Source: Thermobifida alba
Lineage (GTDB): Bacteria; Actinomycetota; Actinomycetes; Streptosporangiales; Streptosporangiaceae
Direction of reading: 5' to 3'
Assembly: GCF_023208015.1 (NCBI RefSeq)
Contig: NZ_CP051627.1
Span: forward strand, 4,012,422 to 4,076,421
DNA: 64,000 nucleotides
The stretch's first letter is position 1. Each line of letters opens with the position of its first letter. Both the position numbers and the translations under genes were made by a program. Shown here one piece after another: positions 1-64,000 of the stretch. The notes under the pieces are model-generated. The model saw only the letters and a program-made list of their open reading frames with translations, did no database searches and was not told the origin of the DNA.

Positions 1-181
1 TGAGCCGGATCAGCGTTCCCTGCTCGACAAGCTGGGAGGTGAGTCGCTCCCACTCGGCGTCCGAGCCGTCGCACCAGACCACCTCGTCCGGCTGCGTCAG
101 CTCCGCGATCTCGCGCACCCAGTCGACCAACTCCTGATGGCTGGTCGGAGCCACGTTATTTCCGTGGACCGCAGTAGTCAC
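1..181 (-). CDS. pckG: Phosphoenolpyruvate carboxykinase (GTP), N-terminal part
   Basis: The first 60 residues of a GTP-dependent PEP carboxykinase run off the left edge of the window. The enzyme converts oxaloacetate plus GTP to PEP, CO2 and GDP in gluconeogenesis. The N-terminus reads like the family: a 'VDWV' helix, then '[14 protein letters not shown]', the conserved block near the start of PckG proteins. I chose GTG at 181 because GAGGAGGA lies just upstream (187-194) and no better start is in frame. The catalytic region is outside the window. Three GntR-like sites lie 60-110 nt upstream, so carbon-source control is plausible. Confidence 0.85.
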
Positions 182-241
182 GATTCCTCCTCCTCAGGGG
201 TTGGTCCAAATGATGGACGACAAACCCTTATTCCGACCAGT

Positions 242-289
242 TGGCATAGACCTTGGACTAGACCTCTGCCGCGCTTCTGGACTAGACCA
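242..289 (-). promoter_or_regulatory. Three tandem DasR/GntR-like operator sites upstream of pckG
   Basis: Read on the minus strand, three 12-mers follow each other: TGGTCTAGTCCA (289-278), AGGTCTAGTCCA (265-254) and AGGTCTATGCCA (253-242). The first differs by one base from the TGGTCTAGACCA core of DasR-type (GntR/HutC) sites of streptomycetes. Their spacing is 24 and 12 bp, so they may lie on one helix face. They sit in the pckG 5' region. In the rest of the 182-605 stretch I see no gene. Confidence 0.5.
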
Positions 290-605
290 TTCGGAGGGTG
301 GGGCAATGGGTTCCCCGGCCTGTTCCGTACTCCTGGCCGTGCGTCTTTCCTCTAGTAACTGCCCACGTCACAGGGGTTGCACGTGGAATTCTGAGATATG
401 AATCACAATATTGGGGAATGCTGGAGGAGTTCCCGCAGTCTGCTTTTTCGAGGATAAAGCCAGGGAATTCCTGGGCGCCGTGCGGGGACGCCCTGCAAAG
501 AAGCCTAGTCGACCCGTCCGAAAGCCGCTCACCGGGGGTGGGGAAAACTCTCGGCGATCATTCCTGTGTTTTCCGTGGCGGTTTCCCGGAGGGGCGGCGC
601 ACACC

Positions 606-642
606 GCGGGGCGGCCGACCCCACGGGAGTCGGCCGCCCCGC
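606..642 (-). terminator. Hairpin terminator of the PHB depolymerase gene
   Basis: A 14-bp GC-rich perfect stem (606-619 with 629-642) and a 9-nt loop lie 20 nt after the stop codon of the minus-strand esterase. No T-run follows, as is common in actinomycetes. Confidence 0.7.
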
Positions 643-661
643 CCGCGTACCGGTGCGCGGC

Positions 662-1909
662 TCAACAGCCGGTCACGCGTTCCCAGTGGCCGGGAGAGGT
701 CTCCTGCACCGAGGAGGTGACGTAGATGTTCCACAGGCCCAGCAGGTCGTCGCCGCCCACGCTGTAGGCGGAGCCGTAGCTGACGTAGGCGCGGCCCTCC
801 GCCACGTGCTGGTAGTTGTTCGAGGTGACGCACTCACCCGCGGGCGGCGGAGTGGTCGGCGACGGGCTTGCCGTCGGGGTGGCGGTCGGCGACGGGGAGG
901 GGTGCGGCGGCTCGTCCAGGCCCCAGAACTGGATCGTGTGGTACGTGGAGCAGATCGTGTCGAGGAAGTAGGCGCCGGCGGTGCCGCACTGCCCCTCGCC
1001 GGTCCCCGGGTCCACCGGGGTGCCGTGCCCCATGCCGGAGACCAGGTAGCGCGCCACCGCGTCCACGCCGGAGTCGGTCCGGTAGAACTCGACGGTGGTG
1101 TTCGAACCGAGCGACGCGGTCTCCGTCGGGGTCTGGCCCAGGCCCCACACGTTGGTCCACTGGTCGCGGGACTCCCGCGCGTTGACGGAGGTCACCACGT
1201 AGTCCGTGGTGCCGTGCCAGATCGCCACCCGCGGCCACGGCCCGGTCCAGCCCGGGTTCTTGGCCCGCACCAGGTCGCCCCACTGCTCGGGGGTGCGGTC
1301 CCGGCCGGGGTTCATGCACATCGAGGCGTCGAGCAGGCTGGTGGCGCAGCCGGTGGGCAGTCCGGCGACGATGCTGCCCGCGGCGAACACGTCCGGGTAG
1401 GCCGACAGCATCTCCGAGGCCATCGCGCCGCCCGCGGACAGGCCGGAGACGTAGACGCGGTCCTCGTCCAGGCCGTAGGTCCGGACCGCGTGGTCGACCA
1501 TGTTCCGGATGGACAGCGCCTCCCCCGAGCCGCGGGCCGTGTCGCTGCTCTGGAACCAGTGGAAGCAGGCGGAGCCGTGGTTGGCCCGCTTCTGCTCCGC
1601 GTAGACCAGGGCCAGGCCGAGGCTGTCGGCGTAGGACGCCCAGCCCGCGTGCCGGTGGTAGGTCGCGGCGTCCTGGGAGCAGCCGTGCAGCAGCACCACC
1701 AGCGGCGCGTCGTCGGGGAGCGTGGCGGGAACGTAGACGTACATGTTCAGGTTGCCCGGGTTGGAGCCGAACGCGGACACCTGGGTCAGCGTCGCGGCCT
1801 CCGCGCGGGGGGCCAGCGCGGCGGCGCCGATCACCGCCGCGCACAGTCCGAGTACGGCGGTCAGCGCCGCCAGTACCCGGGCGGGTATCCGTCGGGTCAG
1901 GTGCAGCAT
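662..1909 (-). CDS. Secreted PHB depolymerase-family esterase
   Basis: A 415-residue exported serine hydrolase of the PHB depolymerase/LpqC (CE1-like) family. Residues 1-38 form a signal peptide ending in an AEA cleavage site. The oxyanion segment HGCSQ is at 75-79, the nucleophile in GLSAGG (Ser158), a GTTDY aspartate follows and the histidine is in GMGHG. A Pro/Ser/Thr linker (about 325-355) joins a roughly 58-residue C-terminal domain rich in Tyr, Trp and paired Cys, perhaps for substrate binding. ATG at 1909 is preceded by GGAGG. It is divergent from 3-hydroxybutyrate dehydrogenase, which supports a role in PHB hydrolysis; acetylxylan or feruloyl esterase activity is the alternative. Confidence 0.8.
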   Translation of the reverse strand: MLHLTRRIPARVLAALTAVLGLCAAVIGAAALAPRAEAATLTQVSAFGSNPGNLNMYVYVPATLPDDAPLVVLLHGCSQDAATYHRHAGWASYADSLGLALVYAEQKRANHGSACFHWFQSSDTARGSGEALSIRNMVDHAVRTYGLDEDRVYVSGLSAGGAMASEMLSAYPDVFAAGSIVAGLPTGCATSLLDASMCMNPGRDRTPEQWGDLVRAKNPGWTGPWPRVAIWHGTTDYVVTSVNARESRDQWTNVWGLGQTPTETASLGSNTTVEFYRTDSGVDAVARYLVSGMGHGTPVDPGTGEGQCGTAGAYFLDTICSTYHTIQFWGLDEPPHPSPSPTATPTASPSPTTPPPAGECVTSNNYQHVAEGRAYVSYGSAYSVGGDDLLGLWNIYVTSSVQETSPGHWERVTGC

Positions 1910-2038
1910 GGTGCCTCCGGTCGAGAGACCCTGTGGGGAAACGGGTTCGGCCGAACACCGGTGCTCGAAGACTACGAGTGATGTGATCTGCATAACATGT
2001 GCTCGGAGTGGTGATCCGCGGGACGCGACGCGTGGGAA

Positions 2039-2099
2039 AACCACACAGCGGTGGGCCACATGGCGGGGAACCACACAGAAAAGCTCTTTCCTGTGGTGG
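2039..2099. promoter_or_regulatory. Repeated CCACACAG operator-like motif between the PHB genes
   Basis: AACCACACAG occurs twice (2039-2048, 2069-2078) and CTGTGGTGG follows in inverted orientation (2091-2099). The second and third together make a 29-bp dyad. It lies in the intergenic space shared by the divergent depolymerase and dehydrogenase genes, so one regulator could control both. The GAF/PucR protein encoded next door is the obvious candidate. Confidence 0.45.
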
Positions 2100-2144
2100 T
2101 CGGCCATATCAGCGACCAGCCTCGGGAAACCTAGATTGAGGCCC

Positions 2145-2963
2145 ATGACGACGCATGACATCCGTTCCGACACGGCCGCGCCCCCCGGCGCCCCCGCCGC
2201 GGCCGGGACGTCCGTTGACGTGGACCTCACGGGCAGGACCGCCCTGGTGACCGGAGCGGCGAGCGGGATCGGCCGGGCCTGCGCCGTCCGCCTGTCCGCC
2301 GCCGGCGCCACCGTCCGCCTCGCCGACCTCGACCGGGCCGCACTGGACGAGCTGGCCGAACGCGGCGTGGGCGAACCCTGCCCCGTGGACCTGACCGACC
2401 TGGACGCGGCCGAGGACGTGGCGCGCGGCGTCGACATCGTGGTCAACAACGCCGGGGTGCAGACGGTCAGCCCCGTCCAGGACTTCCCCCCGGAGCGCTT
2501 CTCCCTGATCCTGAGACTCATGCTGGAGTCGCCGTTCCGGATCGTGCGGGCCGCGCTGCCGCACATGTACGCCGGCGGCTGGGGCCGGATCGTCAACATC
2601 TCCTCCGTGCACGGGCTGCGGGCCTCCGCCTACAAGTCCGCCTACGTGGCCGCCAAACACGGCCTGGAGGGCTTCTCCAAGGTCGTCGCACTGGAAGGAG
2701 CCCCGCACGGGGTCACCTCCAACTGCGTCAACCCCGGGTACGTGCGCACCCCCCTGGTGGAGAAGCAGATCGCCGACCAGTCCCGCGCCCACGGCGTGCC
2801 CGCCGAGGAGGTCGTGGAGAAGGTGCTGCTGGCCCGCAGCCCGATCAAGCGGCTCATCGAACCCGCGGAGGTCGCCGAGATGGTGGCCTACCTGTGCTGT
2901 CCCGAGGCGTCCTTCGTCAACGGCGCCTCCCTGACCGTCGACGGAGCATGGAGCGCGAGCTGA
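2145..2963 (+). CDS. bdhA: 3-hydroxybutyrate dehydrogenase (SDR family)
   Basis: A 272-residue short-chain dehydrogenase predicted to oxidise (R)-3-hydroxybutyrate to acetoacetate with NAD+. After a 25-residue Ala/Pro-rich extension come the nucleotide-binding TGAASGIG, the NNAG motif, the catalytic Ser (NISSVHG) and Tyr-x3-Lys (YVAAKHG). The segment VNPGYVRTPLV plus the 'EKQI' helix is typical of 3-hydroxybutyrate dehydrogenases rather than of general SDRs. ATG at 2145 is the first start that keeps the whole fold. Its 3' end overlaps the following regulator gene by 16 nt, so the two are co-transcribed and probably translationally coupled. Confidence 0.85.
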   Translation: MTTHDIRSDTAAPPGAPAAAGTSVDVDLTGRTALVTGAASGIGRACAVRLSAAGATVRLADLDRAALDELAERGVGEPCPVDLTDLDAAEDVARGVDIVVNNAGVQTVSPVQDFPPERFSLILRLMLESPFRIVRAALPHMYAGGWGRIVNISSVHGLRASAYKSAYVAAKHGLEGFSKVVALEGAPHGVTSNCVNPGYVRTPLVEKQIADQSRAHGVPAEEVVEKVLLARSPIKRLIEPAEVAEMVAYLCCPEASFVNGASLTVDGAWSAS

Positions 2964-4891
2964 ACGACACCGACGTCCCCCCGGAGGACGACCCCTGGGC
3001 CGCCCAGGCCCAGTCGGTCTTCCTGGAGTTGCTGCTGCGCGACGCCCCCTCGGTCGAGTACGAGCGGCCCCTGCTGGAGGCCCGCGCCCGCGGCGACGAC
3101 GCCGAACTCCTGGCCCGGCTGGAACGCGCCAAACTGCTGGCGCTGCGGGTCCGCACCGTGCTGCGCGACCTGCAGCGCCGCGAGTCCGAACTGACCGCCC
3201 TGTTCGAGACCGCCAACGACCTGACCGGCATGCGCAGCCTCGACCAGATGCTGCGCGCCATCGTGGACCGCGCCCGCAACCTGCTCAACACCGACGTCGC
3301 CTACCTGACGCTCAGCGACCCGGAACGCGGCGACACCTACATGCGGGTGACGTCCGGGTCGGTGTCGGCCCGCTTCCAGCGGCTGCGGCTGGGGCACGGC
3401 GAGGGCCTGGGCGGGCTGGTCGCCCAGACCTCCCTGCCCTACGTCACCGCCAACTACTTCGCCGACTCCCGCTTCCAGCACACCGAGCAGATCGACTCGG
3501 GCGTGCGCGAGGAGGGGCTCGTCGCGATCCTCGGCGTGCCCCTCCAGCTCAACGGCCAGGTCATCGGCGTGCTGTTCGCCGCGAACCGGCGGGAACGGCC
3601 GTTCTCCCACGCCGAGGTGGCGCTGCTCAGCTCCCTGGCCACCCACGCGGCCATCGCGATCGACAACGCCAACCTGATCGACGACACCCGCCGGGCGCTG
3701 GCCGAACTGAACACCGTCAACCAGCGGCTGCAGGAGCACACCGCGTCGGTGGAGCGCGCCGCGGAGGCCCACGACCGGCTCACCGACCTGGTGCTGCGCG
3801 GCGGCGGCATCGAGGACGTGGCCGCCGCCGTCGGCGACGTCCTCGGCGGCCGGGTGCGTATCCACGACCTCAACTCCACGGGCACGCCCCCGGGCTGCGA
3901 GGACCCGGAGACGGCCGAGGCGGTGCGCACCGCCCTGCACAGCGGCCGCACCGCCCGGGTCGGCGACACGTGGGTGGCCGCCGCTGCCGCGGGCAGTGAA
4001 CTGCTCGGCACCCTCGAACTGCGCGGCGTGGAACTGGACACCACCGGCCAGCGCATCCTGGAACGCGCCGCCGTGGTCACCGCGCTGCTGCTGCTGATCC
4101 GCCGCTCCGCCACCGAGGCCGAGCACCGGGTGCGCGGCGACCTGCTCGACGAACTGCTGGACACCCCCGGCCGCGACCCCGAGTCGCTGCGGCAGCGCGC
4201 CGCCCGCCTCGGCGCGGACCTCGACGTCCCGCACGTGGTCGCGGTCGCCGAGTCGCCGGGCGCCGACCCGGGACGGCTGCGGTTGGCCGCCATGCACATC
4301 GCCGAGGTCGCCGGCGGACTCGCCGGAACCCGCGGCGGCCGGGTCGTGCTGGTGCTGCCCGGCACCGAACCCACCCCGGTCGGCCGCCGCATCGCCGCGG
4401 ACCTGACGACGGCCGCCAACGGCGCGGTGACCGTGGGGGTCGCCGGACCGGCCGAGACGCTGCCCGGGTTCCGCTCCGCCTTCACCGAGGCGCTGCGCTG
4501 CCTGCAGACCCTGCGGGCGCTGGGCCGCGACGGCGAGGTCGCCGCCCCCGGCGACCTGGGCTTCCTCGGTCTGCTGCTCGGTGACGACCGCGACGTCGAC
4601 GGCTTCGTCACCGCGACCCTGGGGCCGCTGCTGGAGTACGACGCCAAACGGAAGACGGTGCTGGTGGAGACGCTGCGCGCGTACTTCGCGGCGGGCGGCA
4701 ACCTGTCGCGCGCCAAGGACGCGCTGCACGTCCACGTCAACACCGTCTCCCAGCGGCTGGAGCGGATCTCCCAGCTCATCGGCGCGGACTGGCAGGAACC
4801 CGGCCGCGCCCTGGAGATCCAGCTGGCGCTACGCCTGCACGGTCTGCTGGACGGCGGCGTGGACCTGGGCGGCGACCGTGGCGGCGGTTGA
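2948..4891 (+). CDS. GAF-domain PucR/CdaR-type transcriptional regulator
   Basis: A 647-residue cytoplasmic regulator. A predicted helical segment (about 35-75) precedes a GAF domain (about 80-245, with GHGEGLGG and the GVPL block), a CdaR-like middle part and a C-terminal PucR helix-turn-helix (about 575-630: 'YFAAGGNLSRAKDAL', 'HVHVNTVSQRLERI'). GAF domains bind small ligands; here the ligand is unknown, though a PHB breakdown product would fit the location. The start at 2948 lies inside the dehydrogenase gene. The last 63 nt overlap the convergent hydrolase gene. Confidence 0.8.
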   Translation: MERELNDTDVPPEDDPWAAQAQSVFLELLLRDAPSVEYERPLLEARARGDDAELLARLERAKLLALRVRTVLRDLQRRESELTALFETANDLTGMRSLDQMLRAIVDRARNLLNTDVAYLTLSDPERGDTYMRVTSGSVSARFQRLRLGHGEGLGGLVAQTSLPYVTANYFADSRFQHTEQIDSGVREEGLVAILGVPLQLNGQVIGVLFAANRRERPFSHAEVALLSSLATHAAIAIDNANLIDDTRRALAELNTVNQRLQEHTASVERAAEAHDRLTDLVLRGGGIEDVAAAVGDVLGGRVRIHDLNSTGTPPGCEDPETAEAVRTALHSGRTARVGDTWVAAAAAGSELLGTLELRGVELDTTGQRILERAAVVTALLLLIRRSATEAEHRVRGDLLDELLDTPGRDPESLRQRAARLGADLDVPHVVAVAESPGADPGRLRLAAMHIAEVAGGLAGTRGGRVVLVLPGTEPTPVGRRIAADLTTAANGAVTVGVAGPAETLPGFRSAFTEALRCLQTLRALGRDGEVAAPGDLGFLGLLLGDDRDVDGFVTATLGPLLEYDAKRKTVLVETLRAYFAAGGNLSRAKDALHVHVNTVSQRLERISQLIGADWQEPGRALEIQLALRLHGLLDGGVDLGGDRGGG

Positions 4892-5698
4892 CGAGAACAG
4901 CGGGGTGTAGTGGTTGTCCTCGGGCAGCGCCACCAGGTGCACCCCGCTGCCGTCCAGGGCGGCGAGCCGCTCCGGGGTGTAGAGGCCGGGGCGCTCGTCC
5001 ATGAGCCCGCGGTCCGTCCACATCAGCCACGCCGGGCACGGCAGCGCCCGGATCGCCCCCAGCGTCTCCGGGTCCTCCAGCACCTGGGCGCCGTCGGCGC
5101 GCACCGCCTCGGCCACGCAGCTCGACCGCATCTCGGGCGGCTCCCCCACCAGGTCGCGCTGCACGTAGTCGTCGGCCCACGTGTTCCACCGGCCCGCGAA
5201 CGCCGGATGCCGCTGCCAGAAGGCGCGGTAGTCGTCCCGGTCGGCGAACGTCATGGACAGCCGGGCCATCGCCGGTCCGATCACCGCCTCGATGTCGGTG
5301 CCGGGCGGGGCGGGCAGCCCGAACCCGCCGTCGACGAGCACCACGCCCGCCACCCGGTCGGGGTGGCACACCGCGGCCAGGCAGGCCACGAACGCGCCCA
5401 TGGAGTGCCCCACCACGACGGTGCGGTCCACCCCCGCCGCGTCCAGCACCGCCACCAGGTCGGCGACGTGCGCGCCCAGCCCGTAGGGGCCGGGAAGGTG
5501 CGCGCTGCGGGCCCGGCCCCGCAGGTCCGGGGCGAGCAGCGCCAGACCGTCGGGCAGTTCGGCGGCGACCCTCGCGAACGAGTGCCCGTTGGCGGTGATG
5601 CCGTGCAGGGCCAGCACGGGCAGCGCGTCGGCGGCCCCCCAGCGGGTGACGGTGAGCGCGCCGCCCGCCACGGCCACGGAGAATTCGGTTCCGGTCAC
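4829..5698 (-). CDS. Alpha/beta hydrolase
   Basis: A 289-residue cytosolic alpha/beta hydrolase without signal peptide. LALHG near residue 30 supplies the oxyanion loop, GHSMGA (about 100) the nucleophile Ser, and EDNHYTP near the C-terminus the catalytic His. The substrate cannot be read from the sequence; relatives act on esters, epoxides or C-C bonds. GTG at 5698 has AGGAG about 6 nt upstream. It lies downstream of the liv operon on the same strand, but a hairpin lies between, so any link with the transporter is weak. The 3' end overlaps the PucR gene tail to tail. Confidence 0.75.
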   Translation of the reverse strand: MTGTEFSVAVAGGALTVTRWGAADALPVLALHGITANGHSFARVAAELPDGLALLAPDLRGRARSAHLPGPYGLGAHVADLVAVLDAAGVDRTVVVGHSMGAFVACLAAVCHPDRVAGVVLVDGGFGLPAPPGTDIEAVIGPAMARLSMTFADRDDYRAFWQRHPAFAGRWNTWADDYVQRDLVGEPPEMRSSCVAEAVRADGAQVLEDPETLGAIRALPCPAWLMWTDRGLMDERPGLYTPERLAALDGSGVHLVALPEDNHYTPLFSSTAATVAAQVHAAVQQTVQA

Positions 5699-5741
5699 GA
5701 GAGGACTCCTCAACGGTTGACGGTCGCACAGCACAGGCCGG

Positions 5742-5778
5742 CCCCGGCCCTCCGCCCCCGGCAGGGGGAGGGCCCGGG
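5742..5778 (-). terminator. Imperfect GC-rich hairpin after livM
   Basis: A CCCTCCGCCCCC arm pairs with GGGGGAGGG across a 4-nt loop, with one bulge. It lies 60-100 nt beyond the livM stop and before the hydrolase start. Confidence 0.55.
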
Positions 5779-5841
5779 CACGGCGGCGGGTTCCGGCCCC
5801 GAACAGGTGAGGGAGCTGACGGAAGGAGCCGGAACCCGGTC

Positions 5842-6969
5842 TCAGGAGGCCGCGGCCGCGCGGCCGCGACCGCGCAGCGCGGCCCTGATCCGCCCCGGCA
5901 GGGCGGTCAGTCCGCCGGGGAAGAAGAACACCAGCAGCACGAAGAGCGTGCCGAGGATGAACAGCGGCTGGCTCAGCGGCGCGCGCACCACCGCGGGCAG
6001 GGTGTCGAACACGTCGGAGGCGGCCAGCTGCAGCAGCCGGTGGTCGACGTAGGTGTAGACGACCGCGCCCAGCAGCGGCCCCCACCGGGTGCCCGCACCG
6101 CCCAGGGACACCATGACCAGCAGGGTCAGCGTGAACTCGGCGGTGGTGATGGCCGGGGTGACACCGCCGGACACCAGCAGGTAGACCACGCCGCCCAGGG
6201 ACGCCAGGGCGCCCGCGACGGTGAACGCCGCCAGCTTGTACGGGTAGGGGTTGACGCCCAGCACCGACACCCGCTGCTCGTTGGCGCGGATGCCCTGCCA
6301 GACGCGGCCCACCGGGGTGGCGCCCAGCCACCACACCACGCCCACCGCCACGACCACGTACCCGACGGCCAGCCAGTACAGGTTGACGGTGTTGACCACG
6401 CCGATGAACGCGCCGGGCACCGTGTCCGGGTTGAGCGCCAGCCCCTCCTCGCCGCCGGTCATCCGTCCCGGGTCGCGGATCACCAGGATCGACCCGGCCT
6501 GCGCGAACGCCAGGGTCACCATGGCCAGCGCGATCCCGGACACGCGCAGCGAGATCGCGCCCAGCACCAGGGCCAGCGCGGTGCCGGAGACGACCGCGAT
6601 CAGCGCCGACCACAGCAGCGGCAGCTCCAGCGTCCACATCAGCAGCGCCGCCAGGTAGGCGCCCGCCGCGAAGTACAGGGCGTGCCCGAACGACAGCAGG
6701 CCCACCCGTCCGTACAGCAGGTCGTAGCTGGTGGCCAGTCCGCCGAACACCAGGCACGTGGCGAGCAGGTGCAGGGTGGAGGGACTGTTCAGGGTGCCCT
6801 CGAACAGTCCGGGCAGGGACAGCGTGGAGAACGGCAGGCTCAGCAGCAGCACCGCGACCACGGCCGGGGCCGCCCAGCCGGGGACGCGGCGCGTCCGCCG
6901 CACGTCCACGATCGGTTGCGCCGCCGCGGGCGCGGACGTCCGCGGCGCGTGCTCGGTGTCGACGTTCAT
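5842..6969 (-). CDS. livM: Branched-chain amino-acid-type ABC transporter permease LivM
   Basis: A 375-residue inner-membrane permease of the LivM family with about nine to ten hydrophobic segments. The family signatures 'GLLSFGHALYFAAGAY' and the EAA-like loop 'GIRANEQRVSVLGVNPYPYK' are present. A 35-residue charged cytoplasmic N-terminus precedes the first membrane segment. It forms the channel with LivH. Its start overlaps the livH stop by 4 nt (ATGA), so the pair is translationally coupled. The substrate could be amino acids, short-chain amides, urea-like or carboxylate compounds; the sequence does not decide. Confidence 0.88.
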   Translation of the reverse strand: MNVDTEHAPRTSAPAAAQPIVDVRRTRRVPGWAAPAVVAVLLLSLPFSTLSLPGLFEGTLNSPSTLHLLATCLVFGGLATSYDLLYGRVGLLSFGHALYFAAGAYLAALLMWTLELPLLWSALIAVVSGTALALVLGAISLRVSGIALAMVTLAFAQAGSILVIRDPGRMTGGEEGLALNPDTVPGAFIGVVNTVNLYWLAVGYVVVAVGVVWWLGATPVGRVWQGIRANEQRVSVLGVNPYPYKLAAFTVAGALASLGGVVYLLVSGGVTPAITTAEFTLTLLVMVSLGGAGTRWGPLLGAVVYTYVDHRLLQLAASDVFDTLPAVVRAPLSQPLFILGTLFVLLVFFFPGGLTALPGRIRAALRGRGRAAAAS

Positions 6970-7862
6970 GCCACCCTCCCGGCGGTCGCTCCGGCCAGCC
7001 CGCCCTGCCGTGTCAGCAGCACGGCGGCGAGCACGATGACCACGGCGATGTCGCCGAGCCCGGCGACGGTGTAGTAGTTGGCGAACTGCTGGACCATGCC
7101 GACCGCCACCGACGCGACCGCGCAGCCCACGGTGGACGTGGTGCCGCCGATCACGACCACGATGAACGCGAAGATCAGCAGCGAGGTGCCCTGGAACGGC
7201 GTGACCACGCCGAAGTAGAGGCCGCCGAGCGCGCCCGCGAGCGCCGCCGCCGCACCGCCGATCGCGAAGACCAGGGTGAAGGACCTGCGCACGTCGATGC
7301 CGAGCGCGGTGACCATGGCCCGGTCCTCCACGCCGGCGCGCACGATGAGGCCGTAGCGGGTGCGGGAGCCGAACAGCAGCAGGCCGGCGAGGACGAGTCC
7401 GGCGACCGCGATGAGCAGGAACCGGTCGGTGGGGATGGCCGCCCCCAGCAGGGACACGGTGCCGGAGACGAGCTCCGGACGCGGGAACGTCAGCGGGTCG
7501 GCGCCCCAGACCGCCTGGATCAGCGCGGGCACGGCCAGGCTGAGTCCCACCGTGACCAGGATCTGTTCGCGGTGCCGCCCGTACAGCGGACGGATCACCC
7601 CCAGCTCCACCAGGGTCGCGGCGAGGGTTCCGGCGGCGACGCCGAACGCCACCGACACCAGGAAGCCGAACCCGTCGGAGCCGGCGCCGGGCAGGTGGCC
7701 GCTGGCCCACCAGGTGGCGTAGGCGCCGATGGACAGGAACGCGCCGTGCGCGAAGTTCAGCACGTCCATCAGGCCGAAGATGAGGGACAGGCCCGAGGCG
7801 ATGAGGAAGTAGAGCGCGCCGAGACCCAGGCCGGTCACGACGAGCAGGACGACGGTACTCAT
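6966..7862 (-). CDS. livH: Branched-chain amino-acid-type ABC transporter permease LivH
   Basis: A 298-residue permease of the LivH family, with about eight membrane segments starting at residue 5. 'GLSLIFGLMDVLNFAHGAF' near residues 24-42 is the family hallmark. The cytoplasmic loop 'RYGLIVRAGVEDRAMVTALG' contacts the ATPases. The gene sits between livF and livM and overlaps both by 4 nt. Length is normal. Confidence 0.9.
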   Translation of the reverse strand: MSTVVLLVVTGLGLGALYFLIASGLSLIFGLMDVLNFAHGAFLSIGAYATWWASGHLPGAGSDGFGFLVSVAFGVAAGTLAATLVELGVIRPLYGRHREQILVTVGLSLAVPALIQAVWGADPLTFPRPELVSGTVSLLGAAIPTDRFLLIAVAGLVLAGLLLFGSRTRYGLIVRAGVEDRAMVTALGIDVRRSFTLVFAIGGAAAALAGALGGLYFGVVTPFQGTSLLIFAFIVVVIGGTTSTVGCAVASVAVGMVQQFANYYTVAGLGDIAVVIVLAAVLLTRQGGLAGATAGRVA

Positions 7863-8611
7863 GCGGTTCCTCCCTGCGGGTGGGTCGCGGGGGCGGAGGT
7901 CCGGGACACGCCGAGCAGCTCCCGGGTGCGTTCGGCGTCGTCCAGCAGGTCCAGGACCGCCCCGGTGTGCACGACCCGGCCGGCGTCCACGACGACGGCC
8001 TGGCCCGCGACCCGCCGCACCAGCGCCAGGTTCTGCTCCACCAGCAGCACCGGCACCTCCTCGGCGACGCGGGCGACCGCGTCGGCCACCTCCGCCACGA
8101 CGCGCGGCGCCAGGCCCTTGGTGGGTTCGTCCACGATGAGCAGCCGGTTCTCGTTGAGCAGCACCCGGCCGATGGCGAGCATCTGCTGCTGGCCGCCGGA
8201 GAGGGTCCCGGCGGGCTGCGCGGCCCGCTTGGCGAGCTCCGGGAACAGGTCGTGGACCAGTTCGTAGCGGGGCGTCTGGCCGCGCCGCTCCGCCAGCCGC
8301 AGGTTCTCGGCGACGGTGAGCCCCGCGAACACGCCCCGGTCCTCCGGCACGTAGCCGATGCCGAGGGAGGCGATGGCGTGCGTGGGGTCGGCGGTGATGT
8401 CGCGGCCCGCGAAGACGGTCCGGCCGGTGCGCGGCACCAGCCCCAGCACCGCCTTGACGGTGGTGGTCTTGCCGACGCCGTTGCGGCCGAGGAGCGACGT
8501 GACGCCGTGGTCGGCCACGGTGAACGACACGCCCTGGAGGATGTGCGAGCCCTCGATCCACACGTGCAGGTCGGCGACGTCCAGCAGCGGTGCGGCGGGC
8601 GCGGCGCTCAC
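7859..8611 (-). CDS. livF: ABC transporter ATP-binding protein LivF
   Basis: A 250-residue ATPase of the LivF family. Walker A is GRNGVGKTT (about 42-50), the Q-loop region 'GYVPEDRGVF' is typical of LivF, the signature is LSGGQQQ and Walker B is LLIVDEPTKGLAP. GTG at 8611 overlaps the livG stop (GTGA). It powers transport together with LivG, whose longer F-type loop differs. Confidence 0.92.
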   Translation of the reverse strand: MSAAPAAPLLDVADLHVWIEGSHILQGVSFTVADHGVTSLLGRNGVGKTTTVKAVLGLVPRTGRTVFAGRDITADPTHAIASLGIGYVPEDRGVFAGLTVAENLRLAERRGQTPRYELVHDLFPELAKRAAQPAGTLSGGQQQMLAIGRVLLNENRLLIVDEPTKGLAPRVVAEVADAVARVAEEVPVLLVEQNLALVRRVAGQAVVVDAGRVVHTGAVLDLLDDAERTRELLGVSRTSAPATHPQGGTA

Positions 8612-9402
8612 AGCGCGTCCCCGAGGTAGGCGGCCTGCACCTGCGGGTCGGCCATGGCGGTGTCGGGGTCGGCCAGGGCCAGCAGCGCGCCGTGGTGCAT
8701 GACGGCCAGGCGGTCGGCCATATCGAGCAGCACCTCCATGTGGTGTTCGACCATGAGGACCGTGCAGCCCTGTTCGCGGTGCACGGTCCGGATGACCTCG
8801 ACGAGTTCGCCGATCTCGCCCGCGCTCACCCCGGCCATGGGCTCGTCGAGCAGGATGACGCGGGGCTCGCGGGCCAGCAGCAGCGCGAGTTCCAGCTTGC
8901 GCTTGTCGCCGTGGGAGAGGTCCCCGGCGAGCGCCTCGGCGCGGTGCGACAGCCGCACCAGGTCCAGGACCCGGCTGATCTCGGGGCCGCCGACGGGGGC
9001 GGCGCGCCGCCAGAAGCGGCGCGACTCCCCCGACCGGGCCTGGACCGCCAGCCCCACGTTCGCGCCGACGGACAGGTCGGCGAAGACGCTGGAGGTCTGG
9101 AAGGTGCGGCCCAGGCCCAGGCGGGCCCTCCGGTGCGGCGGCAGCCGGGTGATGTCGGTCCCGGCCAGCTCCAGTCGGCCGCGGGTGGGCCGGGTCAGAC
9201 CGGAGACCAGGTTGAACAGCGAGGTCTTGCCGGCTCCGTTGGGGCCGATGACGGCGAGGAACTCGCCCTCGTCGACCGTCATGGACACGCCGTCGACGAT
9301 GACGGCGCCGCCGACCGACCAGCTCAGGTCGTCCAGGACCAGCATCGGCGCCGTGGCGCGTCCGTTGCGCGGGGCCGTGGCGGAGGGGGTGGGGGAGGTC
9401 AT
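8608..9402 (-). CDS. livG: ABC transporter ATP-binding protein LivG
   Basis: A 264-residue ATPase of the LivG family, recognised by Walker A GPNGAGKTS, 'GRTFQTSSVF' in the Q-loop region, the variant signature LSHGDKRKLELA and Walker B VILLDEPMAGVS. LSHGDKR in place of LSGGQQ is usual in LivG relatives, especially those of urea and amide uptake systems. A disordered 20-residue N-terminus precedes the fold. It starts 4 nt after the livK stop. Confidence 0.9.
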   Translation of the reverse strand: MTSPTPSATAPRNGRATAPMLVLDDLSWSVGGAVIVDGVSMTVDEGEFLAVIGPNGAGKTSLFNLVSGLTRPTRGRLELAGTDITRLPPHRRARLGLGRTFQTSSVFADLSVGANVGLAVQARSGESRRFWRRAAPVGGPEISRVLDLVRLSHRAEALAGDLSHGDKRKLELALLLAREPRVILLDEPMAGVSAGEIGELVEVIRTVHREQGCTVLMVEHHMEVLLDMADRLAVMHHGALLALADPDTAMADPQVQAAYLGDAL

Positions 9403-9406
9403 CGCG

Positions 9407-10591
9407 TCACTCCGCGACCGGGGGCTCGACGTCGGCGGCGGGGATCTCCGCGATCAGCTCGGGGACGGCGTCCGCGCCGGAGCCGACCAGGCGCACCTGG
9501 TACATCGGCTGGAGCAGCGCGTGGTCCTCGGCGCGGATGGTCAGGGTGCCCTTGACCCCCTCGAAGGTCCAGCCCTCCAGCGCCCTGATGCGCTCCTCGG
9601 TGGTGTCGCCCTCGGTGACGGCGTGCACGACCATCTGCGCGGCGGTGAAGCCGTCCGGCGTGAACAGGTCCACCTCGCCGCCGTTGCCCTCGACGAACTC
9701 CTGCATCATCTGCGCGGCCTCGGTCTCGGCGGCGCCGTCGAAGTAGTGGGACAGGAAGGAGATCTTGCCCTCGGCCTCGCCGAACACCGGGTAGGACGCC
9801 TTGATGTCGAGGCCGGTGACGACCTCGGTGGCGTCGAGTACGCCCTGCTGGTTGAGGGACTTCCACATGGCGGAGGCGGTCTCGCCGGCCCACGCCACGA
9901 ACAGCAGGTCGGGTTCGGCCTGGCGGACCTGCTCGGCGAAGGGGGTCAGGTCGGTGGTGTCGGGCGGCGCGAGGACGCTGTCCACCTCGGCGCCCTCCGC
10001 TTCCAGGACGGCGGTGACGGCGTCGACGTTGTCCTGGCCGAAGGCGTTCTGCTGGGCGAAGACCGTGACCTTCTTGCCCTCGGGGTCGTCCATGAAGGAG
10101 CCCGCGGCGAGGATGTCCTGGTAGGTCTGGCGGCCGGAGCGGAAGGTGTGGTCGTTGACGCCGGTGATGGCGTCGGTGGCGGCCGGGCCGGAGATGAACA
10201 GCACGTCGTTCTGCTCGGCGATCGGCGCGACCTGGACCGCCACCCCGGAGGCGGTGGACCCGGCGATGATGTCGTAGCCCTCGCCGATGAGTTCGCGGGC
10301 CGCGGACACCGCCTTGGTGGGGTCTCCGGCGTCGTCGCGCGTGGTGACCTCGACGGGGCGGCCGTCGATCTCCATCGTGCCGCCGGTGGCGTACTCCAGT
10401 CCGGCTTCGAAGCCCTGGTAGTACTGCTCGCCGTAGGTGGCCAGGGGGCCGCTGACGGAGTAGACGAGGCCGATCCTGATCGGGCCGTCCGCGTCGCCCC
10501 CGGCGGCGCTCTCCGGGCTGCCGCAGGCGGTGAGGACGAGGGCGCCGGCGCTCAGGACGGTCACGAGGGGCACGAAGGGGGGGTAGCGCAT
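9407..10591 (-). CDS. livK: Substrate-binding lipoprotein of the liv-type transporter
   Basis: A 394-residue extracellular solute-binding lipoprotein of the type I periplasmic-binding fold (Peripla_BP_6). The signal peptide ends in the lipobox LTAC (Cys23 lipidated). 'IRIGLVYSVSGPLATYG' opens the mature fold as in LivK/AmiC relatives. It is the first gene of the five-gene operon (livK-G-F-H-M). ATG at 10591 follows GGAGGAG. The ligand is not evident; LivK-like proteins next to hydrolases often bind amides, urea or aromatic acids rather than leucine. Confidence 0.88.
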   Translation of the reverse strand: MRYPPFVPLVTVLSAGALVLTACGSPESAAGGDADGPIRIGLVYSVSGPLATYGEQYYQGFEAGLEYATGGTMEIDGRPVEVTTRDDAGDPTKAVSAARELIGEGYDIIAGSTASGVAVQVAPIAEQNDVLFISGPAATDAITGVNDHTFRSGRQTYQDILAAGSFMDDPEGKKVTVFAQQNAFGQDNVDAVTAVLEAEGAEVDSVLAPPDTTDLTPFAEQVRQAEPDLLFVAWAGETASAMWKSLNQQGVLDATEVVTGLDIKASYPVFGEAEGKISFLSHYFDGAAETEAAQMMQEFVEGNGGEVDLFTPDGFTAAQMVVHAVTEGDTTEERIRALEGWTFEGVKGTLTIRAEDHALLQPMYQVRLVGSGADAVPELIAEIPAADVEPPVAE

Positions 10592-10747
10592 GTCTCCTCC
10601 AGGTGTCCCCGCCACCCTGCGGGCGGCGGTGGGGACGGCGGGATAGGGGTGTGCCACCGAAGCTAGAGAAGAGGTGACGTGATTCACATGTTGCCGTAGC
10701 ACATATTGGGCCGTGAATCGGTGTCTTCCGCACCCATCGGAGAAGGG

Positions 10748-10779
10748 CGGGGCCCGCCGTCCGGTGGCGGCGGGCCCCG
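10748..10779 (-). terminator. Hairpin terminator downstream of the MinD-like gene
   Basis: A perfect 12-bp GC stem (10748-10759 with 10768-10779) with an 8-nt loop lies about 135 nt after the MinD-like gene stop. The 10592-10913 gap also holds the livK promoter region; nothing else is evident there. Confidence 0.65.
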
Positions 10780-10913
10780 CGGGTTCGGAGGAGGCGGTTT
10801 CCCTTCCTGCGCCAGGTCACGTCCGCGCCCGCCGAGAGTGTCCGGCGGCGGGGGCTCCGGCCGCGCCGTGTCGCACGCCCATACACGCCGGGAGGTCCGC
10901 CCGGGGCGGGCGG

Positions 10914-12722
10914 TCACCGGGGCCAGGCGAACGCCTCTCCCACGGTGGCGGCCAGCTCCAGGTAGGCGTCGCGGGTCGTCGGGTGGAGCCGGTCCAGGTG
11001 GATCTCGGCCCCCTCCTCCAGGTGCGGGTCCCACGGGACGCGCACCACGGCGCGGCACCGGGAGGCGAAGTGCTCCTCCAGGCGTTGCAGGTCGACGTTG
11101 GACCGGTGGTTGCGGCGCACCATCGACAGCACCACCACCGCGCCCCGCACCAGCGGGCCGTAGTCGTGGGCGTCCAGCCAGTCGAGGGTGGCCGACGCGC
11201 TGCGCGCACCGTCCACCGAGGGGGTGGAGACCACGATGATCTGGTCGGCCAGGCCGAGCACGCCGCGCATCGCCGAGTGCAGCAGACCGGTCCCGCAGTC
11301 GGTGAGCGTGATCGAGTAGAAGTGCTCCACGATCCGGGAGACCTCCCGGTAGTCGTACTCGCTGAGCGCCTCCGAGACGGCGGGGTCCTGGTCGGAGGCG
11401 AGCACCTCCAACCGGGACGGGGCCTGGGAGGTGAACGCGCGGATGTCGGCGTACCGGGAGATCGTGTCCTTCTCGTTGAGCAGGTCCCGGATGGTCGTCG
11501 GGGTCTCCAGGTGCAGCTTGTCCGACAGGGTGCCCCGGTCCGGGTTGGCGTCCACGGCCAGCACCCGGTCGCCGCGCAGCGACGCCAGGGTGGAGCCCAG
11601 GGCGGCGGTCGTCGTGGTCTTGCCCACCCCGCCCTTGAGGGAGAGCACCGCCACCCGGTGGTGCCCGCCCACCACGTGGGTGCACGCCCGGCTGATCAGT
11701 TCCTGGCGGCGGCGTCCGGCCCGGGACTCGCCCGGGGTGACCAGACCGAAGGTGAGCGACCGCACGGCCCGCCGCCACCCCGAGGCGGTTCCGGTGCGGT
11801 GGCCGCCGCTCCACTCCCGGCCGGGGGTCACCACGGGCGGGGCGACACCGCCCGGCGGGGTGACCGCCCGCCTCGCCGGCGGCTGCGGCGGGGCGGGAGG
11901 CGGGGGCGGGGACGCCGGAGCGGCCCGGTGGGGGACGGGGTCGGCGGGACGCGGCTCCGGGCGCTCCTCCGCCCGCACCGAGGGGTGCGGGCCGCTCGGA
12001 CCGGCGGGCCACGCCGGAGCGGACGGCTCCGGTCCCGGGGACGCCGAGGGGAGGAACTCCGGGAGGTCCAACGGAGGCAGCGGTTCGGGTTCGGGAACGT
12101 CCTCCGCCGGCGGCGGGGGAGGCGCGGACCGCTGCTGCGACTCCTCCAGCAACTGCCGGAGCTGCGGCCGGTTGCGGCCGAACCGCGATCGCGCGGACGG
12201 GGCCGGGGGCTCCGCGGCGGCGTCCTGGTCCGCCGGGCCCCGCTGCGGGGCGTCGTCCGGTCCGGCCGGTCGGGAGGCGGCGGACGGCGCCGCCTCGGCG
12301 TCCGGGCGCGCTCCGGGGTGCGGGAGACCGGGGTCGGGGGCGGCGGACGGGACGGACGGGCCCGGCCCGGGGTGCGTCGGGGACGGGGGCTCCTCCGGGA
12401 ACGGCTCCGGCGGCCGCGGCGCGGCGGCCGCGGGCTGCGGGTCGAGCGGGCCGTGCCCCGCGACGTCGGTGCGCGGACGCTCTCCGGGAGGCGGCGGGGC
12501 CGGGGGCAGCGGTGCGGACGGACCGGGGTCGGGGGCCGGGTGCTGGGCGTAGGGCGGCGGGGGAGCGATCAGGTCCAGGTCGAAGTCGTCGTCGCCGAAC
12601 CACTCGTCGGACTCCTCGTAGCGGTCCTCTCCCGGCTCGGCGTCGACCGTGGGATCCCCGTGCTGCGAGCGCGGCGAACGAGCACCGAAGTGTTCGGAAC
12701 CGTCGTGCTCTTCGTAGGCCAC
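10914..12722 (-). CDS. MinD/ParA-like ATPase with long Pro-rich N-terminus
   Basis: A 602-residue protein. Residues 1 to about 330 are acidic then Pro/Ala/Gly-rich and surely disordered. A deviant-Walker P-loop ATPase follows: KGGVGKTTT (about 365), VDANPD, then the switch 'LTDCGTGLLHSAM'. This layout resembles EspI-type MinD-like proteins tied to ESX/type VII secretion, and other actinomycete MinD-like proteins of unknown role. No other secretion gene is visible here. It has no obvious DNA-binding domain, so chromosome partition is unlikely. GTG at 12722 follows GAGGAG. It is divergent from the quinone oxidoreductase. Confidence 0.75.
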   Translation of the reverse strand: MAYEEHDGSEHFGARSPRSQHGDPTVDAEPGEDRYEESDEWFGDDDFDLDLIAPPPPYAQHPAPDPGPSAPLPPAPPPPGERPRTDVAGHGPLDPQPAAAAPRPPEPFPEEPPSPTHPGPGPSVPSAAPDPGLPHPGARPDAEAAPSAASRPAGPDDAPQRGPADQDAAAEPPAPSARSRFGRNRPQLRQLLEESQQRSAPPPPPAEDVPEPEPLPPLDLPEFLPSASPGPEPSAPAWPAGPSGPHPSVRAEERPEPRPADPVPHRAAPASPPPPPAPPQPPARRAVTPPGGVAPPVVTPGREWSGGHRTGTASGWRRAVRSLTFGLVTPGESRAGRRRQELISRACTHVVGGHHRVAVLSLKGGVGKTTTTAALGSTLASLRGDRVLAVDANPDRGTLSDKLHLETPTTIRDLLNEKDTISRYADIRAFTSQAPSRLEVLASDQDPAVSEALSEYDYREVSRIVEHFYSITLTDCGTGLLHSAMRGVLGLADQIIVVSTPSVDGARSASATLDWLDAHDYGPLVRGAVVVLSMVRRNHRSNVDLQRLEEHFASRCRAVVRVPWDPHLEEGAEIHLDRLHPTTRDAYLELAATVGEAFAWPR

Positions 12723-12938
12723 CGCGCCACTCCTCAGGACACTCCGCAGACCGTACCGGGCATGCGTGGTACTCGGCTGCTCCACCGGTGGAGGCGGCGC
12801 GCCGCCTCCGTGCTCTTCAGGTACCTGGGCACCAACGATAGAACCAGCGGTCGTGAGATGAGAAGGGAGCGATCCCCCCGTCCCGGTGCAGTCCGACGCC
12901 CCGACCCCGTTCCGGCGGGGGTGGGTAGCGTGGTTTTC

Positions 12939-13940
12939 ATGCGAGCGATAGTCGTCAGTGCCCCCGGAGGCCCCGAGAACCTCGACTGGCGGGAGGTGCC
13001 CGACCCCGAGCCGGGGCCGGGGGAGGTTCTCGTCGAGGTCGCGGCCACGGCGGTCAACCGGGGCGACATCAGTCAGCGGCAGGGGCACTACCCGCCGCCG
13101 CCCGGCGCCTCCGAGTACCTCGGGCTGGAGTGCTCCGGCCGTATCGTCGCGCTCGGCCCCGGCACGGAGGACTCCGGCCACCGGGTCGGCGACGAGGTGT
13201 GCGCGCTGCTGAGCGGCGGCGGCTACGCCGAGTTGGTGGCGGTTCCCGTGGGCCAGGTGCTGCCGGTCCCGGCGGGGGTCGGCCTGGTCGAGGCCGCGGC
13301 CCTGCCCGAGGTGGCCTGCACGGTGTGGGCCAACGTGTTCCTGACCGCCGGGCTGCGTGCGGGGGAGGCCCTGCTGGTGCACGGCGGCGCCAGCGGCATC
13401 GGCACCTTCGCGATCCAGGCGGCCCGCGCGTTCGGCGCCCGTGTGCTGACCACCGCGGGCAGCGAGGCGAAGCTGGAGCGCTGCCGCCGACTCGGCGCGG
13501 ACGTCGCCGTCGACTACCGGTCCGAGGACTTCGCGGCACGGGTGCGGGAGGAGACCGGCGGCCGCGGGGTGGACGTGGTGCTCGACATCATGGGCGGCAG
13601 CTACCTGGACGCCAACCTCCGTTCGCTCGCGGTGGGCGGACGGCTGGTCGTCATCGGTCTCATGGGAGGGCGCAGGGCCGAGCTCGACCTGGGGCGGATG
13701 CTGGTCAAACGGCTGTCCGTGCACGCCGCGACGCTGCGGTCGCGTCCCCTGGAGGAGAAGGCCGCGATTGTCACACAGGTGGCGGAACAGGTGTGGCCCC
13801 TGGTCGAGAAGGGGACGATCCGACCGGTCGTGGACCGGGTGCTGCCGCTCAGCCGGGCCGCCGAGGCGCACCGCGTGCTGGAGGCCAGCGAGCATGTCGG
13901 AAAGATCCTGCTCGTCACCGATCCACAGCACTCACCGTGA
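12939..13940 (+). CDS. NADPH:quinone oxidoreductase (zinc-free MDR family)
   Basis: A 333-residue medium-chain reductase of the quinone oxidoreductase/TP53I3 (PIG3) class. 'TAVNRGDISQRQGHYPPPPGAS' and 'GLECSGRI' are PIG3 signatures; the Rossmann motif is 'GGASGIGTFAIQ'. No zinc-ligand cysteines are present, as expected. It probably reduces quinones with NADPH in the cytosol. ATG at 12939 is the only start that gives the standard 'MRAIVV' N-terminus. It lies 51 nt before bpa on the same strand; I recall a similar pairing in other actinomycetes. Confidence 0.85.
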   Translation: MRAIVVSAPGGPENLDWREVPDPEPGPGEVLVEVAATAVNRGDISQRQGHYPPPPGASEYLGLECSGRIVALGPGTEDSGHRVGDEVCALLSGGGYAELVAVPVGQVLPVPAGVGLVEAAALPEVACTVWANVFLTAGLRAGEALLVHGGASGIGTFAIQAARAFGARVLTTAGSEAKLERCRRLGADVAVDYRSEDFAARVREETGGRGVDVVLDIMGGSYLDANLRSLAVGGRLVVIGLMGGRRAELDLGRMLVKRLSVHAATLRSRPLEEKAAIVTQVAEQVWPLVEKGTIRPVVDRVLPLSRAAEAHRVLEASEHVGKILLVTDPQHSP

Positions 13941-13991
13941 AATATCGGCGTAGTGTCTCCAAACGTCAACAGCCGCAAGGTGGGAGATGCG

Positions 13992-14549
13992 ATGAACAAC
14001 GGACCCAGTCAGGAAGAACAGCAGCCCCAGGTCCTGGTGCTGGGACCGGGAGGACCGACGACCGTGCCTCCCGTCTCGTCCGGTGAGGACAAGGAGGAGT
14101 CGGAGGACCGTCCCGTCACCGAGATGGTCGAGCAGCCCGCCAAGGTCATGCGGATCGGCAGCATGATCCGGCAGTTGCTGGAGGAGGTCAAGGCCGCCCC
14201 GTTGGACGAGGCGAGCCGGGCCCGGCTGAAGGAGATCCACGCCAGCTCCATCAAGGAGTTGGAGGACGGGCTCGCGCCGGAGCTGGTGGAGGAGCTGGAG
14301 CGGCTCTCCCTGCCGTTCACCGACGGGGAGACGCCCAGCGACGCCGAGCTGCGCATCGCGCAGGCGCAGCTCGTGGGCTGGCTGGAGGGCCTCTTCCACG
14401 GTATCCAGACGACCCTGTTCGCCCAGCAGATGGCGGCCCGTGCCCAACTGGAGAACATGCGCCGGGCGCTGCCCGCCGGACTGCACCAGCACGGGGAGGG
14501 CGAGCAGTCGCAGGGGCGCGTGCAGGGCAGTTCGGGACCGTATCTGTAG
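13992..14549 (+). CDS. bpa: Bacterial proteasome activator Bpa
   Basis: A 185-residue Bpa (PafE, DUF2587) protein. The ring-forming activator opens the 20S proteasome gate without ATP. After a disordered 45-residue start, the helical core 'VMRIGSMIRQLLEEVKAAPLD' to 'AQLVGWLEGLFHGIQTTL' is the family signature. The protein ends in GPYL, the tail form (hydrophobic/Gly-Tyr-X) that docks into the proteasome alpha-ring pockets. ATG at 13992 follows GGGAG. It shows that the organism has a 20S proteasome, encoded outside this window. Confidence 0.93.
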   Translation: MNNGPSQEEQQPQVLVLGPGGPTTVPPVSSGEDKEESEDRPVTEMVEQPAKVMRIGSMIRQLLEEVKAAPLDEASRARLKEIHASSIKELEDGLAPELVEELERLSLPFTDGETPSDAELRIAQAQLVGWLEGLFHGIQTTLFAQQMAARAQLENMRRALPAGLHQHGEGEQSQGRVQGSSGPYL

Positions 14550-14617
14550 TTCCGCGGCGGGGGCGGGAGCGGGTTCCCGTCCCAGTGGCCCGGTCCGCCC
14601 GTTCCGGGCGGGAGGTG

Positions 14618-14660
14618 AGACGGCGGGGCGGGGACCGTTCGGGTCCCCGCCCCGCCGTCT
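14618..14660 (+). terminator. Strong hairpin terminator of bpa
   Basis: A perfect 19-bp stem (14618-14636 with 14642-14660) and a 5-nt loop lie 69 nt after the bpa stop, followed by TGTT. Confidence 0.9.
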
Positions 14661-14689
14661 GTTCGGTCACGGGGCCGGGGCGTTCGACG

Positions 14690-14880
14690 CGGGGCCCGGT
14701 TTCTTCCCGTCTGGTTCGGGGTTTGGGACGACGACAATAAGCAGAGCAGCGTTCTGATTGATGAACTTTTAGTGCTTTTTGCGCTCAAAGCCCGATTTTT
14801 TTTGATCGAGACAGTGGGAACCTGAGCAAACCCCCTGCGAAACAAGATGTTCTATTTTTAGAATTTCGCTACGGCGGAGG
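14690..14880. other. AT-rich island with promoter-like features
   Basis: About 190 nt much richer in A/T than the surroundings, with a T8 run near 14805 and the dyad TTCTA-TTTT-TAGAA at about 14850-14863. I see no gene. It precedes the uncertain small gene at 14953 and may carry its promoter, or mark foreign DNA. Confidence 0.4.
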
Positions 14881-14952
14881 GGAGTGCGCGTGCCGCCGCC
14901 GTCCGAAACGGGTGTCGTCGTGTCCGGAGAGCCAGAGGCGAGGGGAAGCGAA

Positions 14953-15432
14953 ATGGTGGTCTGCGAACACCGCCGAATGCTTGCGCGACTCGTCGCGGGG
15001 GGCGCTCCGGGCCCGGCGTGGGGCGGGGGCGTCCGGCGGGGCCGCACCGCCGGGGCGCAGGTCCGGCCGCAGCGGTTCTGCTGCGAGGTGCCGGCCGTGC
15101 TCCGGATCGGTGACGGCCGGGAGGGCCCCGACGCCCCCCGGCCGCACCGGGACGCTTCCGGTGCCGCTGCCCGCCGGGCGGCGGGGACGCGAAGGGACGG
15201 CGCCGGCGGCCCGACAGCGGCCGTCACCGCGCGGACGGCGGGGGAGTCCGCGGTGCACGGGCACGGGCCGCGCAGGCTGCGACGCGAGGCGGGGGAGGCG
15301 CCCTCGCGGCGGCTGCGGCTCGACGGCCCGGCCCGGGGGCTTTGCGGAGGGACGGTGCCCCCCGAGGAGCAGGCGGCGTGGCTCGGCCGCCCTGACGCTC
15401 CGGTGCGCCGCTGTCGGACACCCGACACCTGA
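14953..15432 (+). CDS. Uncertain small Arg/Gly-rich hypothetical protein
   Basis: A possible 159-residue protein that I do not recognise. Support is indirect: ATG at 14953 has GAGGGGAAG at normal distance, an AT-rich region lies upstream, and a strong rho-independent hairpin with TTT follows 44 nt after the stop. The product is rich in Arg, Gly, Ala and Pro with scattered Cys, without motif, signal peptide or membrane segment. Extreme GC content makes long open frames common here, so it could be spurious. Confidence 0.3.
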   Translation: MVVCEHRRMLARLVAGGAPGPAWGGGVRRGRTAGAQVRPQRFCCEVPAVLRIGDGREGPDAPRPHRDASGAAARRAAGTRRDGAGGPTAAVTARTAGESAVHGHGPRRLRREAGEAPSRRLRLDGPARGLCGGTVPPEEQAAWLGRPDAPVRRCRTPDT

Positions 15433-15475
15433 GACCATCCAGGAGCCATCCCGAGGGGGGAGACAGGGGGGAGAG

Positions 15476-15519
15476 GGCCACGGGCGGACCCGCCAGCCAG
15501 GCGGGACCCGCCCGTGGCC
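15476..15519 (+). terminator. Nested hairpin terminator with T-tail
   Basis: A 12-bp outer stem (15476-15487 with 15508-15519) contains an inner CCCGCC/GGCGGG stem and is followed by TTTG on the plus strand. It shows that something is transcribed rightward before it. Confidence 0.8.
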
Positions 15520-15529
15520 TTTGTGCTGC

Positions 15530-16128
15530 CCCCGGACAGTGAAAATGAAAACAGTTTCTCTTTTCTCCTGGGAGGTCTCACGAAATAACTTAGTAGTGGC
15601 GGTCGGGATGGGACAGAACAGGATGAGGATTCTCGGCATAAATTCAGGATTGCTTTCCCGGGGAGGGGTGGGAGCCGGTGCGCCGGAAGGCGGCGTGCGG
15701 CCGGGAGGGGTTCCCGCGCTGGAATTCCGGCCACGGCCGCCGGTGACGGCAGAAAAGAGGGGGCGCTGCGGAGAAGGGGCAGAGTGGGGGGTGCCCGTGG
15801 CCTTTCCGTGGACGGACGGAGTGGGCGGTTGAATCGCTCCTGATTTGGAGAAATGTCCACTACGACAGGGTTTGTCGGATTCTGTCCATGATGGGGAGCC
15901 AATCAGGTCGAATCTGGTAGTGTTTCACTTCCTGGACAGGATTTGCCGACGAAGTCCCATCTTCGACGCCAGATGAAATCTGTCCTTGTTGTCGGTGGAG
16001 GGGACGCTGCCGTGGCGGCCGGGAGACCCCGGTCGGCAGAAGAGGGCGGGCGGGACCGAGAACGGGCGAGCGTCTCCCGCACCGACCCGGTCGCGTCCCC
16101 GGATCAGCGGACGAAAGAGACAGGACCG
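15530..16128. other. Second AT-rich stretch, no convincing gene
   Basis: A gap of 600 nt. Around 15540-15660 and 15840-15990 it is AT-rich. Two similar segments, GACAGGGTTTGTCGG near 15864 and GACAGGATTTGCCGAC near 15936, form an imperfect direct repeat that might be a regulator site for the gene downstream. Open frames here look like chance. Confidence 0.35.
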
Positions 16129-16542
16129 GTGGACGGCTTGGTGGACGACCTGACCGCACGGACCGACGGAACGGCTCCCGCCCCGGCGACTCCCCCGCCC
16201 CCGCGAGGAGGCGGAACCCCCCGCCGCTACGCGGCCTCGACCGACGCGCCGGTGCGCTACCTCCCGATCGTCCGCGAGGGGGTGCTGCTGGGCTGTCTGT
16301 GGGCGGCCGAAGCCGAGGACGCGGCGGGCTTCGTCACGCGGGACGCCGTCGGCGGTCCGGCAGAGCGCTTCTGGACGGACCGGATCGCCCGGTGTGCGCG
16401 CGAGGGGCTGAGCCCGCTCAAGGTGCTGCACCGCTGGGCGGGCGAGGTCGAGGACCCGGTGGGCGGCGCGGTCCCCGCCGAGGCGCGGGAGCGGATCGCG
16501 GCCTCCCCGGACGTGCTCCGCGCACTGCTCCGGCCGCGGTGA
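16129..16542 (+). CDS. Hypothetical protein
   Basis: A 137-residue protein of unknown function. After about 35 Pro/Gly-rich residues there is a compact domain: 'YLPIVREGVLLGCLWAAEAED', then 'AERFWTDRIARCAREGLSPL' and a closing helix. The first block looks like a short beta-hairpin able to bind a partner. No signal peptide or catalytic motif. The start is uncertain: GTG at 16129 has AGGA nearby, but in-frame starts reach back to 15973. It precedes the lipoprotein gene by 151 nt on the same strand. Confidence 0.5.
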   Translation: MDGLVDDLTARTDGTAPAPATPPPPRGGGTPRRYAASTDAPVRYLPIVREGVLLGCLWAAEAEDAAGFVTRDAVGGPAERFWTDRIARCAREGLSPLKVLHRWAGEVEDPVGGAVPAEARERIAASPDVLRALLRPR

Positions 16543-16693
16543 CCCGGCCGCACCGTTCCGCCGCGGCCGGCGCAAGCGAGGCGTGTCACCACCACTCTTT
16601 TCGGCGATGGTCGCTCCCGGGGGAACGAACCACGCGGTCTGTCCATCCAAAGGGTGCGGGAACGAGAGACGGGCCCGCGCGAAAGGAGGACGG

Positions 16694-17026
16694 ATGCGCA
16701 CTGTGGTTCGGCGGAGCGCCGCCGGGATGGCGGCGGCGACGGCGCTGCTCCTCTCCGGGGCGTGCAGCTTCAGCTTCAGCCTGGGGTCGGCGAGCGTCGA
16801 CGGGGAGGAACTCGCCCGAGTGGTGGAGACCCAGTTGGCGGCCGAGGTGGGCCAGCATCCTGAGAGCGTCACCTGCCCGGAGGACCTGCCCGCCAGGGTC
16901 GGCGCGGAGGTCCGCTGCGAACTGGACAGCGGAGACGGGGTCTACGGCGTGACCGTGACCGCGACCAGTGTCGAGGACGGGGACGTCAAGTTCGACATCG
17001 TCGTCGACGAGACGCCCATGCGCTGA
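16694..17026 (+). CDS. DUF4333 lipoprotein
   Basis: A 110-residue lipoprotein of the DUF4333 family, common in actinomycetes and of unknown function. The signal peptide ends in the lipobox LSGAC (Cys26). The mature part has the typical pair of cysteines ('VTCPEDLPARVGAEVRC'), probably one disulfide, and a beta-rich end. ATG at 16694 is preceded by the strong site AAAGGAGG. It should face outward, anchored to the cell membrane. A hairpin follows directly. Confidence 0.8.
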   Translation: MRTVVRRSAAGMAAATALLLSGACSFSFSLGSASVDGEELARVVETQLAAEVGQHPESVTCPEDLPARVGAEVRCELDSGDGVYGVTVTATSVEDGDVKFDIVVDETPMR

Positions 17027-17034
17027 CCGATCAC

Positions 17035-17059
17035 GGCGCCCCGACCGCAGCGGGGCGCC
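17035..17059 (+). terminator. Hairpin after the DUF4333 gene
   Basis: A 9-bp stem GGCGCCCCG/CGGGGCGCC (17035-17043 with 17051-17059) 9 nt after the stop codon. Confidence 0.65.
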
Positions 17060-17224
17060 TCCACCGACCGGGGGCACGGCGGAACAGTCCCGCCGTGGCG
17101 GCCGACCGGTCGGAGCACTCCCGCCCGGTCCCCGCGGGAGAGGCCCGCCGCCGAGACGCTCCAAGAGCCGGAGTGGAGACACCTCGCCCCGCCGAACTCC
17201 CCCGAAGCGAGCCCGGGGCGGGGG

Positions 17225-17830
17225 TCAGCCCCGGGGGTCGGCCGGCTCCCGGGTGAGGCTGGCCATGACGAGGTCGGCCAGGTGGCGGTAGGCCTCGGCG
17301 TCGTCGAGCCCGGTGGCCGCCTTGATCGTGCCGTCCTGAATCCCGGTCATGACCCGGGCCACCGCCGACCCCACGAAGGCGGCGTTCACCGGGCGCAGCA
17401 CCCCCGCCGCCACGCCCTCGGCGACCAGTTCCCGCACGCGGCGGGCCGCCACGAGCGTGTTCTCCTGGTAGACCTCGTTGGCGGGCGCGAACGCGGCCAG
17501 GTCGGCGTAGAACCGCTCCGAGGCCGGTTCCAGTTCCGAGGCGACGGCTTCCAGGTAGACCGCGAGCCGCTGGGGTTCCCGCGACTCGGTGACGCGGGCC
17601 TCGATGCGTTCGGCCGCCCTCTTGAAGTAGGAGCGCACCGCCGCGACCACGATCTGTTCCTTGCTCGGCGCCACCAGGTACAGGGTGCTCTTGGAACAGC
17701 GCAGGCGTTCGGCCATGTCGCTCACGCTGAACTCGGAGAATCCCTCGGCCAGGAACAGGCGCCGCAGACCGTCGAGCAGCTCCTCGCGGCGCGCGCGGGT
17801 CTTCTCGGACAGGTTCTGGAGGGCAGGCAT
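17225..17830 (-). CDS. TetR-family transcriptional regulator
   Basis: A 201-residue TetR-family repressor. The N-terminal helix-turn-helix (about 15-60) includes 'GFSEFSVSDMAERLRCSKSTLYLVAPSKE' split around the recognition helix. The C-terminal ligand domain is typical in length; its ligand is unknown. It is divergent from acyl-CoA dehydrogenase with only 78 nt between the starts, and that gap holds dyads, so it probably controls the dehydrogenase and itself in response to an acyl-CoA or fatty acid. Confidence 0.85.
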   Translation of the reverse strand: MPALQNLSEKTRARREELLDGLRRLFLAEGFSEFSVSDMAERLRCSKSTLYLVAPSKEQIVVAAVRSYFKRAAERIEARVTESREPQRLAVYLEAVASELEPASERFYADLAAFAPANEVYQENTLVAARRVRELVAEGVAAGVLRPVNAAFVGSAVARVMTGIQDGTIKAATGLDDAEAYRHLADLVMASLTREPADPRG

Positions 17831-17839
17831 GCGCTCCAG

Positions 17840-17886
17840 GGTACCGATCTTGTCTTTTCGGTACCCAAATCAGTACTCTGGTACTG
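17840..17886. promoter_or_regulatory. Dyad operators between tetR and acyl-CoA dehydrogenase
   Basis: Two GGTACC hexamers 20 bp apart (17840-17845, 17860-17865) and the dyad CAGTAC-TCTG-GTACTG (17871-17886) lie in the short divergent promoter region. They are fitting TetR targets. Confidence 0.5.
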
Positions 17887-17908
17887 AGTAGAGTACGAGG
17901 GTGGGATC

Positions 17909-19084
17909 ATGACCGTCACACGCCTGATGCCGTCCCGTGAAGCCGCCGACCTGGTCGGACTCGTCCGGGAGGTGGCGCGGCGGGAGTTCGCTCCGCACGT
18001 CGCCGAGGCCGAGGAGGCCGAACGCTTCCCCCGTGAGGCGTTCCGCACACTCGGCGGACTGGGCGTCCTCGGCCTGCCGTACCCGGAGGAGTACGGCGGG
18101 GGCGGCCAGCCCTACGAGGTCTACCTGCAGGTCCTCGAAGAGATCGGGGCGGTCTGGGCGTCGGTCGGCGTGGGCGTCAGCGTGCACGTGCTGTCCTGCC
18201 ACGCCCTGGCCGTCCACGGCACCGAGGAGCAGCGGCGGCGGTGGCTGCCCGACCTGCTCGGCGGCGACCTGCTCGGCGCGTACTGCCTGTCCGAGCCGCA
18301 CGCCGGATCCGACCCCGCCGCCATGACCACCCGGGCCCGACGCGACGGCGACCACTACGTCATCGACGGCGTGAAGTCCTGGATCACCCACGGCGGACAG
18401 GCCGACTTCTACACCGTCATGGCCCGCACCGGCGAGGACCGCTCCCACGGCGTCTCCTGCTTCCTGGTCCCCGCCGACACCCCGGGCCTGAGCGCCGACC
18501 GCCCCGAACGGAAGATGGGACTGACCGGGTCGCACACCACGATGCTGCGCTTCGACGGCGTCCGCGTCCCCGTCGACCAGCGGATCGGCGCCGAGGGCCA
18601 GGGCCTGCCCATCGCACTGTCCGCACTCGACTCCGGCCGGCTGGGCATCGCCGCCGTGGCCACCGGCCTGGCACAGGGCGCCCTGGACACCGCGGTCGAC
18701 TACGCCCGGCAGCGCACCGCCTTCGGCAAGCCCGTCATCGAACACCAGGGCCTGGCGTTCCTGCTCGCCGACATGGCCGCCGCCGTGGAGACCGCCCGCG
18801 CGGCCACCCTGCGCGCGGCCCGGCTCAGGGACCACGGCCTGCCCTACAGCGCGGAGGCGTCCATCGCGAAACTGGTCGCCACCGACAACGCGATGCGGGT
18901 GACCACCGACGCCGTACAGGTCCTCGGCGGCTACGGCTACACCCGCGACTTCCCGGTCGAACGCTACCTGCGCGAGGCCAAGGTCATGCAGATCTTCGAG
19001 GGCACCAACCAGATCCAGCGCCTGGTGATCGGCCGCCACCTCGCCCGCGGCACAGCGGGGAGCACGGTCGCGGTCGCCGACTGA
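17909..19084 (+). CDS. Acyl-CoA dehydrogenase
   Basis: A 391-residue FAD-dependent acyl-CoA dehydrogenase, first step of beta-oxidation or of branched-chain acyl-CoA breakdown. Signatures: 'YCLSEPHAGSDPAAM' (FAD/substrate loop), 'RTAFGKPV' and 'GGYGYTRDFPVERYLREAK'. The catalytic base is the Glu of 'QIFEGTNQIQ' near 368, the position used by short/medium-chain enzymes. Length is normal. Divergent TetR control and the facing enoyl-CoA hydratase suggest a small acyl-CoA degradation locus. Confidence 0.9.
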   Translation: MTVTRLMPSREAADLVGLVREVARREFAPHVAEAEEAERFPREAFRTLGGLGVLGLPYPEEYGGGGQPYEVYLQVLEEIGAVWASVGVGVSVHVLSCHALAVHGTEEQRRRWLPDLLGGDLLGAYCLSEPHAGSDPAAMTTRARRDGDHYVIDGVKSWITHGGQADFYTVMARTGEDRSHGVSCFLVPADTPGLSADRPERKMGLTGSHTTMLRFDGVRVPVDQRIGAEGQGLPIALSALDSGRLGIAAVATGLAQGALDTAVDYARQRTAFGKPVIEHQGLAFLLADMAAAVETARAATLRAARLRDHGLPYSAEASIAKLVATDNAMRVTTDAVQVLGGYGYTRDFPVERYLREAKVMQIFEGTNQIQRLVIGRHLARGTAGSTVAVAD

Positions 19085-19100
19085 CCGGGGGAAGGGAAAC

Positions 19101-19135
19101 GGCGCGGGACGGCTCGGGGAGGGCCGTCCCGCGCC
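19101..19135. terminator. Bidirectional hairpin between convergent genes
   Basis: A perfect 13-bp stem (19101-19113 with 19123-19135) between the stops of acyl-CoA dehydrogenase and enoyl-CoA hydratase serves both strands. Confidence 0.8.
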
Positions 19136-19147
19136 GGATGCGCCGCG

Positions 19148-19912
19148 CTACTTCTTCTTCCGTTCGACGAACTCGGTGAGGAACTCCTGGAAGCGCGGCG
19201 AGTTCACCGACGAGGCCTGCGCCCACGACTCGAACTCCAGCACGGCGTCGAGTTCGGCGGTCTCCGCCATGCGCACCGCCCGCTTCATGTCCCTGACCAG
19301 GGCGGGGTCGCGCTGGGCGTAGCGGTGGGCGAGCTCCAGCGCCTCGGCGACGGGGTCCTCCGCCAGCCGGGTGGCCAGGCCGGTGCGGAACGCCTCCTCG
19401 GCATCGATGCGTTCCGCGCCCAGGATGGCGGCCAGCGCCCGGTGGCCGCCCATGCGGCGGGTGAGGAACCAGCTGCACCCGCCGCCGGGGTGCAGGCCCA
19501 TGTCGGCGAAGGTGATCGCGAACGTGGCACGCGGTCCCGCGACGACGACGTCGCAGGCCATCGCGATGTTCACCCCGGCGCCGACCGCCACTCCGCCCAC
19601 GGCGGCGATCGTGGGGATGGTCAGGTCGGCGATGCCGAGGAAGCTCGCGTACACCTGCTTCAGCTCGTCGCGGATCACCGCGGGCGGACGCGTGGTGTCC
19701 CCGAACAGGCTGGTCACGTCGGCTCCCGCGCAGAACGCCCGGCCGGCGCCGCTGACCACGAGCGCCCGCGCCGCCTCGTCGGCCGCGACCGTGCGGACCG
19801 CCTCGGCGAGTTCCGCCAGCATCGGCCGGTCCAGCGCGTTGAGCCGCTGCGGCGCGTTGAGGACGATGTGCCGCACCGGGCCGTCCGACTCGAATCCGAT
19901 GAACTCCCCCAT
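19148..19912 (-). CDS. Enoyl-CoA hydratase/isomerase
   Basis: A 254-residue crotonase-fold protein. The oxyanion-hole segments are 'GRAFCAGADV' and 'GGVAVGAGVNIAMACD'. At the catalytic Glu positions I see 'ADMGLHPGGGCSWFL': the usual 'GLxPxxG' Glu/Asp pattern is partly replaced, so hydratase activity is not certain; isomerase or another acyl-CoA reaction is possible. It ends in a Lys-rich tail (ERKKK). ATG at 19912 has GGAGGAG upstream. Confidence 0.8.
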   Translation of the reverse strand: MGEFIGFESDGPVRHIVLNAPQRLNALDRPMLAELAEAVRTVAADEAARALVVSGAGRAFCAGADVTSLFGDTTRPPAVIRDELKQVYASFLGIADLTIPTIAAVGGVAVGAGVNIAMACDVVVAGPRATFAITFADMGLHPGGGCSWFLTRRMGGHRALAAILGAERIDAEEAFRTGLATRLAEDPVAEALELAHRYAQRDPALVRDMKRAVRMAETAELDAVLEFESWAQASSVNSPRFQEFLTEFVERKKK

Positions 19913-20148
19913 TGCTCCTCCACGGTGCTCCACCGCCGTCTCCCACGGCGCGAGACCGCAGCGTAGCCCTGTGCGCACCGTGGTCGCGGGGTGCCCCCGC
20001 GCTTCCCGGGGCGCGGTACGGCCTTCGCGGTCCGCGAATCCCGCTTGATGGGCCGGTGCGCGCCACGCATGCTTGGTCGGAAGGCAGGCGGAGCCACCGC
20101 CGCCACGGACCGCGGCATCCCGGAGCACGGGCCACAGGAGCGAGACAC

Positions 20149-20921
20149 ATGACCCGTACCTACGTTGTCACCGGGGCGAACTCCGGGATCGGGGCCGCCG
20201 CCGTCGCGCGTCTGACCGCCTCGGGAGCCCGGGTGATCCGCTGCGACCTGAGCGACAGCGACGTCGACGCCGACCTGACCACCCCCGAGGGGCGGCGGGC
20301 GCTGGTCGCCGGAGTGGCCGAGGCGTCGGGCGGGGCCGTCGACGGACTGCTGGCCGTGGCCGGGGTCGCCCTGCCCCTCGCCACCGCGGTGCGCCTCAAC
20401 TACTTCGGCACCGTCGCCTGCCTGGAGGGGCTGCGTCCGCTGCTCGCCGCCGGGGACCGGCCCGGGGCGGTGGTCGTCTCCTCGCTGGGCGGCGCCATCG
20501 CCGTGAACGACGCGATCGTCGACGCGTGCCTCGCCGGGGACGAGGAGGCGGCCGTCGCCGAGGCGGACACCACGGACCCCGAACGGATGATGACCGTCGA
20601 CAACTCGACCAAGCGCGCGCTCAACCTCTGGGTGCGCCGGACCGCGCCGAGCGCGGACTGGGCGGGCGCGGGCATCACCCTCAACGCGGTCGCCCCCGGC
20701 GTCGTCGACACCGCCACCCCCGGGCCGCCATCCTCGACAACCCGGCGGCCAGGGAGGCAGCGCAGGCCATGATGCCGCAGCCGATGGGCTTCCCCGGCCC
20801 GGTGGCGGCCGTGGCCGCGGCCCTGGAGTGGACGGTGAGCCCGGACAACTCCTTCATGACCGGCCAGGTCCTCTACGTCGACGGCGGAGCCGACGCGGTC
20901 CTGCGCGGCGACCGCTACTGA
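20149..20921 (+). pseudogene. SDR of the 3-alpha-HSD/coniferyl-alcohol dehydrogenase type, frameshifted
   Basis: Reading from ATG 20149 gives a normal SDR N-terminus (TGANSGIG; Asp after beta-2; 'VVVSSLGG' and later a Lys in 'NSTKRALN'). Near 20721 the frame is lost; the C-terminal third continues one frame over with 'PQPMGFPGPVAAVAAALEWT' and 'VDGGADAVLRGDRY', the expected ending of this subfamily. Adding one C to the run at 20717-20721 restores a single 258-residue reading frame. The catalytic Tyr of YxxxK is replaced: 'MMTVDNSTKRAL' has no clear Tyr, so activity would be doubtful even if repaired. Either a sequencing error or early decay. Confidence 0.7.
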
Positions 20922-20992
20922 CCACGGCGGCGGCACCGGGCGGACGGGAACCCTCGCCGTTTCCAAGATGGAAACTCTTGAGTTGACAAGTT

Positions 20993-21015
20993 GGAAAGTG
21001 AGTGGTTGACTTTCC
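20993..21015. promoter_or_regulatory. GGAAAGT/ACTTTCC dyad at the start of the cassette
   Basis: GGAAAGT (20993-20999) and ACTTTCC (21009-21015) form a dyad ending 3 nt before the ATG. A TTGACA lies at 983-988 of the same kilobase (20983-20988), so the transcript may be leaderless. The dyad is kept in the second copy and is a likely site for the HTH protein of the cassette. Confidence 0.5.
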
Positions 21016-21018
21016 GGC

Positions 21019-21468
21019 ATGGAAAGAGAGCAGAACACCTCCCCCCAACCCACCCCCGAGCAGGCCCTGGCCGCCCTCCGCGATGTCGAGCAGACCCGGT
21101 CCTCCTACTACGCCGAACTCAACCCGTGGTGGACCACGGCGATCATCGCCGCGTTCTTCTGCGCCGTACCGCTGTCCGCGCTCGTCGGTATCGACTGGAA
21201 GACCATCGCCCTCCTGGGCGGCCCGCTGGGCCTGGGCGCGTTGGTGTGGGCCTCCCGCCGCAGCCCCAACGCCGAAGTGCGCTTCGGCACGGTCGAGATC
21301 ACGCTTCTGCTGGTGGGCACCGTGATCGTGATCGCCGGACTGATGAGCGGGTCCTTCCTCGCCGACACCTACGGCGTGTGGGTGTGGGGCCTGGCCGCCG
21401 CGGTCAACGTGGCGGTGATCGTGGGCATCGACCTCATCCTGCGGCGAAAGGCGCGGAGGGCGGCATGA
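21019..21468 (+). CDS. Small membrane protein of a two-gene HTH cassette
   Basis: A 149-residue integral membrane protein with four predicted hydrophobic segments (about 40-58, 63-80, 93-112, 118-137) and a hydrophilic 35-residue cytoplasmic start with 'NTSPQPTPEQAL'. Family unknown to me; pairs of such proteins with a short MarR/ArsR-like regulator are common in actinomycetes. It overlaps the next gene by 4 nt. A paralogue lies at 27434. No clear ribosome-binding site is present, in line with a leaderless start. Confidence 0.75.
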   Translation: MEREQNTSPQPTPEQALAALRDVEQTRSSYYAELNPWWTTAIIAAFFCAVPLSALVGIDWKTIALLGGPLGLGALVWASRRSPNAEVRFGTVEITLLLVGTVIVIAGLMSGSFLADTYGVWVWGLAAAVNVAVIVGIDLILRRKARRAA

Positions 21469-21773
21469 AAGACACCGACCTCGCCACCTCTGGATTCAAC
21501 GACACGATCCACGCCCCCAACCGGCTGCGGATCTGCGCCCTGCTGGACGTGGGTGAGGAGGTCGAGTTCGCCACCGTCCAGAAGCAGCTGGGCGTCAGCG
21601 CCTCGGTGCTCAGCAAGCACGTCGGCGTCCTGGTCAACGCGGGATACGTCCGCCAGCACCGCGCGGTACGCGACACCCGGCAGCGGGTGTGGCTGTCCCT
21701 GACCGACGAGGGCCGCACCGCCTACCGCAACCACATCGCCGCACTCCGCGCGATCGTCGAAGGCCACCAGTAA
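21465..21773 (+). CDS. Winged-helix transcriptional regulator
   Basis: A 102-residue single-domain winged-helix regulator (HTH_34/MarR-like). 'HAPNRLRICALLD' opens the fold, 'FATVQKQLGVSASVLSKHV' holds the recognition helix, and 'RVWLSLTDEGRTAYRNHI' is the wing and closing helix. Partnered by overlap with the membrane-protein gene, which suggests autoregulation through the dyad at 20993-21015. In the second cassette this gene has been reduced to ten codons. Confidence 0.85.
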   Translation: MKDTDLATSGFNDTIHAPNRLRICALLDVGEEVEFATVQKQLGVSASVLSKHVGVLVNAGYVRQHRAVRDTRQRVWLSLTDEGRTAYRNHIAALRAIVEGHQ

Positions 21774-21787
21774 CCGACAACCACAGT

Positions 21788-21830
21788 GACGCCAGGGTCA
21801 TACTCGGTCTCCGAGTGTGGCCCTGGCGTC
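21788..21830. terminator. Cassette terminator hairpin, copy A
   Basis: GACGCCAGGG/CCCTGGCGTC arms (21788-21797 with 21821-21830) enclose a second CTCGG/CCGAG stem. Confidence 0.8.
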
Positions 21831-21847
21831 AAGAGCGTGGTTGAGCG

Positions 21848-22342
21848 TCAGGCGGCGCCGTCGACGGGATATCCGAACTGGCTGAGGCGCTTGCGGGCCA
21901 CCTCCAGTTCCCCGTCGCTGAACAGCGGAGCGAAGCGGGCCTCGCACACCACCGCTTCCACGGTGAGGTCCAGGCGGCCCCGCTCCCACAGCGCGGAGAA
22001 CCCGTCGGTGACCACGAGCCCGTCGGTGTCGGCGGCCACGCGGCAGGACAGTCCCATGGACGAGGCCCACAGGCGGCCCAGGGGCTGTGCGGGCAGCACC
22101 TCGGGCAGTTCCGCGCCCTCCTCGCCGCGTGCTTCACCCGCGACACCGGCGGAGGTGTCGGGGGTGATGGCGGACTCGCCGCGCCGGGGCGCGTGGTGCC
22201 GGGGGCCGAGCATGCCCACCAGGTAGCGGTCGCGGGGTCCGCGCGACTTCGGGTCGAAGCGTTCGTGGTCGCCGTCCCACGGGCCGGGCAGGTCGCGTTC
22301 CCCGAACCGCTGGAAGGCGTCGCGCACCTGGAAAGAGGTGGC
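21848..22342 (-). pseudogene. drmA: Fragment of a DISARM DrmA-like helicase with foreign tail
   Basis: Minus-strand frame with 'FQVRDAFQRF', 'RDLPGPWDGDHERFD', 'RDRYLVGMLGPRH', 'ESAITPD' and 'WASSMGLSCRVAADTDG'. This order is what I know from the N-terminus of DrmA, the helicase core of the DISARM phage-defence system. The homology stops after 'LVVT'. The last 50 residues, 'FSALWERGRLDLTVEAVV' to 'FGYPVDG', belong to something else that I do not recognise. No start codon, Walker or helicase motif remains. It is joined upstream to an unrelated fragment, so this is a deletion scar of a lost defence island. Confidence 0.6.
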
Positions 22343-22345
22343 CTG

Positions 22346-22611
22346 GGTGAACGGTCGAGGAGGTCGGCGCCGTACAGCCAGGCGGCGGTGGCTCCGCTGG
22401 CCACCGCACCGGGCGGAGCGGCCAGTTGGACCGCGCGCAACCGCAGTTCCGGGGTGTCGGGCAGGTCCGCGGAGACGTAGACGTCGGTGAGGAGCCGCCG
22501 CCAGCGCCGGTTGCGCAGCTGGTCGCGGGTGAGCAGCCCGGCCCGGCAGACCTCGCTGCCCCGGAACGGCCCGGACAGCAGAACGGAGGGGACCTTTCTG
22601 GAGTGTGCCAT
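22346..22611 (-). pseudogene. 5' fragment of an AbiEi/DUF559-like gene
   Basis: About 88 codons from ATG 22611: 'GLLTRDQLRNRRWRRLLTDVYV' and 'RLRAVQLAAPPGAVASGATAAWLYG' match the N-terminal winged-helix region of AbiEi-type antitoxins and actinomycete DUF559 proteins. The frame then breaks into the DrmA-like piece near 22345. The nuclease or effector half is missing. If transcribed, it would give only the HTH part. Confidence 0.55.
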
Positions 22612-22678
22612 GTCCCGGAGAATGCGCCACCCCGGGATGCGCGCCCCACCCTGTCCCCACCCTGTGGAAAACCCCGCG

Positions 22679-22738
22679 ATGATCTTGACGCCATCGGGGA
22701 GTGGAACACGAAAAATGGCCCGTTTTTGTCAAGATCAT
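22679..22738. repeat. 60-bp inverted repeat with ATGATCTTGAC ends
   Basis: Perfect 11-bp arms ATGATCTTGAC/GTCAAGATCAT (22679-22689 with 22728-22738), with an inner GCCAT/ATGGC pair. A related element lies at 27309-27360, so it is a dispersed repeat rather than a local terminator. Confidence 0.7.
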
Positions 22739-22813
22739 GGTCGGAGATTATCCGGGACCATTTCCGGGAATGGCTTCGCGACGACAACTGTCCCCAGCCG
22801 AGGAGAGGGCCGG

Positions 22814-23029
22814 ATGGAACTGACGATGCTCTACAAGGACGGGGGATCGGGCGCGGAGGGCTGCCCCAGCGTCTACCTCGCCGACACCGGGGAACTCGTC
22901 GTCCAGGGCGTGCAGCTCGACTCGGAGGACCTCGCCAAACTGGAGAACCCGCTGCCCGGAGAGACCGCCGTCCGCATCAGCCCCGACGTGCTGATCGGGG
23001 CGCTCCAGCGGTACCAGGCCGACCGGTGA
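22814..23029 (+). CDS. Small conserved protein upstream of DUF6879 gene
   Basis: A 71-residue soluble protein: 'GCPSVYLADTGELVVQGVQL' followed by 'ALQRYQADR'. Acidic, beta-rich in the first half and helical at the end. I know such small proteins only as neighbours of DUF6879 and HTH genes in actinomycetes; the function is unknown. ATG at 22814 follows AGGAGAG. The next gene starts 18 nt later, so they form an operon. Confidence 0.75.
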   Translation: MELTMLYKDGGSGAEGCPSVYLADTGELVVQGVQLDSEDLAKLENPLPGETAVRISPDVLIGALQRYQADR

Positions 23030-23047
23030 ACGGCGGAGAAAACCGCG

Positions 23048-23623
23048 GTGGGCACGATTTTCACGTCGCTGAGCGACCCGGAATTCCAACGGCTGTTCGA
23101 CGATTTCCGCTACACCGCCTACCGGCTGGAAGCGCTCCAGGTGTACGGCGTGCCGTACGAGATGGCGGAGTTCGCCCGGTTCCAGGCGGGTGAGGCGAGA
23201 GGCGAGTTCCCCGGAATCGCCCGCTGGGCCGACCGGGTCGCCCGAGGGGTCCGCGCGGGCAAACGGTTCCACCGGGTCCACGTGGTGACCGAACCGCTCT
23301 CCGACTACGTGCGCTTCGAATGCGCGTGGGCATACCGCCACACCGTTGCGGCGGGGGAGGACGTGCGGATCGCCGCCGTACCGGAGGGGCAGTGGCCCGA
23401 CGGACTGCCGCGCTTCGACTACTGGCTGTTCGACTCCTCGGTCCTGGTGCGCATGAACTACGCCGACGACGGGACGTTCGTGTCCGCCGAACTCGTCGAC
23501 GACCCCGAACAGGTCGTCCAGGCCAACGCCTGGCGCGACCAGGCCGTCCACCTGTCCGTGCCGTTCGCCGAGTACGCCGCCGGCTTCGACGGCCTCATGC
23601 GGCCGGCCCGGACCGGCTCCTGA
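23048..23623 (+). CDS. DUF6879 family protein
   Basis: A 191-residue soluble protein of the DUF6879 family. 'LFDDFRYTAYRLEALQVYGVPYE' and 'YDRV'-like 'VRFECAWAYRHTVAAGEDVR' followed by 'FDYWLFDSS' are its core. Members sit beside DUF397 and HTH (DUF5753) genes or STAND ATPases, and their biochemical role is unknown. Here a STAND/TPR gene follows after 25 nt, so the three genes seem to make one unit. Confidence 0.8.
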   Translation: MGTIFTSLSDPEFQRLFDDFRYTAYRLEALQVYGVPYEMAEFARFQAGEARGEFPGIARWADRVARGVRAGKRFHRVHVVTEPLSDYVRFECAWAYRHTVAAGEDVRIAAVPEGQWPDGLPRFDYWLFDSSVLVRMNYADDGTFVSAELVDDPEQVVQANAWRDQAVHLSVPFAEYAAGFDGLMRPARTGS

Positions 23624-23648
23624 CCATGTCCCCCGCCCCGACAGGCTG

Positions 23649-25783
23649 ATGACCGACAACGAGATCACGGGCGACGCCGGAGCGGTCGTCCAGGCCGGGG
23701 TGGTCCACGGCGGCGTCCACGTCGGCGTTCCTGAACCCCCCGGTCCTCCCGTACCCCGCCAACTGCCGCTCGCCATGCGCGGTTTCGTCAACCGCCAAGC
23801 CCAGCTCGCCGCGCTGGACGCGCTCGCCCGGGAGGCCGACGACCCGTCCGAGCCGGTCCGGCCGGTGACCGTGTCCACCATCGCCGAGGCGCCCGGGGGC
23901 GGCAAGACCGCGCTCGCCGTGTACTGGGCGCACCGGGAACGGGCCCGGTACCGTGACGGCGACCTGTACGTGGACCTGCGCGGGTACGGTCCCGGGCCCA
24001 GAGTCGAGGCCGCGCAGGCACTGGAGACCCTGCTGCGCGGCTTGGACGTGGCCCCCGACCGGATACCGGCGGACCTCGACGGCCGTGCCGCGATGTACCG
24101 GTCGCTGCTGGACGGCAGGCGGATGCTGGTGCTCATCGACAACGCGGCCAGCGCCGACCAGGTCCGTCCGCTGTTGCCCGCCTCGCCGCACTGCCTGGTG
24201 ATCGTGACCAGCCGGAACAGCCTTCCCGGGCTGACCGCGCGGGAGGGGGGCGCGGCGGCTGGTGCTGGACGCGCTCACCCCGGAGGAGTCGCTGGTGCTG
24301 CTGCGGCGGATCGTGGGTGACGAACGGGTCGACGCCGAGCGTGAGGCGGCGCGGCGGCTGGTGCGGCACTGCGTGTTCCTGCCGCTGGCCCTGCGGATCG
24401 TCGCCGAACGCGTCACCGCCCGCCCGGGTGCGCCGCTCGCCGAGTTCGTCGCCGAACTGGACGATGAGAGGGAACGCCTGGACGCACTACGCACCGAGGA
24501 CGACGAATTGAGCGACGTGCGGGCCGTCTTCACGGCCTCCTACAACGAACTCGACGCCGAGGCGGCCCGCCTGTTCCGGCGGTTGGGCCTGCATCCCGGT
24601 GCGGAGGCGGGGGTGCCCGCCTGCGCGGTGCTGGCGGGGACGACCGTGCCGAGGACGCGGAGGATGCTGGAGCGGCTGGCCCGCGTCCACCTCGTCACCG
24701 AGGTCGGCCGCGACCGCTACCGGCTGCACGACCTGCTGCGGTTGTACGCGGCGGAACGGGCCGAACGGGACGAGGAGCCGGACGAGCGCGAACGGGTGCT
24801 GCGCCGGGTGCTGCTCTGGTATCTGCGCAGCGTCGACAACGGGCACCGCGTGGTCCTGCCCGCCTTCCACAGGGTTCCCCTTCCCGAGGCCGACCTGCCG
24901 GTCGGTCCCATGGTGTTCGGCGGGGTGGACGAGGCGATGGACTGGTTCGAGAGGGAACGGGAGAACCTGGTCGCGGCGGTCCGCGTGGCAGGGGAGAACG
25001 GCGCCGACGACCTGGCGTGGCGGCTGCCCGCCGTCATGTACGGGTTCTTCGAGATGCGCGGCTACTGGCCGCAGTGGCGCGACCTGCACCTGCTGGGGGT
25101 GGGGGCCGCCGAGCGGATCGGCGACGAGCACGGGCTGGCCTGCAACCGGCTCGGGCTGGGGGACGCCAACTGGCTGCTGAAACGCACCGACGAGGCGTTC
25201 GAGTGCTATCGGGCCGCCGCGGAGGGGGGCGGCACGCTGCGGGGACCGGTGGGTGGAGGGGTTCGCGCTGCGCCAGACCGCGGTCCTGCTGCACGACCAG
25301 GGGCGGTACGAGGAGGCGAGCGGGGTCGCCGAGCGGGCGCTGGCGGTCTTCGAGCGCGGGGAAGAGTGGCGGGGCGCGGGCATGGCCCTGCTGACCCTGG
25401 GGGACTGCCAGCGCGAACGCGGGGTACCGGAGCAGGCCGTCGGCAGTTGCGAGCGGGCGCTGGAGCTGTTCCGCGCCATCGACGACACGTGGAGTGTCGC
25501 GTGGGGGCGCTGCGCGCTGGGACGCGCCCTGGCCGACCTGGGCCGGTGGTCCGAGGCCTTGGACCGGTACCGCGAGGCGCTGGCCACGTTCCGCTCCTTC
25601 GGCAACAGACGCAACGAGTCGCGGGCGCTGATCGGCATGGGGGAGGCGTGTGCGGCACTGGGACGGACCGGGGGCGCCCGGAAGCACCTGGGGGCCGCCA
25701 AGGCGCTGCTGGACGAGATCGGCAGCGAGCAGGCCGCCGACCTCGCGGAACGCCTCAGAGGACTTGACGTCGGCGGTGAGTAG
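23649..25783 (+). pseudogene. STAND (NB-ARC) ATPase with TPR repeats, two frameshifts
   Basis: Three frames together make one AfsR-like regulator lacking the DNA-binding domain. Part 1 (23649 to about 24250): 'GAVVQAGVVHGGVHVG', a motif I associate with such STAND proteins, then Walker A 'APGGGKTAL' and Walker B 'RMLVLIDNAA', 'VIVTSRN'. Part 2 (about 24250 to 25225): 'LPLALRIVAERV' (GxP-like) and winged helix. Part 3 (to 25783): three or more TPR units. Both breaks are +1 and lie in the same context, GAG followed by a G6 run (24245-24250 and 25224-25229); taking one G from each gives an intact protein of about 711 residues. Sequencing error, decay or phase variation could explain it. Confidence 0.75.
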
Positions 25784-25842
25784 CGGCCCCCGTGGACCTG
25801 CCGGGAGGGGCGCTTCCCCGGCCCTGTTCCCGGGGGTGGGGG

Positions 25843-26646
25843 TCAGTCCCAGGGGACGGCGGCGAGGATGCGGCCGCGGTGGAAGCGGCGGAACGCGGCG
25901 TCGATGCCCATGCCGGGGAGTTTGAGGGTGCTGACGTAGGTGCGGCCGACGGCTTTGCGCAGGTCGGCGAGCGAGGCGCAGTCCGGGAGCTGGGCTGCGG
26001 CCTCGGCCAGGACGGGGTCGGCGGAGGCGCGGGCGGTGGGCGCGTCGACGACGGGCGCCCGGGGGAGGCGCAGCTCCTCCCGGTCCGCCCAGCCGCGGAC
26101 GGCCTCGGCATCGGGGTCGGCGGGCTGGCCGAAGAACCACTCTGAGAACGCGTCGTCGAAGTCCTCGTAGCAGCCCGCGCGGACCGCGTCGGCGGCGCGG
26201 CGGACGCCGTCGGCCAGGTCGAGCAGCCAGTGCGCCAGACTGGGCGCCTCGAAGCGGGCGTTGAGGCTGTCCCAGAGGGCGAAGACGCCGTGCCAATCGC
26301 CGGTGTCCGGGTCGACGTCCACGTAGTAGGCCTCGGCCACGCCGTTGGTGTGCAGGACGCGGAAGGTGCCGGGTGGGCCGCAGCGGTGGTCGGGTTCGGC
26401 GTTGAACTCGTTCTCGAAGCCGAACGCCTCGAAGAGGTCGGGGCTCCCCCCTCTCACGGGGGCGAACCCGCCGATCTCGCGGGCGATGGCGCGGATGTCC
26501 TCGGGGACGGGGGCATCCCAGGCGTCCATGGCGCTGTCGCTGATCCCGGGCAGCAGGACGATTCCGCCGTCCGAGGCTTCCGCCGCCGCGCGCAGCGCCG
26601 CCACGACCTGTTGCGGGGTGGGGGGATCCGAGGAGAAGGCGTTCAT
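25843..26646 (-). CDS. SMI1/KNR4 (SUKH)-like protein
   Basis: A 267-residue soluble protein. The first part has 'VPEDIRAIAREIGGF' with the '...GFxxxxxx..FEAFGFENEF' pattern usual for SUKH/SMI1-KNR4 domains, then 'HTNGVAEAYYVDVDPDTGDWHGVF' and 'FEAPSLAHWLLDLADGV'. SUKH proteins are often immunity proteins against contact-dependent toxins, but many are housekeeping; no toxin gene is visible here. The C-terminal 70 residues, ending 'RFHRGRILAAVPWD', look like an add-on basic segment. ATG at 26646. Confidence 0.65.
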   Translation of the reverse strand: MNAFSSDPPTPQQVVAALRAAAEASDGGIVLLPGISDSAMDAWDAPVPEDIRAIAREIGGFAPVRGGSPDLFEAFGFENEFNAEPDHRCGPPGTFRVLHTNGVAEAYYVDVDPDTGDWHGVFALWDSLNARFEAPSLAHWLLDLADGVRRAADAVRAGCYEDFDDAFSEWFFGQPADPDAEAVRGWADREELRLPRAPVVDAPTARASADPVLAEAAAQLPDCASLADLRKAVGRTYVSTLKLPGMGIDAAFRRFHRGRILAAVPWD

Positions 26647-26854
26647 GGGTCCTCCGGGGGTGGGCCGTTGCCGACGGCGACCACCCTGCCACGGGGGTGT
26701 GACGGGGCACTGCCGGCAGGGGGAGAGGGGGACCCGGTAGCGGGGCGGCTCATACGGGCTCCTCGGGTGGGGTGGGCGGCAGGTCGGGGTGTCGTCCATG
26801 CGGGTGGCTGCTGGTGAAGCGTTGCGGGCGGACGGCTGCGTGCCGGGGCTGGCC

Positions 26855-26920
26855 CGCGGTGGCCATGTCCCCAGGGCCATCGGCCACGCCGATTGTGGCT
26901 CTGGGGACATGGCCACCGCG
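26855..26920. repeat. 66-bp near-perfect inverted repeat
   Basis: Perfect 20-bp arms (26855-26874 with 26901-26920), extending to 25 bp with one mismatch, around a 16-nt centre. It lies between the SUKH gene and a GntR remnant, with no T-run. It could be a MITE-like remnant or an RNA hairpin. Confidence 0.75.
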
Positions 26921-27008
26921 CTTTCCGGGGGTCAGGGATGTGGTTGGGCGGGTTGGTCCACCATGTCGTCGGGTGCGGTGGCCTCGGGGCAGGCGTGCAG
27001 TACTCCGG

Positions 27009-27199
27009 TGACGAACCGGCGGGCCGCGGCCACGGCCGAGGAGGCCGACCGGTTGGGACTGGGCCGGGGCGCGGTGGTGATGGTCATCCGCCGCACCTAC
27101 TCCACTGCGGAACGCCCCATGGAGACCGCCGGCATCGTGGTCCCGCCCGACCGCTACGAACTGGCCTACACCATCCCGGTCAACCCGGACCCCGAGTGA
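27009..27199 (+). pseudogene. C-terminal remnant of a GntR/UTRA regulator
   Basis: About 62 codons ending in 'PDRYELAYTIPV'. 'TAEEADRLGLGRGAVVMVIRRTY', then 'RPMETAGIVVPPDRY' is the final strand-rich half of UTRA ligand domains of HutC-type GntR regulators. The HTH and first half of UTRA are missing; upstream lies the 66-bp inverted repeat. GTG at 27009 would open it but it cannot make a functional regulator. The rest of 26647-27008 holds nothing recognisable. Confidence 0.65.
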
Positions 27200-27308
27200 C
27201 CCACCGACCACAGCCGCCACACAACCCCGGCCCGGCCCAGACCGGGGCGGGCGGTGCACCGTCCGGCCTCTCGCAGGCACACCACCACTCCCCGCTCGAC
27301 CACGATGA

Positions 27309-27360
27309 TCTTGACGCGAGGGGGAACCAAACCGCAGGTCGTGACCCGTTTCCGTCAAGA
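27309..27360. repeat. 52-bp relative of the ATGATCTTGAC inverted repeat
   Basis: TCTTGACG (27309-27316) and CGTCAAGA (27353-27360) with an inner GGGGAAC and CCCGTTT spacing like the element at 22679. Each element lies in the intergenic DNA of the accessory stretch. Confidence 0.6.
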
Positions 27361-27433
27361 CCGCCGGAGTGGTGTTTCCGTGGCGGAAACTCTTGAGTTG
27401 GCAAGGTGGAAAGTGAGTGGTTGACTTTCCGAC

Positions 27434-27856
27434 ATGGAAAGAGAGCAGAACACCTCCCCCCAGCCCACCCCCGAGCAGACCCGGTCCTCCTCCTACTACT
27501 CCGTCCTCAATCCGTGGTGGACCACCCTCCTCATCGCGGTCTTCTTCAGCGCCATGCCGCTGGCCCCGGTGTTCGGTGTCGACTGGGTGCCGCTGGCCCT
27601 CCTCGGCGGACCCCTGCTCCTGGGACTGCTCACATGGGCGTCCCGGCAGCGGCCCGACGCCGGAATGCGCTTCGGCCCGGTCGAGAGCACCCTCCTGGTG
27701 GCGGGAGTGGCGGTGGTCCTCGCCGGACTGCTGGCCGGGTCCTTCCTCGCCGACACCTACGGCGTGTGGGTGTGGGGCACGGCGGTCGCGGCCAACGTGA
27801 CGGCGATCGTCGGCATCGACCTCATCCTGCGGAGCAAGGCGCGGAAGGCCGCGTGA
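27434..27856 (+). CDS. Small membrane protein, paralogue without HTH partner
   Basis: A 140-residue paralogue of the protein at 21019, with the same four hydrophobic segments and the shared ending 'FLADTYGVWVWG' plus 'GIDLILRSKARKAA'. The cytoplasmic N-terminus is nine residues shorter (the ALAALRDVE segment is gone). The coding sequence is intact although the regulator partner has been lost, so it may answer to the regulator of copy A through the conserved dyad upstream. Confidence 0.75.
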   Translation: MEREQNTSPQPTPEQTRSSSYYSVLNPWWTTLLIAVFFSAMPLAPVFGVDWVPLALLGGPLLLGLLTWASRQRPDAGMRFGPVESTLLVAGVAVVLAGLLAGSFLADTYGVWVWGTAVAANVTAIVGIDLILRSKARKAA

Positions 27857-27885
27857 AAGACACCGATAACCGACAACCACAGTGA
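27853..27885 (+). pseudogene. Ten-codon remnant of the deleted HTH gene
   Basis: GTG at 27853 overlaps the membrane-protein stop exactly as ATG 21465 does in copy A. The reading frame gives MKDTD, then NRQPQ and a stop made from former intergenic sequence. The deletion joined codon 5 to the bases right before the old stop codon. Confidence 0.75.
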
Positions 27886-27926
27886 CGCCAGGGTCATACT
27901 CGGTTTCCGAGTGTGGCCCTGGCGTC
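27884..27926. terminator. Cassette terminator hairpin, copy B
   Basis: Same GACGCCAGGG/CCCTGGCGTC arms as at 21788 (27884-27893 with 27917-27926), now followed by AAAA. Confidence 0.8.
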
Positions 27927-27966
27927 AAAATCGTGGTGGACCATCCGGCGGTGGACGGTCGCGCGC

Positions 27967-29673
27967 CTACTCGCTGTGGTCCCGTTCGGGGCCGGGGCGT
28001 TCCGTCCCCGGCCCCCCGGGACGCGGGATGATCCACCGCGGGGAGCCCGGAGCGGGCTCGCCGTCCGCCGGGCGGGGGATGCGGGGGATGCGCGGCATGC
28101 GGCGGCGGGGCAGGTGCACCCGCAGCGTCGGCAGATGGTGGACGGCCTCGGGAACGGTGTCGTCGTTCAGCGACCGCAGCAGGGCCACCATCATCAGGAA
28201 GCCCATGGCGAAGAACGGCAGCCCGATGACGGTGACCACCTCCGACAGCGCGTCCAGGCCCGACCGGCCGGTGGCGGTGATCAGGGTGGCCGCCACCACG
28301 CCCGAGGTGACCGCCCAGAACACGCGCTGACGTACCGGGGTCGTCCCCTCCTGGGTGCGGGAGGACAGCATGTCGACCACCAGCGCCGCCGAGTCCGCCG
28401 ACGTGGTGAAGAAGATGATCACGATCAGTACCGACACCGCCGACACGACCGAGGCGAACGGGAAGTTGTCGAGGAACGCGAAGAGCGCGCCGGGAATGTC
28501 CTCCTCCACCACCACGGTCTGCACGAGCCCGCCGGGGCCGTTCAGTTCGATGTCGAACGCGGACAGGCCGAACACGCTGAACCAGACGAGGGTGAACGCG
28601 GTGGGCAGCCCCAGCACGCCGAGGACGAACTCGCGGATGGTGCGGCCCCTGGAGATGCGGGCGATGAAGATGCCGACGAACGGCGCCCAGGTGATGGTCC
28701 ACGCCCAGTAGAACACCGTCCAGTCGCCCTGCCAGCCGGTGTCGCCGAAGGTGTCGTTCCAGAACGCCAGGGGGACCAGCCAGTTCAGGTACACCCCGAC
28801 CATCTCGATGGAGCCCCGGACCAGGTACAGGGTGGAGCCGGTGGCCAGGACGAACAGCAGCAGGCCGACCGCCAGGGCGATGTTGAGGTCGGACAGCCGC
28901 TTGATGCCCCGGTCCAGGCCCAGCGCCACCGAGGTCGTGGCGAGGGCGGTGGTCACGGCGATGAGCAGGACCTGCACCGGTTTGCTGAACTCCACGCCGA
29001 ACAGCGCCGTCAGGCCGCTGTTGATCTGCAGGGTGCCCAGGCCGAGGGAGACGGCGACGCCGAACACGGTGCCGAGGACGGCGAGGATGTCGATGGCCCG
29101 GCCGAGGGGGCCGTGGATGCGGTCGCCGAGGAACGGGTGGAAGATCGAACTGACCCGCATCGGCAGTCCGCGCCGGTAGACGAAGTAGGCGAAGCACAGC
29201 GCGGGCAGGCAGAAGATCGTCCAGGTGTGCAGGCCGAAGTGGTAGAGGGTGTAGCCCATCGCCTGCTGGGCGGCGGGGACGGACTGCGGTTCGACGTTGT
29301 TCTGCGGCGGGTTGGCGAAGTGGCTGATCGGCTCGGCGACCCCCCAGAACATCAGGATGGTGCCGATGCCCGCCGCGAAGAGCATGGCGAACCAGGTGAG
29401 CCTGCTGTACTCGGGGCGGTCCTGGTCGCGGCCGAGGCGGAGGCGGCCGTAGCGGCTGAAGCAGATCCAGACCAGGAAGATCAGGAACGTGGTGACGCCG
29501 AGGATGTAGAACCAGCCGAGGTTGGTGATGATCCAGGCGGACATCGTGCCGAACAGCGCGTCCACGGGGGCGGTGAAGACGATGGAGGCCCCCACGAACA
29601 GGACCGTCAACGCCACCGAGACGGAGAAGATGACGGGGTCCGTGCGCAGGCCCAGTTTGTGCAGCAGGGACAT
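27967..29673 (-). CDS. BCCT-family transporter (betaine/choline/carnitine type)
   Basis: A 568-residue secondary transporter with twelve predicted membrane helices. The signature around helix 8 is clear: 'WTVFYWAWTITWAPFVGIFIARISRGR'. In helix 3 'GIGTILMFWGVAEP' carries the Gly-rich stretch used for sodium- or proton-coupled uptake of quaternary ammonium solutes. The C-terminal 55 residues are Pro/Arg-rich and cytosolic, possibly the osmosensing tail. ATG at 29673 has GAGGAG about 12 nt upstream, a long spacing. No betaine synthesis gene is adjacent. The 29674-29900 gap holds a TTTCA/TGAAA dyad near 29783-29805. Confidence 0.88.
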   Translation of the reverse strand: MSLLHKLGLRTDPVIFSVSVALTVLFVGASIVFTAPVDALFGTMSAWIITNLGWFYILGVTTFLIFLVWICFSRYGRLRLGRDQDRPEYSRLTWFAMLFAAGIGTILMFWGVAEPISHFANPPQNNVEPQSVPAAQQAMGYTLYHFGLHTWTIFCLPALCFAYFVYRRGLPMRVSSIFHPFLGDRIHGPLGRAIDILAVLGTVFGVAVSLGLGTLQINSGLTALFGVEFSKPVQVLLIAVTTALATTSVALGLDRGIKRLSDLNIALAVGLLLFVLATGSTLYLVRGSIEMVGVYLNWLVPLAFWNDTFGDTGWQGDWTVFYWAWTITWAPFVGIFIARISRGRTIREFVLGVLGLPTAFTLVWFSVFGLSAFDIELNGPGGLVQTVVVEEDIPGALFAFLDNFPFASVVSAVSVLIVIIFFTTSADSAALVVDMLSSRTQEGTTPVRQRVFWAVTSGVVAATLITATGRSGLDALSEVVTVIGLPFFAMGFLMMVALLRSLNDDTVPEAVHHLPTLRVHLPRRRMPRIPRIPRPADGEPAPGSPRWIIPRPGGPGTERPGPERDHSE

Positions 29674-29900
29674 CTGGTTCTCGACTCCTCGTGCCGGGTG
29701 ACCGGACGGACCGGTTCGCGGACGGGAGTCGGACGGTGGACCCGCTTCCGACGGAAACCCCGCCGCATACACAGCGTCATAGTTTCACATACAGAGCGTG
29801 ATGAAACGTTCTGTGAGCAGGAACGCCGTGCATCGGCTCCGCACCGTGCACCGGGTCGGGACGTCCACCGCCTGGCGGAGGAGGAGCACCCGCGGCGCTT

Positions 29901-29925
29901 CGGCCCCGACGGCGGGACGGGGCCG
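29901..29925 (-). terminator. Small hairpin after the FAD oxidase gene
   Basis: CGGCCCCG/CGGGGCCG arms (29901-29908 with 29918-29925) 24 nt after the stop of the minus-strand oxidase gene. Confidence 0.5.
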
Positions 29926-29948
29926 TTCCCGGGGAGGCGGCCGCGGGA

Positions 29949-31343
29949 TCAGGCGGGTTTGATGTTGTGGTTGCGGTGGAAGACGTTGTCCGGGTCGTAC
30001 CGGGCCTTTACCCGGGCCAGGCGGCGGTAGTTGTCGAGGCCGAAGCCCGCGACGGTCCGCTGCTCCCCCTCGTCGCCGATGAAGTTGAGGTAGACCGACC
30101 CGATCGCCCACGGGCTCATGTCCGCGCGGGTGCTGTGGGCCCACTGGATGGCGCGCTCGTCGTCGGCGGGGTCCTCCCACATGCCGAAGGGGTGCACCAC
30201 CCACGCGGCGTGCCGCCACGGCACCGGGTAGTCGGTCGTGGTCCGCGACACCGCGCCGCCCTGCGCCGCCAGCAGGTACTGCGACGGCGAGGGGACGAGC
30301 ATCCGTTCACCCCCGGAGCAGAACCGGTCCACCGCCGCGTCGGGCAGCGCGTTCAGGTGCTCCGCCGACCAGTAGTTGCGGTAGCCGGGCGGGTCGTCGA
30401 GCATGCACTGCAGGTCGGCGTAGGCCATCTCGGCGGTCACCTCGGCGACGTGGTCGAGTTCCCGCATCGGCCGGATGTCACGCATCGCCTCCTCGTGGTC
30501 CCCGCCGGTGTGGATGACCAGCGCCGCGCAGGCCAGTCGGCCGACCAGCCGCGGCGGCACGAACTCCTCGGGCGGCGCGGTGAGGTAGATGACGGCGCCG
30601 CCCACGTCGTCGGTGGACGCCCCCATGAAGTCGCGGTAGGCGCGCACCACCTCGGGACCGTCCTCGGCGTCCCAGAACAGCAGGTCCACGGTGACCGTCG
30701 ACAGTTCGTGCAGGCGCAGCGTGATCGACGTGGCGATCCCGAAGTTGCCGCCGCCGCCGTGCAGCGCCCAGAACAGTTCGGGGTTCTCCGTGGCGGAGGC
30801 GCGCACGAGGTCGCCGTCGGCGGTGACCAGTTCGGCTTCGAGGAGGTGGTCGCAGGCCAGGCCGAACCGGCGTTCCAGCCAGCCGCTGCCGCCGCCCAGG
30901 ACGAGCCCGCACACCCCCGTGGTGGACACCCGGCCGCCGGTGGTGGCCAGGCCGTACGGCTGGGTGGCGCGGTCCAGGTGGCTCATGGTGGCGCCGCCGC
31001 CGACCCGTGCGGTCCGCTGTTCGGGGTCGACCGTGACCTCGTTCATCATCCGCAGGTCGACGACGATGCCGCCGTCGGTGAGAGCGCTGCCCGCGACGCT
31101 GTGGCCGCCGCCGCGGACCGCGATCTCCAGGCCGTGGTCGCGGCCGAACCGGACCGCCCGGGCGACGTCGTCGACGGTGGCGCACTGGGCGATGACCGTC
31201 GGACGCAGGTCGATCATGGTGTTGAAGACGGTTCTGGCCTGCGCGTAGTCGGGATCGCCGGGGTCGAGGACCCGGCCGGAGAAGCCGGTGCGGAGTTCGG
31301 TGAGCGCGGTGCCGGTGAGTGTTGTGCCGGTGAGCCGGGTCAT
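29949..31343 (-). CDS. FAD-dependent oxidase, BBE/oligosaccharide-oxidase-like
   Basis: A 464-residue flavoprotein with an N-terminal PCMH FAD-binding domain and the C-terminal BBE motif ('YDPDNVFHRNHNI'). The His of 'RGGGHSVAG' is the usual 8-alpha covalent FAD attachment site. The Cys that makes the second bond in berberine-bridge enzymes is absent: the segment reads 'GRVSTTGVCGLVLGGG', with the only Cys displaced. So a mono-covalent flavin is likely. There is no signal peptide. Substrate unknown. ATG at 31343 follows GGGAGG. Confidence 0.83.
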   Translation of the reverse strand: MTRLTGTTLTGTALTELRTGFSGRVLDPGDPDYAQARTVFNTMIDLRPTVIAQCATVDDVARAVRFGRDHGLEIAVRGGGHSVAGSALTDGGIVVDLRMMNEVTVDPEQRTARVGGGATMSHLDRATQPYGLATTGGRVSTTGVCGLVLGGGSGWLERRFGLACDHLLEAELVTADGDLVRASATENPELFWALHGGGGNFGIATSITLRLHELSTVTVDLLFWDAEDGPEVVRAYRDFMGASTDDVGGAVIYLTAPPEEFVPPRLVGRLACAALVIHTGGDHEEAMRDIRPMRELDHVAEVTAEMAYADLQCMLDDPPGYRNYWSAEHLNALPDAAVDRFCSGGERMLVPSPSQYLLAAQGGAVSRTTTDYPVPWRHAAWVVHPFGMWEDPADDERAIQWAHSTRADMSPWAIGSVYLNFIGDEGEQRTVAGFGLDNYRRLARVKARYDPDNVFHRNHNIKPA

Positions 31344-31513
31344 GGGGACCTCCCCCGTTGACGCGGATCGGACCGGGGGCCCGAGCCCCGGTCCGCGGCG
31401 GCCCCCGGTCGGGACCGTCGTCCTGGTTTCAGGCTCGGACGGCAGCAACACTAGAACCTGGCACCGGAGCTGCCAACATTCTTTTGGCCACGGTTGTCCA
31501 GGTCATTCTTTAA

Positions 31514-31545
31514 GCCGGGACGCGGCGACGCCGACGCGTCCCGGC
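31514..31545 (-). terminator. Hairpin terminator of the ureohydrolase gene
   Basis: A perfect 11-bp stem GCCGGGACGCG/CGCGTCCCGGC (31514-31524 with 31535-31545) 8 nt after the stop codon, followed on the minus strand by TTAAAGAATG. Confidence 0.8.
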
Positions 31546-31552
31546 CTGCGCG

Positions 31553-32503
31553 TCAGCGGTTCTTCGCGCGCAGCGCGAGCACCGACACCAGGTCGTAGGC
31601 GACGTGCGCGGCCGCGGTCGCGGTGATCTGCGCGTGGTCGTAGGGGGGAGCGACCTCGACGACGTCGGCGCCGACCAGGTTGCAGGTGGCCAGCCCGCGC
31701 AGGATCTCCAGCAGTTCCCGGCTGGTCAGCCCGCCCGCCTCGGGGGTGCCGGTGCCGGGGGCGTGCGCCGGGTCGAGGACGTCGATGTCCACCGACACGT
31801 ACAGCGGCCGGTCGCCGATCCGCTGGCGCAGCAGGTCGACGACCTCGTCCACGCCGCGCCGCATCACGTCGGCGGAGGTGAGGATGCCGAAACCGAAGCG
31901 GCGGTCGTCCTCCAGGTCCTTCTTGCCGTAGAGGGGCCCCCGGATGCCCACGTGGGAGAGGGCCTCGGTGTCGAGGATGCCCTCCTCCACGGCGCGGCGG
32001 AAGGGGGTGCCGTGGGTGTAGGGCTCCCCGAAGTAGGTGTCCCAGGTGTCCAGGTGCGCGTCGAAGTGCAGCAGCGCGACCGGGCCGTGGACGCGGTGCA
32101 CCGCGCGCAGCAGCGGCAGCGCGATCGTGTGGTCCCCGCCGAGGGTGACCACCCGGGTGCCCGCGGACAGCAGGCGGCTGACGGACTCGTCCACGGTCTC
32201 GATGGCGTCGCCGATCGCGAACGGGTTGACCGCGATGTCGCCGCCGTCGGCCACCTGGACCTCGGCGAACGGGGAGACGTCCAGTCCGGGGTGGTAGGGC
32301 CGCAGCAGACGGCTGGCCTCCCGGATGGCGGCCGGGCCGAACCGGGCGCCGGGACGGTAGGAGACGCCGCTGTCGAAGGGGATGCCGACCACGGCGATGT
32401 CGGTCTTCTCCACCTCGTCGGCGCGGGGCAGGCGGGCGAAGGTCGCCGGACCGGCGAACCGGGGGACCAGGCTGGAGTCGGTGGGGCCGATCGGGGTGCT
32501 CAC
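31553..32503 (-). CDS. speB: Agmatinase/guanidinobutyrase-family ureohydrolase
   Basis: A 316-residue manganese ureohydrolase. All metal-binding motifs are there: GGDHT, HFDAHLD and SVDIDVLDP, with '[10 protein letters not shown]' closing the active site. The substrate could be agmatine, guanidinobutyrate or guanidinopropionate, each giving urea; the sequence alone does not decide. I chose GTG 32503 (AAGGAAGG upstream) over GTG 32524. The divergent PucR regulator, a type often controlling amine and purine nitrogen use, fits a nitrogen-scavenging role. Confidence 0.82.
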
Positions 32504-32716
32504 GGGGTTACCGCCTTCCTTCACTGTCGGACCGGATGCACGGCTCGGGGAGTGTGGTCCTCGATCCGCCGAAGGCGCAGGTCAAGGCCGCCAACACCAT
32601 AGACTCGGAAAAGCGCCGAACAGGTGGGCGCCCCGCACAGCCGATCCTCTTCTCCTGGACGAAACAGCCACTTGTCTCCTGTACCCCGCCGCGATGGCGT
32701 TTCCGCTTCCCAGACG

Positions 32717-34198
32717 GTGCCGCTCCGGGCGATCCTGGCCCGGCGCGACCTCGCGCTGGACACGCTCGTCCCCGCCGCCCCGGACGCGCAGGTGCGCTGG
32801 GCGACGGTCAGCGAACTGCTCGACCCCGCCCCGTACCTGAGGGGCGGAGAGCTGCTGCTGACCGCCGGAACCAACCTGCCCGAAGAGAGCGGCACGCTGG
32901 CGGGCTACGTGGCGGCACTGTCCGCCGCCGGGGTCGCCGCTCTCGGCTTCGGGGTGACCCCCGTGCACGACACGGTCCCCGCCGCGCTCGTCGAACACTG
33001 CCGTGCCCGGGGGCTGCCGCTGCTGGTGGTTCCACGTGAAACACCGTTCGTGGCGGTCAGCCAGGCCGTCGGGGAGGAACTGGAACGGCTGCGGATGGCG
33101 GGGCAGCGCCGGTTCACCACCGCCGGACGCTCCCTGACCAGGGCCGCGGTCGGCGCCACCCCGGTGCAGGAGGTGCTGACCACGCTCAGCAGCGCGCTGG
33201 GCTGCTGGACGGAACTGGTCGGCTCGCGCCCGCTGGGGCGGGTCGGCCGGGTCCCCGCGCTCCCCGCCGAGACGCGGGAGCTGATCGGCAAGGTGCGGGC
33301 GGCGGGCGGCCCGCTCAGCGCCAAACTCCAGGCCCCTCCGGACGAGGTGGTGCTGCACGCGGTCGGGGAGCACACCCGTGACCGGTCGGTGCTGCTGCTG
33401 GGGCGGCCCCGGCCGCTGGACGCCACCGACCGCGCGATCCTGGGGATCGCCGTGGCCCTGCTGGGACTGCTGTCCCGGTCGCAGCCGGCCGTGGTCGACG
33501 ACGCGGGACGGCTCGCCGCCCGGCTGCTGCTGTCCGGTGCGGCGCCCGACCCGGCCGTGGAACCGCTGCTGCGGACCCTGCTGTCCGGAGGGGAACGGGC
33601 GGACGTGTACCGGGTGCTGCACGCGCGCTGGACACGCCGCGGGACACGGCCCGCCCCCTCGCCCACGCTCTTCGGCACCCGCCTCGTCGACGACACCGGC
33701 GAACCGGTGCGGGCCGTGCTGGCCGACCAGGGCGACGAGGAGGCCCATCTGGCCCTGCTGGACGAGTTGCGCGCGGCCGGCTGGCTGGCCGCGGTGAGCG
33801 GGCCGGTCCCCGGCGACGCACTGGCCGAGGCGGACCGGCAGGCCGCGATGCTCCTGGTCCGCGCGCACGCCGCGGACCGCCCGCTGCTTCCCGAGACGCA
33901 GCCCGACCCGTTCGACGCGCTGCTGGAAGGGGAGGAGGCCCGGGCGGCGGCGCGGACGCTGCTGGGGCCCCTGGCGGGCCGTGACGGACCCTCCCGCACC
34001 CTGCGTGCGACCCTGCGCGCCTGGCTGGCCCGCCACGGCAGCTGGGACCGGGCCGCCGCAGACCTGGGTGCGCACCGCAACAGCGTCCGCTACCGCATCA
34101 ACCGCATCGAACGCGACCTGGGCGTCGACCTGTCCGACCCGGAACAGCGGATGCGGTTGTGGTTCGCCCTGTCCCGATTCGACGAGGAGGCGCCGTGA
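32717..34198 (+). CDS. PucR-family transcriptional regulator
   Basis: A 493-residue regulator with the usual PucR layout: N-terminal PucR domain (about 1-120, with 'RWATVSELLDPAPYLRGGEL'), a GGDEF-like middle region and a C-terminal HTH_30 ('WLARHGSWDRAAADLGAHRN', then 'SVRYRINRIERDLG'). The start is uncertain; GTG 32717 puts the first PucR strand at the N-terminus as in relatives, but no clear ribosome site is seen. It is divergent from the ureohydrolase gene and probably activates it. Confidence 0.8.
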   Translation: MPLRAILARRDLALDTLVPAAPDAQVRWATVSELLDPAPYLRGGELLLTAGTNLPEESGTLAGYVAALSAAGVAALGFGVTPVHDTVPAALVEHCRARGLPLLVVPRETPFVAVSQAVGEELERLRMAGQRRFTTAGRSLTRAAVGATPVQEVLTTLSSALGCWTELVGSRPLGRVGRVPALPAETRELIGKVRAAGGPLSAKLQAPPDEVVLHAVGEHTRDRSVLLLGRPRPLDATDRAILGIAVALLGLLSRSQPAVVDDAGRLAARLLLSGAAPDPAVEPLLRTLLSGGERADVYRVLHARWTRRGTRPAPSPTLFGTRLVDDTGEPVRAVLADQGDEEAHLALLDELRAAGWLAAVSGPVPGDALAEADRQAAMLLVRAHAADRPLLPETQPDPFDALLEGEEARAAARTLLGPLAGRDGPSRTLRATLRAWLARHGSWDRAAADLGAHRNSVRYRINRIERDLGVDLSDPEQRMRLWFALSRFDEEAP

Positions 34199-34272
34199 CG
34201 CGGACGGGCCGGGACGCGGCGACCTCTGCCGCGCGGGACGGACCGGCGGACGGCCGGATACGGTCCGCGGTC

Positions 34273-34300
34273 TTGACACCGTGTCGGACGGGTATACGTT
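34273..34300 (+). promoter_or_regulatory. Sigma-70-like promoter of kinase gene 1
   Basis: TTGACA at 34273-34278 and TACGTT about 16 bp later, 40 nt before the start codon. Kinase genes 2 and 3 have TTGACA in the same relative place. Confidence 0.5.
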
Positions 34301-34339
34301 CGGTGCCTGTTCGAACGGTTTCGGTGAGGACGGGCGGGT

Positions 34340-36422
34340 ATGGAGCCGTTGCTGCCGGGAGATCCGGAACGGGTCGGTCCGTACCGGCTGGTGGGCCGTC
34401 TGGGTGCGGGTGGGATGGGGCAGGTGTTCCTGGCCCGGTCCCCCGGGGGAAGGCCGGTGGTGGTCAAGGTCATCCTCCCCGAGTACGCCTCTGACACCGA
34501 GTACCGGGCACGGTTCGCGCGTGAGGTGGAGGCGGCGCGCCGGGTGGGTGGTTTCCACACGGCCCAGGTGGTCGCTGCCGACCCTGACGCGGATCCGCCG
34601 TGGATGGCCACCGCCTACGTGCCCGGTCCGTCCCTGAGTCAGGCGGTCCACCAGCGGGGGCCGCTGGACGAGCAGGTTCTGCGCACCCTGGCCGCCGGGC
34701 TCGCCGAGGGGCTGGCCGCGATCCACGGCTGCGGTCTGGTGCACCGCGACTTCAAGCCCGGCAACATCATCCTGGCCGCGGACGGGCCGCGCATCATCGA
34801 CTTCGGTATCGCCAGGCCGACGGATGCCAGCACCATGACCCAGACGGGAGCCGTGATCGGCACCCTGTCCTACATGTCCCCCGAACAGATCGGAGGCAGC
34901 CCGGTTGGGCCGGCCAGCGACATCTTCTCCTTCGGCACCGTGCTGGCGTTCGCCGCCACCGGCCGCTCCCCGTTCGCGGCCGACACGCTGGGCGCGATCG
35001 TCATGCGCATCGTCAGCCCGCCCCCGGAGCTCCCGGAACTCCCCCCGGACCTGCGGGAACTGGTCCGGGCCTGCTGGGTGCAGCATCCCGACGGACGGCC
35101 CACGGCGGCCGACCTGCTGGACCGGCTCAGCGACCGGGCGGGAGGCGAGTGGCCGCCGCCGCACCTCGCCGACCTGGCCGAGACGGCACTGCCCGCCGGT
35201 TCGACCGCCCCGCTCGGACCGGACGAGGCCGAGTCCCCGGAGAGCACGCCGGACCGGGAAACGGGGAGAAACGGGTCGGCGGGGAGAGCCGCGACGCCTC
35301 GACAACCCACCGAGAACACCGCCCAGGAGACGGGGCAGGCCCAGGGGGAGGAGAAGATGCCGTGGTGGGCCTGGGTCGGTCCTGTACTGGTGGCGGCCCT
35401 GATACTCCCCGGGATGTGGCTGGCCTCCCTCCCCGCGACCCCCGATCTGTTCCTGCCCGGAACGGAGCGCTCTCCCGGCGTGCCGCTGGTCACCGATATC
35501 GAGGAGAGGGTACGCGGCGGCGTTCAGCCCGGACGGCTCCAGGCTGGTCGTCGCCGCCGAGGGCATTCGGGTGTGGGACTTCGAGAGCGGGGACTTCCTG
35601 CACTTCCTCGACTGGGACGAGGACGGAGGCTGCGACCAGGTCTCCGTGTTGGCGTTCAGCCCGGATGGGACCGCGCTGGCCGCCGGTTGCACCGACGGCG
35701 GTCTCCGGTTGTGGGACATGGAGAGCGGGGGGCAGGTGGCCACCCTGATCGACCCGGCCCGGTCCGATACGTACGAGTTCGGGATCACCTCGGTGACGTT
35801 CGACGCGGACGGGGCCGTGGTGACCGGTGCCGCGAGGGACGACGTGGTGCAGAGGTGGGATGTCGCGACCGGGAAGCTGCTCTCCGCTGCCGGCCCCTCC
35901 GATCCCGAGCACATGGAGTACACCCCGGGGTATCCGGAGGCGCTGCATCCGGACGGGGCCGTGTTGGCCACCGAGTACGGCCACGAGCACGTGCGGCTGT
36001 GGGACACGGAGAGCGGGGAGAAAGGCGCCACCTTCGAGGGATCGGGTGCCAACCTCTCGGTCGACGCCCTGGCGTTCAGCGCGGACGGCTCCGTGCTGGC
36101 CAGCGGTGGTGATGAGGTGATCGAGGTGTGGGAGGTCGAGTCCGGCAGGAGCCTGGCCGTCGTCCCGTACGGCGGCTCCTCGGCGCGGATCGATGAGTTC
36201 GTTCTCAGTCCGGACGGTTCCCGGCTGCTCAGCAGCGACAGCGAGGGCCGGATCATCCTGTGGGACGTGGCTCCCGGAGGAAGCGGGGACCGGGAGTTCC
36301 TGGACCTCCACGACAGCGAGGTCACCGCGCTGGCATTCCACCCGGACGGTTCCCTGGTGGTCAGCGGTGACGAGAAGGGCGCCATCGAACTGCACGTCCT
36401 GGAGACCGCCGACGACGGGTGA
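34340..36422 (+). pseudogene. Ser/Thr kinase-WD40 gene 1, frameshifted after the membrane segment
   Basis: Codons from 34340 give an intact Hanks-type kinase: GAGGMGQVF, VVVKV (ATP Lys), HRDFKPGN, DFGIARP and MSPEQ. A Pro/Thr-rich linker follows, then a membrane segment ('WWAWVGPVLVAALILPGMWL'). At about 35511-35521 the frame is lost. One base less there gives 'AAFSPDGSRLVVAAEG' and six or seven divergent WD-like repeats to the stop at 36422 ('VWDFESGDF', 'LRLWDMESG', 'VRLWDTESGE', 'IILWDVAPGG'). Without repair the protein ends as kinase plus membrane anchor with a junk tail at 36112. The repeats are far more diverged than in genes 2 and 3. Confidence 0.75.
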
Positions 36423-36672
36423 CCGGGGGAACGGGAGAAGGCGGGACCGCGGGAGGCGGCACCGTGAACGCGCCTCCCCGAGCGGAGAACGCCGGGAGCG
36501 GCTGTTCGCGGAGCCTGCTCCGAAGAGTCCTCCCCCTCCGGTCCCGGTGGCCGTGGTCCGTCCGGTCCCGCCTCGCCGAGCCGCGGTGTCGGCCTCCCAG
36601 ACGCGGTCTCCCGCGGGGCAGGTCACGATGCGGTCAGGGATGTTCGTCGACAGCGGAACGTGAGCAAGGTTC

Positions 36673-36705
36673 TTGACATAATGACATAGAGGGACACGAT
36701 CGTGG
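36673..36705 (+). promoter_or_regulatory. Promoter of kinase gene 2
   Basis: TTGACATAATG at 36673-36683; the same 11-mer precedes kinase gene 3. The -10 is not clear. The remaining 36423-36672 is spacer homologous to about 39180-39420, without gene. Confidence 0.45.
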
Positions 36706-36739
36706 CTGTCTGTGCGGTTTCGCGGTGAGGACGGGGTAG

Positions 36740-38938
36740 ATGGAGCCGTTGCAGCCGGGAGATCCCGGACGGATCGGTCCGTACCGGCTGGTGAGCCGCC
36801 TGGGTGTGGGTGGGATGGGGCAGGTGTTCCTGGCCCGGTCCCCGGGCGGGCGTCCAGTGGTGGTCAAGGTCATCCTCCCCGAGTACGCCTCCGACGCCGA
36901 GTACCGTGCCCGCTTCGCCCGTGAGGTGGAGGCGGCGCGCCGGGTGGGCGGCTTCCACACGGCCCAGGTCGTCGACGCCGACCCCACCGCCGATCCGCCG
37001 TGGATGGCCACCGCCTACGTGCCCGGCCCCTCCCTGCGGCAGGCGGTGACGGAACGCGGCCCGCTGCGGGACCGCAACCTGCGCACCCTGGCGGCCGGAC
37101 TGGTCGAGGGGCTGGCCGCGATCCACGCCCGCGACCTGGTGCACCGCGACTTCAAACCGAGCAACATCATCCTGGCCGCCGACGGGCCGCGCGTCATCGA
37201 CTTCGGTGTCGCCCGGCCGTTGGACGGCAGCAGCATGACCCAGAGCGGCGCGGTGATCGGCACTCTGGCCTACATGTCCCCCGAACAGGTCGGGGGCGGC
37301 CAGGTGGGGCAGGCCAGCGACGTGTTCTCCCTGGGGACCGTGCTGGCGTTCGCGGCTACCGGCCGCTCCCCGTACATGGCCGACTCGATCGGGGCGATCG
37401 TCGCGCGCATCGTCGGCCCGCCACCCGAACTGACCGAACTCCCCGATGACCTGAGAGAGCTGATCCACGCGTGCTGGGAGCAGGACCCCGACCGGCGGCC
37501 CACCACGGCGGAGCTGCTCGCCCGGCTCAGCACCGACCAGACCGGCGACGACTGGCCCCCGTCCCACCTGGCCGACCTGATCGGCTCGGTCCTCTCCCCC
37601 GGAGTGGTGACCTCCCCGAATCCGTCGATCACCGCGGTCGAATCCCCGGAACCGCACGGCCCCCCGGAACTTCCGCGACAGCACAGCCCTCCGCTGCCGG
37701 ACCGACCCCCCGATCCCGGGGGCGGAACGGAGGACGGCCCGAGGCCCCCCGGCCCGGTCACCCCGGAAGAGGACGGGCTGAGGTCCCCCGTCCCGGTCGT
37801 CCCGGAAGAGGACGGCCCGAGGCAACCCGGTCCGGCCGTCCCGAACCCCGGCTGGTCACCTCCGCGAGTGCGACCACCACGGTGGAAGCGGTTCCTCCGG
37901 GAACGGAGAAGCCTCGTCGGCGCGGCTGTGACGGCAACCGTGCTCGGGGTCGCCGCGTCCCTGCTCGTCTGGCTCTGGACGCCGTCCGGCCTGTACAGCG
38001 GAGAAACCCCACCGGAGACGGGGGCGCCCTCCGGCCCCGCCGAGTGGTCCGGGCTGACCGAACCGCGGGTCCTCGACGTCGGGGACCAGGTCCTCGCGGT
38101 GGCGTTCAGTCCGGACGGTTCGGTGCTGGCCGGCGGAAGCGCCGACGGGGCCATCCGCCTGTGGAAGGCCGGGGACGGGGAGGAACCAGCGGTCCTGGAG
38201 GGGCATTCCGACTGGGTGCGGTCGGTGGCGTTCAGTCCGGACGGTTCGGTGCTGGCCAGCGCGAGCGACGACGGCACGGTCCGGTTATGGGATGTCGCGG
38301 CGGGGGAGGAGCGGGCCGTGCTGGAGGGGCATTCCGACTGGGTGCGGTCGGTGGCGTTCAGTCCGGACGGTTCGGTGCTGGCCAGCGCGAGCGACGACCG
38401 CACGGTCCGCCTGTGGGACACCGGGGGCGGAGAAGAGCGGAACACCCTGGACGAGCACACCCACCAGGTCCTCGCGGTGGCGTTCAGTCCCGACGGTTCG
38501 CTGCTGGCCAGCGCGAGCAAGGACGACACCGTCCGCCTGTGGAACACCCCGGACGGAGAGGAACAGGCCGCCCTGGAGGGAAACGCGGGCAACGCCCTCT
38601 CCGTGGCGTTCAGTCCCGACGGTTCGCTGCTGGCCAACGGGAACGAGGACCACACCGTCCGGTTGTGGGATGTCGCGGCGGGGGAGGAGCGGGCCGTGCT
38701 GGAGGGGCATTCCGACTGGGTGCGGTCGGTGGCGTTCAGCCCGGACGGTTCGCTGCTGGCCAGCGCGAGCGACGACGGCACCGTCCGCCTGTGGAACACC
38801 CCGGACGGGGAGGAACGGGAAATCCTCGACGGACACACCGACCGGGTGTGGTCGGTGGCGTTCAGCCCGGAGGGTTCGGTGCTGGCCAGCGCCAGCAAGG
38901 ACGGCACCGTCCGCCTGCGGCCGCTCGACACGGGGTGA
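36740..38938 (+). CDS. Membrane Ser/Thr kinase with seven WD40 repeats (PkwA-like), gene 2
   Basis: A 732-residue protein. Residues 1-275 are a Hanks-type kinase (GVGGMGQVF; Lys in VVVKV; HRDFKPSN; DFGVARP; MSPEQ). A Pro/Glu-rich linker (about 285-390) leads to one membrane helix ('LVGAAVTATVLGVAASLLVWLW', split by no charge). Outside follow seven 42-residue WD40 repeats, near-identical in wording ('SDWVRSVAFSPDGS', 'SDDGTVRLWD'), enough for one full beta-propeller. The layout is that of PkwA of Thermomonospora. The propeller should sense something at the cell surface and signal inward. Targets are unknown. Confidence 0.9.
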   Translation: MEPLQPGDPGRIGPYRLVSRLGVGGMGQVFLARSPGGRPVVVKVILPEYASDAEYRARFAREVEAARRVGGFHTAQVVDADPTADPPWMATAYVPGPSLRQAVTERGPLRDRNLRTLAAGLVEGLAAIHARDLVHRDFKPSNIILAADGPRVIDFGVARPLDGSSMTQSGAVIGTLAYMSPEQVGGGQVGQASDVFSLGTVLAFAATGRSPYMADSIGAIVARIVGPPPELTELPDDLRELIHACWEQDPDRRPTTAELLARLSTDQTGDDWPPSHLADLIGSVLSPGVVTSPNPSITAVESPEPHGPPELPRQHSPPLPDRPPDPGGGTEDGPRPPGPVTPEEDGLRSPVPVVPEEDGPRQPGPAVPNPGWSPPRVRPPRWKRFLRERRSLVGAAVTATVLGVAASLLVWLWTPSGLYSGETPPETGAPSGPAEWSGLTEPRVLDVGDQVLAVAFSPDGSVLAGGSADGAIRLWKAGDGEEPAVLEGHSDWVRSVAFSPDGSVLASASDDGTVRLWDVAAGEERAVLEGHSDWVRSVAFSPDGSVLASASDDRTVRLWDTGGGEERNTLDEHTHQVLAVAFSPDGSLLASASKDDTVRLWNTPDGEEQAALEGNAGNALSVAFSPDGSLLANGNEDHTVRLWDVAAGEERAVLEGHSDWVRSVAFSPDGSLLASASDDGTVRLWNTPDGEEREILDGHTDRVWSVAFSPEGSVLASASKDGTVRLRPLDTG

Positions 38939-39421
38939 TCCCCTCCGTGTCCGACACCGGCCGCGGACCCGCCGTCCGACCCAGGGCAGCGGCGGCGCGT
39001 CCTCACCCGGCACGGCGGTCCGCCGCTTCCGCTCGGAGACCGTGGCACCCCACCGACCGGTGGGCGTTCGGTGCCTGCCCGGGGCGGTCGGGAGCCGTTG
39101 GTGCCGAAGGATCCGTGGTGGCGGGGCGAGGACGGACCGTGCCCGTCCGAACGCACGCACCGCGTCGGCCCCGCCCGGCAAGGACCGGGAAACGGCGGAA
39201 CCGCAGAAGACGGCACCGCGAACACGCGCCCCCGAACGGAGAACGCCGAGAAAACGTCGGAAAAGGCCGGGAAGAGGAGCGCAGCCCCCGCTCCGAAACG
39301 TCCTCCGCCCCGGTCCCGGTGGCCGCGGTGCCGTTCTCTTACCTGTTCAGGACACGGCGTCTGCGGGGGCGGGACGGCGGAAGCAGAGACGTCCGCGAGC
39401 ACCCGGGAACAGCAGGAATTC
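38939..39421. other. Spacer with a relic of the yjbR 3' end
   Basis: No gene. The stretch 38955-39018 resembles 41579-41641, which is the intergenic DNA plus the last codons of the yjbR-type gene after kinase gene 3 (shared GCAGCGGCGGCGCGTCCTC). The later part (39180-39420) resembles the spacer after kinase gene 1. It records tandem duplication of a kinase unit with its downstream flank. Confidence 0.65.
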
Positions 39422-39450
39422 TTGACATAATGCCGCGGAGAAATTCGATG
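39422..39450 (+). promoter_or_regulatory. Promoter of kinase gene 3
   Basis: TTGACATAATG at 39422-39432 in an A/T-rich patch, with TTCGAT about 16 bp after TTGACA as possible -10. It matches the element before kinase gene 2. Confidence 0.5.
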
Positions 39451-39487
39451 AATAGTGGTCAGGGCAATTTCGGTGAGGACGGGATTG

Positions 39488-41560
39488 ATGCATCCGTTGC
39501 AGTTGGGAGACCCGGAGCGGGTGGGCCCCTATCGGCTGGTGGGCCGTCTGGGTGCGGGTGGGATGGGGCAGGTGTTCCTGGCCCGGTCCCCCGGGGGAAG
39601 GCCGGTGGTGGTCAAGGTCATCCTCCCCGAGTACGCCTCTGACACCGAGTACCGGGCACGGTTCGCGCGTGAGGTGGAGGCGGCGCGCCGGGTGGGTGGT
39701 TTCCACACGGCCCAGGTGGTCGCTGCCGACCCTGACGCGGATCCGCCGTGGATGGCCACCGCCTACGTGCCCGGTCCGTCCCTGAGTCAGGCGGTCCACC
39801 AGCGGGGGCCGCTGGACGAGCAGGTTCTGCGCACCCTGGCCGCCGGGCTCGCCGAGGGGCTGGCCGCGATCCACGGCTGCGGTCTGGTGCACCGCGACTT
39901 CAAGCCCGGCAACATCATCCTGGCCGCGGACGGGCCGCGCATCATCGACTTCGGTATCGCCAGGCCGACGGATGCCAGCACCATGACCCAGACGGGAGCC
40001 GTGATCGGCACCCTGTCCTACATGTCCCCCGAACAGATCGGAGGCAGCCCGGTTGGGCCGGCCAGCGACATCTTCTCCTTCGGCACCGTGCTGGCGTTCG
40101 CCGCCACCGGCCGCTCCCCGTTCGCGGCCGAATCGATCGGGGAGGTCGTCATGCGCATCGTCGGTAAGCCTCCCGACCTGGCGGAACTTCCCGACGACCT
40201 GAAACGGCTGGTCCACGCGTGCTGGGAGCAGGACCCCGACCGGCGGCCCACCACGGCGGAGCTGCTCGCCCGGCTCAGCACCGACCAGACCGGCGACGAC
40301 TGGCCCCCGTCCCACCTGGCCGACCTGATCGACTCGGCACTCCCCGGTACGACGCCCCCCTCGAAGCGGCCGCTCACCATGGCGGAGCCGCCGCGGCCGC
40401 ACGCCCCGCCGACACCGCCGCACCAGCCCCCCGGCCCGGGCGGCGAGAGGAACAACCCTCCGCCCAGCCCCGGCCAGGTCGTCCCACCCTCCGACCAGCC
40501 GCTCCCGGGCATGCAGTCCTCGTCGTGGGAGCGACTCTCCCCCGCGCAGAGGGGCCTGCTCGGCGGAGCGGTGACAGCAGCCGTGGTCGGTCTCGCCGCT
40601 TCCCTGGCCATCTGGTTCTGGGCAACGTCGGCGGACTTCTCCCCGACCGGCGGGAACTCCGCCCAGAACATGGCGGAACCGCCCGAGCCCGTGGTCCTCG
40701 ACGAGCACTCCGACTGGGTGCGGTCGGTGGCGTTCAGTCCGGACGGTTCGGTGCTGGCCAGTGCGAGCGACGACGGCACGGTCCGGTTGTGGGACGTGGC
40801 GAGCGGAGCGGAACGGGACGTCTGGGACGGGTACGCAGGCTTTGCCCTCTCCGCGGTCTTCAGTCCCGACGGTTCGCTGTTGGCCAGTGGCTACGAGGAC
40901 GGCACGGTCCGGTTGTGGGACGTGGTGAGCGGAGCAGAGCGGGCTGAGCTGGACGAGCATTCCGACTGGGTGCGGTCGGTGGCGTTCAGTCCGGACGGTT
41001 CGGTGCTGGCCAGTGCGAGCGACGACGGCACGGTCCGCCTGTGGGATGTCGAAGACGAGGAGGAGCGGGCCGTGCTGGAGGGGCATTCCGACTGGGTGTG
41101 GTCGGTGGCGTTCAGTCCGGACGGTTCGCTGCTGGCCAGTGCGAGCGACGACGGCACGGTCCGCCTGTGGGATGTCGAAGACGAGGAGGAGCGGGCCGTG
41201 CTGGAGGGGCATTCCGACTGGGTGCGGTCGGTGGCGTTCAGTCCGGACGGCTCGCTGCTGGCCAGCGGTGAGGACGGCACGGTCCGGTTGTGGGACGTGG
41301 CGAGCGGAGCGGAACGGGACGCCTGGGCCGGGGGCACCGGCTTTGCCCTCTCCGCGGTCTTCAGTCCCGACGGTTCGCTGTTGGCCAGCGGCTACGAGGA
41401 CGGCACGGTCCGGTTGTGGGACGTCGCGGAGAGGGAGCGGGTCGTGCTGGAGGGGCATTCCGACTGGGTGCGGTCGGTGGCGTTCAGTCCGGACGGTTCG
41501 CTGCTGGCCAGCGCCGGCGACGACGGCACCATCCACCTGTGGCCGCTCGGCACGGAGTGA
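39488..41560 (+). CDS. Membrane Ser/Thr kinase with seven WD40 repeats (PkwA-like), gene 3
   Basis: A 690-residue relative of gene 2: kinase (1-275), linker with many Pro, membrane helix ('LGGAVTAAVVGLAASLAIWFW'-like), then seven WD40 repeats. Two repeats have the variant 'GFALSAVFSPDGSLLASGYEDG' and one has lost a residue (SGEDG). The DNA is a mosaic: 39533-40131 is identical to kinase gene 1 (34385-34983), and 40212-40331 is identical to gene 2 (37464-37583), so gene conversion has acted. ATG 39488 aligns with the starts of the other two. Catalytic residues are complete. Confidence 0.9.
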   Translation: MHPLQLGDPERVGPYRLVGRLGAGGMGQVFLARSPGGRPVVVKVILPEYASDTEYRARFAREVEAARRVGGFHTAQVVAADPDADPPWMATAYVPGPSLSQAVHQRGPLDEQVLRTLAAGLAEGLAAIHGCGLVHRDFKPGNIILAADGPRIIDFGIARPTDASTMTQTGAVIGTLSYMSPEQIGGSPVGPASDIFSFGTVLAFAATGRSPFAAESIGEVVMRIVGKPPDLAELPDDLKRLVHACWEQDPDRRPTTAELLARLSTDQTGDDWPPSHLADLIDSALPGTTPPSKRPLTMAEPPRPHAPPTPPHQPPGPGGERNNPPPSPGQVVPPSDQPLPGMQSSSWERLSPAQRGLLGGAVTAAVVGLAASLAIWFWATSADFSPTGGNSAQNMAEPPEPVVLDEHSDWVRSVAFSPDGSVLASASDDGTVRLWDVASGAERDVWDGYAGFALSAVFSPDGSLLASGYEDGTVRLWDVVSGAERAELDEHSDWVRSVAFSPDGSVLASASDDGTVRLWDVEDEEERAVLEGHSDWVWSVAFSPDGSLLASASDDGTVRLWDVEDEEERAVLEGHSDWVRSVAFSPDGSLLASGEDGTVRLWDVASGAERDAWAGGTGFALSAVFSPDGSLLASGYEDGTVRLWDVAERERVVLEGHSDWVRSVAFSPDGSLLASAGDDGTIHLWPLGTE

Positions 41561-41605
41561 TCCCGTCCGGGCCGCGTGACACCGGCCGCGGATCCGCCGA
41601 CCGGC

Positions 41606-41995
41606 TCAGGGCAGCGGCGGCGCGTCCTCCCCCAGCACGGCGAGCAGCCGCTCCCGGTCGGCCCTGCGCAGCCGCGCCACCACCTGCTGGTAGGAGTGGC
41701 GCAGCATCTCCAGCAGTTCGTCGTCGGGCACCGTGCCGTCGAGCAGCACGCTGTTCCAATGGCGTTTGTCGGTGTGGTATCCGGGGAACACCGCATCGAA
41801 CTCGGCGCGCAGTTCCAGGGCGAGGTCGGGGTCGCACTTGAGCGTCACGAACGGCACCCCCTCCCGGTTGCGCTCACTGAGCAGCGCGAACATCCTGCCC
41901 GCCACCTTGTACACCAGCGTCCCCGGGCCGAACGGCTCGGTCTCGACCGCTTCGGGGAACCACAGCGCCGCGTCGATGAACTGCTGCGGGGTCAC
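41606..41995 (-). CDS. MmcQ/YjbR-family DNA-binding-fold protein
   Basis: A 129-residue YjbR/MmcQ-like protein, a cytosolic double-wing fold of unknown role. 'WFPEAVETEPFGPGTLVYKVAGRMFALL' and 'VTLKCDPDLALELRAEF', then 'GYHTDKRHWNSVLLDG', are the family blocks. GTG 41995 has GAGGAGG at 9 nt. Its last codons are repeated as a relic after kinase gene 2. The gene converges on kinase gene 3. Confidence 0.82.
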   Translation of the reverse strand: MTPQQFIDAALWFPEAVETEPFGPGTLVYKVAGRMFALLSERNREGVPFVTLKCDPDLALELRAEFDAVFPGYHTDKRHWNSVLLDGTVPDDELLEMLRHSYQQVVARLRRADRERLLAVLGEDAPPLP

Positions 41996-42067
41996 GTGAG
42001 GGCCTCCTCGATCAGGTGGGCGGGCATCCCCGGGCATGGTGGCAGCCGACGGTGACACTCCGCGGTC

Positions 42068-42694
42068 TCACCGGCGGGCGCGGTGGGCGACGACCAGGGA
42101 GTCGATCGCGGTGCGCGGCCCCTCGTCGGTGTCGACCCCGCGGGTCACCTGTTCGGCGCGTTCGACGCGCACGGCGAAGCCCGCCCCGGCGGCGATCTCG
42201 GCCACGGCCAGGGCGATGTCCTGGGGGATGTGCAGGACCCGCGGGTCCTGCGGCCCGCCGGTGCCGCGGGTGAGGTTGTCCAGGGCGTGGCCGACGCTCA
42301 CCAGCCGCCCTCCCGGAGCCAGCGCCCGCACCGCCTCGGTGAGCGCACGCCGCCAGTCGTCGGGTGGCAGGTGCAGGTAGCTGAGGAGCACCAGGTCGTA
42401 CGCCTCCCGCAGGGGTGCGGGGTCGCGGGCGTCGGCGTGCACCCACTCCACCTCCACCCCCCGCTCACGGGCGAGGAGCCTGCCCCGATCCACCGCCACC
42501 GAGGAGAAGTCGGCGGCCGTGACCCGCCATCCCCGCTCGGCGAGCCACACCGCGTTGCGTCCCTCCCCGGCGGCCACGTCCAACGCCCGACCCGGCGGCA
42601 GGTCGGCGACCACCTCGACGACGAACCGGTTCGGCTCCGCACCCCACACCAGTTCCCGCTCCCGGTAGCGCTGGTCCCACTCGTGCGCGTCCAT
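42068..42694 (-). CDS. SAM-dependent methyltransferase
   Basis: A 208-residue class I methyltransferase of the tellurite-resistance/TehB-like or thiopurine-like group. Motif I is 'ALDVAAGEGRNAVWLAERGW', then 'VTAADFSSVA' and 'VEWVHADARD'; 'DLVLLSYLHLPP' is motif IV. 'WDQRYRERELVWGAEPN' at the start is typical of these small-molecule methyltransferases. Substrate unknown. It lies 73 nt upstream of the yjbR gene on the same strand. Confidence 0.82.
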   Translation of the reverse strand: MDAHEWDQRYRERELVWGAEPNRFVVEVVADLPPGRALDVAAGEGRNAVWLAERGWRVTAADFSSVAVDRGRLLARERGVEVEWVHADARDPAPLREAYDLVLLSYLHLPPDDWRRALTEAVRALAPGGRLVSVGHALDNLTRGTGGPQDPRVLHIPQDIALAVAEIAAGAGFAVRVERAEQVTRGVDTDEGPRTAIDSLVVAHRARR

Positions 42695-42855
42695 GCCCTC
42701 TCTCCTTCCCCCGGCGGCCCGGTCCGTGCCCGTTCCCGTCGATTCTCCGCGGAACCGGGGCCGAAGCCGTGCCGCGACGCCGACGGCGGGCCCCGCCCGA
42801 AGGACCGCCTCCGCGGCGGAAGGGACCGCCCCCGCATCCCACTACCATCGGGGGC

Positions 42856-43995
42856 ATGGGTCAGCGGGGTGTCCCCGAGCGTGAGCGCTGGTGGCTCGCC
42901 GTCGACGCGGCCGCCGTCCTGCTGTGCGTGCTGGTGTTCTGGCTCCCGATCGGCGGCCCGGTGTGGCTGACCACGGCGCACGTCACGGCGGTCCTGCTGG
43001 TCGCGGCGGGAACCCTGCTCCGCTTCCGGTGGCCGCTGCGCGCCTTCGCCGTCGTCGCCGGAACGACCCTGGCCGGTCTGCTCCTCGGCGTCACCCGGGA
43101 ACCGTTCCTGCTCTGCGCGTGGATCCTGTACGAGGTCGCGCTGCTCCGGGGGGAGACCAGACGGCTGCCGAAAGTGCTGCTGGCGTCCTTCGCGGCGGTC
43201 ACCGTCCTGGCCACGGTCAGCGGCAGCGACCACGTCCTCGACCTGCTCCGCTACCTGCTGGTGAGCGGGTTGGCGCTGCTCGGAGCGTGGACGCTGGGCA
43301 GTGTCACCCGGCAGAAGCGGCTGGAGGCCGAGCACGCGGCCCGCGCCGAACGGGAGCGCGCCGTGGCCGCGGAGCGGCTGCGGGTCGTGCGGGAACTGCA
43401 CGACGTCGTGTCGCACTCGCTCGGCACGATCGCCATCGTCTCCGGGACGGGACGGCACAGCACCACCGACGACCCCGCGGCGCTGCGCGAGAAACTCGCC
43501 ACCATCGAGGAGACCAGCCGGGCCGCACTGGACGACATGCGCTCCGTGCTCGGCGTCCTGCGTGCCGACGCCGGCCCGGGGGAGCGCGCCCCGCAGCCCG
43601 GGCTCGACGACCTGGACGCGCTCGTCGCCCGCGCCGAGCGGGCGGGGACCCCCACCACGCTGACGGTCACCGGCTCCCGCCCGCTGCCCGCGGGCACGCA
43701 GCGGGCCGTGTACCGGATCGTGCAGGAAGGGCTGACCAACGCGGTCCGGCACGCCCCCGGGGCACGGTGCGCGGTGACCGTCGCCACCGCTGGGGAACAG
43801 GTGGACGTCGAAGTCGTCAACGACCCGCCCGCCCGCCGGCCGCGCCCCGGCGACGCTCCCGGCTTCGGTCTGGTGGGGCTGCGCGAGCGCGTCGAACTGC
43901 TGGGCGGGGAGTTCACCGCCGGGAAGCGCCCCGACGGCGGGTTCGCCCTCCGCGTCCGCCTGCCCGCCGACCCGCACGGACGGGAGGCCGCATGA
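42856..43995 (+). CDS. Sensor histidine kinase (NarL-type, HisKA_3)
   Basis: A 379-residue membrane sensor. Four to five hydrophobic segments (about 12-150) with hardly any extracellular loop suggest it senses in or near the membrane, as bacitracin-type or cell-envelope sensors do. The phosphoacceptor is the His in 'VRELHDVVSHSLGTI', and the HATPase_c domain has 'IVQEGLTNAVRHAPGA' (N-box) and 'GFGLVGLRERV' (G-box). It overlaps the response regulator by 4 nt. Confidence 0.88.
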   Translation: MGQRGVPERERWWLAVDAAAVLLCVLVFWLPIGGPVWLTTAHVTAVLLVAAGTLLRFRWPLRAFAVVAGTTLAGLLLGVTREPFLLCAWILYEVALLRGETRRLPKVLLASFAAVTVLATVSGSDHVLDLLRYLLVSGLALLGAWTLGSVTRQKRLEAEHAARAERERAVAAERLRVVRELHDVVSHSLGTIAIVSGTGRHSTTDDPAALREKLATIEETSRAALDDMRSVLGVLRADAGPGERAPQPGLDDLDALVARAERAGTPTTLTVTGSRPLPAGTQRAVYRIVQEGLTNAVRHAPGARCAVTVATAGEQVDVEVVNDPPARRPRPGDAPGFGLVGLRERVELLGGEFTAGKRPDGGFALRVRLPADPHGREAA

Positions 43996-44651
43996 GCGAC
44001 CCCATCGGTGTGGTCGTCGCCGAGGACGACGACCTGTCCCGCGCCGCCCTCGCGGAACTGGTCGACAGCGCCCCCGGCATGGCCGTCCGGGCACGGGCAC
44101 GCAACGGGCGGGAGGCCGTCGCTGCGGTCCGGGAGCACCGGCCGGACGTCGTGCTCATGGACATCCGCATGCCGGTCCTGGACGGCCTGGCGGCGACCCG
44201 GCTGGTCTGCGACCACCACCCGGGCACCAGGGTCGTCGTGCTGACCACGTTCGACCTGGACGAGTACGTCTACGAGGCGCTGCGCGCCGGCGCCTCCGGC
44301 TTCCTGCTGAAGAACGCGCCCCCCGAGGAGATCCTGCGGGCCGTCCGCACCGCGCGGGACGGCAACGCCATGCTCGCCCCCGAGGTGACGCGGCGGATGA
44401 TCGCCCACGTCGCGCCGCGCCACCGCACCGCCGACCGCTCCCGCTTCCGCGGCCTCACCGAACGGGAACGGGACGTCGTCGCCGCGATCACCCGGGGACT
44501 GTCCAACGAGGAGATCGCCGCCGAACTCTTCCTCAGCAAGGCCACCGTCAAGACCTACCTGAGCCGGCTCTTCACCAGACTGGGCGTGCGCGACCGAACC
44601 CAACTGGTCATCCTCGTCTACGAGTCCGGGTACATCGCCGAGATCCGGTAG
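43992..44651 (+). CDS. NarL/LuxR-family response regulator
   Basis: A 219-residue response regulator. The acidic pocket is 'VVAEDDD', the phosphorylated Asp is in 'VVLMDIRMPVLDG', and 'LTTF' and 'FLLKNAPPEEIL' give the Thr and Lys. The C-terminal LuxR HTH is 'LTERERDVVAAITRGLSNEEIAAELFLS'-type, with 'KATVKTYLSRLFTRLG'. It should control the ABC exporter genes that begin 73 nt downstream. Confidence 0.9.
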   Translation: MSDPIGVVVAEDDDLSRAALAELVDSAPGMAVRARARNGREAVAAVREHRPDVVLMDIRMPVLDGLAATRLVCDHHPGTRVVVLTTFDLDEYVYEALRAGASGFLLKNAPPEEILRAVRTARDGNAMLAPEVTRRMIAHVAPRHRTADRSRFRGLTERERDVVAAITRGLSNEEIAAELFLSKATVKTYLSRLFTRLGVRDRTQLVILVYESGYIAEIR

Positions 44652-44723
44652 GCCGGACCCGGCCGCACCGGTGTCAACCTTCGGCCGATGCGCGCCGGAC
44701 CGCCCCGTTGCGACGCTGGGCGC

Positions 44724-45440
44724 ATGATCGACGTGGCACACCTGACCAAACGCCGCGGCGGAAGAGCCGTCGTGGACGACGTCAGCTTCACCGCCTCCCC
44801 CGGCAGGGTCACCGGCTTCCTCGGACCCAACGGCGCCGGGAAGACCTCGACCCTGCGCGTCCTCCTCGGCCTGGACCGCGCCGACGGGGGCACCGCCCTG
44901 GTCAACGGGGTCCCCTACCGGCAGCTGCGCCACCCCCTGCGCACGGTCGGCGCCCTGCTGGACGCCGGAGCACACCCCTCCCGTAGCGCGCGGGCCCACC
45001 TGACCTGGCTGGCCCGCAGCAACGGCATCCCGCGTTCCCGGGTGGCCGAGGTGCTCGACACCGTCGGCCTGGCCGACGCGGCACGGAAACGGATCGGCGC
45101 GTTCTCCCTCGGCATGGGCCAGCGTCTCGGCCTGGCCGCCGCGCTGCTCGGCGACCCCGAGGTGCTCGTCCTCGACGAACCGGTCAACGGCCTGGACGCC
45201 GAGGGGATCCGCTGGATGCGCAGCTTCCTGCGGGACTACGCCGCGGCGGGCCGCACCGTGCTGCTCTCCAGCCACCTCATGGGCGAGGTCGCCGAAACCG
45301 CCGACGATCTGGTCGTCATCGACCGGGGCCGGATCGTCACCCGGGGAACGGTAGCCGAGGTGACCGCGGGGCACTCCTCCCTGGAGGAGGCGTTCTTCGC
45401 CCTCACCGGGACGGCCGCGACCCCCGGAGGTGGCGCGTGA
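44724..45440 (+). CDS. ABC exporter ATP-binding protein
   Basis: A 238-residue ATPase of the CcmA/BcrA drug-export class: Walker A GPNGAGKTS, signature FSLGMGQRLG and Walker B VLVLDEPVNGLD, with the H-loop in 'LLSSHLMGEV'. The signature LGMGQRLG is usual for the BcrA-like group in actinomycetes. It works with the two permeases that follow; overlap with the first is 4 nt. Confidence 0.9.
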   Translation: MIDVAHLTKRRGGRAVVDDVSFTASPGRVTGFLGPNGAGKTSTLRVLLGLDRADGGTALVNGVPYRQLRHPLRTVGALLDAGAHPSRSARAHLTWLARSNGIPRSRVAEVLDTVGLADAARKRIGAFSLGMGQRLGLAAALLGDPEVLVLDEPVNGLDAEGIRWMRSFLRDYAAAGRTVLLSSHLMGEVAETADDLVVIDRGRIVTRGTVAEVTAGHSSLEEAFFALTGTAATPGGGA

Positions 45441-46228
45441 GCTTCCGCAACACCGTCGCCGCCGAGTTCACCAAACTGGCCTCGCTGCCGTCCGTGTTCG
45501 TCGCACTGGGCCTGGTCCTGCTCGTGACGCCGGGCGTGGCCGCGCTGAACACGTCGGCGCTGCGGCACGCCCTCGACACGGGCAACACCGGCGCGCTGGT
45601 CGACCTGTCCACGATCGACGCGGGCCTCGACGGCATCCCCGTGGGCGCGATCGGCGCGATCGTCCTCGGCGTGACCGTGATCAGCAGCGAGTACACCGCG
45701 ACCCGGCGCGGCGCGGGCGGCGGCCGCCAGATCACCGCCACCCTCACCGGACTGCCCCGGCGGGTGCCGCTGCTGGCCGCCAAGGCACTGGTGCTGAGCA
45801 CGGTGACCGCCCTGGCCACGGCCGTGGCGATCCCGGTCTCGGTCGTGGTGGCCCAGACGGTGCTGGGCGAGCACGGCCATCCCCTGGACGAGGTGTTCGC
45901 CGAGGTCGGCGGGTCTGTGTTCGGCGGCGTCTGCTACGCGGTCCTCACCGCGCTGCTCGCGTTCGCCGTCACCGTGCTGGTCCGCAACGGGATCGTTCCG
46001 CTGATCGTGCTGATCGTCAACGCCTCGCTCGTGTCGTTCTCCCTGCTGCTGTCCATGGTCACCCCGCTGGCGAAGTACCTGCCGGACCTCGCCGGAGGCC
46101 AGATGTTCGCCGCCTACTCCCCGGTGGAGGACCCGCTCGGCCCGCTCGCCGGCGGCCTGGTCATGGCCGCGTGGACCGCCCTGTTCCTCGCCGTCGCCGC
46201 GGCCGTGTTCATCCGCCGTGACGCCTGA
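45437..46228 (+). CDS. ABC exporter permease 1
   Basis: A 263-residue membrane protein with six predicted helices (about 20-38, 70-88, 115-140, 160-180, 190-212, 235-255), ABC-2 type. 'NTVAAEFTKLASLPSVF' at the start is the cytosolic helix commonly found in these permeases. 'SSEYTATRR' between helices two and three is the coupling segment. It pairs with the protein at 46244. Confidence 0.82.
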   Translation: MSFRNTVAAEFTKLASLPSVFVALGLVLLVTPGVAALNTSALRHALDTGNTGALVDLSTIDAGLDGIPVGAIGAIVLGVTVISSEYTATRRGAGGGRQITATLTGLPRRVPLLAAKALVLSTVTALATAVAIPVSVVVAQTVLGEHGHPLDEVFAEVGGSVFGGVCYAVLTALLAFAVTVLVRNGIVPLIVLIVNASLVSFSLLLSMVTPLAKYLPDLAGGQMFAAYSPVEDPLGPLAGGLVMAAWTALFLAVAAAVFIRRDA

Positions 46229-46243
46229 CCGCTGGATACCGCC

Positions 46244-46996
46244 ATGAACCTCAGTCTCGGACACGCTGTTGTCGCGGAGACCGTCAAACTGCGCACCCTG
46301 CCCGCCGCTCTCGTCACGGTCGCCGTCACCGTCGCGGGGACGGCTGGGCTCGCCGCACTGCTCGCGGTCGCGGCCCGCGACACGGCGGGCGCGGAAACGG
46401 TCCCCGCACTGCACACCGCCCTGCAGACCGTGGGGTACACGCAGGTCGGCTTCGTCCTGCTGGGTGTTCTCACGATCACCACCGAGTACTCCGGAGGGCA
46501 GATCCACGCCAGTCTGGCCGGCGTGCCCCGCCGCATGGTGCTGCTGTCCGGCAAGACCGCCGCCCTGCTGGGGGCCGCGCTGCCCACGGCGGCCGCCGCC
46601 GTGGCCGTCGCCGTCGCCGCCGTCCAGCTCGTCCTGGGAGAGCGGGCCCAGCCGCTGGGGGAGCAGTTCGCCGAGGTCGGCGTGCGCCCCCTGGCAGGAG
46701 CGGTCGCCTACCTCGTCCTGGTCGGCCTGTTCGGCTACGCCGTGGCGGTTCCGGCGCGCAGCCCCGTCACGGCGCTCGTGGTCCTGCTGCCCGTGCTGCT
46801 GCTCGTCCCGCCCCTGCTGGACGCGGTCACCGACCACGCCGAGTACCTCCCCTCCCCGGCGGGCGCCCAGATGTACCAGCCGGGGCCGGTGCCGGACGGC
46901 GCGTTGGGGCCGCTGCTCGGCGGGGCCGTCATGGCCGGGTGGACGGTTGCGGCGTTCGCGGTGGCGGCCGCGGTGTTCCACCGGCGGGACGCCTGA
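46244..46996 (+). CDS. ABC exporter permease 2
   Basis: A 250-residue ABC-2-type permease, homologous to the previous one over its length: 'HAVVAETVKLRTLPAAL', 'TTEYSGGQIHASLAGVPRRM' and 'GAQMYQPGP' match 'AAEFTKLASLPSV', 'SSEYTATRRGAGGG' and 'GGQMFAAYSP'. So the exporter is a heterodimer arisen by duplication. Six membrane helices. The gene starts 15 nt after the first permease. Confidence 0.82.
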   Translation: MNLSLGHAVVAETVKLRTLPAALVTVAVTVAGTAGLAALLAVAARDTAGAETVPALHTALQTVGYTQVGFVLLGVLTITTEYSGGQIHASLAGVPRRMVLLSGKTAALLGAALPTAAAAVAVAVAAVQLVLGERAQPLGEQFAEVGVRPLAGAVAYLVLVGLFGYAVAVPARSPVTALVVLLPVLLLVPPLLDAVTDHAEYLPSPAGAQMYQPGPVPDGALGPLLGGAVMAGWTVAAFAVAAAVFHRRDA

Positions 46997-47042
46997 GGGC
47001 GGCACCGGTCGTCGGCGCCACGGCGGACGGGACCGGCGAGAC

Positions 47043-47080
47043 CGCCGTCCCCGCACCGGCGGAGCGGTGCGGGGACGGCG
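47043..47080. terminator. Bidirectional hairpin between permease 2 and the ABC-F gene
   Basis: A perfect 15-bp stem (47043-47057 with 47066-47080) between two convergent stop codons. Confidence 0.85.
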
Positions 47081-47082
47081 GG

Positions 47083-48798
47083 TCACGCGTCGGCCTCCTT
47101 GGGGGAGGCGGAGACGGTCACGGTCGGCCAGGCCGCGAAGTCGGCGAGCATCTGGCGGTCGTGCGTGGCGACGACGACGGCCGCCGGGGTGCCGCGCAGG
47201 GCCTCGGTGAGCTCGTCGACGAGCAGCGGGGACAGGTGGTTCGTGGGCTCGTCGAGGATCAGCAGGTCGGGCCGCTCGGCCAGGCGCAGCGCGAGGTGCA
47301 GGCGGCGGCGCTGCCCCTCCGACAGCCGCCCGACGGGTGTGCGGAGCGCCTCGGCGTCCAGCAGGCCCGTGCCGCTCAGGGGCACCAGGTCGGACTCGGC
47401 CACCTCGCCGCGCGCCACGAGCCGTCCCGTGTGCCGCCGGTGGACCTCGTGCGCCTGGAGGCCCTCCTCCCAGGCCGGGGTCTCCTGGGTCAGGTACGCG
47501 ATCCGCACGCCGGCGGACCGGTGCACCCTCCCGCCCGTCGGGGGGAGGACCCCGGCCAGGACGTCGAGCAGCGTCGACTTCCCGGCCCCGTTGGCCCCGG
47601 TGACGAGCAGCCGGTCGCCGCCCTCGACCACCAGGGAGACCGGTGTGCGCAGACGGTGTGCGACGGTCACGCCGTCGCACCTCAGCAGGGGAGCGCCGGG
47701 TTCGACCGGCAGGTGCGGCCACCGCAGCGCGAGCGGCGGCCGGGGAACCGTGACCCGGTGCGCCTCCAGCGCCTCCTGTCTGCGTCTGAGGCTCTGCACC
47801 ACACTCGGGGCATGGGACTGGCGCTGGTGCTTTCCGGTGCCCTTGTCCGGCCGCCACCCGGTGGACAGCCGGCTCCGCGCCTCCTGCACCGCCTGGGCCA
47901 GCCGGGTGTGCTCGGCCTGCTGCGTCTCGTACTCCTGGGTCCACCGTTCGCGTTCGCGGCGGCGGCCCTCCTGCCAGCCCGCGTACCCCCCGGCGAACAC
48001 CCGCGGCCGCCCGTCCATGCTCGGGTCCAGGTCGAGGAACTCGTCGGCGACCTCGCGCAGCAGCGCCCGGTCGTGGGTGACGATCGCCAGACCGCCGGGA
48101 CGCGACCGCAGGCGCGCGGCCAGGAACGCCTGGGCTTCGGCGTCCAGGTGGTTGGTCGGCTCGTCCAGCAGCAGGATGTCGTGGTTCGCGCCGAGCACGC
48201 ACGCCAGCCGCACCCGGTGGCGTTCGCCGACGGACAGGGTGGCGAGTTCCCGGTCCCGGTCGGTGCACGCGCCGAGCCCGTCCAGGGCGACGTCGAGTCG
48301 GCGGTCGGCGTCCCAGGCGTCGAGCCGCATGGCGGCGTCCAGTGCCGCCGCGTACCGGGCTTCCGCGTCCTCGTCGCCGTTCTCCAGGCCTTCGGCGGCC
48401 AGGTCCAGCGCGCGCAGGGCGAGGCGTGCGGGGCGCGTCGACTCGGCGACCAGGGTGCCGACGGTCTCGCCGTCGCGGAACGCGAGCGACTGGTGGACGA
48501 CGCCGACCGTGCCCGCGCGTTCCACCCGGCCGTCGTCGGGGGCGAGGTCGCCGGAGAGAACACGCAGCAGCGTCGTCTTGCCCCGGCCGTTCTCGCCCAC
48601 GAGCGCCGTGCGGGACCGTGCGGAGACCGTGGCGTCGACGCCGGACAGGACCGGGCGTCCGCCGAGGACGACCCGGATTCCGCGAGCGCGGACGTGGGCG
48701 CTCGCGCCGGCCGGGAGGCGTCCGGCCGTGTTCAGTTCACGGAGGAGTGCGGGGAGCGAGCGGCTGGACAGCCGGTCGCGTGAGGGGAGTGCTTCCAC
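47083..48798 (-). CDS. ABC-F ATPase, possible ribosome-protection resistance protein
   Basis: A 571-residue ABC-F protein with two ATPase cassettes and no membrane segment. Walker [10 protein letters not shown] and GANGAGKST; signatures LSVGERHRV and LSEGQRRRL; Walker [13 protein letters not shown] and [11 protein letters not shown]. The interdomain linker (about 285-345) is Arg/Gln-rich and fairly long, as in antibiotic-resistance ABC-F (TlrC/VarM/OleB-like) proteins that dislodge drugs from the ribosome; housekeeping EttA relatives differ. The 331-nt 5' region and the neighbouring exporters support a resistance role. The second Walker B lacks the final Asp (HLS), which is uncommon. Confidence 0.82.
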
Positions 48799-48904
48799 AG
48801 GTGTGCTCCACGTTTCGCGGCGGAGCCGGGCAGCACGAAGAAACCGCCCGGCAGGACGACCGAGACGGCGGACACACGGAAAGAAGAGGCTCGGTGCCGC
48901 GCCG

Positions 48905-48928
48905 TCAGGCGCGGGTCCAGGGCCTCAT
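48905..48928 (-). CDS. Possible 7-residue leader peptide upstream of the ABC-F gene
   Basis: A short frame MRPWTRA followed by TGA lies 107 nt before the ABC-F start on the same strand. Between them the GCCGGGC/GCCCGGC arms near 48828-48858 could form a hairpin. ABC-F resistance genes are often controlled by drug-stalled leader peptides, so this is suggestive. There is no strong ribosome-binding site before it. In the rest of 48799-49129 I see only the start region of the MFS gene. Confidence 0.3.
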
Positions 48929-49129
48929 GGCAGAAGCGGTACCCCTGTACACGTCGACCACGGTACCCGCTGGCGGCCTCCCGGAGGCAAGGGGTTTCGG
49001 TGTGGGACGGCCCACCCGGAGCCGTGCCGTGGCCGGTCCGCCGCGTCCCGGGGGAGCCGACAGGGGGAGGCCGTCCCCCGCATCCGCTGTTCTTTGACTT
49101 CCCCCAGGGGGCGCAATAGCGTGCCGAGG

Positions 49130-50560
49130 ATGCCTTCTTCCGCTTTCTCCGCACCGCCGATCCCCGAGAAGCAGGCGTGGAAAGCGCTCAGCGCGCTGTG
49201 CGTCGGACTGTTCATCACCCTGCTGGACCAGTCCCTGGTGGCCGTCGCACTGCCCCGGATCACCGAGGACCTCGGAGCCAGCGTCAACCAGGCGGTCTGG
49301 GTCTCCGCCGGCTACCTGCTGACGTTCGCGGTCCCCCTGCTGGTCACCGGGCGCCTGGGCGACCGGTTCGGGCAGCGCACCATGTACCTGGCGGGCATGG
49401 CCCTGTTCACCGCGGCCGCGGCCGCGTGCGCTTTCGCGCCGACGATCGAGGCCCTCATCCTGGCGCGGGCCGTCCAGGGCTTCGGCGCCTCCCTGCTCAA
49501 CCCGCAGTCCCTGAGCGTGATCAACCGGGTCTTCGCGCGCAACCGCCGGGGCGCCGCGATGGGGGTCTGGAGCGCGGTGGCCAGCTCCGCGGGCCTCTTC
49601 GGCCCCCTCATCGGCGGCCTGCTGGCCGGCGGCGCCGGGTGGCGCTGGGTCTTCCTCCTCTACCTCCCGCTGGGGCTGCTCTCCCTGGCCCTGGTCGCAC
49701 GCTGGGTGCCGCGACTGCCCACCGGTGCGGGACGGATCGACCCGCTCAGCGCCGTCGTCTCGCTGGTCGCCGTGTCGGGGATCGTGTTCACGCTGCAGCA
49801 GGGACCGGAACTGGGCTGGCCGCTGTGGCTGTGGGGGGTCCTCGCCCTCGGAGTCCTCGCGCTGTTCCTCTTCGTCTGGCTGCAGAAACGGGCGGACCTG
49901 CGCGGCGCCGACGCCCTGGTGCCGTTGAGGCTGTTCGGCATCCGCAACTTCCGTTTCGGTTCCCTGGCCGTCACCACGCTGGGCTTCGCCGTCTACTCGG
50001 TGAACCTGCCCGTCATGCTGTACCTGCAACTGGGGGCCGGACTATCGGCCCAGGCCGCCGGGGTGCTGCTGCTGCCGACAGGCCTCGTCTCGGTGGCGCT
50101 GGCCCCGGTGGTCGGACGTCTGACGGACCGGCTGGAACCCGGACGGATCTCGAAACTCGGGTTCTCCGCGATGATCACCGCCATGACGCTGTTCGTCGTG
50201 CTCATCAGCCAGGAGGTCCCGTTCGCCTGGCTGCTCGTCCCCCTGGTCCTCATGGGGGTCGCCAACGCCCTGTGCTGGTCGGCCAACTCCACCATCAGCA
50301 TGCGCCCGCTCCCCACCGACCTGTTGGGGGCCGGCTCCGGCGTGTACAACACCTCCCGCCAGGTCGGGGCGGTGCTGGGGGCCGCCGCACTCGGCGCGGC
50401 CATGCAGATCGGACTGCAGTACACCACCTTCGCCAACGCGATGGGGTTCTCCCTGGTCCTGCACGTCGCGGTCCTCGTCTTCGGCCTCGTCATGGTCTCG
50501 AACTTCCGCGACGACCGAGCGGAGGCGGCTCCGGGCACGTCCGGCAGCACGTCCGGTTAG
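49130..50560 (+). CDS. DHA2-family MFS multidrug transporter
   Basis: A 476-residue exporter with 14 predicted membrane helices. 'LDQSLVAVALPRITEDLGAS' (motif D1 of the DHA2 family), 'GRLGDRFGQRTMYLAGM' (motif A) and 'GVWSAVASSAGLFGPLIGGLL' (motif C, antiporter) are all clear. It should expel drugs by proton antiport. ATG 49130 is preferred; GTG 49121 is in frame. It is divergent from the ABC-F gene. Confidence 0.88.
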   Translation: MPSSAFSAPPIPEKQAWKALSALCVGLFITLLDQSLVAVALPRITEDLGASVNQAVWVSAGYLLTFAVPLLVTGRLGDRFGQRTMYLAGMALFTAAAAACAFAPTIEALILARAVQGFGASLLNPQSLSVINRVFARNRRGAAMGVWSAVASSAGLFGPLIGGLLAGGAGWRWVFLLYLPLGLLSLALVARWVPRLPTGAGRIDPLSAVVSLVAVSGIVFTLQQGPELGWPLWLWGVLALGVLALFLFVWLQKRADLRGADALVPLRLFGIRNFRFGSLAVTTLGFAVYSVNLPVMLYLQLGAGLSAQAAGVLLLPTGLVSVALAPVVGRLTDRLEPGRISKLGFSAMITAMTLFVVLISQEVPFAWLLVPLVLMGVANALCWSANSTISMRPLPTDLLGAGSGVYNTSRQVGAVLGAAALGAAMQIGLQYTTFANAMGFSLVLHVAVLVFGLVMVSNFRDDRAEAAPGTSGSTSG

Positions 50561-50903
50561 CCGGGACACGGCGGCGACCGCGTGGCCCCCGGCCAGTGCC
50601 CCCGCTGGGAGGCGGCGGAGCGACGCGGGGGCGCTTGCGCCCGAACACTCCTGGGGACCAGGTCGACCTCGTGCCTTCTCACATCTGGCGGTCGACCTCT
50701 GGTGCGTGCGACCGGACCGGGTCGGCGGCGGCTCCGTACTTCCAGTCGGCTCGGTATCCGGCCTGTCCACAGGGCCGGTGCCGTGGCCGCGGACTCCTCC
50801 CAACATGCCACGCGGGCGGGGACAGGGCGTCTGCGCTGCCGTGCTCCGAGAGCACGGACGGCTGGTCTGATACCAGGTTTCGGGGGAGCCGCAGACAAGC
50901 GCC

Positions 50904-50935
50904 AACGCCCCTCAGAACGCTTCCGAGGGGCGTTT
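50904..50935 (+). terminator. Hairpin terminator with T-tract
   Basis: AACGCCCCTC/GAGGGGCGTT arms (50904-50913 with 50925-50934) followed by TT. It lies 340 nt after the MFS gene and 120 nt before the HTH-TPR gene. I see nothing else in 50561-51055. Confidence 0.7.
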
Positions 50936-51055
50936 CCCGTCACCCCGCAGGCACTCGGGCAACCGAAACGCGAGCCAGTGCGCGAACCGCGGGGACACGA
51001 AAGGCCCTGCCTCCTACGCTGGGAGTGCGACCGACCAGCGGGAGGCAGAGCCACC

Positions 51056-52243
51056 ATGAACGACACTACCCGCGAGCCCATCGGCGTGCGCATCGCCCGG
51101 GCGAGGAAACGCCGCGGCCTCACCCAGCACGGACTGTCCACCCGTGCCAACTACTCCCGATCCCACATCGCCCAGGTCGAGAAGGGCCACAAGGTCGCCA
51201 CCCCGGCGTTCGTCGCCGCTGTCGCGGCCGCCCTCGGCGTCGACCCGTCCGAACTGTACGGGCAGCCCTACCGTGGCGACACACCCCGCGACGACCAGGT
51301 CCACGCCGCCGTCCCGGAACTCCGTCGAGTGCTCGCCTACGTCGGTGTCGGCCCCGACCTCGATGCCCCGCCTCGCAGCCTCGACCAGCTCTCCGCCGAA
51401 GTCGCCACCATCCGCGGCCTGCTGCCCGCAGCGAAGCTCACCCGGATCGGCGAGGCCCTGCCCTCCGTGTGCGAAGAACTCGCCTGGCACGCCTACACCA
51501 CCGACAAACCCCGTGCCTGGGCACTGCTGAACCGTGCCCTGTCCTCCGGTGTCAGCCTGACTCGCCGTCTCGGCTACGCGGGCGACGCCCTGGCGCTCCT
51601 GGAGCGCGCCGAGGACGCCGCGCGCCGGTCCCAGGACCCGCACCTGCCGTTGGTCGCCCACCTGCCCCGCGCGCTGCTGCTGATGAACATGGGCCAGTAC
51701 AAGCCGGCGCTGGCTCTGCTGGACCGTGCCGCTGCCCGGGTCGACGACAGCAGGCAGGACGCGGGCGAGGTCGCCGGGGCGTTGGCGCTGCGGTCGGCGA
51801 TCGTCGCGGCCCGTTCCGGAGACGCCCACACGGCGTGGGAGCAGTTCGCACGCGCCGACGACCTGGTCAGGGCCGGTCGGGCGCGTACCGACGTGCACGG
51901 CACCCAGTTCGGCGCGGCGAACGTCGCGATCCACGGGGCCGCGGTCGCGGTCGAACTCGGTGACCTCGACGAAGCGGCGCGCCGGGACCGGCAGATCGGA
52001 GAGCGCACTCTCGCCGGTCTGGTGCCGGAACGGCGTGCCCACCACGAGATCGACATGTCCCGGGCGCTCACCGAACTCGGCGACTACGACACGGCGCTGA
52101 AACGGCTTCTGTCAGCCGAATGGATCGCACCGCAGATGACCCGCCACCATCCCACGGCGCGGCTGGTGGTGCGCCATCTGGTGGACGTGCGCCGAATCCT
52201 GCCGGAGCCGCTGCGGGGCCTGCACTCTCGGATGCGTGTCTGA
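51056..52243 (+). CDS. HTH-XRE regulator with TPR-like C-terminal domain
   Basis: A 395-residue regulator. The Cro/C1-type HTH is at 10-65 ('IGVRIARARKRRGLTQHGLS', 'YSRSHIAQVEKGHKVATP'). The rest is all helical with TPR-like pairs ('AWALLNRALSSGVSLTRRLG', 'ALALLERAEDAARRS', 'GQYKPALALLDRAAARV', 'GDYDTALKRLLSAEWIA'), as in peptide-responsive RRNPP-like or actinomycete accessory regulators. The ligand is unknown. Two small genes follow on the same strand, which suggests one unit. Confidence 0.85.
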   Translation: MNDTTREPIGVRIARARKRRGLTQHGLSTRANYSRSHIAQVEKGHKVATPAFVAAVAAALGVDPSELYGQPYRGDTPRDDQVHAAVPELRRVLAYVGVGPDLDAPPRSLDQLSAEVATIRGLLPAAKLTRIGEALPSVCEELAWHAYTTDKPRAWALLNRALSSGVSLTRRLGYAGDALALLERAEDAARRSQDPHLPLVAHLPRALLLMNMGQYKPALALLDRAAARVDDSRQDAGEVAGALALRSAIVAARSGDAHTAWEQFARADDLVRAGRARTDVHGTQFGAANVAIHGAAVAVELGDLDEAARRDRQIGERTLAGLVPERRAHHEIDMSRALTELGDYDTALKRLLSAEWIAPQMTRHHPTARLVVRHLVDVRRILPEPLRGLHSRMRV

Positions 52244-52324
52244 CCCGTCGACCCGTTCCGGGCAAACCCCGGATTGTTCCAACATGGAACATCGCCCAGA
52301 TCAGCGCGGGTGACGCTGTGCCTC

Positions 52325-52588
52325 ATGAGTGCCACACCCAGCAGCGACACAGCGGAGATCCTCGCACGCGTCCAGGGTGACTTCCCGCTCTGGGAGATCA
52401 CCTGCTCGCCGAACCGGGAACCACGGCAACGATGGCGGGCTCAAAGGCGCATCCCGCTCACCGAGGTCGAGGCACGGCAGGGGCGGCGGCAGGAGATCAG
52501 CGCGCCGACCGTGGACCAGCTGCTCGCCGACCTCGGCGCGGAGCAGCGTGCCCAGGACGCTCTACGGGGGGTGACGGCCCGTGGCTGA
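52325..52588 (+). CDS. Small hypothetical protein, first of an overlapping pair
   Basis: An 87-residue soluble protein: 'ILARVQGDFPLWEITCSPNRE' and 'EISAPTVDQLLADLGAEQRA'. Pieces like 'FPLWEI' recur in short proteins next to HTH-TPR and DUF6879/DUF397 genes in actinomycetes. No known domain. ATG 52325 lies 81 nt after the regulator gene, and the frame overlaps the next gene by 8 nt. Confidence 0.65.
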   Translation: MSATPSSDTAEILARVQGDFPLWEITCSPNREPRQRWRAQRRIPLTEVEARQGRRQEISAPTVDQLLADLGAEQRAQDALRGVTARG

Positions 52589-52808
52589 CCACCGGCTCAC
52601 CGCCGAGCAGGTCTCCGCACTCGCCCGCGGCCGTGCTCGCGCCGAACCCTGCGAAGACGGGATCGCTCTGGTGCTGGATGGCGACCGGATCGTCCTGCCC
52701 GAGTGCCCGGACCTGTTGACCGCGATCACCAGGGTCGAGGGGTTGATGGGGCAGGCGTTCAACACGGTCATCGAGACGCAGCGCGGGCGGTTGCGGCAGC
52801 AGCGGTGA
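52581..52808 (+). CDS. Small hypothetical protein, second of an overlapping pair
   Basis: A 75-residue soluble protein: a helix with 'DHRLTAEQVSALARGRAR', a beta pair 'GIALVLDGDRIVLPEC' and a closing amphipathic helix 'AITRVEGLMGQAFNTVIETQ'. I do not recognise it. GTG 52581 sits inside the end of the previous gene. Such pairs could be a regulator's effectors, but nothing in the sequence shows a toxin or antitoxin fold. Confidence 0.6.
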   Translation: MADHRLTAEQVSALARGRARAEPCEDGIALVLDGDRIVLPECPDLLTAITRVEGLMGQAFNTVIETQRGRLRQQR

Positions 52809-52867
52809 AGCGACCGCGCACCGGTTCCTTCCCCCATGCGGCCGGTGCGCGGGCTCCGGCATTCGCA

Positions 52868-53313
52868 CCAGACGTCAGCGCGCTCGACACCGTCCGGGGC
52901 GCGGTCGAGGCGGGCCTGCTGGAGCAGCCGCGCATATCCAGGTGTCTGCAACCGGGCCCCGGAACCGCGAACGCCTCGTAGACGCGGATCTCGGATGCCT
53001 CAGCCTCCAGTTCGATGTACGCCCCGGAGAACAGGTCGTCATACCGGCGCCACCAGCCGCGCGCTTGGGCCTGCCGGGTCAGCGTCAGCACGGTCTCGTA
53101 CCGAGGGTCGTCGGGCGTCACCCCGTACTCGGCCATCAGGGCTTTGACCTCGACCACGCTGGGTCGTTCTCTCTGACCGGTCTCGATGTGACCGACCTTC
53201 GCACGCGACCACTCCAGGCGCGCAGCCACGGCATCGAGGCTGAGGCCAGCGGACTGCCTCATCTGACGGAGGACCGCGGAGAGCTGGCGTCGGCGCACCG
53301 TGGGACTGGCCAT
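52868..53313 (-). pseudogene. HTH/DUF5753 regulator, frameshifted and truncated
   Basis: From ATG 53313 the product starts as a normal Scr1/DUF5753-type regulator: HTH ('LSAVLRQMRQSAGLSLDAVA', 'WSRAKVGHIETGQRERPSVV') then 'WWRRYDDLFSGAYIELEAEA' and 'YEAFAVPG'. Near 52950 the frame is lost; one base less restores 'QTPGYARLLQQARLDRAPDG'. The homology ends at about 52868, so some 150 residues of the ligand/partner domain are gone. It would yield a DNA-binding stub at best. No DUF397 partner gene is present. Confidence 0.7.
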
Positions 53314-53589
53314 CCAGCGCCTCCGTCGTCGTCTCTTCGTGTCGTCCTTCTGATCCTGCCGATCGGCGACTCGGCGCGTGCGGTCGTCGCGATTGCCAAC
53401 CTCGACACTCTTGCTGGGCGCGGCCCTGAAAGCGGCTCTGCTGCACCGGTAGGAAGTCTCCCGGGGCCGGCTTTCTCCAGTCCTTCCCCGCCCGGTCCCG
53501 GGGATTGGGCAGCGCGGCCGCCCATCGCCTTCGGGGAGGTCCTGTGGAGGGGCAGGACATCCCGACTCTTCTGCGAATCTGGTTTAGAG

Positions 53590-53663
53590 TGACCCCAAGC
53601 TGGCTTTGCCTGCGAAGCTGATCACGGCGAGATAACGTCTCGAAAAGCCGCAGGTCAGCTTCT
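53590..53663 (+). other. Putative CRISPR leader
   Basis: The side next to the perfect repeats, opposite the degenerate end, is expected to be the leader. It has 'AGATAACGTCTCG' and is less GC-rich than its surroundings. The rest of 53314-53589 shows no gene. Confidence 0.45.
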
Positions 53664-55280
53664 GTGCTCCCCACGCACGTGGGGATGGTCCGGCAAGCCC
53701 AGTGTTGCACACGATTCTGACATTGTGCTCCCCACGCACGTGGGGATGGTCCGTAAGAGATTCACTCCACCCGAGATCCGGGGTTGTGCTCCCCACGCAC
53801 GTGGGGATGGTCCGTCGATCTCGCCGATCTGCGTGAGCAGCCCGTCGTGCTCCCCACGCACGTGGGGATGGTCCGGACGCGGAGGACGCTAAGACGTCCG
53901 ACGCGCAGTGCTCCCCACGCACGTGGGGATGGTCCGTCGAGCATGCCCTCCTCGTTGTAGGCGGCGATGTGCTCCCCACGCACGTGGGGATGGTCCATCT
54001 GCGCGCCCCTCCACGGGGGTGGGGCGATTGTGCTCCCCACGCACGTGGGGATGGTCCGGGGTCTACCGGGAGGAGTACTACAACAGGGACGTGCTCCCCA
54101 CGCACGTGGGGATGGTCCGCACTGTACGCGGGCCGCCCCGACAGGCGGCCCGTGCTCCCCACGCACGTGGGGATGGTCCTTCTTGCCGGAGGAAGCGCGC
54201 GGAAATCACGTTGTGCTCCCCACGCACGTGGGGATGGTCCGTAGAACCGCCGTTCTGGCCGCCGCCGGAATTTGTGCTCCCCACGCACGTGGGGATGGTC
54301 CGCCCCCGAACAGGGCCAGCGGGGGTCGTCGGCGGTGCTCCCCACGCACGTGGGGATGGTCCGCGCACGATGCCGGGCGCGTCGTACCGCCACGACGTGC
54401 TCCCCACGCACGTGGGGATGGTCCGATTCCACGTCTCTTCTGACATTTGTGTTTCTCGTGCTCCCCACGCACGTGGGGATGGTCCGACGGCTGGTCAGCC
54501 GGTGAAGGTGACGTTGCCGTGCTCCCCACGCACGTGGGGATGGTCCGTCAGCGAGGCGTTCCGTCCGCTGGTGGAGTGGGGTGCTCCCCACGCACGTGGG
54601 GATGGTCCGGGGAGATGACGGGTGGCTACGCTGGAGGAGCTGTGCTCCCCACGCACGTGGGGATGGTCCGACATCGACGATGCTGCCCTTGAGAGCTACG
54701 CCGTGCTCCCCACGCACGTGGGGATGGTCCGTCTATTTCGTGCCGACGATCGCGGACCAGGACGTGCTCCCCACGCACGTGGGGATGGTCCGGGCCTGAC
54801 CGACGACGGGCTGGTCGGCCGGGCGTGCTCCCCACGCACGTGGGGATGGTCCGTCGTCCTGCAACACGTTGTGCAACGCGGGGTCGTGCTCCCCACGCAC
54901 GTGGGGATGGTCCGGCCAAGGCGGAGGGGCAGCCCGCTGCTGAGGCGTGCTCCCCACGCACGTGGGGATGGTCCGGACACACTGGACGAGTTGGGCGTGT
55001 CCGTGCAGTGCTCCCCACGCACGTGGGGATGGTCCGTTCATGCGCCCTAAACAGTTGGCGTCCGGCGGGTGCTCCCCACGCACGTGGGGATGGTCCGGCG
55101 CGGGAGGGCCTGTGAGGCAGCCCCGCCTAGTGCTCCCCACGCACGTGGGGATGGTCCGCTGTACGTGGGCATCCGCGCCACTGGCCTGGAGTGCTCCCCA
55201 TGCACGTGGGGATGGTCTGCGGAGCGTCTTGACGCACGAGTGACGCACGGACTGCCCCTCACGCATGCGGGGATGTCTGT
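53664..55280 (+). CRISPR. Type I-E-style CRISPR array, 27 repeats
   Basis: A 28-nt repeat beginning GTGCTCCCC and ending GGGGATGGTCC, with the palindrome CCCCACGCACGTGGGG, plus a 29th base that is nearly always G, recurs every 61 nt (62 at two places). I count 25 copies identical through 28 nt (53664 to 55158), then one with two changes (55191) and one strongly degenerate (55252). That gives 26 spacers of about 32 nt. The repeat is the Cas6e type of actinomycete I-E systems. Decay at the right end and the repeat orientation both say that transcription runs left to right. No cas gene is in the window. Confidence 0.97.
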
Positions 55281-55299
55281 GTTGTGGTGATGGTTTTCG

Positions 55300-55459
55300 T
55301 CTGCTTCGGCCGCGAGCCACGGCAGCCTTGACCGCCGCTCCGGTCGCTGAGGGGCTGTCGGCTTTCCGTAGCGCTTCGCCGTCCGGGAACCCGGCGGCCG
55401 ACAATTCCTCCTGTGCCTGTGGGGTGGGCAAGGCTGCCGCGCCTCGCGGCCGAAGCAGA
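55300..55459. repeat. 160-bp inverted repeat between the CRISPR array and tRNA-Pro
   Basis: Arms of 31 nt (55300-55330 with 55429-55459) match at 29 positions; they start TCTGCTTCGGCCGCGAG. The 98-nt centre holds further pairing (GTCGGC/GCCGAC near 55358 and 55397). It has no open frame of note and no target-site duplication that I can see. A MITE-like element or a structured RNA are the two readings. Confidence 0.75.
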
Positions 55460-55547
55460 GGGGGCGGTTCACCGCTTACAGCGACCCCGGCAGGGGAAGG
55501 CGGCGCGGTGTCTTCTCCCGAAGAACACCCACCCCGGAGACACCAAG

Positions 55548-55573
55548 AAGGCCGGTTCTTCTGAACCGGCCTT
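55548..55573 (-). terminator. Terminator of tRNA-Pro
   Basis: A perfect 11-bp stem AAGGCCGGTTC/GAACCGGCCTT with a 4-nt loop, 7 nt after the CCA end, followed on the minus strand by CTTGG. Confidence 0.9.
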
Positions 55574-55579
55574 CTGACC

Positions 55580-55656
55580 TGGTCGGGGTGGCGGGATTTG
55601 AACCCACGACCTCTTCGTCCCGAACGAAGCGCGCTGCCAAGCTGCGCCACACCCCG
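55580..55656 (-). tRNA. tRNA-Pro (anticodon CGG)
   Basis: A 77-nt cloverleaf read on the minus strand. Acceptor CGGGGTG pairs with CACCCCG, discriminator A, encoded CCA. The anticodon stem CTTCG/CGAAG holds the loop TTCGGGA, so the anticodon is CGG. The T-arm has GGTTCAAATCC. A terminator follows directly. Confidence 0.97.
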
Positions 55657-55800
55657 AGGCACCGGTGCCAGTCTAGCGGACACTTCGGGGTGCTCGCACA
55701 ACGGTTGTGACAGGACGTTCCCGGACACGTGATCACGCCCGGGGAAGGCCGACCGCGACCGCCCCCGCCACCGTGCCCGCCGGGTGCGGACCGGGTCGGG

Positions 55801-56829
55801 TCAGGGGACCAGGATCGCCCGGCCTCCCGGGATCCGGCCCGCGTCCAGGTCGGCCAGGGCGTCGAGCGCCGCGTCCAGGGGGTAGGTGCGGGTGCGCAGC
55901 GTGACCCGGCCGCGCGCCGCCAGCGTCATCAGTTCGACCAGGTCGGTGTAGGTGCCGACCAGGTTGCCGATGATGTTGATCTCACGGGAGATGATGTCGA
56001 TCGTGGGCACGTCGACGCGTCCCCCGTAGCCGATGACGAAGTAGCTGCCGGTGTCGCGGGTCATCGCCACGCCCTCGGCTTCGGTGCCGTTCTCGCCCAC
56101 GAAGTCGAAGACGACGTGCGCGCCCTTTCCGCCGGTCAGGTCCAGCACCGCGGCCACCTGGTCGCCGTCGGAGAGCACCGTGTGGTCGGCGCCGAGCCGG
56201 GAGGCCAGCTCCAGGGCTTCGGGGGAGCGGTCCACGACGGTGACCTCCGCCGCGGTCAGCGCTGTCAGGGACTGCAGGCCGATGTGGCCGAGGCCGCCCG
56301 CGCCGATCACCACGGCGTGGGTGCCCGGGGGCAGCAGCGGGACGGCTTTGCGGACCGCGTGGTAGGCGGTGAGGCCGGCGTCGGCGAGCGCCGCCACGTC
56401 CGCGGGCTCCAGGCCGGGGTCGAGTCTGACGACCGCGCGGGCATTGGTGAGCAGCAGGTCGGCCATTCCGCCGTCGGTGTCGATGCCGGGGAAGGCGGAG
56501 TTCTCGCAGTGCGAGTCGTCTCCGGCTCGGCAGGCGTGGCACAGGCCGCAGGTGACCAGCGGGTGCAGGATCACGGTGTCGCCGGGGGCGACGGTGCTGA
56601 CGGCCGGGCCGACCTCGCGGACGGTTCCGGCGTTCTCATGGCCGATGGTGTAGGGCAGGGTGACGCCGCTGAGCTTCGCCCACTGCCCCTCGATGATGTG
56701 CAGGTCGGTGCGGCACACGCCCGCCGCTTTCACCTCGACGAGTACGTCCAGTGGTCCGCGGACCACTGGTTCGGGCACCTGGTCGATCGACGGCGACTGC
56801 TGGTACTGGTGGACTCGGACCGCTCGCAT
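55801..56829 (-). CDS. Zinc-dependent alcohol dehydrogenase
   Basis: A 342-residue medium-chain dehydrogenase. Catalytic zinc ligands: Cys of 'GVCRTDLH' and His of 'IGHENAG'; structural zinc: the four Cys in 'CGLCHACRAGDDSHC'. The Rossmann motif is 'VIGAGGLGHIGLQSL', followed by 'VVDRS' whose Asp favours NAD(H). It resembles AdhA/NAD-dependent alcohol dehydrogenases with broad alcohol range. ATG 56829 has GGGGGA upstream. It stands alone, after the tRNA and before the phosphatase pair on the same strand. Confidence 0.9.
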   Translation of the reverse strand: MRAVRVHQYQQSPSIDQVPEPVVRGPLDVLVEVKAAGVCRTDLHIIEGQWAKLSGVTLPYTIGHENAGTVREVGPAVSTVAPGDTVILHPLVTCGLCHACRAGDDSHCENSAFPGIDTDGGMADLLLTNARAVVRLDPGLEPADVAALADAGLTAYHAVRKAVPLLPPGTHAVVIGAGGLGHIGLQSLTALTAAEVTVVDRSPEALELASRLGADHTVLSDGDQVAAVLDLTGGKGAHVVFDFVGENGTEAEGVAMTRDTGSYFVIGYGGRVDVPTIDIISREINIIGNLVGTYTDLVELMTLAARGRVTLRTRTYPLDAALDALADLDAGRIPGGRAILVP

Positions 56830-56869
56830 GGATCCCCCTGGGAACACGGTGACATTTCGGTGATCTGCA

Positions 56870-59002
56870 TCACTCGTCCGGCTGTGTGGGGAGAGGCGGC
56901 CAGGAACTGTTCCCCTGCGCCGACAGACTCCGCCGCACCGAGGGGAGGTCGGGAGGGGAGGCGGCCGGGCGCAGCGCGATCAGTGTGATGTCGTCGTTCC
57001 CGGCGACGGGGAGTTCGGTGAGCAGGCGGTCGCAGAACCGGTCGAGGGGGGTGTCCGCCATCGCCGCGCAGTGGCGGGCCAACCGGTCCAGACCGGTGTC
57101 GAGCGGCTCGCTGGCGTGCTCCACCAGGCCGTCGGTGTAGAGCAGCAGGGTGGCCCCGGGCGGCAGCGGCTCCACCGCGCTGCTCCTCGGGGCCCCGGGG
57201 TCCAGGCCGAGCAGCAGGTCGTGGGCTTCTTCCAGGAAACGGGTGTCCCCGTCGGGGAGGACGAGGAGCGGCGGCAGGTGTCCGGCCACCGAGTAGTCGA
57301 CCCACCAACGGCCGGCGTCGTCCGGTGCGATGCGGGCGAGGACGCTGGTGGCCGTTCCCTGGTACTCCCCGGACCGTGTCACCGCGTTGTCCAGGCGGCG
57401 CAGCGCCTCCTGGGGATGCTGCGGGCGGTCCACGGCGAAGGCGCGCAGCATGTTGCGCAGTTGGCTCATGGCGATGGCCGCGGCCAGGTCGTGTCCGGCG
57501 ATGTCGCCGATGGCGAGCATGACGGCGCCGTCCACCACGAAGGCGTCGTACCAGTCGCCGCCCACCTCGGCGGAGGTGGGACTGCTCCGGTAGCGGCCGA
57601 CGATGGGCACGCCCGGGATCGTGGGCGGTTCGCTGAGCAGGCTGTGCTGCAGGGCCAGCGCCGCACGTTGGGTGCGCTGGAGTTCCGCGAAGGTGTCGAG
57701 CGTGGACCGGATGTGGTCCAGCAGGTCGGCGAGCAGGTCCACGTCGTCCTGGGTGAGCGGTTCACGCTCCCCGCAGACCACCACGGACAGTGAGGCGATC
57801 AGTTTCCCTTCGGAGGTCAGGGGGAGGACGACCACGCTGTTGGCGCCGACCTCACTGAGCCAGCGCACCGACTCCGGGGAGAGGGAGTCCGTGGGGGGCT
57901 TCCCTGCCGGGAACACCTCGTGGATGGGGTGGTGCTGGATCGCCTGGAGGAACGCCCCGTGGACGGCGAAACGCGTCCCGCGCGGCTGGGTCGGGTGGGA
58001 AAGGCCCTCCCGGAGGGTCAGGGCGATCCGTTCGACGATGAACGGGCTCCTGACCGATCGGGGCTCGGTCTCGGCGGTCAGGTGGACCGCGCAGGCGTCG
58101 GCCAGCTCCGGCACGATCACGTGGGTCAGCGCTTCGAGCATGTCCTCGACGCGGGTGGTGTGGGCGATGGCCTCGGAGGCGCGGCGGAACAGGTCCAGGC
58201 GCCGCTGCTCGCGCCACTGCTGTTCCACGTCGGCGCAGGTGCCCGTCCACTCGACGACCTTCCCGTCCTTGCGGACCGGTACGGCACGCGCCCGGAAGTG
58301 CCGGTAGGTGCCGTCGCGCACCCGTACCCGGAAGGTGTGTTCCAGGGAGTCGGGGACCTGGTCGATCGCCTGGGACCAGACCAGCACGAGCGCGGGGCGG
58401 TCCTCGGGGGCCACGGCGTCCAGCCAGCCGTAGCCCAGGTACTCCTCGGGACTCTGGCCGGTGATCCCCTCCCAGCCGTGGCTCCACTGGATGGAGCCGT
58501 CCACGGGGGAGGCGGTCCACTCGACCACCACCCCGGTCCGCACCAGGCTGGCGTAGCGCTGGAAGGCACGTTCCCGCTGCTCGGCATCGATCCGGTCGGT
58601 GACGTCCAGCATCATCGACAGCACGGCGGGCTCGCCGTCCTCCAGCACGACCGGGGAGAAGCTGATGTTGAAGTAGCGTTCGCGTCGGCCTTCGGGAAAG
58701 TCGACGGTCACGGGGGCGTCCGGCAGGAATGTGGGCTCGCCCGTGGTCATGACGCGGTCGAGCAGCAGGGCGTATCCCGACTCGGCCAGGTCGTGGAAGG
58801 CCAGCGGGAAGGGCTTGTCCAGCGGACGGGGGCCGAACATGGCCCGCTGGGCGGCGTTGACGTAGACCAGGCGGTGGTCGGGACCGCGGGTGACGGCCAC
58901 ACCGACCGGGACCGGGTCGAACACCTTCAGCGCGGTGTCGGTGATGCGGGTCTCGCCGCCGACCCCCGGCGTGTTCGTCTTCGTCGATTTCGGCACGGAC
59001 AT
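56870..59002 (-). CDS. PAS-PAS-GAF-SpoIIE serine phosphatase, copy 1
   Basis: A 710-residue cytosolic signalling phosphatase. Two PAS domains (about 25-145 with 'GPDHRLVYVNAAQRAMFG', and about 150-275 with 'WSHGWEGITGQSPEEYLGYG'), a GAF domain (about 275-430) and a C-terminal PP2C-like SpoIIE domain with metal ligands in 'EVGGDWYDAF', 'IGDIAGHD', 'YTDGLVEH' and 'GNDDITLI'. Such proteins dephosphorylate anti-anti-sigma factors to free alternative sigma factors. A 30-residue tail after the last motif is absent from copy 2. ATG 59002 is preferred to GTG 59008. Confidence 0.88.
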   Translation of the reverse strand: MSVPKSTKTNTPGVGGETRITDTALKVFDPVPVGVAVTRGPDHRLVYVNAAQRAMFGPRPLDKPFPLAFHDLAESGYALLLDRVMTTGEPTFLPDAPVTVDFPEGRRERYFNISFSPVVLEDGEPAVLSMMLDVTDRIDAEQRERAFQRYASLVRTGVVVEWTASPVDGSIQWSHGWEGITGQSPEEYLGYGWLDAVAPEDRPALVLVWSQAIDQVPDSLEHTFRVRVRDGTYRHFRARAVPVRKDGKVVEWTGTCADVEQQWREQRRLDLFRRASEAIAHTTRVEDMLEALTHVIVPELADACAVHLTAETEPRSVRSPFIVERIALTLREGLSHPTQPRGTRFAVHGAFLQAIQHHPIHEVFPAGKPPTDSLSPESVRWLSEVGANSVVVLPLTSEGKLIASLSVVVCGEREPLTQDDVDLLADLLDHIRSTLDTFAELQRTQRAALALQHSLLSEPPTIPGVPIVGRYRSSPTSAEVGGDWYDAFVVDGAVMLAIGDIAGHDLAAAIAMSQLRNMLRAFAVDRPQHPQEALRRLDNAVTRSGEYQGTATSVLARIAPDDAGRWWVDYSVAGHLPPLLVLPDGDTRFLEEAHDLLLGLDPGAPRSSAVEPLPPGATLLLYTDGLVEHASEPLDTGLDRLARHCAAMADTPLDRFCDRLLTELPVAGNDDITLIALRPAASPPDLPSVRRSLSAQGNSSWPPLPTQPDE

Positions 59003-59133
59003 TCGCACCGCCTCTGGCCAGAGAGCGTTTCACCAGCTTGTATGCCTCACACCGGGACATCTATGCGTGCTCGGGGCCGAAGAAGACGAGGCGCCTCCCC
59101 GGAGTGCCGACCGGACGGGGGAGCCGAGCCGGA

Positions 59134-61200
59134 TCAGGGGGCCGGGCGCAGCGCGATCAGTGTGATGTCGTCGTTCCCGGCGACGGGGAGTTCGGTGAGC
59201 AGGCGGTCGCAGAACCGGTCGAGGGGGGTGTCCGCCATCGCCGCGCAGTGGCGGGCCAACCGGTCCAGACCGGTGTCGAGCGGCTCGCTGGCGTGCTCCA
59301 CCAGGCCGTCGGTGTAGAGCAGCAGGGTGGCCCCGGGCGGCAGCGGCTCCACCGCGCTGCTCCTCGGGGCCCCGGGGTCCAGGCCGAGCAGCAGGTCGTG
59401 GGCTTCTTCCAGGAAGCGGGTGTCCCCGTCGGGGAGGACGAGGAGCGGCGGCGGGTGTCCGGCCACGGAGTAGGTCACCCGCCAGGAGTCGTCGGGGCCC
59501 GGTGCGATGCGGGCGAGGACGCTGGTGGCCGTTCCCTGGTACTCCCCGGACCGCGCCACGGCGCTGTCCAGGCGGCGCAGTACCTCCTGGGGGTCCTGCG
59601 GGCGGTCCACGGCGAAGGCGCGCAGCATGTTGCGCAGTTGGCTCATGGCGATGGCCGCGGCCAGGTCGTGTCCGGCGATGTCGCCGATGGCGAGCATGAC
59701 GGCGCCGTCCACCGTGAAGGCGTCGTACCAGTCGCCGCCCACCTCGGCGGAGGTGGGGCTGCTCCGGTAGCGGCCGGCGAGGCAGAGGCCGGGAACCTCC
59801 GGCAGGCGGCCGAGCAGGCTGTGCTGCAGGGCCGACGCGACGTGTTTGGTGCGTTGGAACTCGGCCACGGCGTCGACGACCGGCTGGATGCGGTCGAGCA
59901 TGCCCGTGAGCAGGGCGACGTCGTCCCGGTCGAGCGGTTCACGCTCCCCGCAGACGGCCGCGGTCAGTACGGCGGCCACCGATCCCTCGACGGTCAGGGG
60001 CGCCACGACGACGCTGTTGACCCGGTTGGCGCGGAGCCAGCGCACGGTGTCGGAGGGGAAGAGGTCCGCGGGCGGCCGCCCCGGCGGAAACGTCCGGTGG
60101 ACCGGTCGGGCGAACACGTCGCGGGCGGCGGAGCGGTCCCACGGGGGCGGCGGGGGCGTGAGGGCGAGGTCCTCCCGCCCAGTCCAGGCGACGCGTTCGA
60201 CGTCGGACCGCGGGCCCGTGCCGCCCACCTCGGTGCCCGGCACGAGGTGGGCGGCGCAGGCGTCGGCCAGCTCCGGCACGACCACGCGGACGAGCGCGGT
60301 GAGCACGTCGTCGATGCGGGTGGCGTCGGAGATGGCGGCGGAGGCGCGGGTGGACAGGTCCCCGCGGCGCTGCTCGCGCCACCGCCGCTCGACGTCGGTG
60401 CAGATCCCCGTCCACTCGACCACGGTCCCGTCCTCGCGGACCGGTACGGCGTGGACGTGGAAGCGCCGGTAGGTGCCGTCGTGCATCCGCACCCGGAAGG
60501 TGTGTTCGAAGAGGTCGGTGTCCTGGGTGACCGCCGTGACCCAGGCCGCCTCCAGTCCCGGTCGGTCGTCGGGGGCCACAGCGTCCAGCCAGCCGTGGCC
60601 CAGGTACTCCTCCGGTTGCTGCCCGGTGATCTCCTGCCAGCCCCGGCTCCACCGGACGGAACCGTCGGCGGGGGAGGCGGTCCACTCGACCAGCGCCCCG
60701 GCCCGGACCAGGGTGGAGTAGCGCTGGAGGGCCTGTCTGCGCTGTGCGGCGTCGACCCGGTCGGTGACGTCCAGCATCATCGACAGTACGGCGGGCGCCC
60801 CGTCCTCCATCGTGACCGGGAAGATGCTGATGCTGAAGTAGCGCTCCTGGCGTCCGGTGTCGGGATAGTCGACGGTGATGGGCGCCTCCGCGAGGACCGC
60901 CGGCTCACCCGTGTCCATGACCTGGCCGGTCAGCAGGTCGTACCCGGACTGGGCCAGGTCGCCGAAGGTCTGGAGGAAGGGCCTGCCCAGCGGGCGGGAG
61001 CCGAACATGGCCCGGTAGGCGGCGTTGACGTAGAGAAGGCGGTGGTCGGGGCCGTGCACCACCGCTATCCCGACGGGAGCGTTGTCCAGCATCCCCAGCG
61101 GCAGGGCGCCGAGTCGGGCCCCGCCGCCGACAGCTGTCGAGGCTTCTTCCGCACTGTCCACCGGTACCGGAACCGTCTTGAGTCGAACTTCCCACCGCAC
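59134..61200 (-). CDS. PAS-PAS-GAF-SpoIIE serine phosphatase, copy 2
   Basis: A 688-residue tandem paralogue of copy 1 with the same order of domains and complete SpoIIE metal ligands. The PAS and GAF parts have diverged widely, while DNA of the phosphatase part is locally identical (59140-59415 with 56963-57238), so homogenisation kept the output domain alike. It may thus serve the same partner for a different signal. The start is uncertain; GTG 61200 gives a length like copy 1, but no ribosome-binding site is visible. Confidence 0.85.
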   Translation of the reverse strand: MRWEVRLKTVPVPVDSAEEASTAVGGGARLGALPLGMLDNAPVGIAVVHGPDHRLLYVNAAYRAMFGSRPLGRPFLQTFGDLAQSGYDLLTGQVMDTGEPAVLAEAPITVDYPDTGRQERYFSISIFPVTMEDGAPAVLSMMLDVTDRVDAAQRRQALQRYSTLVRAGALVEWTASPADGSVRWSRGWQEITGQQPEEYLGHGWLDAVAPDDRPGLEAAWVTAVTQDTDLFEHTFRVRMHDGTYRRFHVHAVPVREDGTVVEWTGICTDVERRWREQRRGDLSTRASAAISDATRIDDVLTALVRVVVPELADACAAHLVPGTEVGGTGPRSDVERVAWTGREDLALTPPPPPWDRSAARDVFARPVHRTFPPGRPPADLFPSDTVRWLRANRVNSVVVAPLTVEGSVAAVLTAAVCGEREPLDRDDVALLTGMLDRIQPVVDAVAEFQRTKHVASALQHSLLGRLPEVPGLCLAGRYRSSPTSAEVGGDWYDAFTVDGAVMLAIGDIAGHDLAAAIAMSQLRNMLRAFAVDRPQDPQEVLRRLDSAVARSGEYQGTATSVLARIAPGPDDSWRVTYSVAGHPPPLLVLPDGDTRFLEEAHDLLLGLDPGAPRSSAVEPLPPGATLLLYTDGLVEHASEPLDTGLDRLARHCAAMADTPLDRFCDRLLTELPVAGNDDITLIALRPAP

Positions 61201-61229
61201 CGCCGCACCGGCACGGTGGAAGCAGGGTC

Positions 61230-62165
61230 TCAGGAACGGGGGACGAGGTCCAGGATCGCGGCTTCGGGGCGGCAGCAGAAGCGGACCGGGGCGTAGGGCG
61301 AGGTGCCCAGGCCTCCCGACACGTGCAGCCAGGACGCCCCGTTGCGGCTCAGCCCCCAGGCGCGGGCGCGGTCGATGCCGCAGTTGGTGACGAGGGTGCC
61401 GTAGAACGGCAGGCAGACCTGGCCGCCGTGGGTGTGCCCGGCGAGCAGCAGTTCGTACCCGTCGGCGGTGAACCGGTCGAGGTTGCGCGGCTCGGGCGAG
61501 TGCATGACGCCGATGCGCAGATCGGCGTCGGGGTCGGCGCGGCCCGCCACCTTCTCGTAGCGGTCCAGACCGATGTGGGAGTCGTGCACCCCGGCCACCG
61601 CGATCCGCAGGCCCCCCGCCTCGACGCCGCCCTTCCGGTTGTTGAGGTCCAGCCAGCCCGCATCGCTCATGGCCGCTCCGAGTTCCCGCCACGGCAGGTC
61701 GGGGACCTTGCGCTTGGAGTAGTCGGTCCTGCTGCTGCGCCACAGGTAGCGGAGCGGGTTCTTCAACTGCGGCGAGAACAGGTCGTTGGAGCCGTAGACG
61801 AACAGGCCGGGCCGGTCCAGCAGCGGTCCGAGCGCGTCGATGAACGGGCCCACCGCGTCGGGATGGGCCAGGGAGTCGCCGGTGTTGACCACCAGGTCGG
61901 GTTCGTGGGCGTCGAGTCCGCGGATCCAGTCGATGAGCAGGCGGCGGCCCGGCGTCAGGTGCGCGTCGGACAGGTGGAGCACCCGCAGGCGGCCGCTGCC
62001 CGGGGCGAGGACCGGGATCTCGTAGCGGCGCAACCGGAACCAGTTGCGTTCCACCACCGAGGCGTACGTGAGGCCCGCGACGCCGAGGGCGCCCGCGACC
62101 GCCACCGCTGTACCGACACCGCGCGCTATCCTGCCCGCTCTGTTCATCACCGCCGAAGCTGCCAT
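61230..62165 (-). CDS. Membrane-anchored metallophosphoesterase
   Basis: A 311-residue calcineurin-like phosphoesterase of the YkuE/YaeI type. One N-terminal membrane segment (about 12-36) anchors it with the domain outside. Metal motifs: 'LHLSDAHL', 'VVNTGD', 'GSND' in place of the usual GNHD, 'GVHDSH' and 'LAGHTHGGQV'. The Ser in GSND replaces the canonical Asn-flanking Gly-Asn order and the His is lost, so catalysis may be altered. It is divergent from the GatB/YqeY gene. Confidence 0.85.
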   Translation of the reverse strand: MAASAVMNRAGRIARGVGTAVAVAGALGVAGLTYASVVERNWFRLRRYEIPVLAPGSGRLRVLHLSDAHLTPGRRLLIDWIRGLDAHEPDLVVNTGDSLAHPDAVGPFIDALGPLLDRPGLFVYGSNDLFSPQLKNPLRYLWRSSRTDYSKRKVPDLPWRELGAAMSDAGWLDLNNRKGGVEAGGLRIAVAGVHDSHIGLDRYEKVAGRADPDADLRIGVMHSPEPRNLDRFTADGYELLLAGHTHGGQVCLPFYGTLVTNCGIDRARAWGLSRNGASWLHVSGGLGTSPYAPVRFCCRPEAAILDLVPRS

Positions 62166-62305
62166 GTGACGATGGTGTCAGACTCTCGGCGGTGCCCGGT
62201 CCCGCTCGGGGAGGACCACGGGCCGCGGCACCGGCGGGCGCCGCGGCGGCGACATCGGAGAAAACTCCTGGGGATCCGGGGGACGGGAACTCTATCATCC
62301 CTTGC

Positions 62306-62758
62306 ATGGCCGAACTCAAGACCCGCCTGCAAGCCGACCTCACCGCCGCGATGAAGGCACGGGACCAGGTGCGGACCCGGACCCTGCGCATGGTGCTCAC
62401 CGCGATCTCCAACGAGGAGGTGGCGGGCGATTCCGCCCGCGAACTCAGCGACGACGACGTCATCAGGGTGATCACCCGGGAAGCCAAGAAGCGCCGCGAG
62501 GCCGCCGACGCCTTCGAGCAGGGCGGACGCGCCGACAAGGCCGCCGACGAGCGGGCCGAGGGGGAGGTGCTGGCCGCCTACCTGCCCGCCCCGTTGAGCG
62601 ACGAGGAGCTGGCCGCACTGGTCCGGGAGGCGATCGCGGAGGCCGGGGTGAGCGACGTCAAGGGCATGGGCAGGGTCATGAAGATCCTCACCCCCAGAAC
62701 GGCCGGACGCGCCGACGGCCGTCGGGTGGCCGACGAGGTGCGCAGCCAGCTGTCCTGA
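62306..62758 (+). CDS. GatB/YqeY domain protein
   Basis: A 150-residue YqeY family protein, a free-standing tRNA-binding-like domain homologous to the C-terminus of GatB. 'LKTRLQADLTAAMKARDQVR', 'AKKRREAADAFEQGGRADKA' and 'GMGRVMKILTPRTAGRADGR' are the family blocks. Its biochemical role remains unknown; a link with tRNA or amidotransferase function is inferred from the fold. ATG 62306. It lies between the metallophosphoesterase and penicillin-binding protein genes, an order I recall from other actinomycetes. Confidence 0.9.
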   Translation: MAELKTRLQADLTAAMKARDQVRTRTLRMVLTAISNEEVAGDSARELSDDDVIRVITREAKKRREAADAFEQGGRADKAADERAEGEVLAAYLPAPLSDEELAALVREAIAEAGVSDVKGMGRVMKILTPRTAGRADGRRVADEVRSQLS

Positions 62759-62813
62759 CCGGACGGGGAGCCGCGGCCCGGAGCGGGCCCGCCGGCCGGA
62801 CGGACGGAAACAC

Positions 62814-62849
62814 CGAGAGGCCCCCGGGAGGTGTCCCGGGGGCCTCTCG
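62814..62849. terminator. Bidirectional hairpin between yqeY and the PBP gene
   Basis: A perfect 16-bp stem (62814-62829 with 62834-62849) and a 4-nt loop between convergent genes. Confidence 0.9.
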
Positions 62850-62861
62850 ACGGGGTCGGGG

Positions 62862-64000
62862 CTAGAACAGGCCCCACCGGTTGTCGAAACCGGGGAGGTC
62901 CCAGCCGCTGTCGGGAAGACCGCCGCCTCCGCCGTCGGAGCCGCGGCTCAGGAAGACGTTGACGACCGACCCCTCGGGCAGCCGGGAACCCGCCCCCGGT
63001 TCCACGACGGCCACCGCGCCCTCGGGCTGGTCGGAGGGCAGCCGCAGGTCGGACACGTTCGCCCGGTAGCCGGCGGACTCGATCGCGGCCACCGCCTCCC
63101 CCTGCGACATTCCGACCACGTTCGGCACACCGCCCCGGTGGGCGGCGGGGTTGGCGTCGGTGTCGTCGTCCTCCCGACGCGGCGGGGCCGGTTCGCTGGT
63201 GGACCCGAACCTCGCGGGAGACCTCGCGAAGCTCTTCGCGTCCAGCTTCTTCACCGCCTCCACCATGGTGTCCCGCCAGATGGGACCGGGGATGGTCGCG
63301 CCGTAGACCACCGGGTAGTAGCGCCCGGCCAGGGTGACGTTGCGCAGCGGGTACTGGTTCGGGCCGCGCGGGTCGCCGACGAACACCGCGCCGGCCAGGT
63401 TCGGGGTGTAGCCCGCGAACCAGGCGCTGGCCGAGTTGTCGGTGGTCCCGGTCTTGCCCGCCACCGGGCGTCCGATGCCCAGGCCCGAGGCGGTGCCGCC
63501 CTTGAAGGTCTGCTGGAGCAGGTAGTTCACACCGTCGGCGACGTCCTGGTCGAGACGGCGCTCGCACTCCGGTTCCAGCTCGATGGTCTGGCCCGACTGG
63601 CGGTCGACGATCTTGGTGATCGCCATCGGCTTGCAGTAGATGCCGCGGGAGGCGAAGGTCGCGTACGCGCCGGCCACGTTCAGCGGGGACACCTCCTCGC
63701 TGCCCAGGGTGAAGGAGTTGTTCCCCTGGGTGCGGGGGTTGTCGTAGTCCTGGCCGTCGGCGCGGGTGACGCCGAGGTTCTCGGCCATCTTGATCACGTC
63801 GCACAGGCCGACGCGCTTCTGCAGCTGCGCGAAGTAGGTGTTCACCGAGCCCTTGGTGCCCGACACCATGTTGTGCGTCGCCGAGCCGCCGCTCTCGCTG
63901 GAGTTGCTCACCGTCCACGGGGCGAGGTTGCCGCCGTTGCAGGCCTTCTGGCCGGTGATGGTGATCGTGCTGCCGGAGGAGAAGGACGTGCTGTAGGGCA
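62862..64000 (-). CDS. Class A penicillin-binding protein, C-terminal part
   Basis: The last 379 residues of a bifunctional glycosyltransferase/transpeptidase; the rest lies beyond the right edge. Visible: part of the transpeptidase domain with the SVN motif ('GSVNTYFAQLQ') and KTG motif ('VAGKTGTTDNSASAWFAGYTP'), the 'YATFASRGIYCKP' block, then a linker and one PASTA domain ('VPNVVGMSQGEAVAAIESAGY') and a Gly-rich end. It builds and crosslinks peptidoglycan outside the membrane. PASTA domains may bind muropeptides. The Ser nucleophile motif is outside the window. Confidence 0.92.
   Translation of the reverse strand, partial: PYSTSFSSGSTITITGQKACNGGNLAPWTVSNSSESGGSATHNMVSGTKGSVNTYFAQLQKRVGLCDVIKMAENLGVTRADGQDYDNPRTQGNNSFTLGSEEVSPLNVAGAYATFASRGIYCKPMAITKIVDRQSGQTIELEPECERRLDQDVADGVNYLLQQTFKGGTASGLGIGRPVAGKTGTTDNSASAWFAGYTPNLAGAVFVGDPRGPNQYPLRNVTLAGRYYPVVYGATIPGPIWRDTMVEAVKKLDAKSFARSPARFGSTSEPAPPRREDDDTDANPAAHRGGVPNVVGMSQGEAVAAIESAGYRANVSDLRLPSDQPEGAVAVVEPGAGSRLPEGSVVNVFLSRGSDGGGGGLPDSGWDLPGFDNRWGLF

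Follow-up and report, generated by a model that had tools for sequence, protein, structure and literature searches.

Architecture of the kinase array

The window (the whole stretch of 64,000 nucleotides of DNA from the thermophilic Thermobifida alba that was analysed) contains three tandem genes coding for receptor-type Ser/Thr kinases, built from a kinase, a hydrophobic segment and a WD40 propeller; all coordinates given here are on the + strand. A PF00069 kinase domain is present in all three genes by profile match, and the catalytic motifs VKV, HRDFKP, DFG and SPEQ lie at equivalent places. The kinase frame of gene 1 (34340..36112, a 590 aa ORF; PF00069 at 3.2e-39) codes for the Ser/Thr kinase domain, a linker and the hydrophobic segment. 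From about 35513 its WD40 half leaves this frame and is found in another (35571..36422, an ORF of 283 aa), so that the gene 1 kinase is not followed by WD40 repeats in its own frame. This half is collinear with gene 1 of T. cellulosilytica, which is itself intact. Gene 2 (36740..38938, 732 aa) and gene 3 (39488..41560, 690 aa) both run from kinase through hydrophobic segment to WD40; for gene 3 we count from 39488, the ATG that lines up with those of its paralogues, the ORF list giving 39455 as the start.

Genes 2 and 3 carry the WD40 part in frame with the kinase, PF00400 matching seven stretches in each, and they fit the kinase-WD40 receptor kinase of the PkwA type, with predicted kinase activity and sensing. 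In a receptor kinase the output is set by the kinase part and the input by the sensor. The WD40 repeats of gene 2 (38048..38920) are 126-base units, several of which group with blades of gene 3 (40676..41542), and the blades of the two genes intermix in a blade tree. Over the WD40 half, gene 3 shares 63.7% of residues with gene 2 and 42.7% with gene 1. The leaders, with hand-counted coordinates, differ in their relatives: that of gene 1 (34273..34339, from TTGACA to the start codon) is like the leader of T. cellulosilytica gene 1, that of gene 2 (36673..36739) resembles the leader of the G003 single copy, and that of gene 3 (39422..39487) resembles the leaders of T. cellulosilytica genes 2 and 3. 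Where genes are compared across the genus we refer to the window genes as W1-W3, to those of T. cellulosilytica as T1-T3 and to the single, gene-2-like copy of G003 as F.

Identical tracts within the gene 3 kinase

The original prediction held that gene 3 is identical to gene 1 over 599 bp and to gene 2 over 120 bp, with diverged sequence between, and this is borne out base for base. Tract 1 (39533..40131, kinase residues 16-215) equals 34385..34983 of gene 1, the likely donor, at 599/599 bases, and tract 2 (40212..40331, residues 242-282) equals 37464..37583 of gene 2 at 120/120; the diverged sequence lies at 40132..40211. Within 34000-41900 no other exact direct match is as long as these two; the next ones measure at most 95 bp and lie between WD40 blades. 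The edges of tract 1 are sharp, with genes 3 and 1 agreeing at 75.6% over the 45 coding bases on its 5′ side, which form the unconverted 5′ end of gene 3 (39488..39532), and at 67.5% over the 80 bases on its 3′ side.

A recombination test on the three aligned genes likewise gave runs beyond chance. The longest agreeing run of genes 1 and 3 covers 219 of 334 polymorphic columns and that of genes 2 and 3 covers 55, and neither was reached in any of 20,000 shuffles of whole columns. Using third positions only, the run was reached in 0 of 20,000 column shuffles for genes 1 and 3 and in 17 of 20,000 for genes 2 and 3.

Kinase cores are constrained (omega is 0.15 for W1-T1), and purifying selection or codon bias might in principle preserve likeness without recombination. 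Over tract 1, however, gene 2 matches genes 1 and 3 at 85.5% of bases and at 75.9% of third codon positions, and since gene 2 diverges at these positions, constraint at the protein level alone does not explain an identity of 599 bases. Over the same bases 48 of 199 third positions set gene 2 apart, whereas 0 of 199 separate genes 1 and 3. We reject selection alone on these data and give it a vanishingly small probability.

Tandem arrays also expand by duplication, and gene 3 might be a recent copy of gene 1 that then diverged rapidly everywhere outside the core. Such a history is contradicted by the ancestry of the 80 bp between the tracts (40132..40211), where gene 3 is 82.5% and 85.0% identical to T. 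cellulosilytica genes 2 and 3, compared with 67.5% to gene 1 and 77.5% to gene 2 of the window. In the tree this middle falls with genes 2 and 3 of the T. cellulosilytica array (88/94, on a branch without a star), and in aligned columns 701-901, which lie outside the core, gene 1 of the window pairs with gene 1 of T. cellulosilytica (100/100). Because these groupings differ, gene 3 did not arise recently by copying of gene 1. The leader of gene 3 likewise resembles those of T. cellulosilytica genes 2 and 3 rather than that of gene 1, and abrupt divergence at two edges is no pattern of mutation. We therefore reject recent duplication as extremely unlikely.

The tracts thus show what marks an ectopic gene conversion tract: an identity run beyond chance with sharp edges, and flanks that keep separate ancestry. 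For the one genome of the species considered, non-reciprocal ectopic gene conversion inside the kinase domain is very probably the right reading of both. The proposal of recent gene conversion within the array is to that extent upheld as the best explanation of the two tracts, but describing gene 3 as a mosaic of genes 1 and 2 overstates the case. It is not merely assembled from their pieces, as it retains its own 5′ end, 80-base middle, leader and linker.

By this mechanism genes 1-3 would exchange DNA through non-reciprocal homologous recombination. If gene 3 suffered a break or a replication gap, an end would invade the homologous kinase region of gene 1, located 5.1 kb upstream or else carried by the sister chromosome; about 600 bases would be copied before the end rejoined gene 3. 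Genes 2 and 3 would have been linked across 120 bases by an event of its own. Tract 1 lies in the kinase, the part in which genes 1 and 3 are similar enough for pairing; the two genes are too unlike in their linkers and WD40 halves. As a consequence the nucleotide loop, active site and activation segment of gene 1 would now sit on the membrane and sensor part of gene 3. The patched gene 3 might instead have formed elsewhere and entered by ordinary homologous recombination between strains, which from one genome is indistinguishable from an event in place. Conversion between paralogues would still be required in the source strain, with import as an extra step, and we regard this route as very improbable.

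Favoured direction of the probable exchange, and related arrays

For tract 1 we favour copying out of gene 1 into gene 3, with a clear signal at the 3′ end alone, and gene 1 is a likely rather than a proven donor. Over the last 164 aligned columns, a subset picked post hoc after looking, the shared sequence carries the state of T. cellulosilytica gene 1 at 13 sites and that of genes 2/3 of the same species at 6, against 4:16 for gene 2 of the window (Fisher p 0.0036). Over the whole tract the counts are 24:18 for the shared sequence and 15:30 for gene 2 (p 0.032), and in the 5′ half the donor signal is not clear. For tract 2 the AU test does not separate the two placements (p 0.24 for each), and either gene 2 or gene 3 may have been the giver. 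In distance quartets with T1 as outgroup, the tract joins F in 1776 and 1772 of 2000 resamplings; the figures are 1234 and 794 with W1 as outgroup, and with the G002 copy in that role 939 and 423. Site counts of T2=T3 versus F point the opposite way, at 8 to 3.

Tract 1 starts two bases before the octamer GCTGGTGG, the Chi sequence of E. coli, and so does a 596-bp identical tract at another locus of the family, L089. Within the first 90 bases, among the 40 kinases of 20 surveyed pairs, only the two of L089 carry it; in the genus it is present in W1, W3, T2 and T3 and absent from W2, T1, F and the G002 copy. The octamer is enriched in the window (20 occurrences, shuffle mean 5.04), where the raw counts of other octamers of comparable make-up run from 8 to 29. 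A profile search of the T. alba genome did not find RecC (PF04257), which the E. coli control returned; the genome does hold two adjacent large ORFs with PDDEXK_1 nuclease domains, which resemble AdnAB. We claim no functional Chi role, since the observation is post hoc, GCTGGTGG simply codes for R-L-V-G, similar octamers are common and RecC was not found.

The T. cellulosilytica array carries signs of older core exchange. Between the orthologues W1 and T1, dS is 0.47 in the core versus 0.14 in the C-lobe piece, and between the paralogues T1 and T2 it is 0.27 versus 0.69. At third positions T1 and T2 match at 81.4% in the core versus 62.1% outside (p 0.0023) and W1 and T1 at 70.9% versus 86.4% (p 0.014); the core versus C-lobe comparison for T1 and T3 is non-significant (p 0.25). 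A clade of T1, T2 and T3 is rejected outside the core (p 0.000135). Since a W1+T1 clade is not rejected in the core (p-AU 0.11), we favour concerted evolution of this core within the genus but do not regard it as proven.

We also surveyed 20 further tandem pairs of kinase genes from the family. In 6 of them the longest exact run exceeds that of every one of 380 between-genome pairs, which are mutually non-independent, and tandem pairs may have more recent common ancestry; the remaining 14 do not exceed this control. One of these runs, 596 bases at L089, begins at the same codon as tract 1. Same-genome non-tandem kinases (12 comparisons in three genomes) gave exact runs of 23-42 bases. Whole-column permutation put 9 of the 20 pairs at 0/5000, which is too lenient because conserved motifs produce long runs, and we prefer the between-genome and same-genome non-tandem controls. 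Three related genomes share one orthologous tandem pair (L086-L088), and only for these is the duplication shown to be older than the species; here we saw no wholesale homogenisation, the kinases following the gene tree throughout. Exchange is thus not universal, and wholesale concerted evolution as a general rule is contradicted.

A collapsed repeat would also look like this, with exactly 100% identity along 599 bases, and similar but distinct copies may have been merged into one consensus or had their reads swapped during assembly. What we examined is assembly-level sequence alone, and the second long case, at L089, comes from a draft assembly in about 50 contigs. The genome of the window, however, is one contig of 4,903,256 bases, both edges sit in diverged sequence, and the leader and middle of gene 3 have relatives in another species. 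Other genomes that consist of a single contig also contain runs which, though shorter, exceed the between-genome control (118 bp at L093/G147, 93 bp at L090/G189 and 75 bp at L096/G219). We consider an assembly artefact improbable.

More tentatively, core-focused conversion may recur among the tandem kinase-WD40 receptor genes of this actinobacterial family, re-pairing catalytic cores with sensors and keeping the outputs of neighbours similar while linkers, and the sensors of the surveyed pairs, diverge; gene 1, with its sensor out of frame, would have given its core to gene 3. Divergence of sensors applies to genes 1 and 3 and to the surveyed pairs only, genes 2 and 3 having WD40 halves that resemble each other. 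We hold this reading to be possible, at no better than about one chance in three.

Relation to known systems

Where a kinase part is copied between neighbours, orthology inferred from the kinase domain would mislead, and trees of such arrays would blend the history of the genes with that of the species. With the surveyed loci, domain-limited conversion in bacterial signalling genes can be measured on a set of cases.

The process itself is known, and the array is a well-documented further example. Ectopic gene conversion and concerted evolution of bacterial paralogues are described for rRNA operons in the parts consulted of PMC8022953 and PMC6002687, and long-lasting concerted evolution in prokaryotes for 26 genes, mostly of important pathways, in those of PMC6053082. 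As far as these accounts go, the array probably shares with them non-reciprocal copying within one genome and may share an affected part that is closer between paralogues than between orthologues. It differs from them in that the copying concerns two kinase-domain stretches of a multidomain gene, with a linker of other ancestry.

PkwA of Thermomonospora curvata likewise joins a kinase to a WD40 propeller; the abstract of PMC6113231 treats the WD40 domain of one protein and mentions neither an array nor exchange of kinase domains. Gene 3 matches the PkwA WD40 structure (PDB 5yzv) at 8.9e-110. Near-identical WD40 blades amplified inside a gene (PMC9218822) and WD40 proteins carrying kinase domains (PMC5587647) have been described, and these highly repetitive propellers have near-identical blades as the array does. 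A term search of the main texts of both papers did not return "gene conversion". Unlike the propellers as presented there, those of genes 2 and 3 have blades that intermix in the tree, and the kinase of gene 3 is patched.

Exact tracts shared by the kinase genes

The genome is assembled as one contig of 4,903,256 bases, in which the window occupies positions 4,012,422–4,076,421. Gene 3 (39488–41560) is identical to gene 1 (from 34340) at 599 of 599 bases in tract 1 (39533–40131 against 34385–34983) and to gene 2 (36740–38938) at 120 of 120 bases in tract 2 (40212–40331 against 37464–37583), just where the original prediction had placed both matches. In the gene 3 protein the tracts cover residues 16–215 and 242–282. 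The sequence separating them is diverged, as had also been described, with genes 1 and 3 only 67.5% identical there; over the 45 bases upstream of tract 1 they are 75.6% identical. No other exact direct match longer than 95 bp was found within 34000–41900, and against five further kinase loci elsewhere in this genome the longest exact match is 27 bases.

Seven genes were compared by column shuffling (20,000 shuffles, 334 polymorphic columns): the three window genes, genes 1–3 of the Thermobifida cellulosilytica TB100 array (T1–T3; NZ_KQ950180.1) and a single copy (F) from a further genome, G003. The longest agreeing runs, 219 columns for genes 1 and 3 and 55 for genes 2 and 3, were each reached in 0 of 20,000 shuffles; using third positions alone, these counts were 0 and 17 of 20,000, respectively. 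Together, the exact tracts and the shuffling result support the gene conversion originally proposed, as ectopic gene conversion. The exchange is non-reciprocal, since both copies now carry the same sequence. Gene 3 would have suffered a break or gap that was repaired with a neighbouring gene as template, copying being confined to regions alike enough for the two genes to pair. A search of the genome found no RecC. Two adjoining large ORFs with PDDEXK_1 domains, presumably resembling AdnAB, are a likely candidate for the resection enzyme.

Gene architecture and the ancestry of gene 3

A PF00069 kinase that has the usual motifs is present in each of the three genes, together with a linker, a hydrophobic segment and WD40 repeats; for the WD40 half of gene 3, the PkwA propeller structure 5yzv is matched at 8.9e-110. 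We infer that these are receptor kinases whose kinase part lies inside and whose propeller lies outside. All three carry a TTGACA or similar box about 66 bases upstream of the start, in leaders at 34273, 36673 and 39422. These leaders are conserved, with similar ones in T. cellulosilytica and G003, and may be separate but similar promoters or leaders.

The original prediction had described gene 3 as a mosaic of genes 1 and 2. Both identical tracts agree with this, but gene 3 keeps a backbone of its own. In the 80 bases between the tracts gene 1 and T1 are 91.2% identical and gene 3 is 82.5% and 85.0% identical to T2 and T3; the tree of this stretch joins gene 1 with T1 (98/97) and gene 3 with T2 and T3 (88/94, not starred), and joining gene 2 with gene 3 is rejected, though weakly (p 0.047). 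By eye, the leader of gene 1 resembles that of T1, gene 3 those of T2 and T3, and gene 2 that of F. The grouping between the tracts and the leader likeness argue that gene 3 is a lineage of its own, with patches. Its WD40 half shares 63.7% of residues with gene 2 and 42.7% with gene 1, and in the linker genes 2 and 3 are 42.5% identical.

The direction of exchange is only partly known. Across the 164 columns at the 3′ end of tract 1, the sequence common to genes 1 and 3 agrees with T1 at 13 and with T2/T3 at 6 of the sites separating T1 from T2 and T3, against 4 and 16 for gene 2 (p 0.0036, for a part picked after the counts were seen). Over the whole tract the counts are 24:18 against 15:30 (p 0.032), the 5′ half being undecided. 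This excess of T1-type sites makes passage of tract 1 from gene 1 to gene 3 likely. For tract 2 both placements are kept (p 0.24 each).

In gene 1 the WD40 half and the kinase lie in different reading frames. T1 is open across this stretch, and gene 1 is two bases short near 35513 in their alignment; the frame change may stem from mutation or from an error in sequencing. Between gene 1 and T1, omega is about 0.79 in the WD40 half (35526–36422), rising to 1.1–1.2 over its final 143 codons, and 0.15 in the kinase core (the tract-1 part of the kinase). The WD40 half is thus fast-evolving, a sensor that is either relaxed or diversifying.

Comparison within Thermobifida

The genus group as compared comprised four genomes. 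Third positions of T1 and T2 agree at 162/199 in the core and 41/66 outside it (p 0.0023), and those of the orthologues gene 1 and T1 at 141/199 and 57/66 (p 0.014); dS follows the same pattern in both comparisons. For T1 and T3 the difference is not significant (p 0.25). Outside the core a clade of T1, T2 and T3 is rejected (p 0.000135); within the core the best tree contains this clade (89/94), though gene 1 with T1 is not rejected there (p 0.11). These results favour, without proving, older core exchanges in the genus.

In genes 2 and 3 the WD40 blades (38048–38920 and 40676–41542) intermix in a tree of 27 blades picked by motif, those not fitting the motif being left out, and cluster by species more than by gene; T2 and T3 blades likewise intermix. 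Either conversion or exchange, or blade amplification, may account for this.

The copy in another genome of the genus, G002 (L084:7101–8453), has part of its kinase domain out of frame and an open frame of only 450 aa, suggesting a decaying gene or sequence errors. In the window the array is preceded by an ORF (32624–34198) that we take to be PucR-type regulator-like. ORFs with a similar end also precede the single kinase at L084 and at another locus, L085; among the ORFs listed before the T. cellulosilytica array there is none.

Tandem kinase pairs across the family

A scan of 200 family genomes, 95 with a kinase match at 1e-88, gave 8 tandem pairs picked by eye among the matches listed, their protein tails judged WD40 by eye. 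A further 12 were picked by eye from one genus (65 genomes searched, 19 matching at 1e-108), where all 24 ORFs had at least two WD40-like motifs past residue 300, by motif count alone. The longest exact stretch within a pair ranged from 30 to 596 bases (n = 20). In six pairs (73, 75, 93, 107, 118 and 596) it exceeded 71, the maximum of 380 between-genome A-B comparisons; in the other 14 it did not. Mean third-position identity was 69.9% within pairs and 61.0% between genomes. Ortholog-type between-genome comparisons gave exact runs up to 116, so long runs can come by descent in close relatives. Inside three genomes, 12 non-tandem comparisons gave 23–42 bases and the six tandem pairs 31–118. 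The region 3′ of the kinase is 39–50% identical within the 20 pairs.

At locus L089 the 596-base run stops at one mismatch, beyond which 47 more bases are identical; the kinases are 94.0% and the remainder 59.2% identical. The left edge of the run lies at the codon matching that of tract 1 in the window, and both of these roughly 600-bp tracts start 2 bases before GCTGGTGG (39535–39542 and 34387–34394 in the window; nt 48 of both L089 kinases). At this position GCTGGTGG is absent from the 38 other surveyed kinases; its presence at both starts is probably a coincidence, because it encodes R-L-V-G. In an orthologous-looking pair, L092, kinase identity is 73.3%. At three loci (L086–L088) the kinases track the gene tree with strong support, which counts against a general rule.

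Among the open-licence literature matches listed, titles and opening abstract lines pointed to nothing on receptor Ser/Thr kinases of bacteria converting one another, and the open-licence literature gave nothing on Thermobifida with protein kinase and WD40. The process is a known one, ectopic gene conversion; added here are the backbone of gene 3's own, the partly known direction, and the recurrence of kinase-core exchange in some of the family's tandem kinase-WD40 arrays, though not in all.
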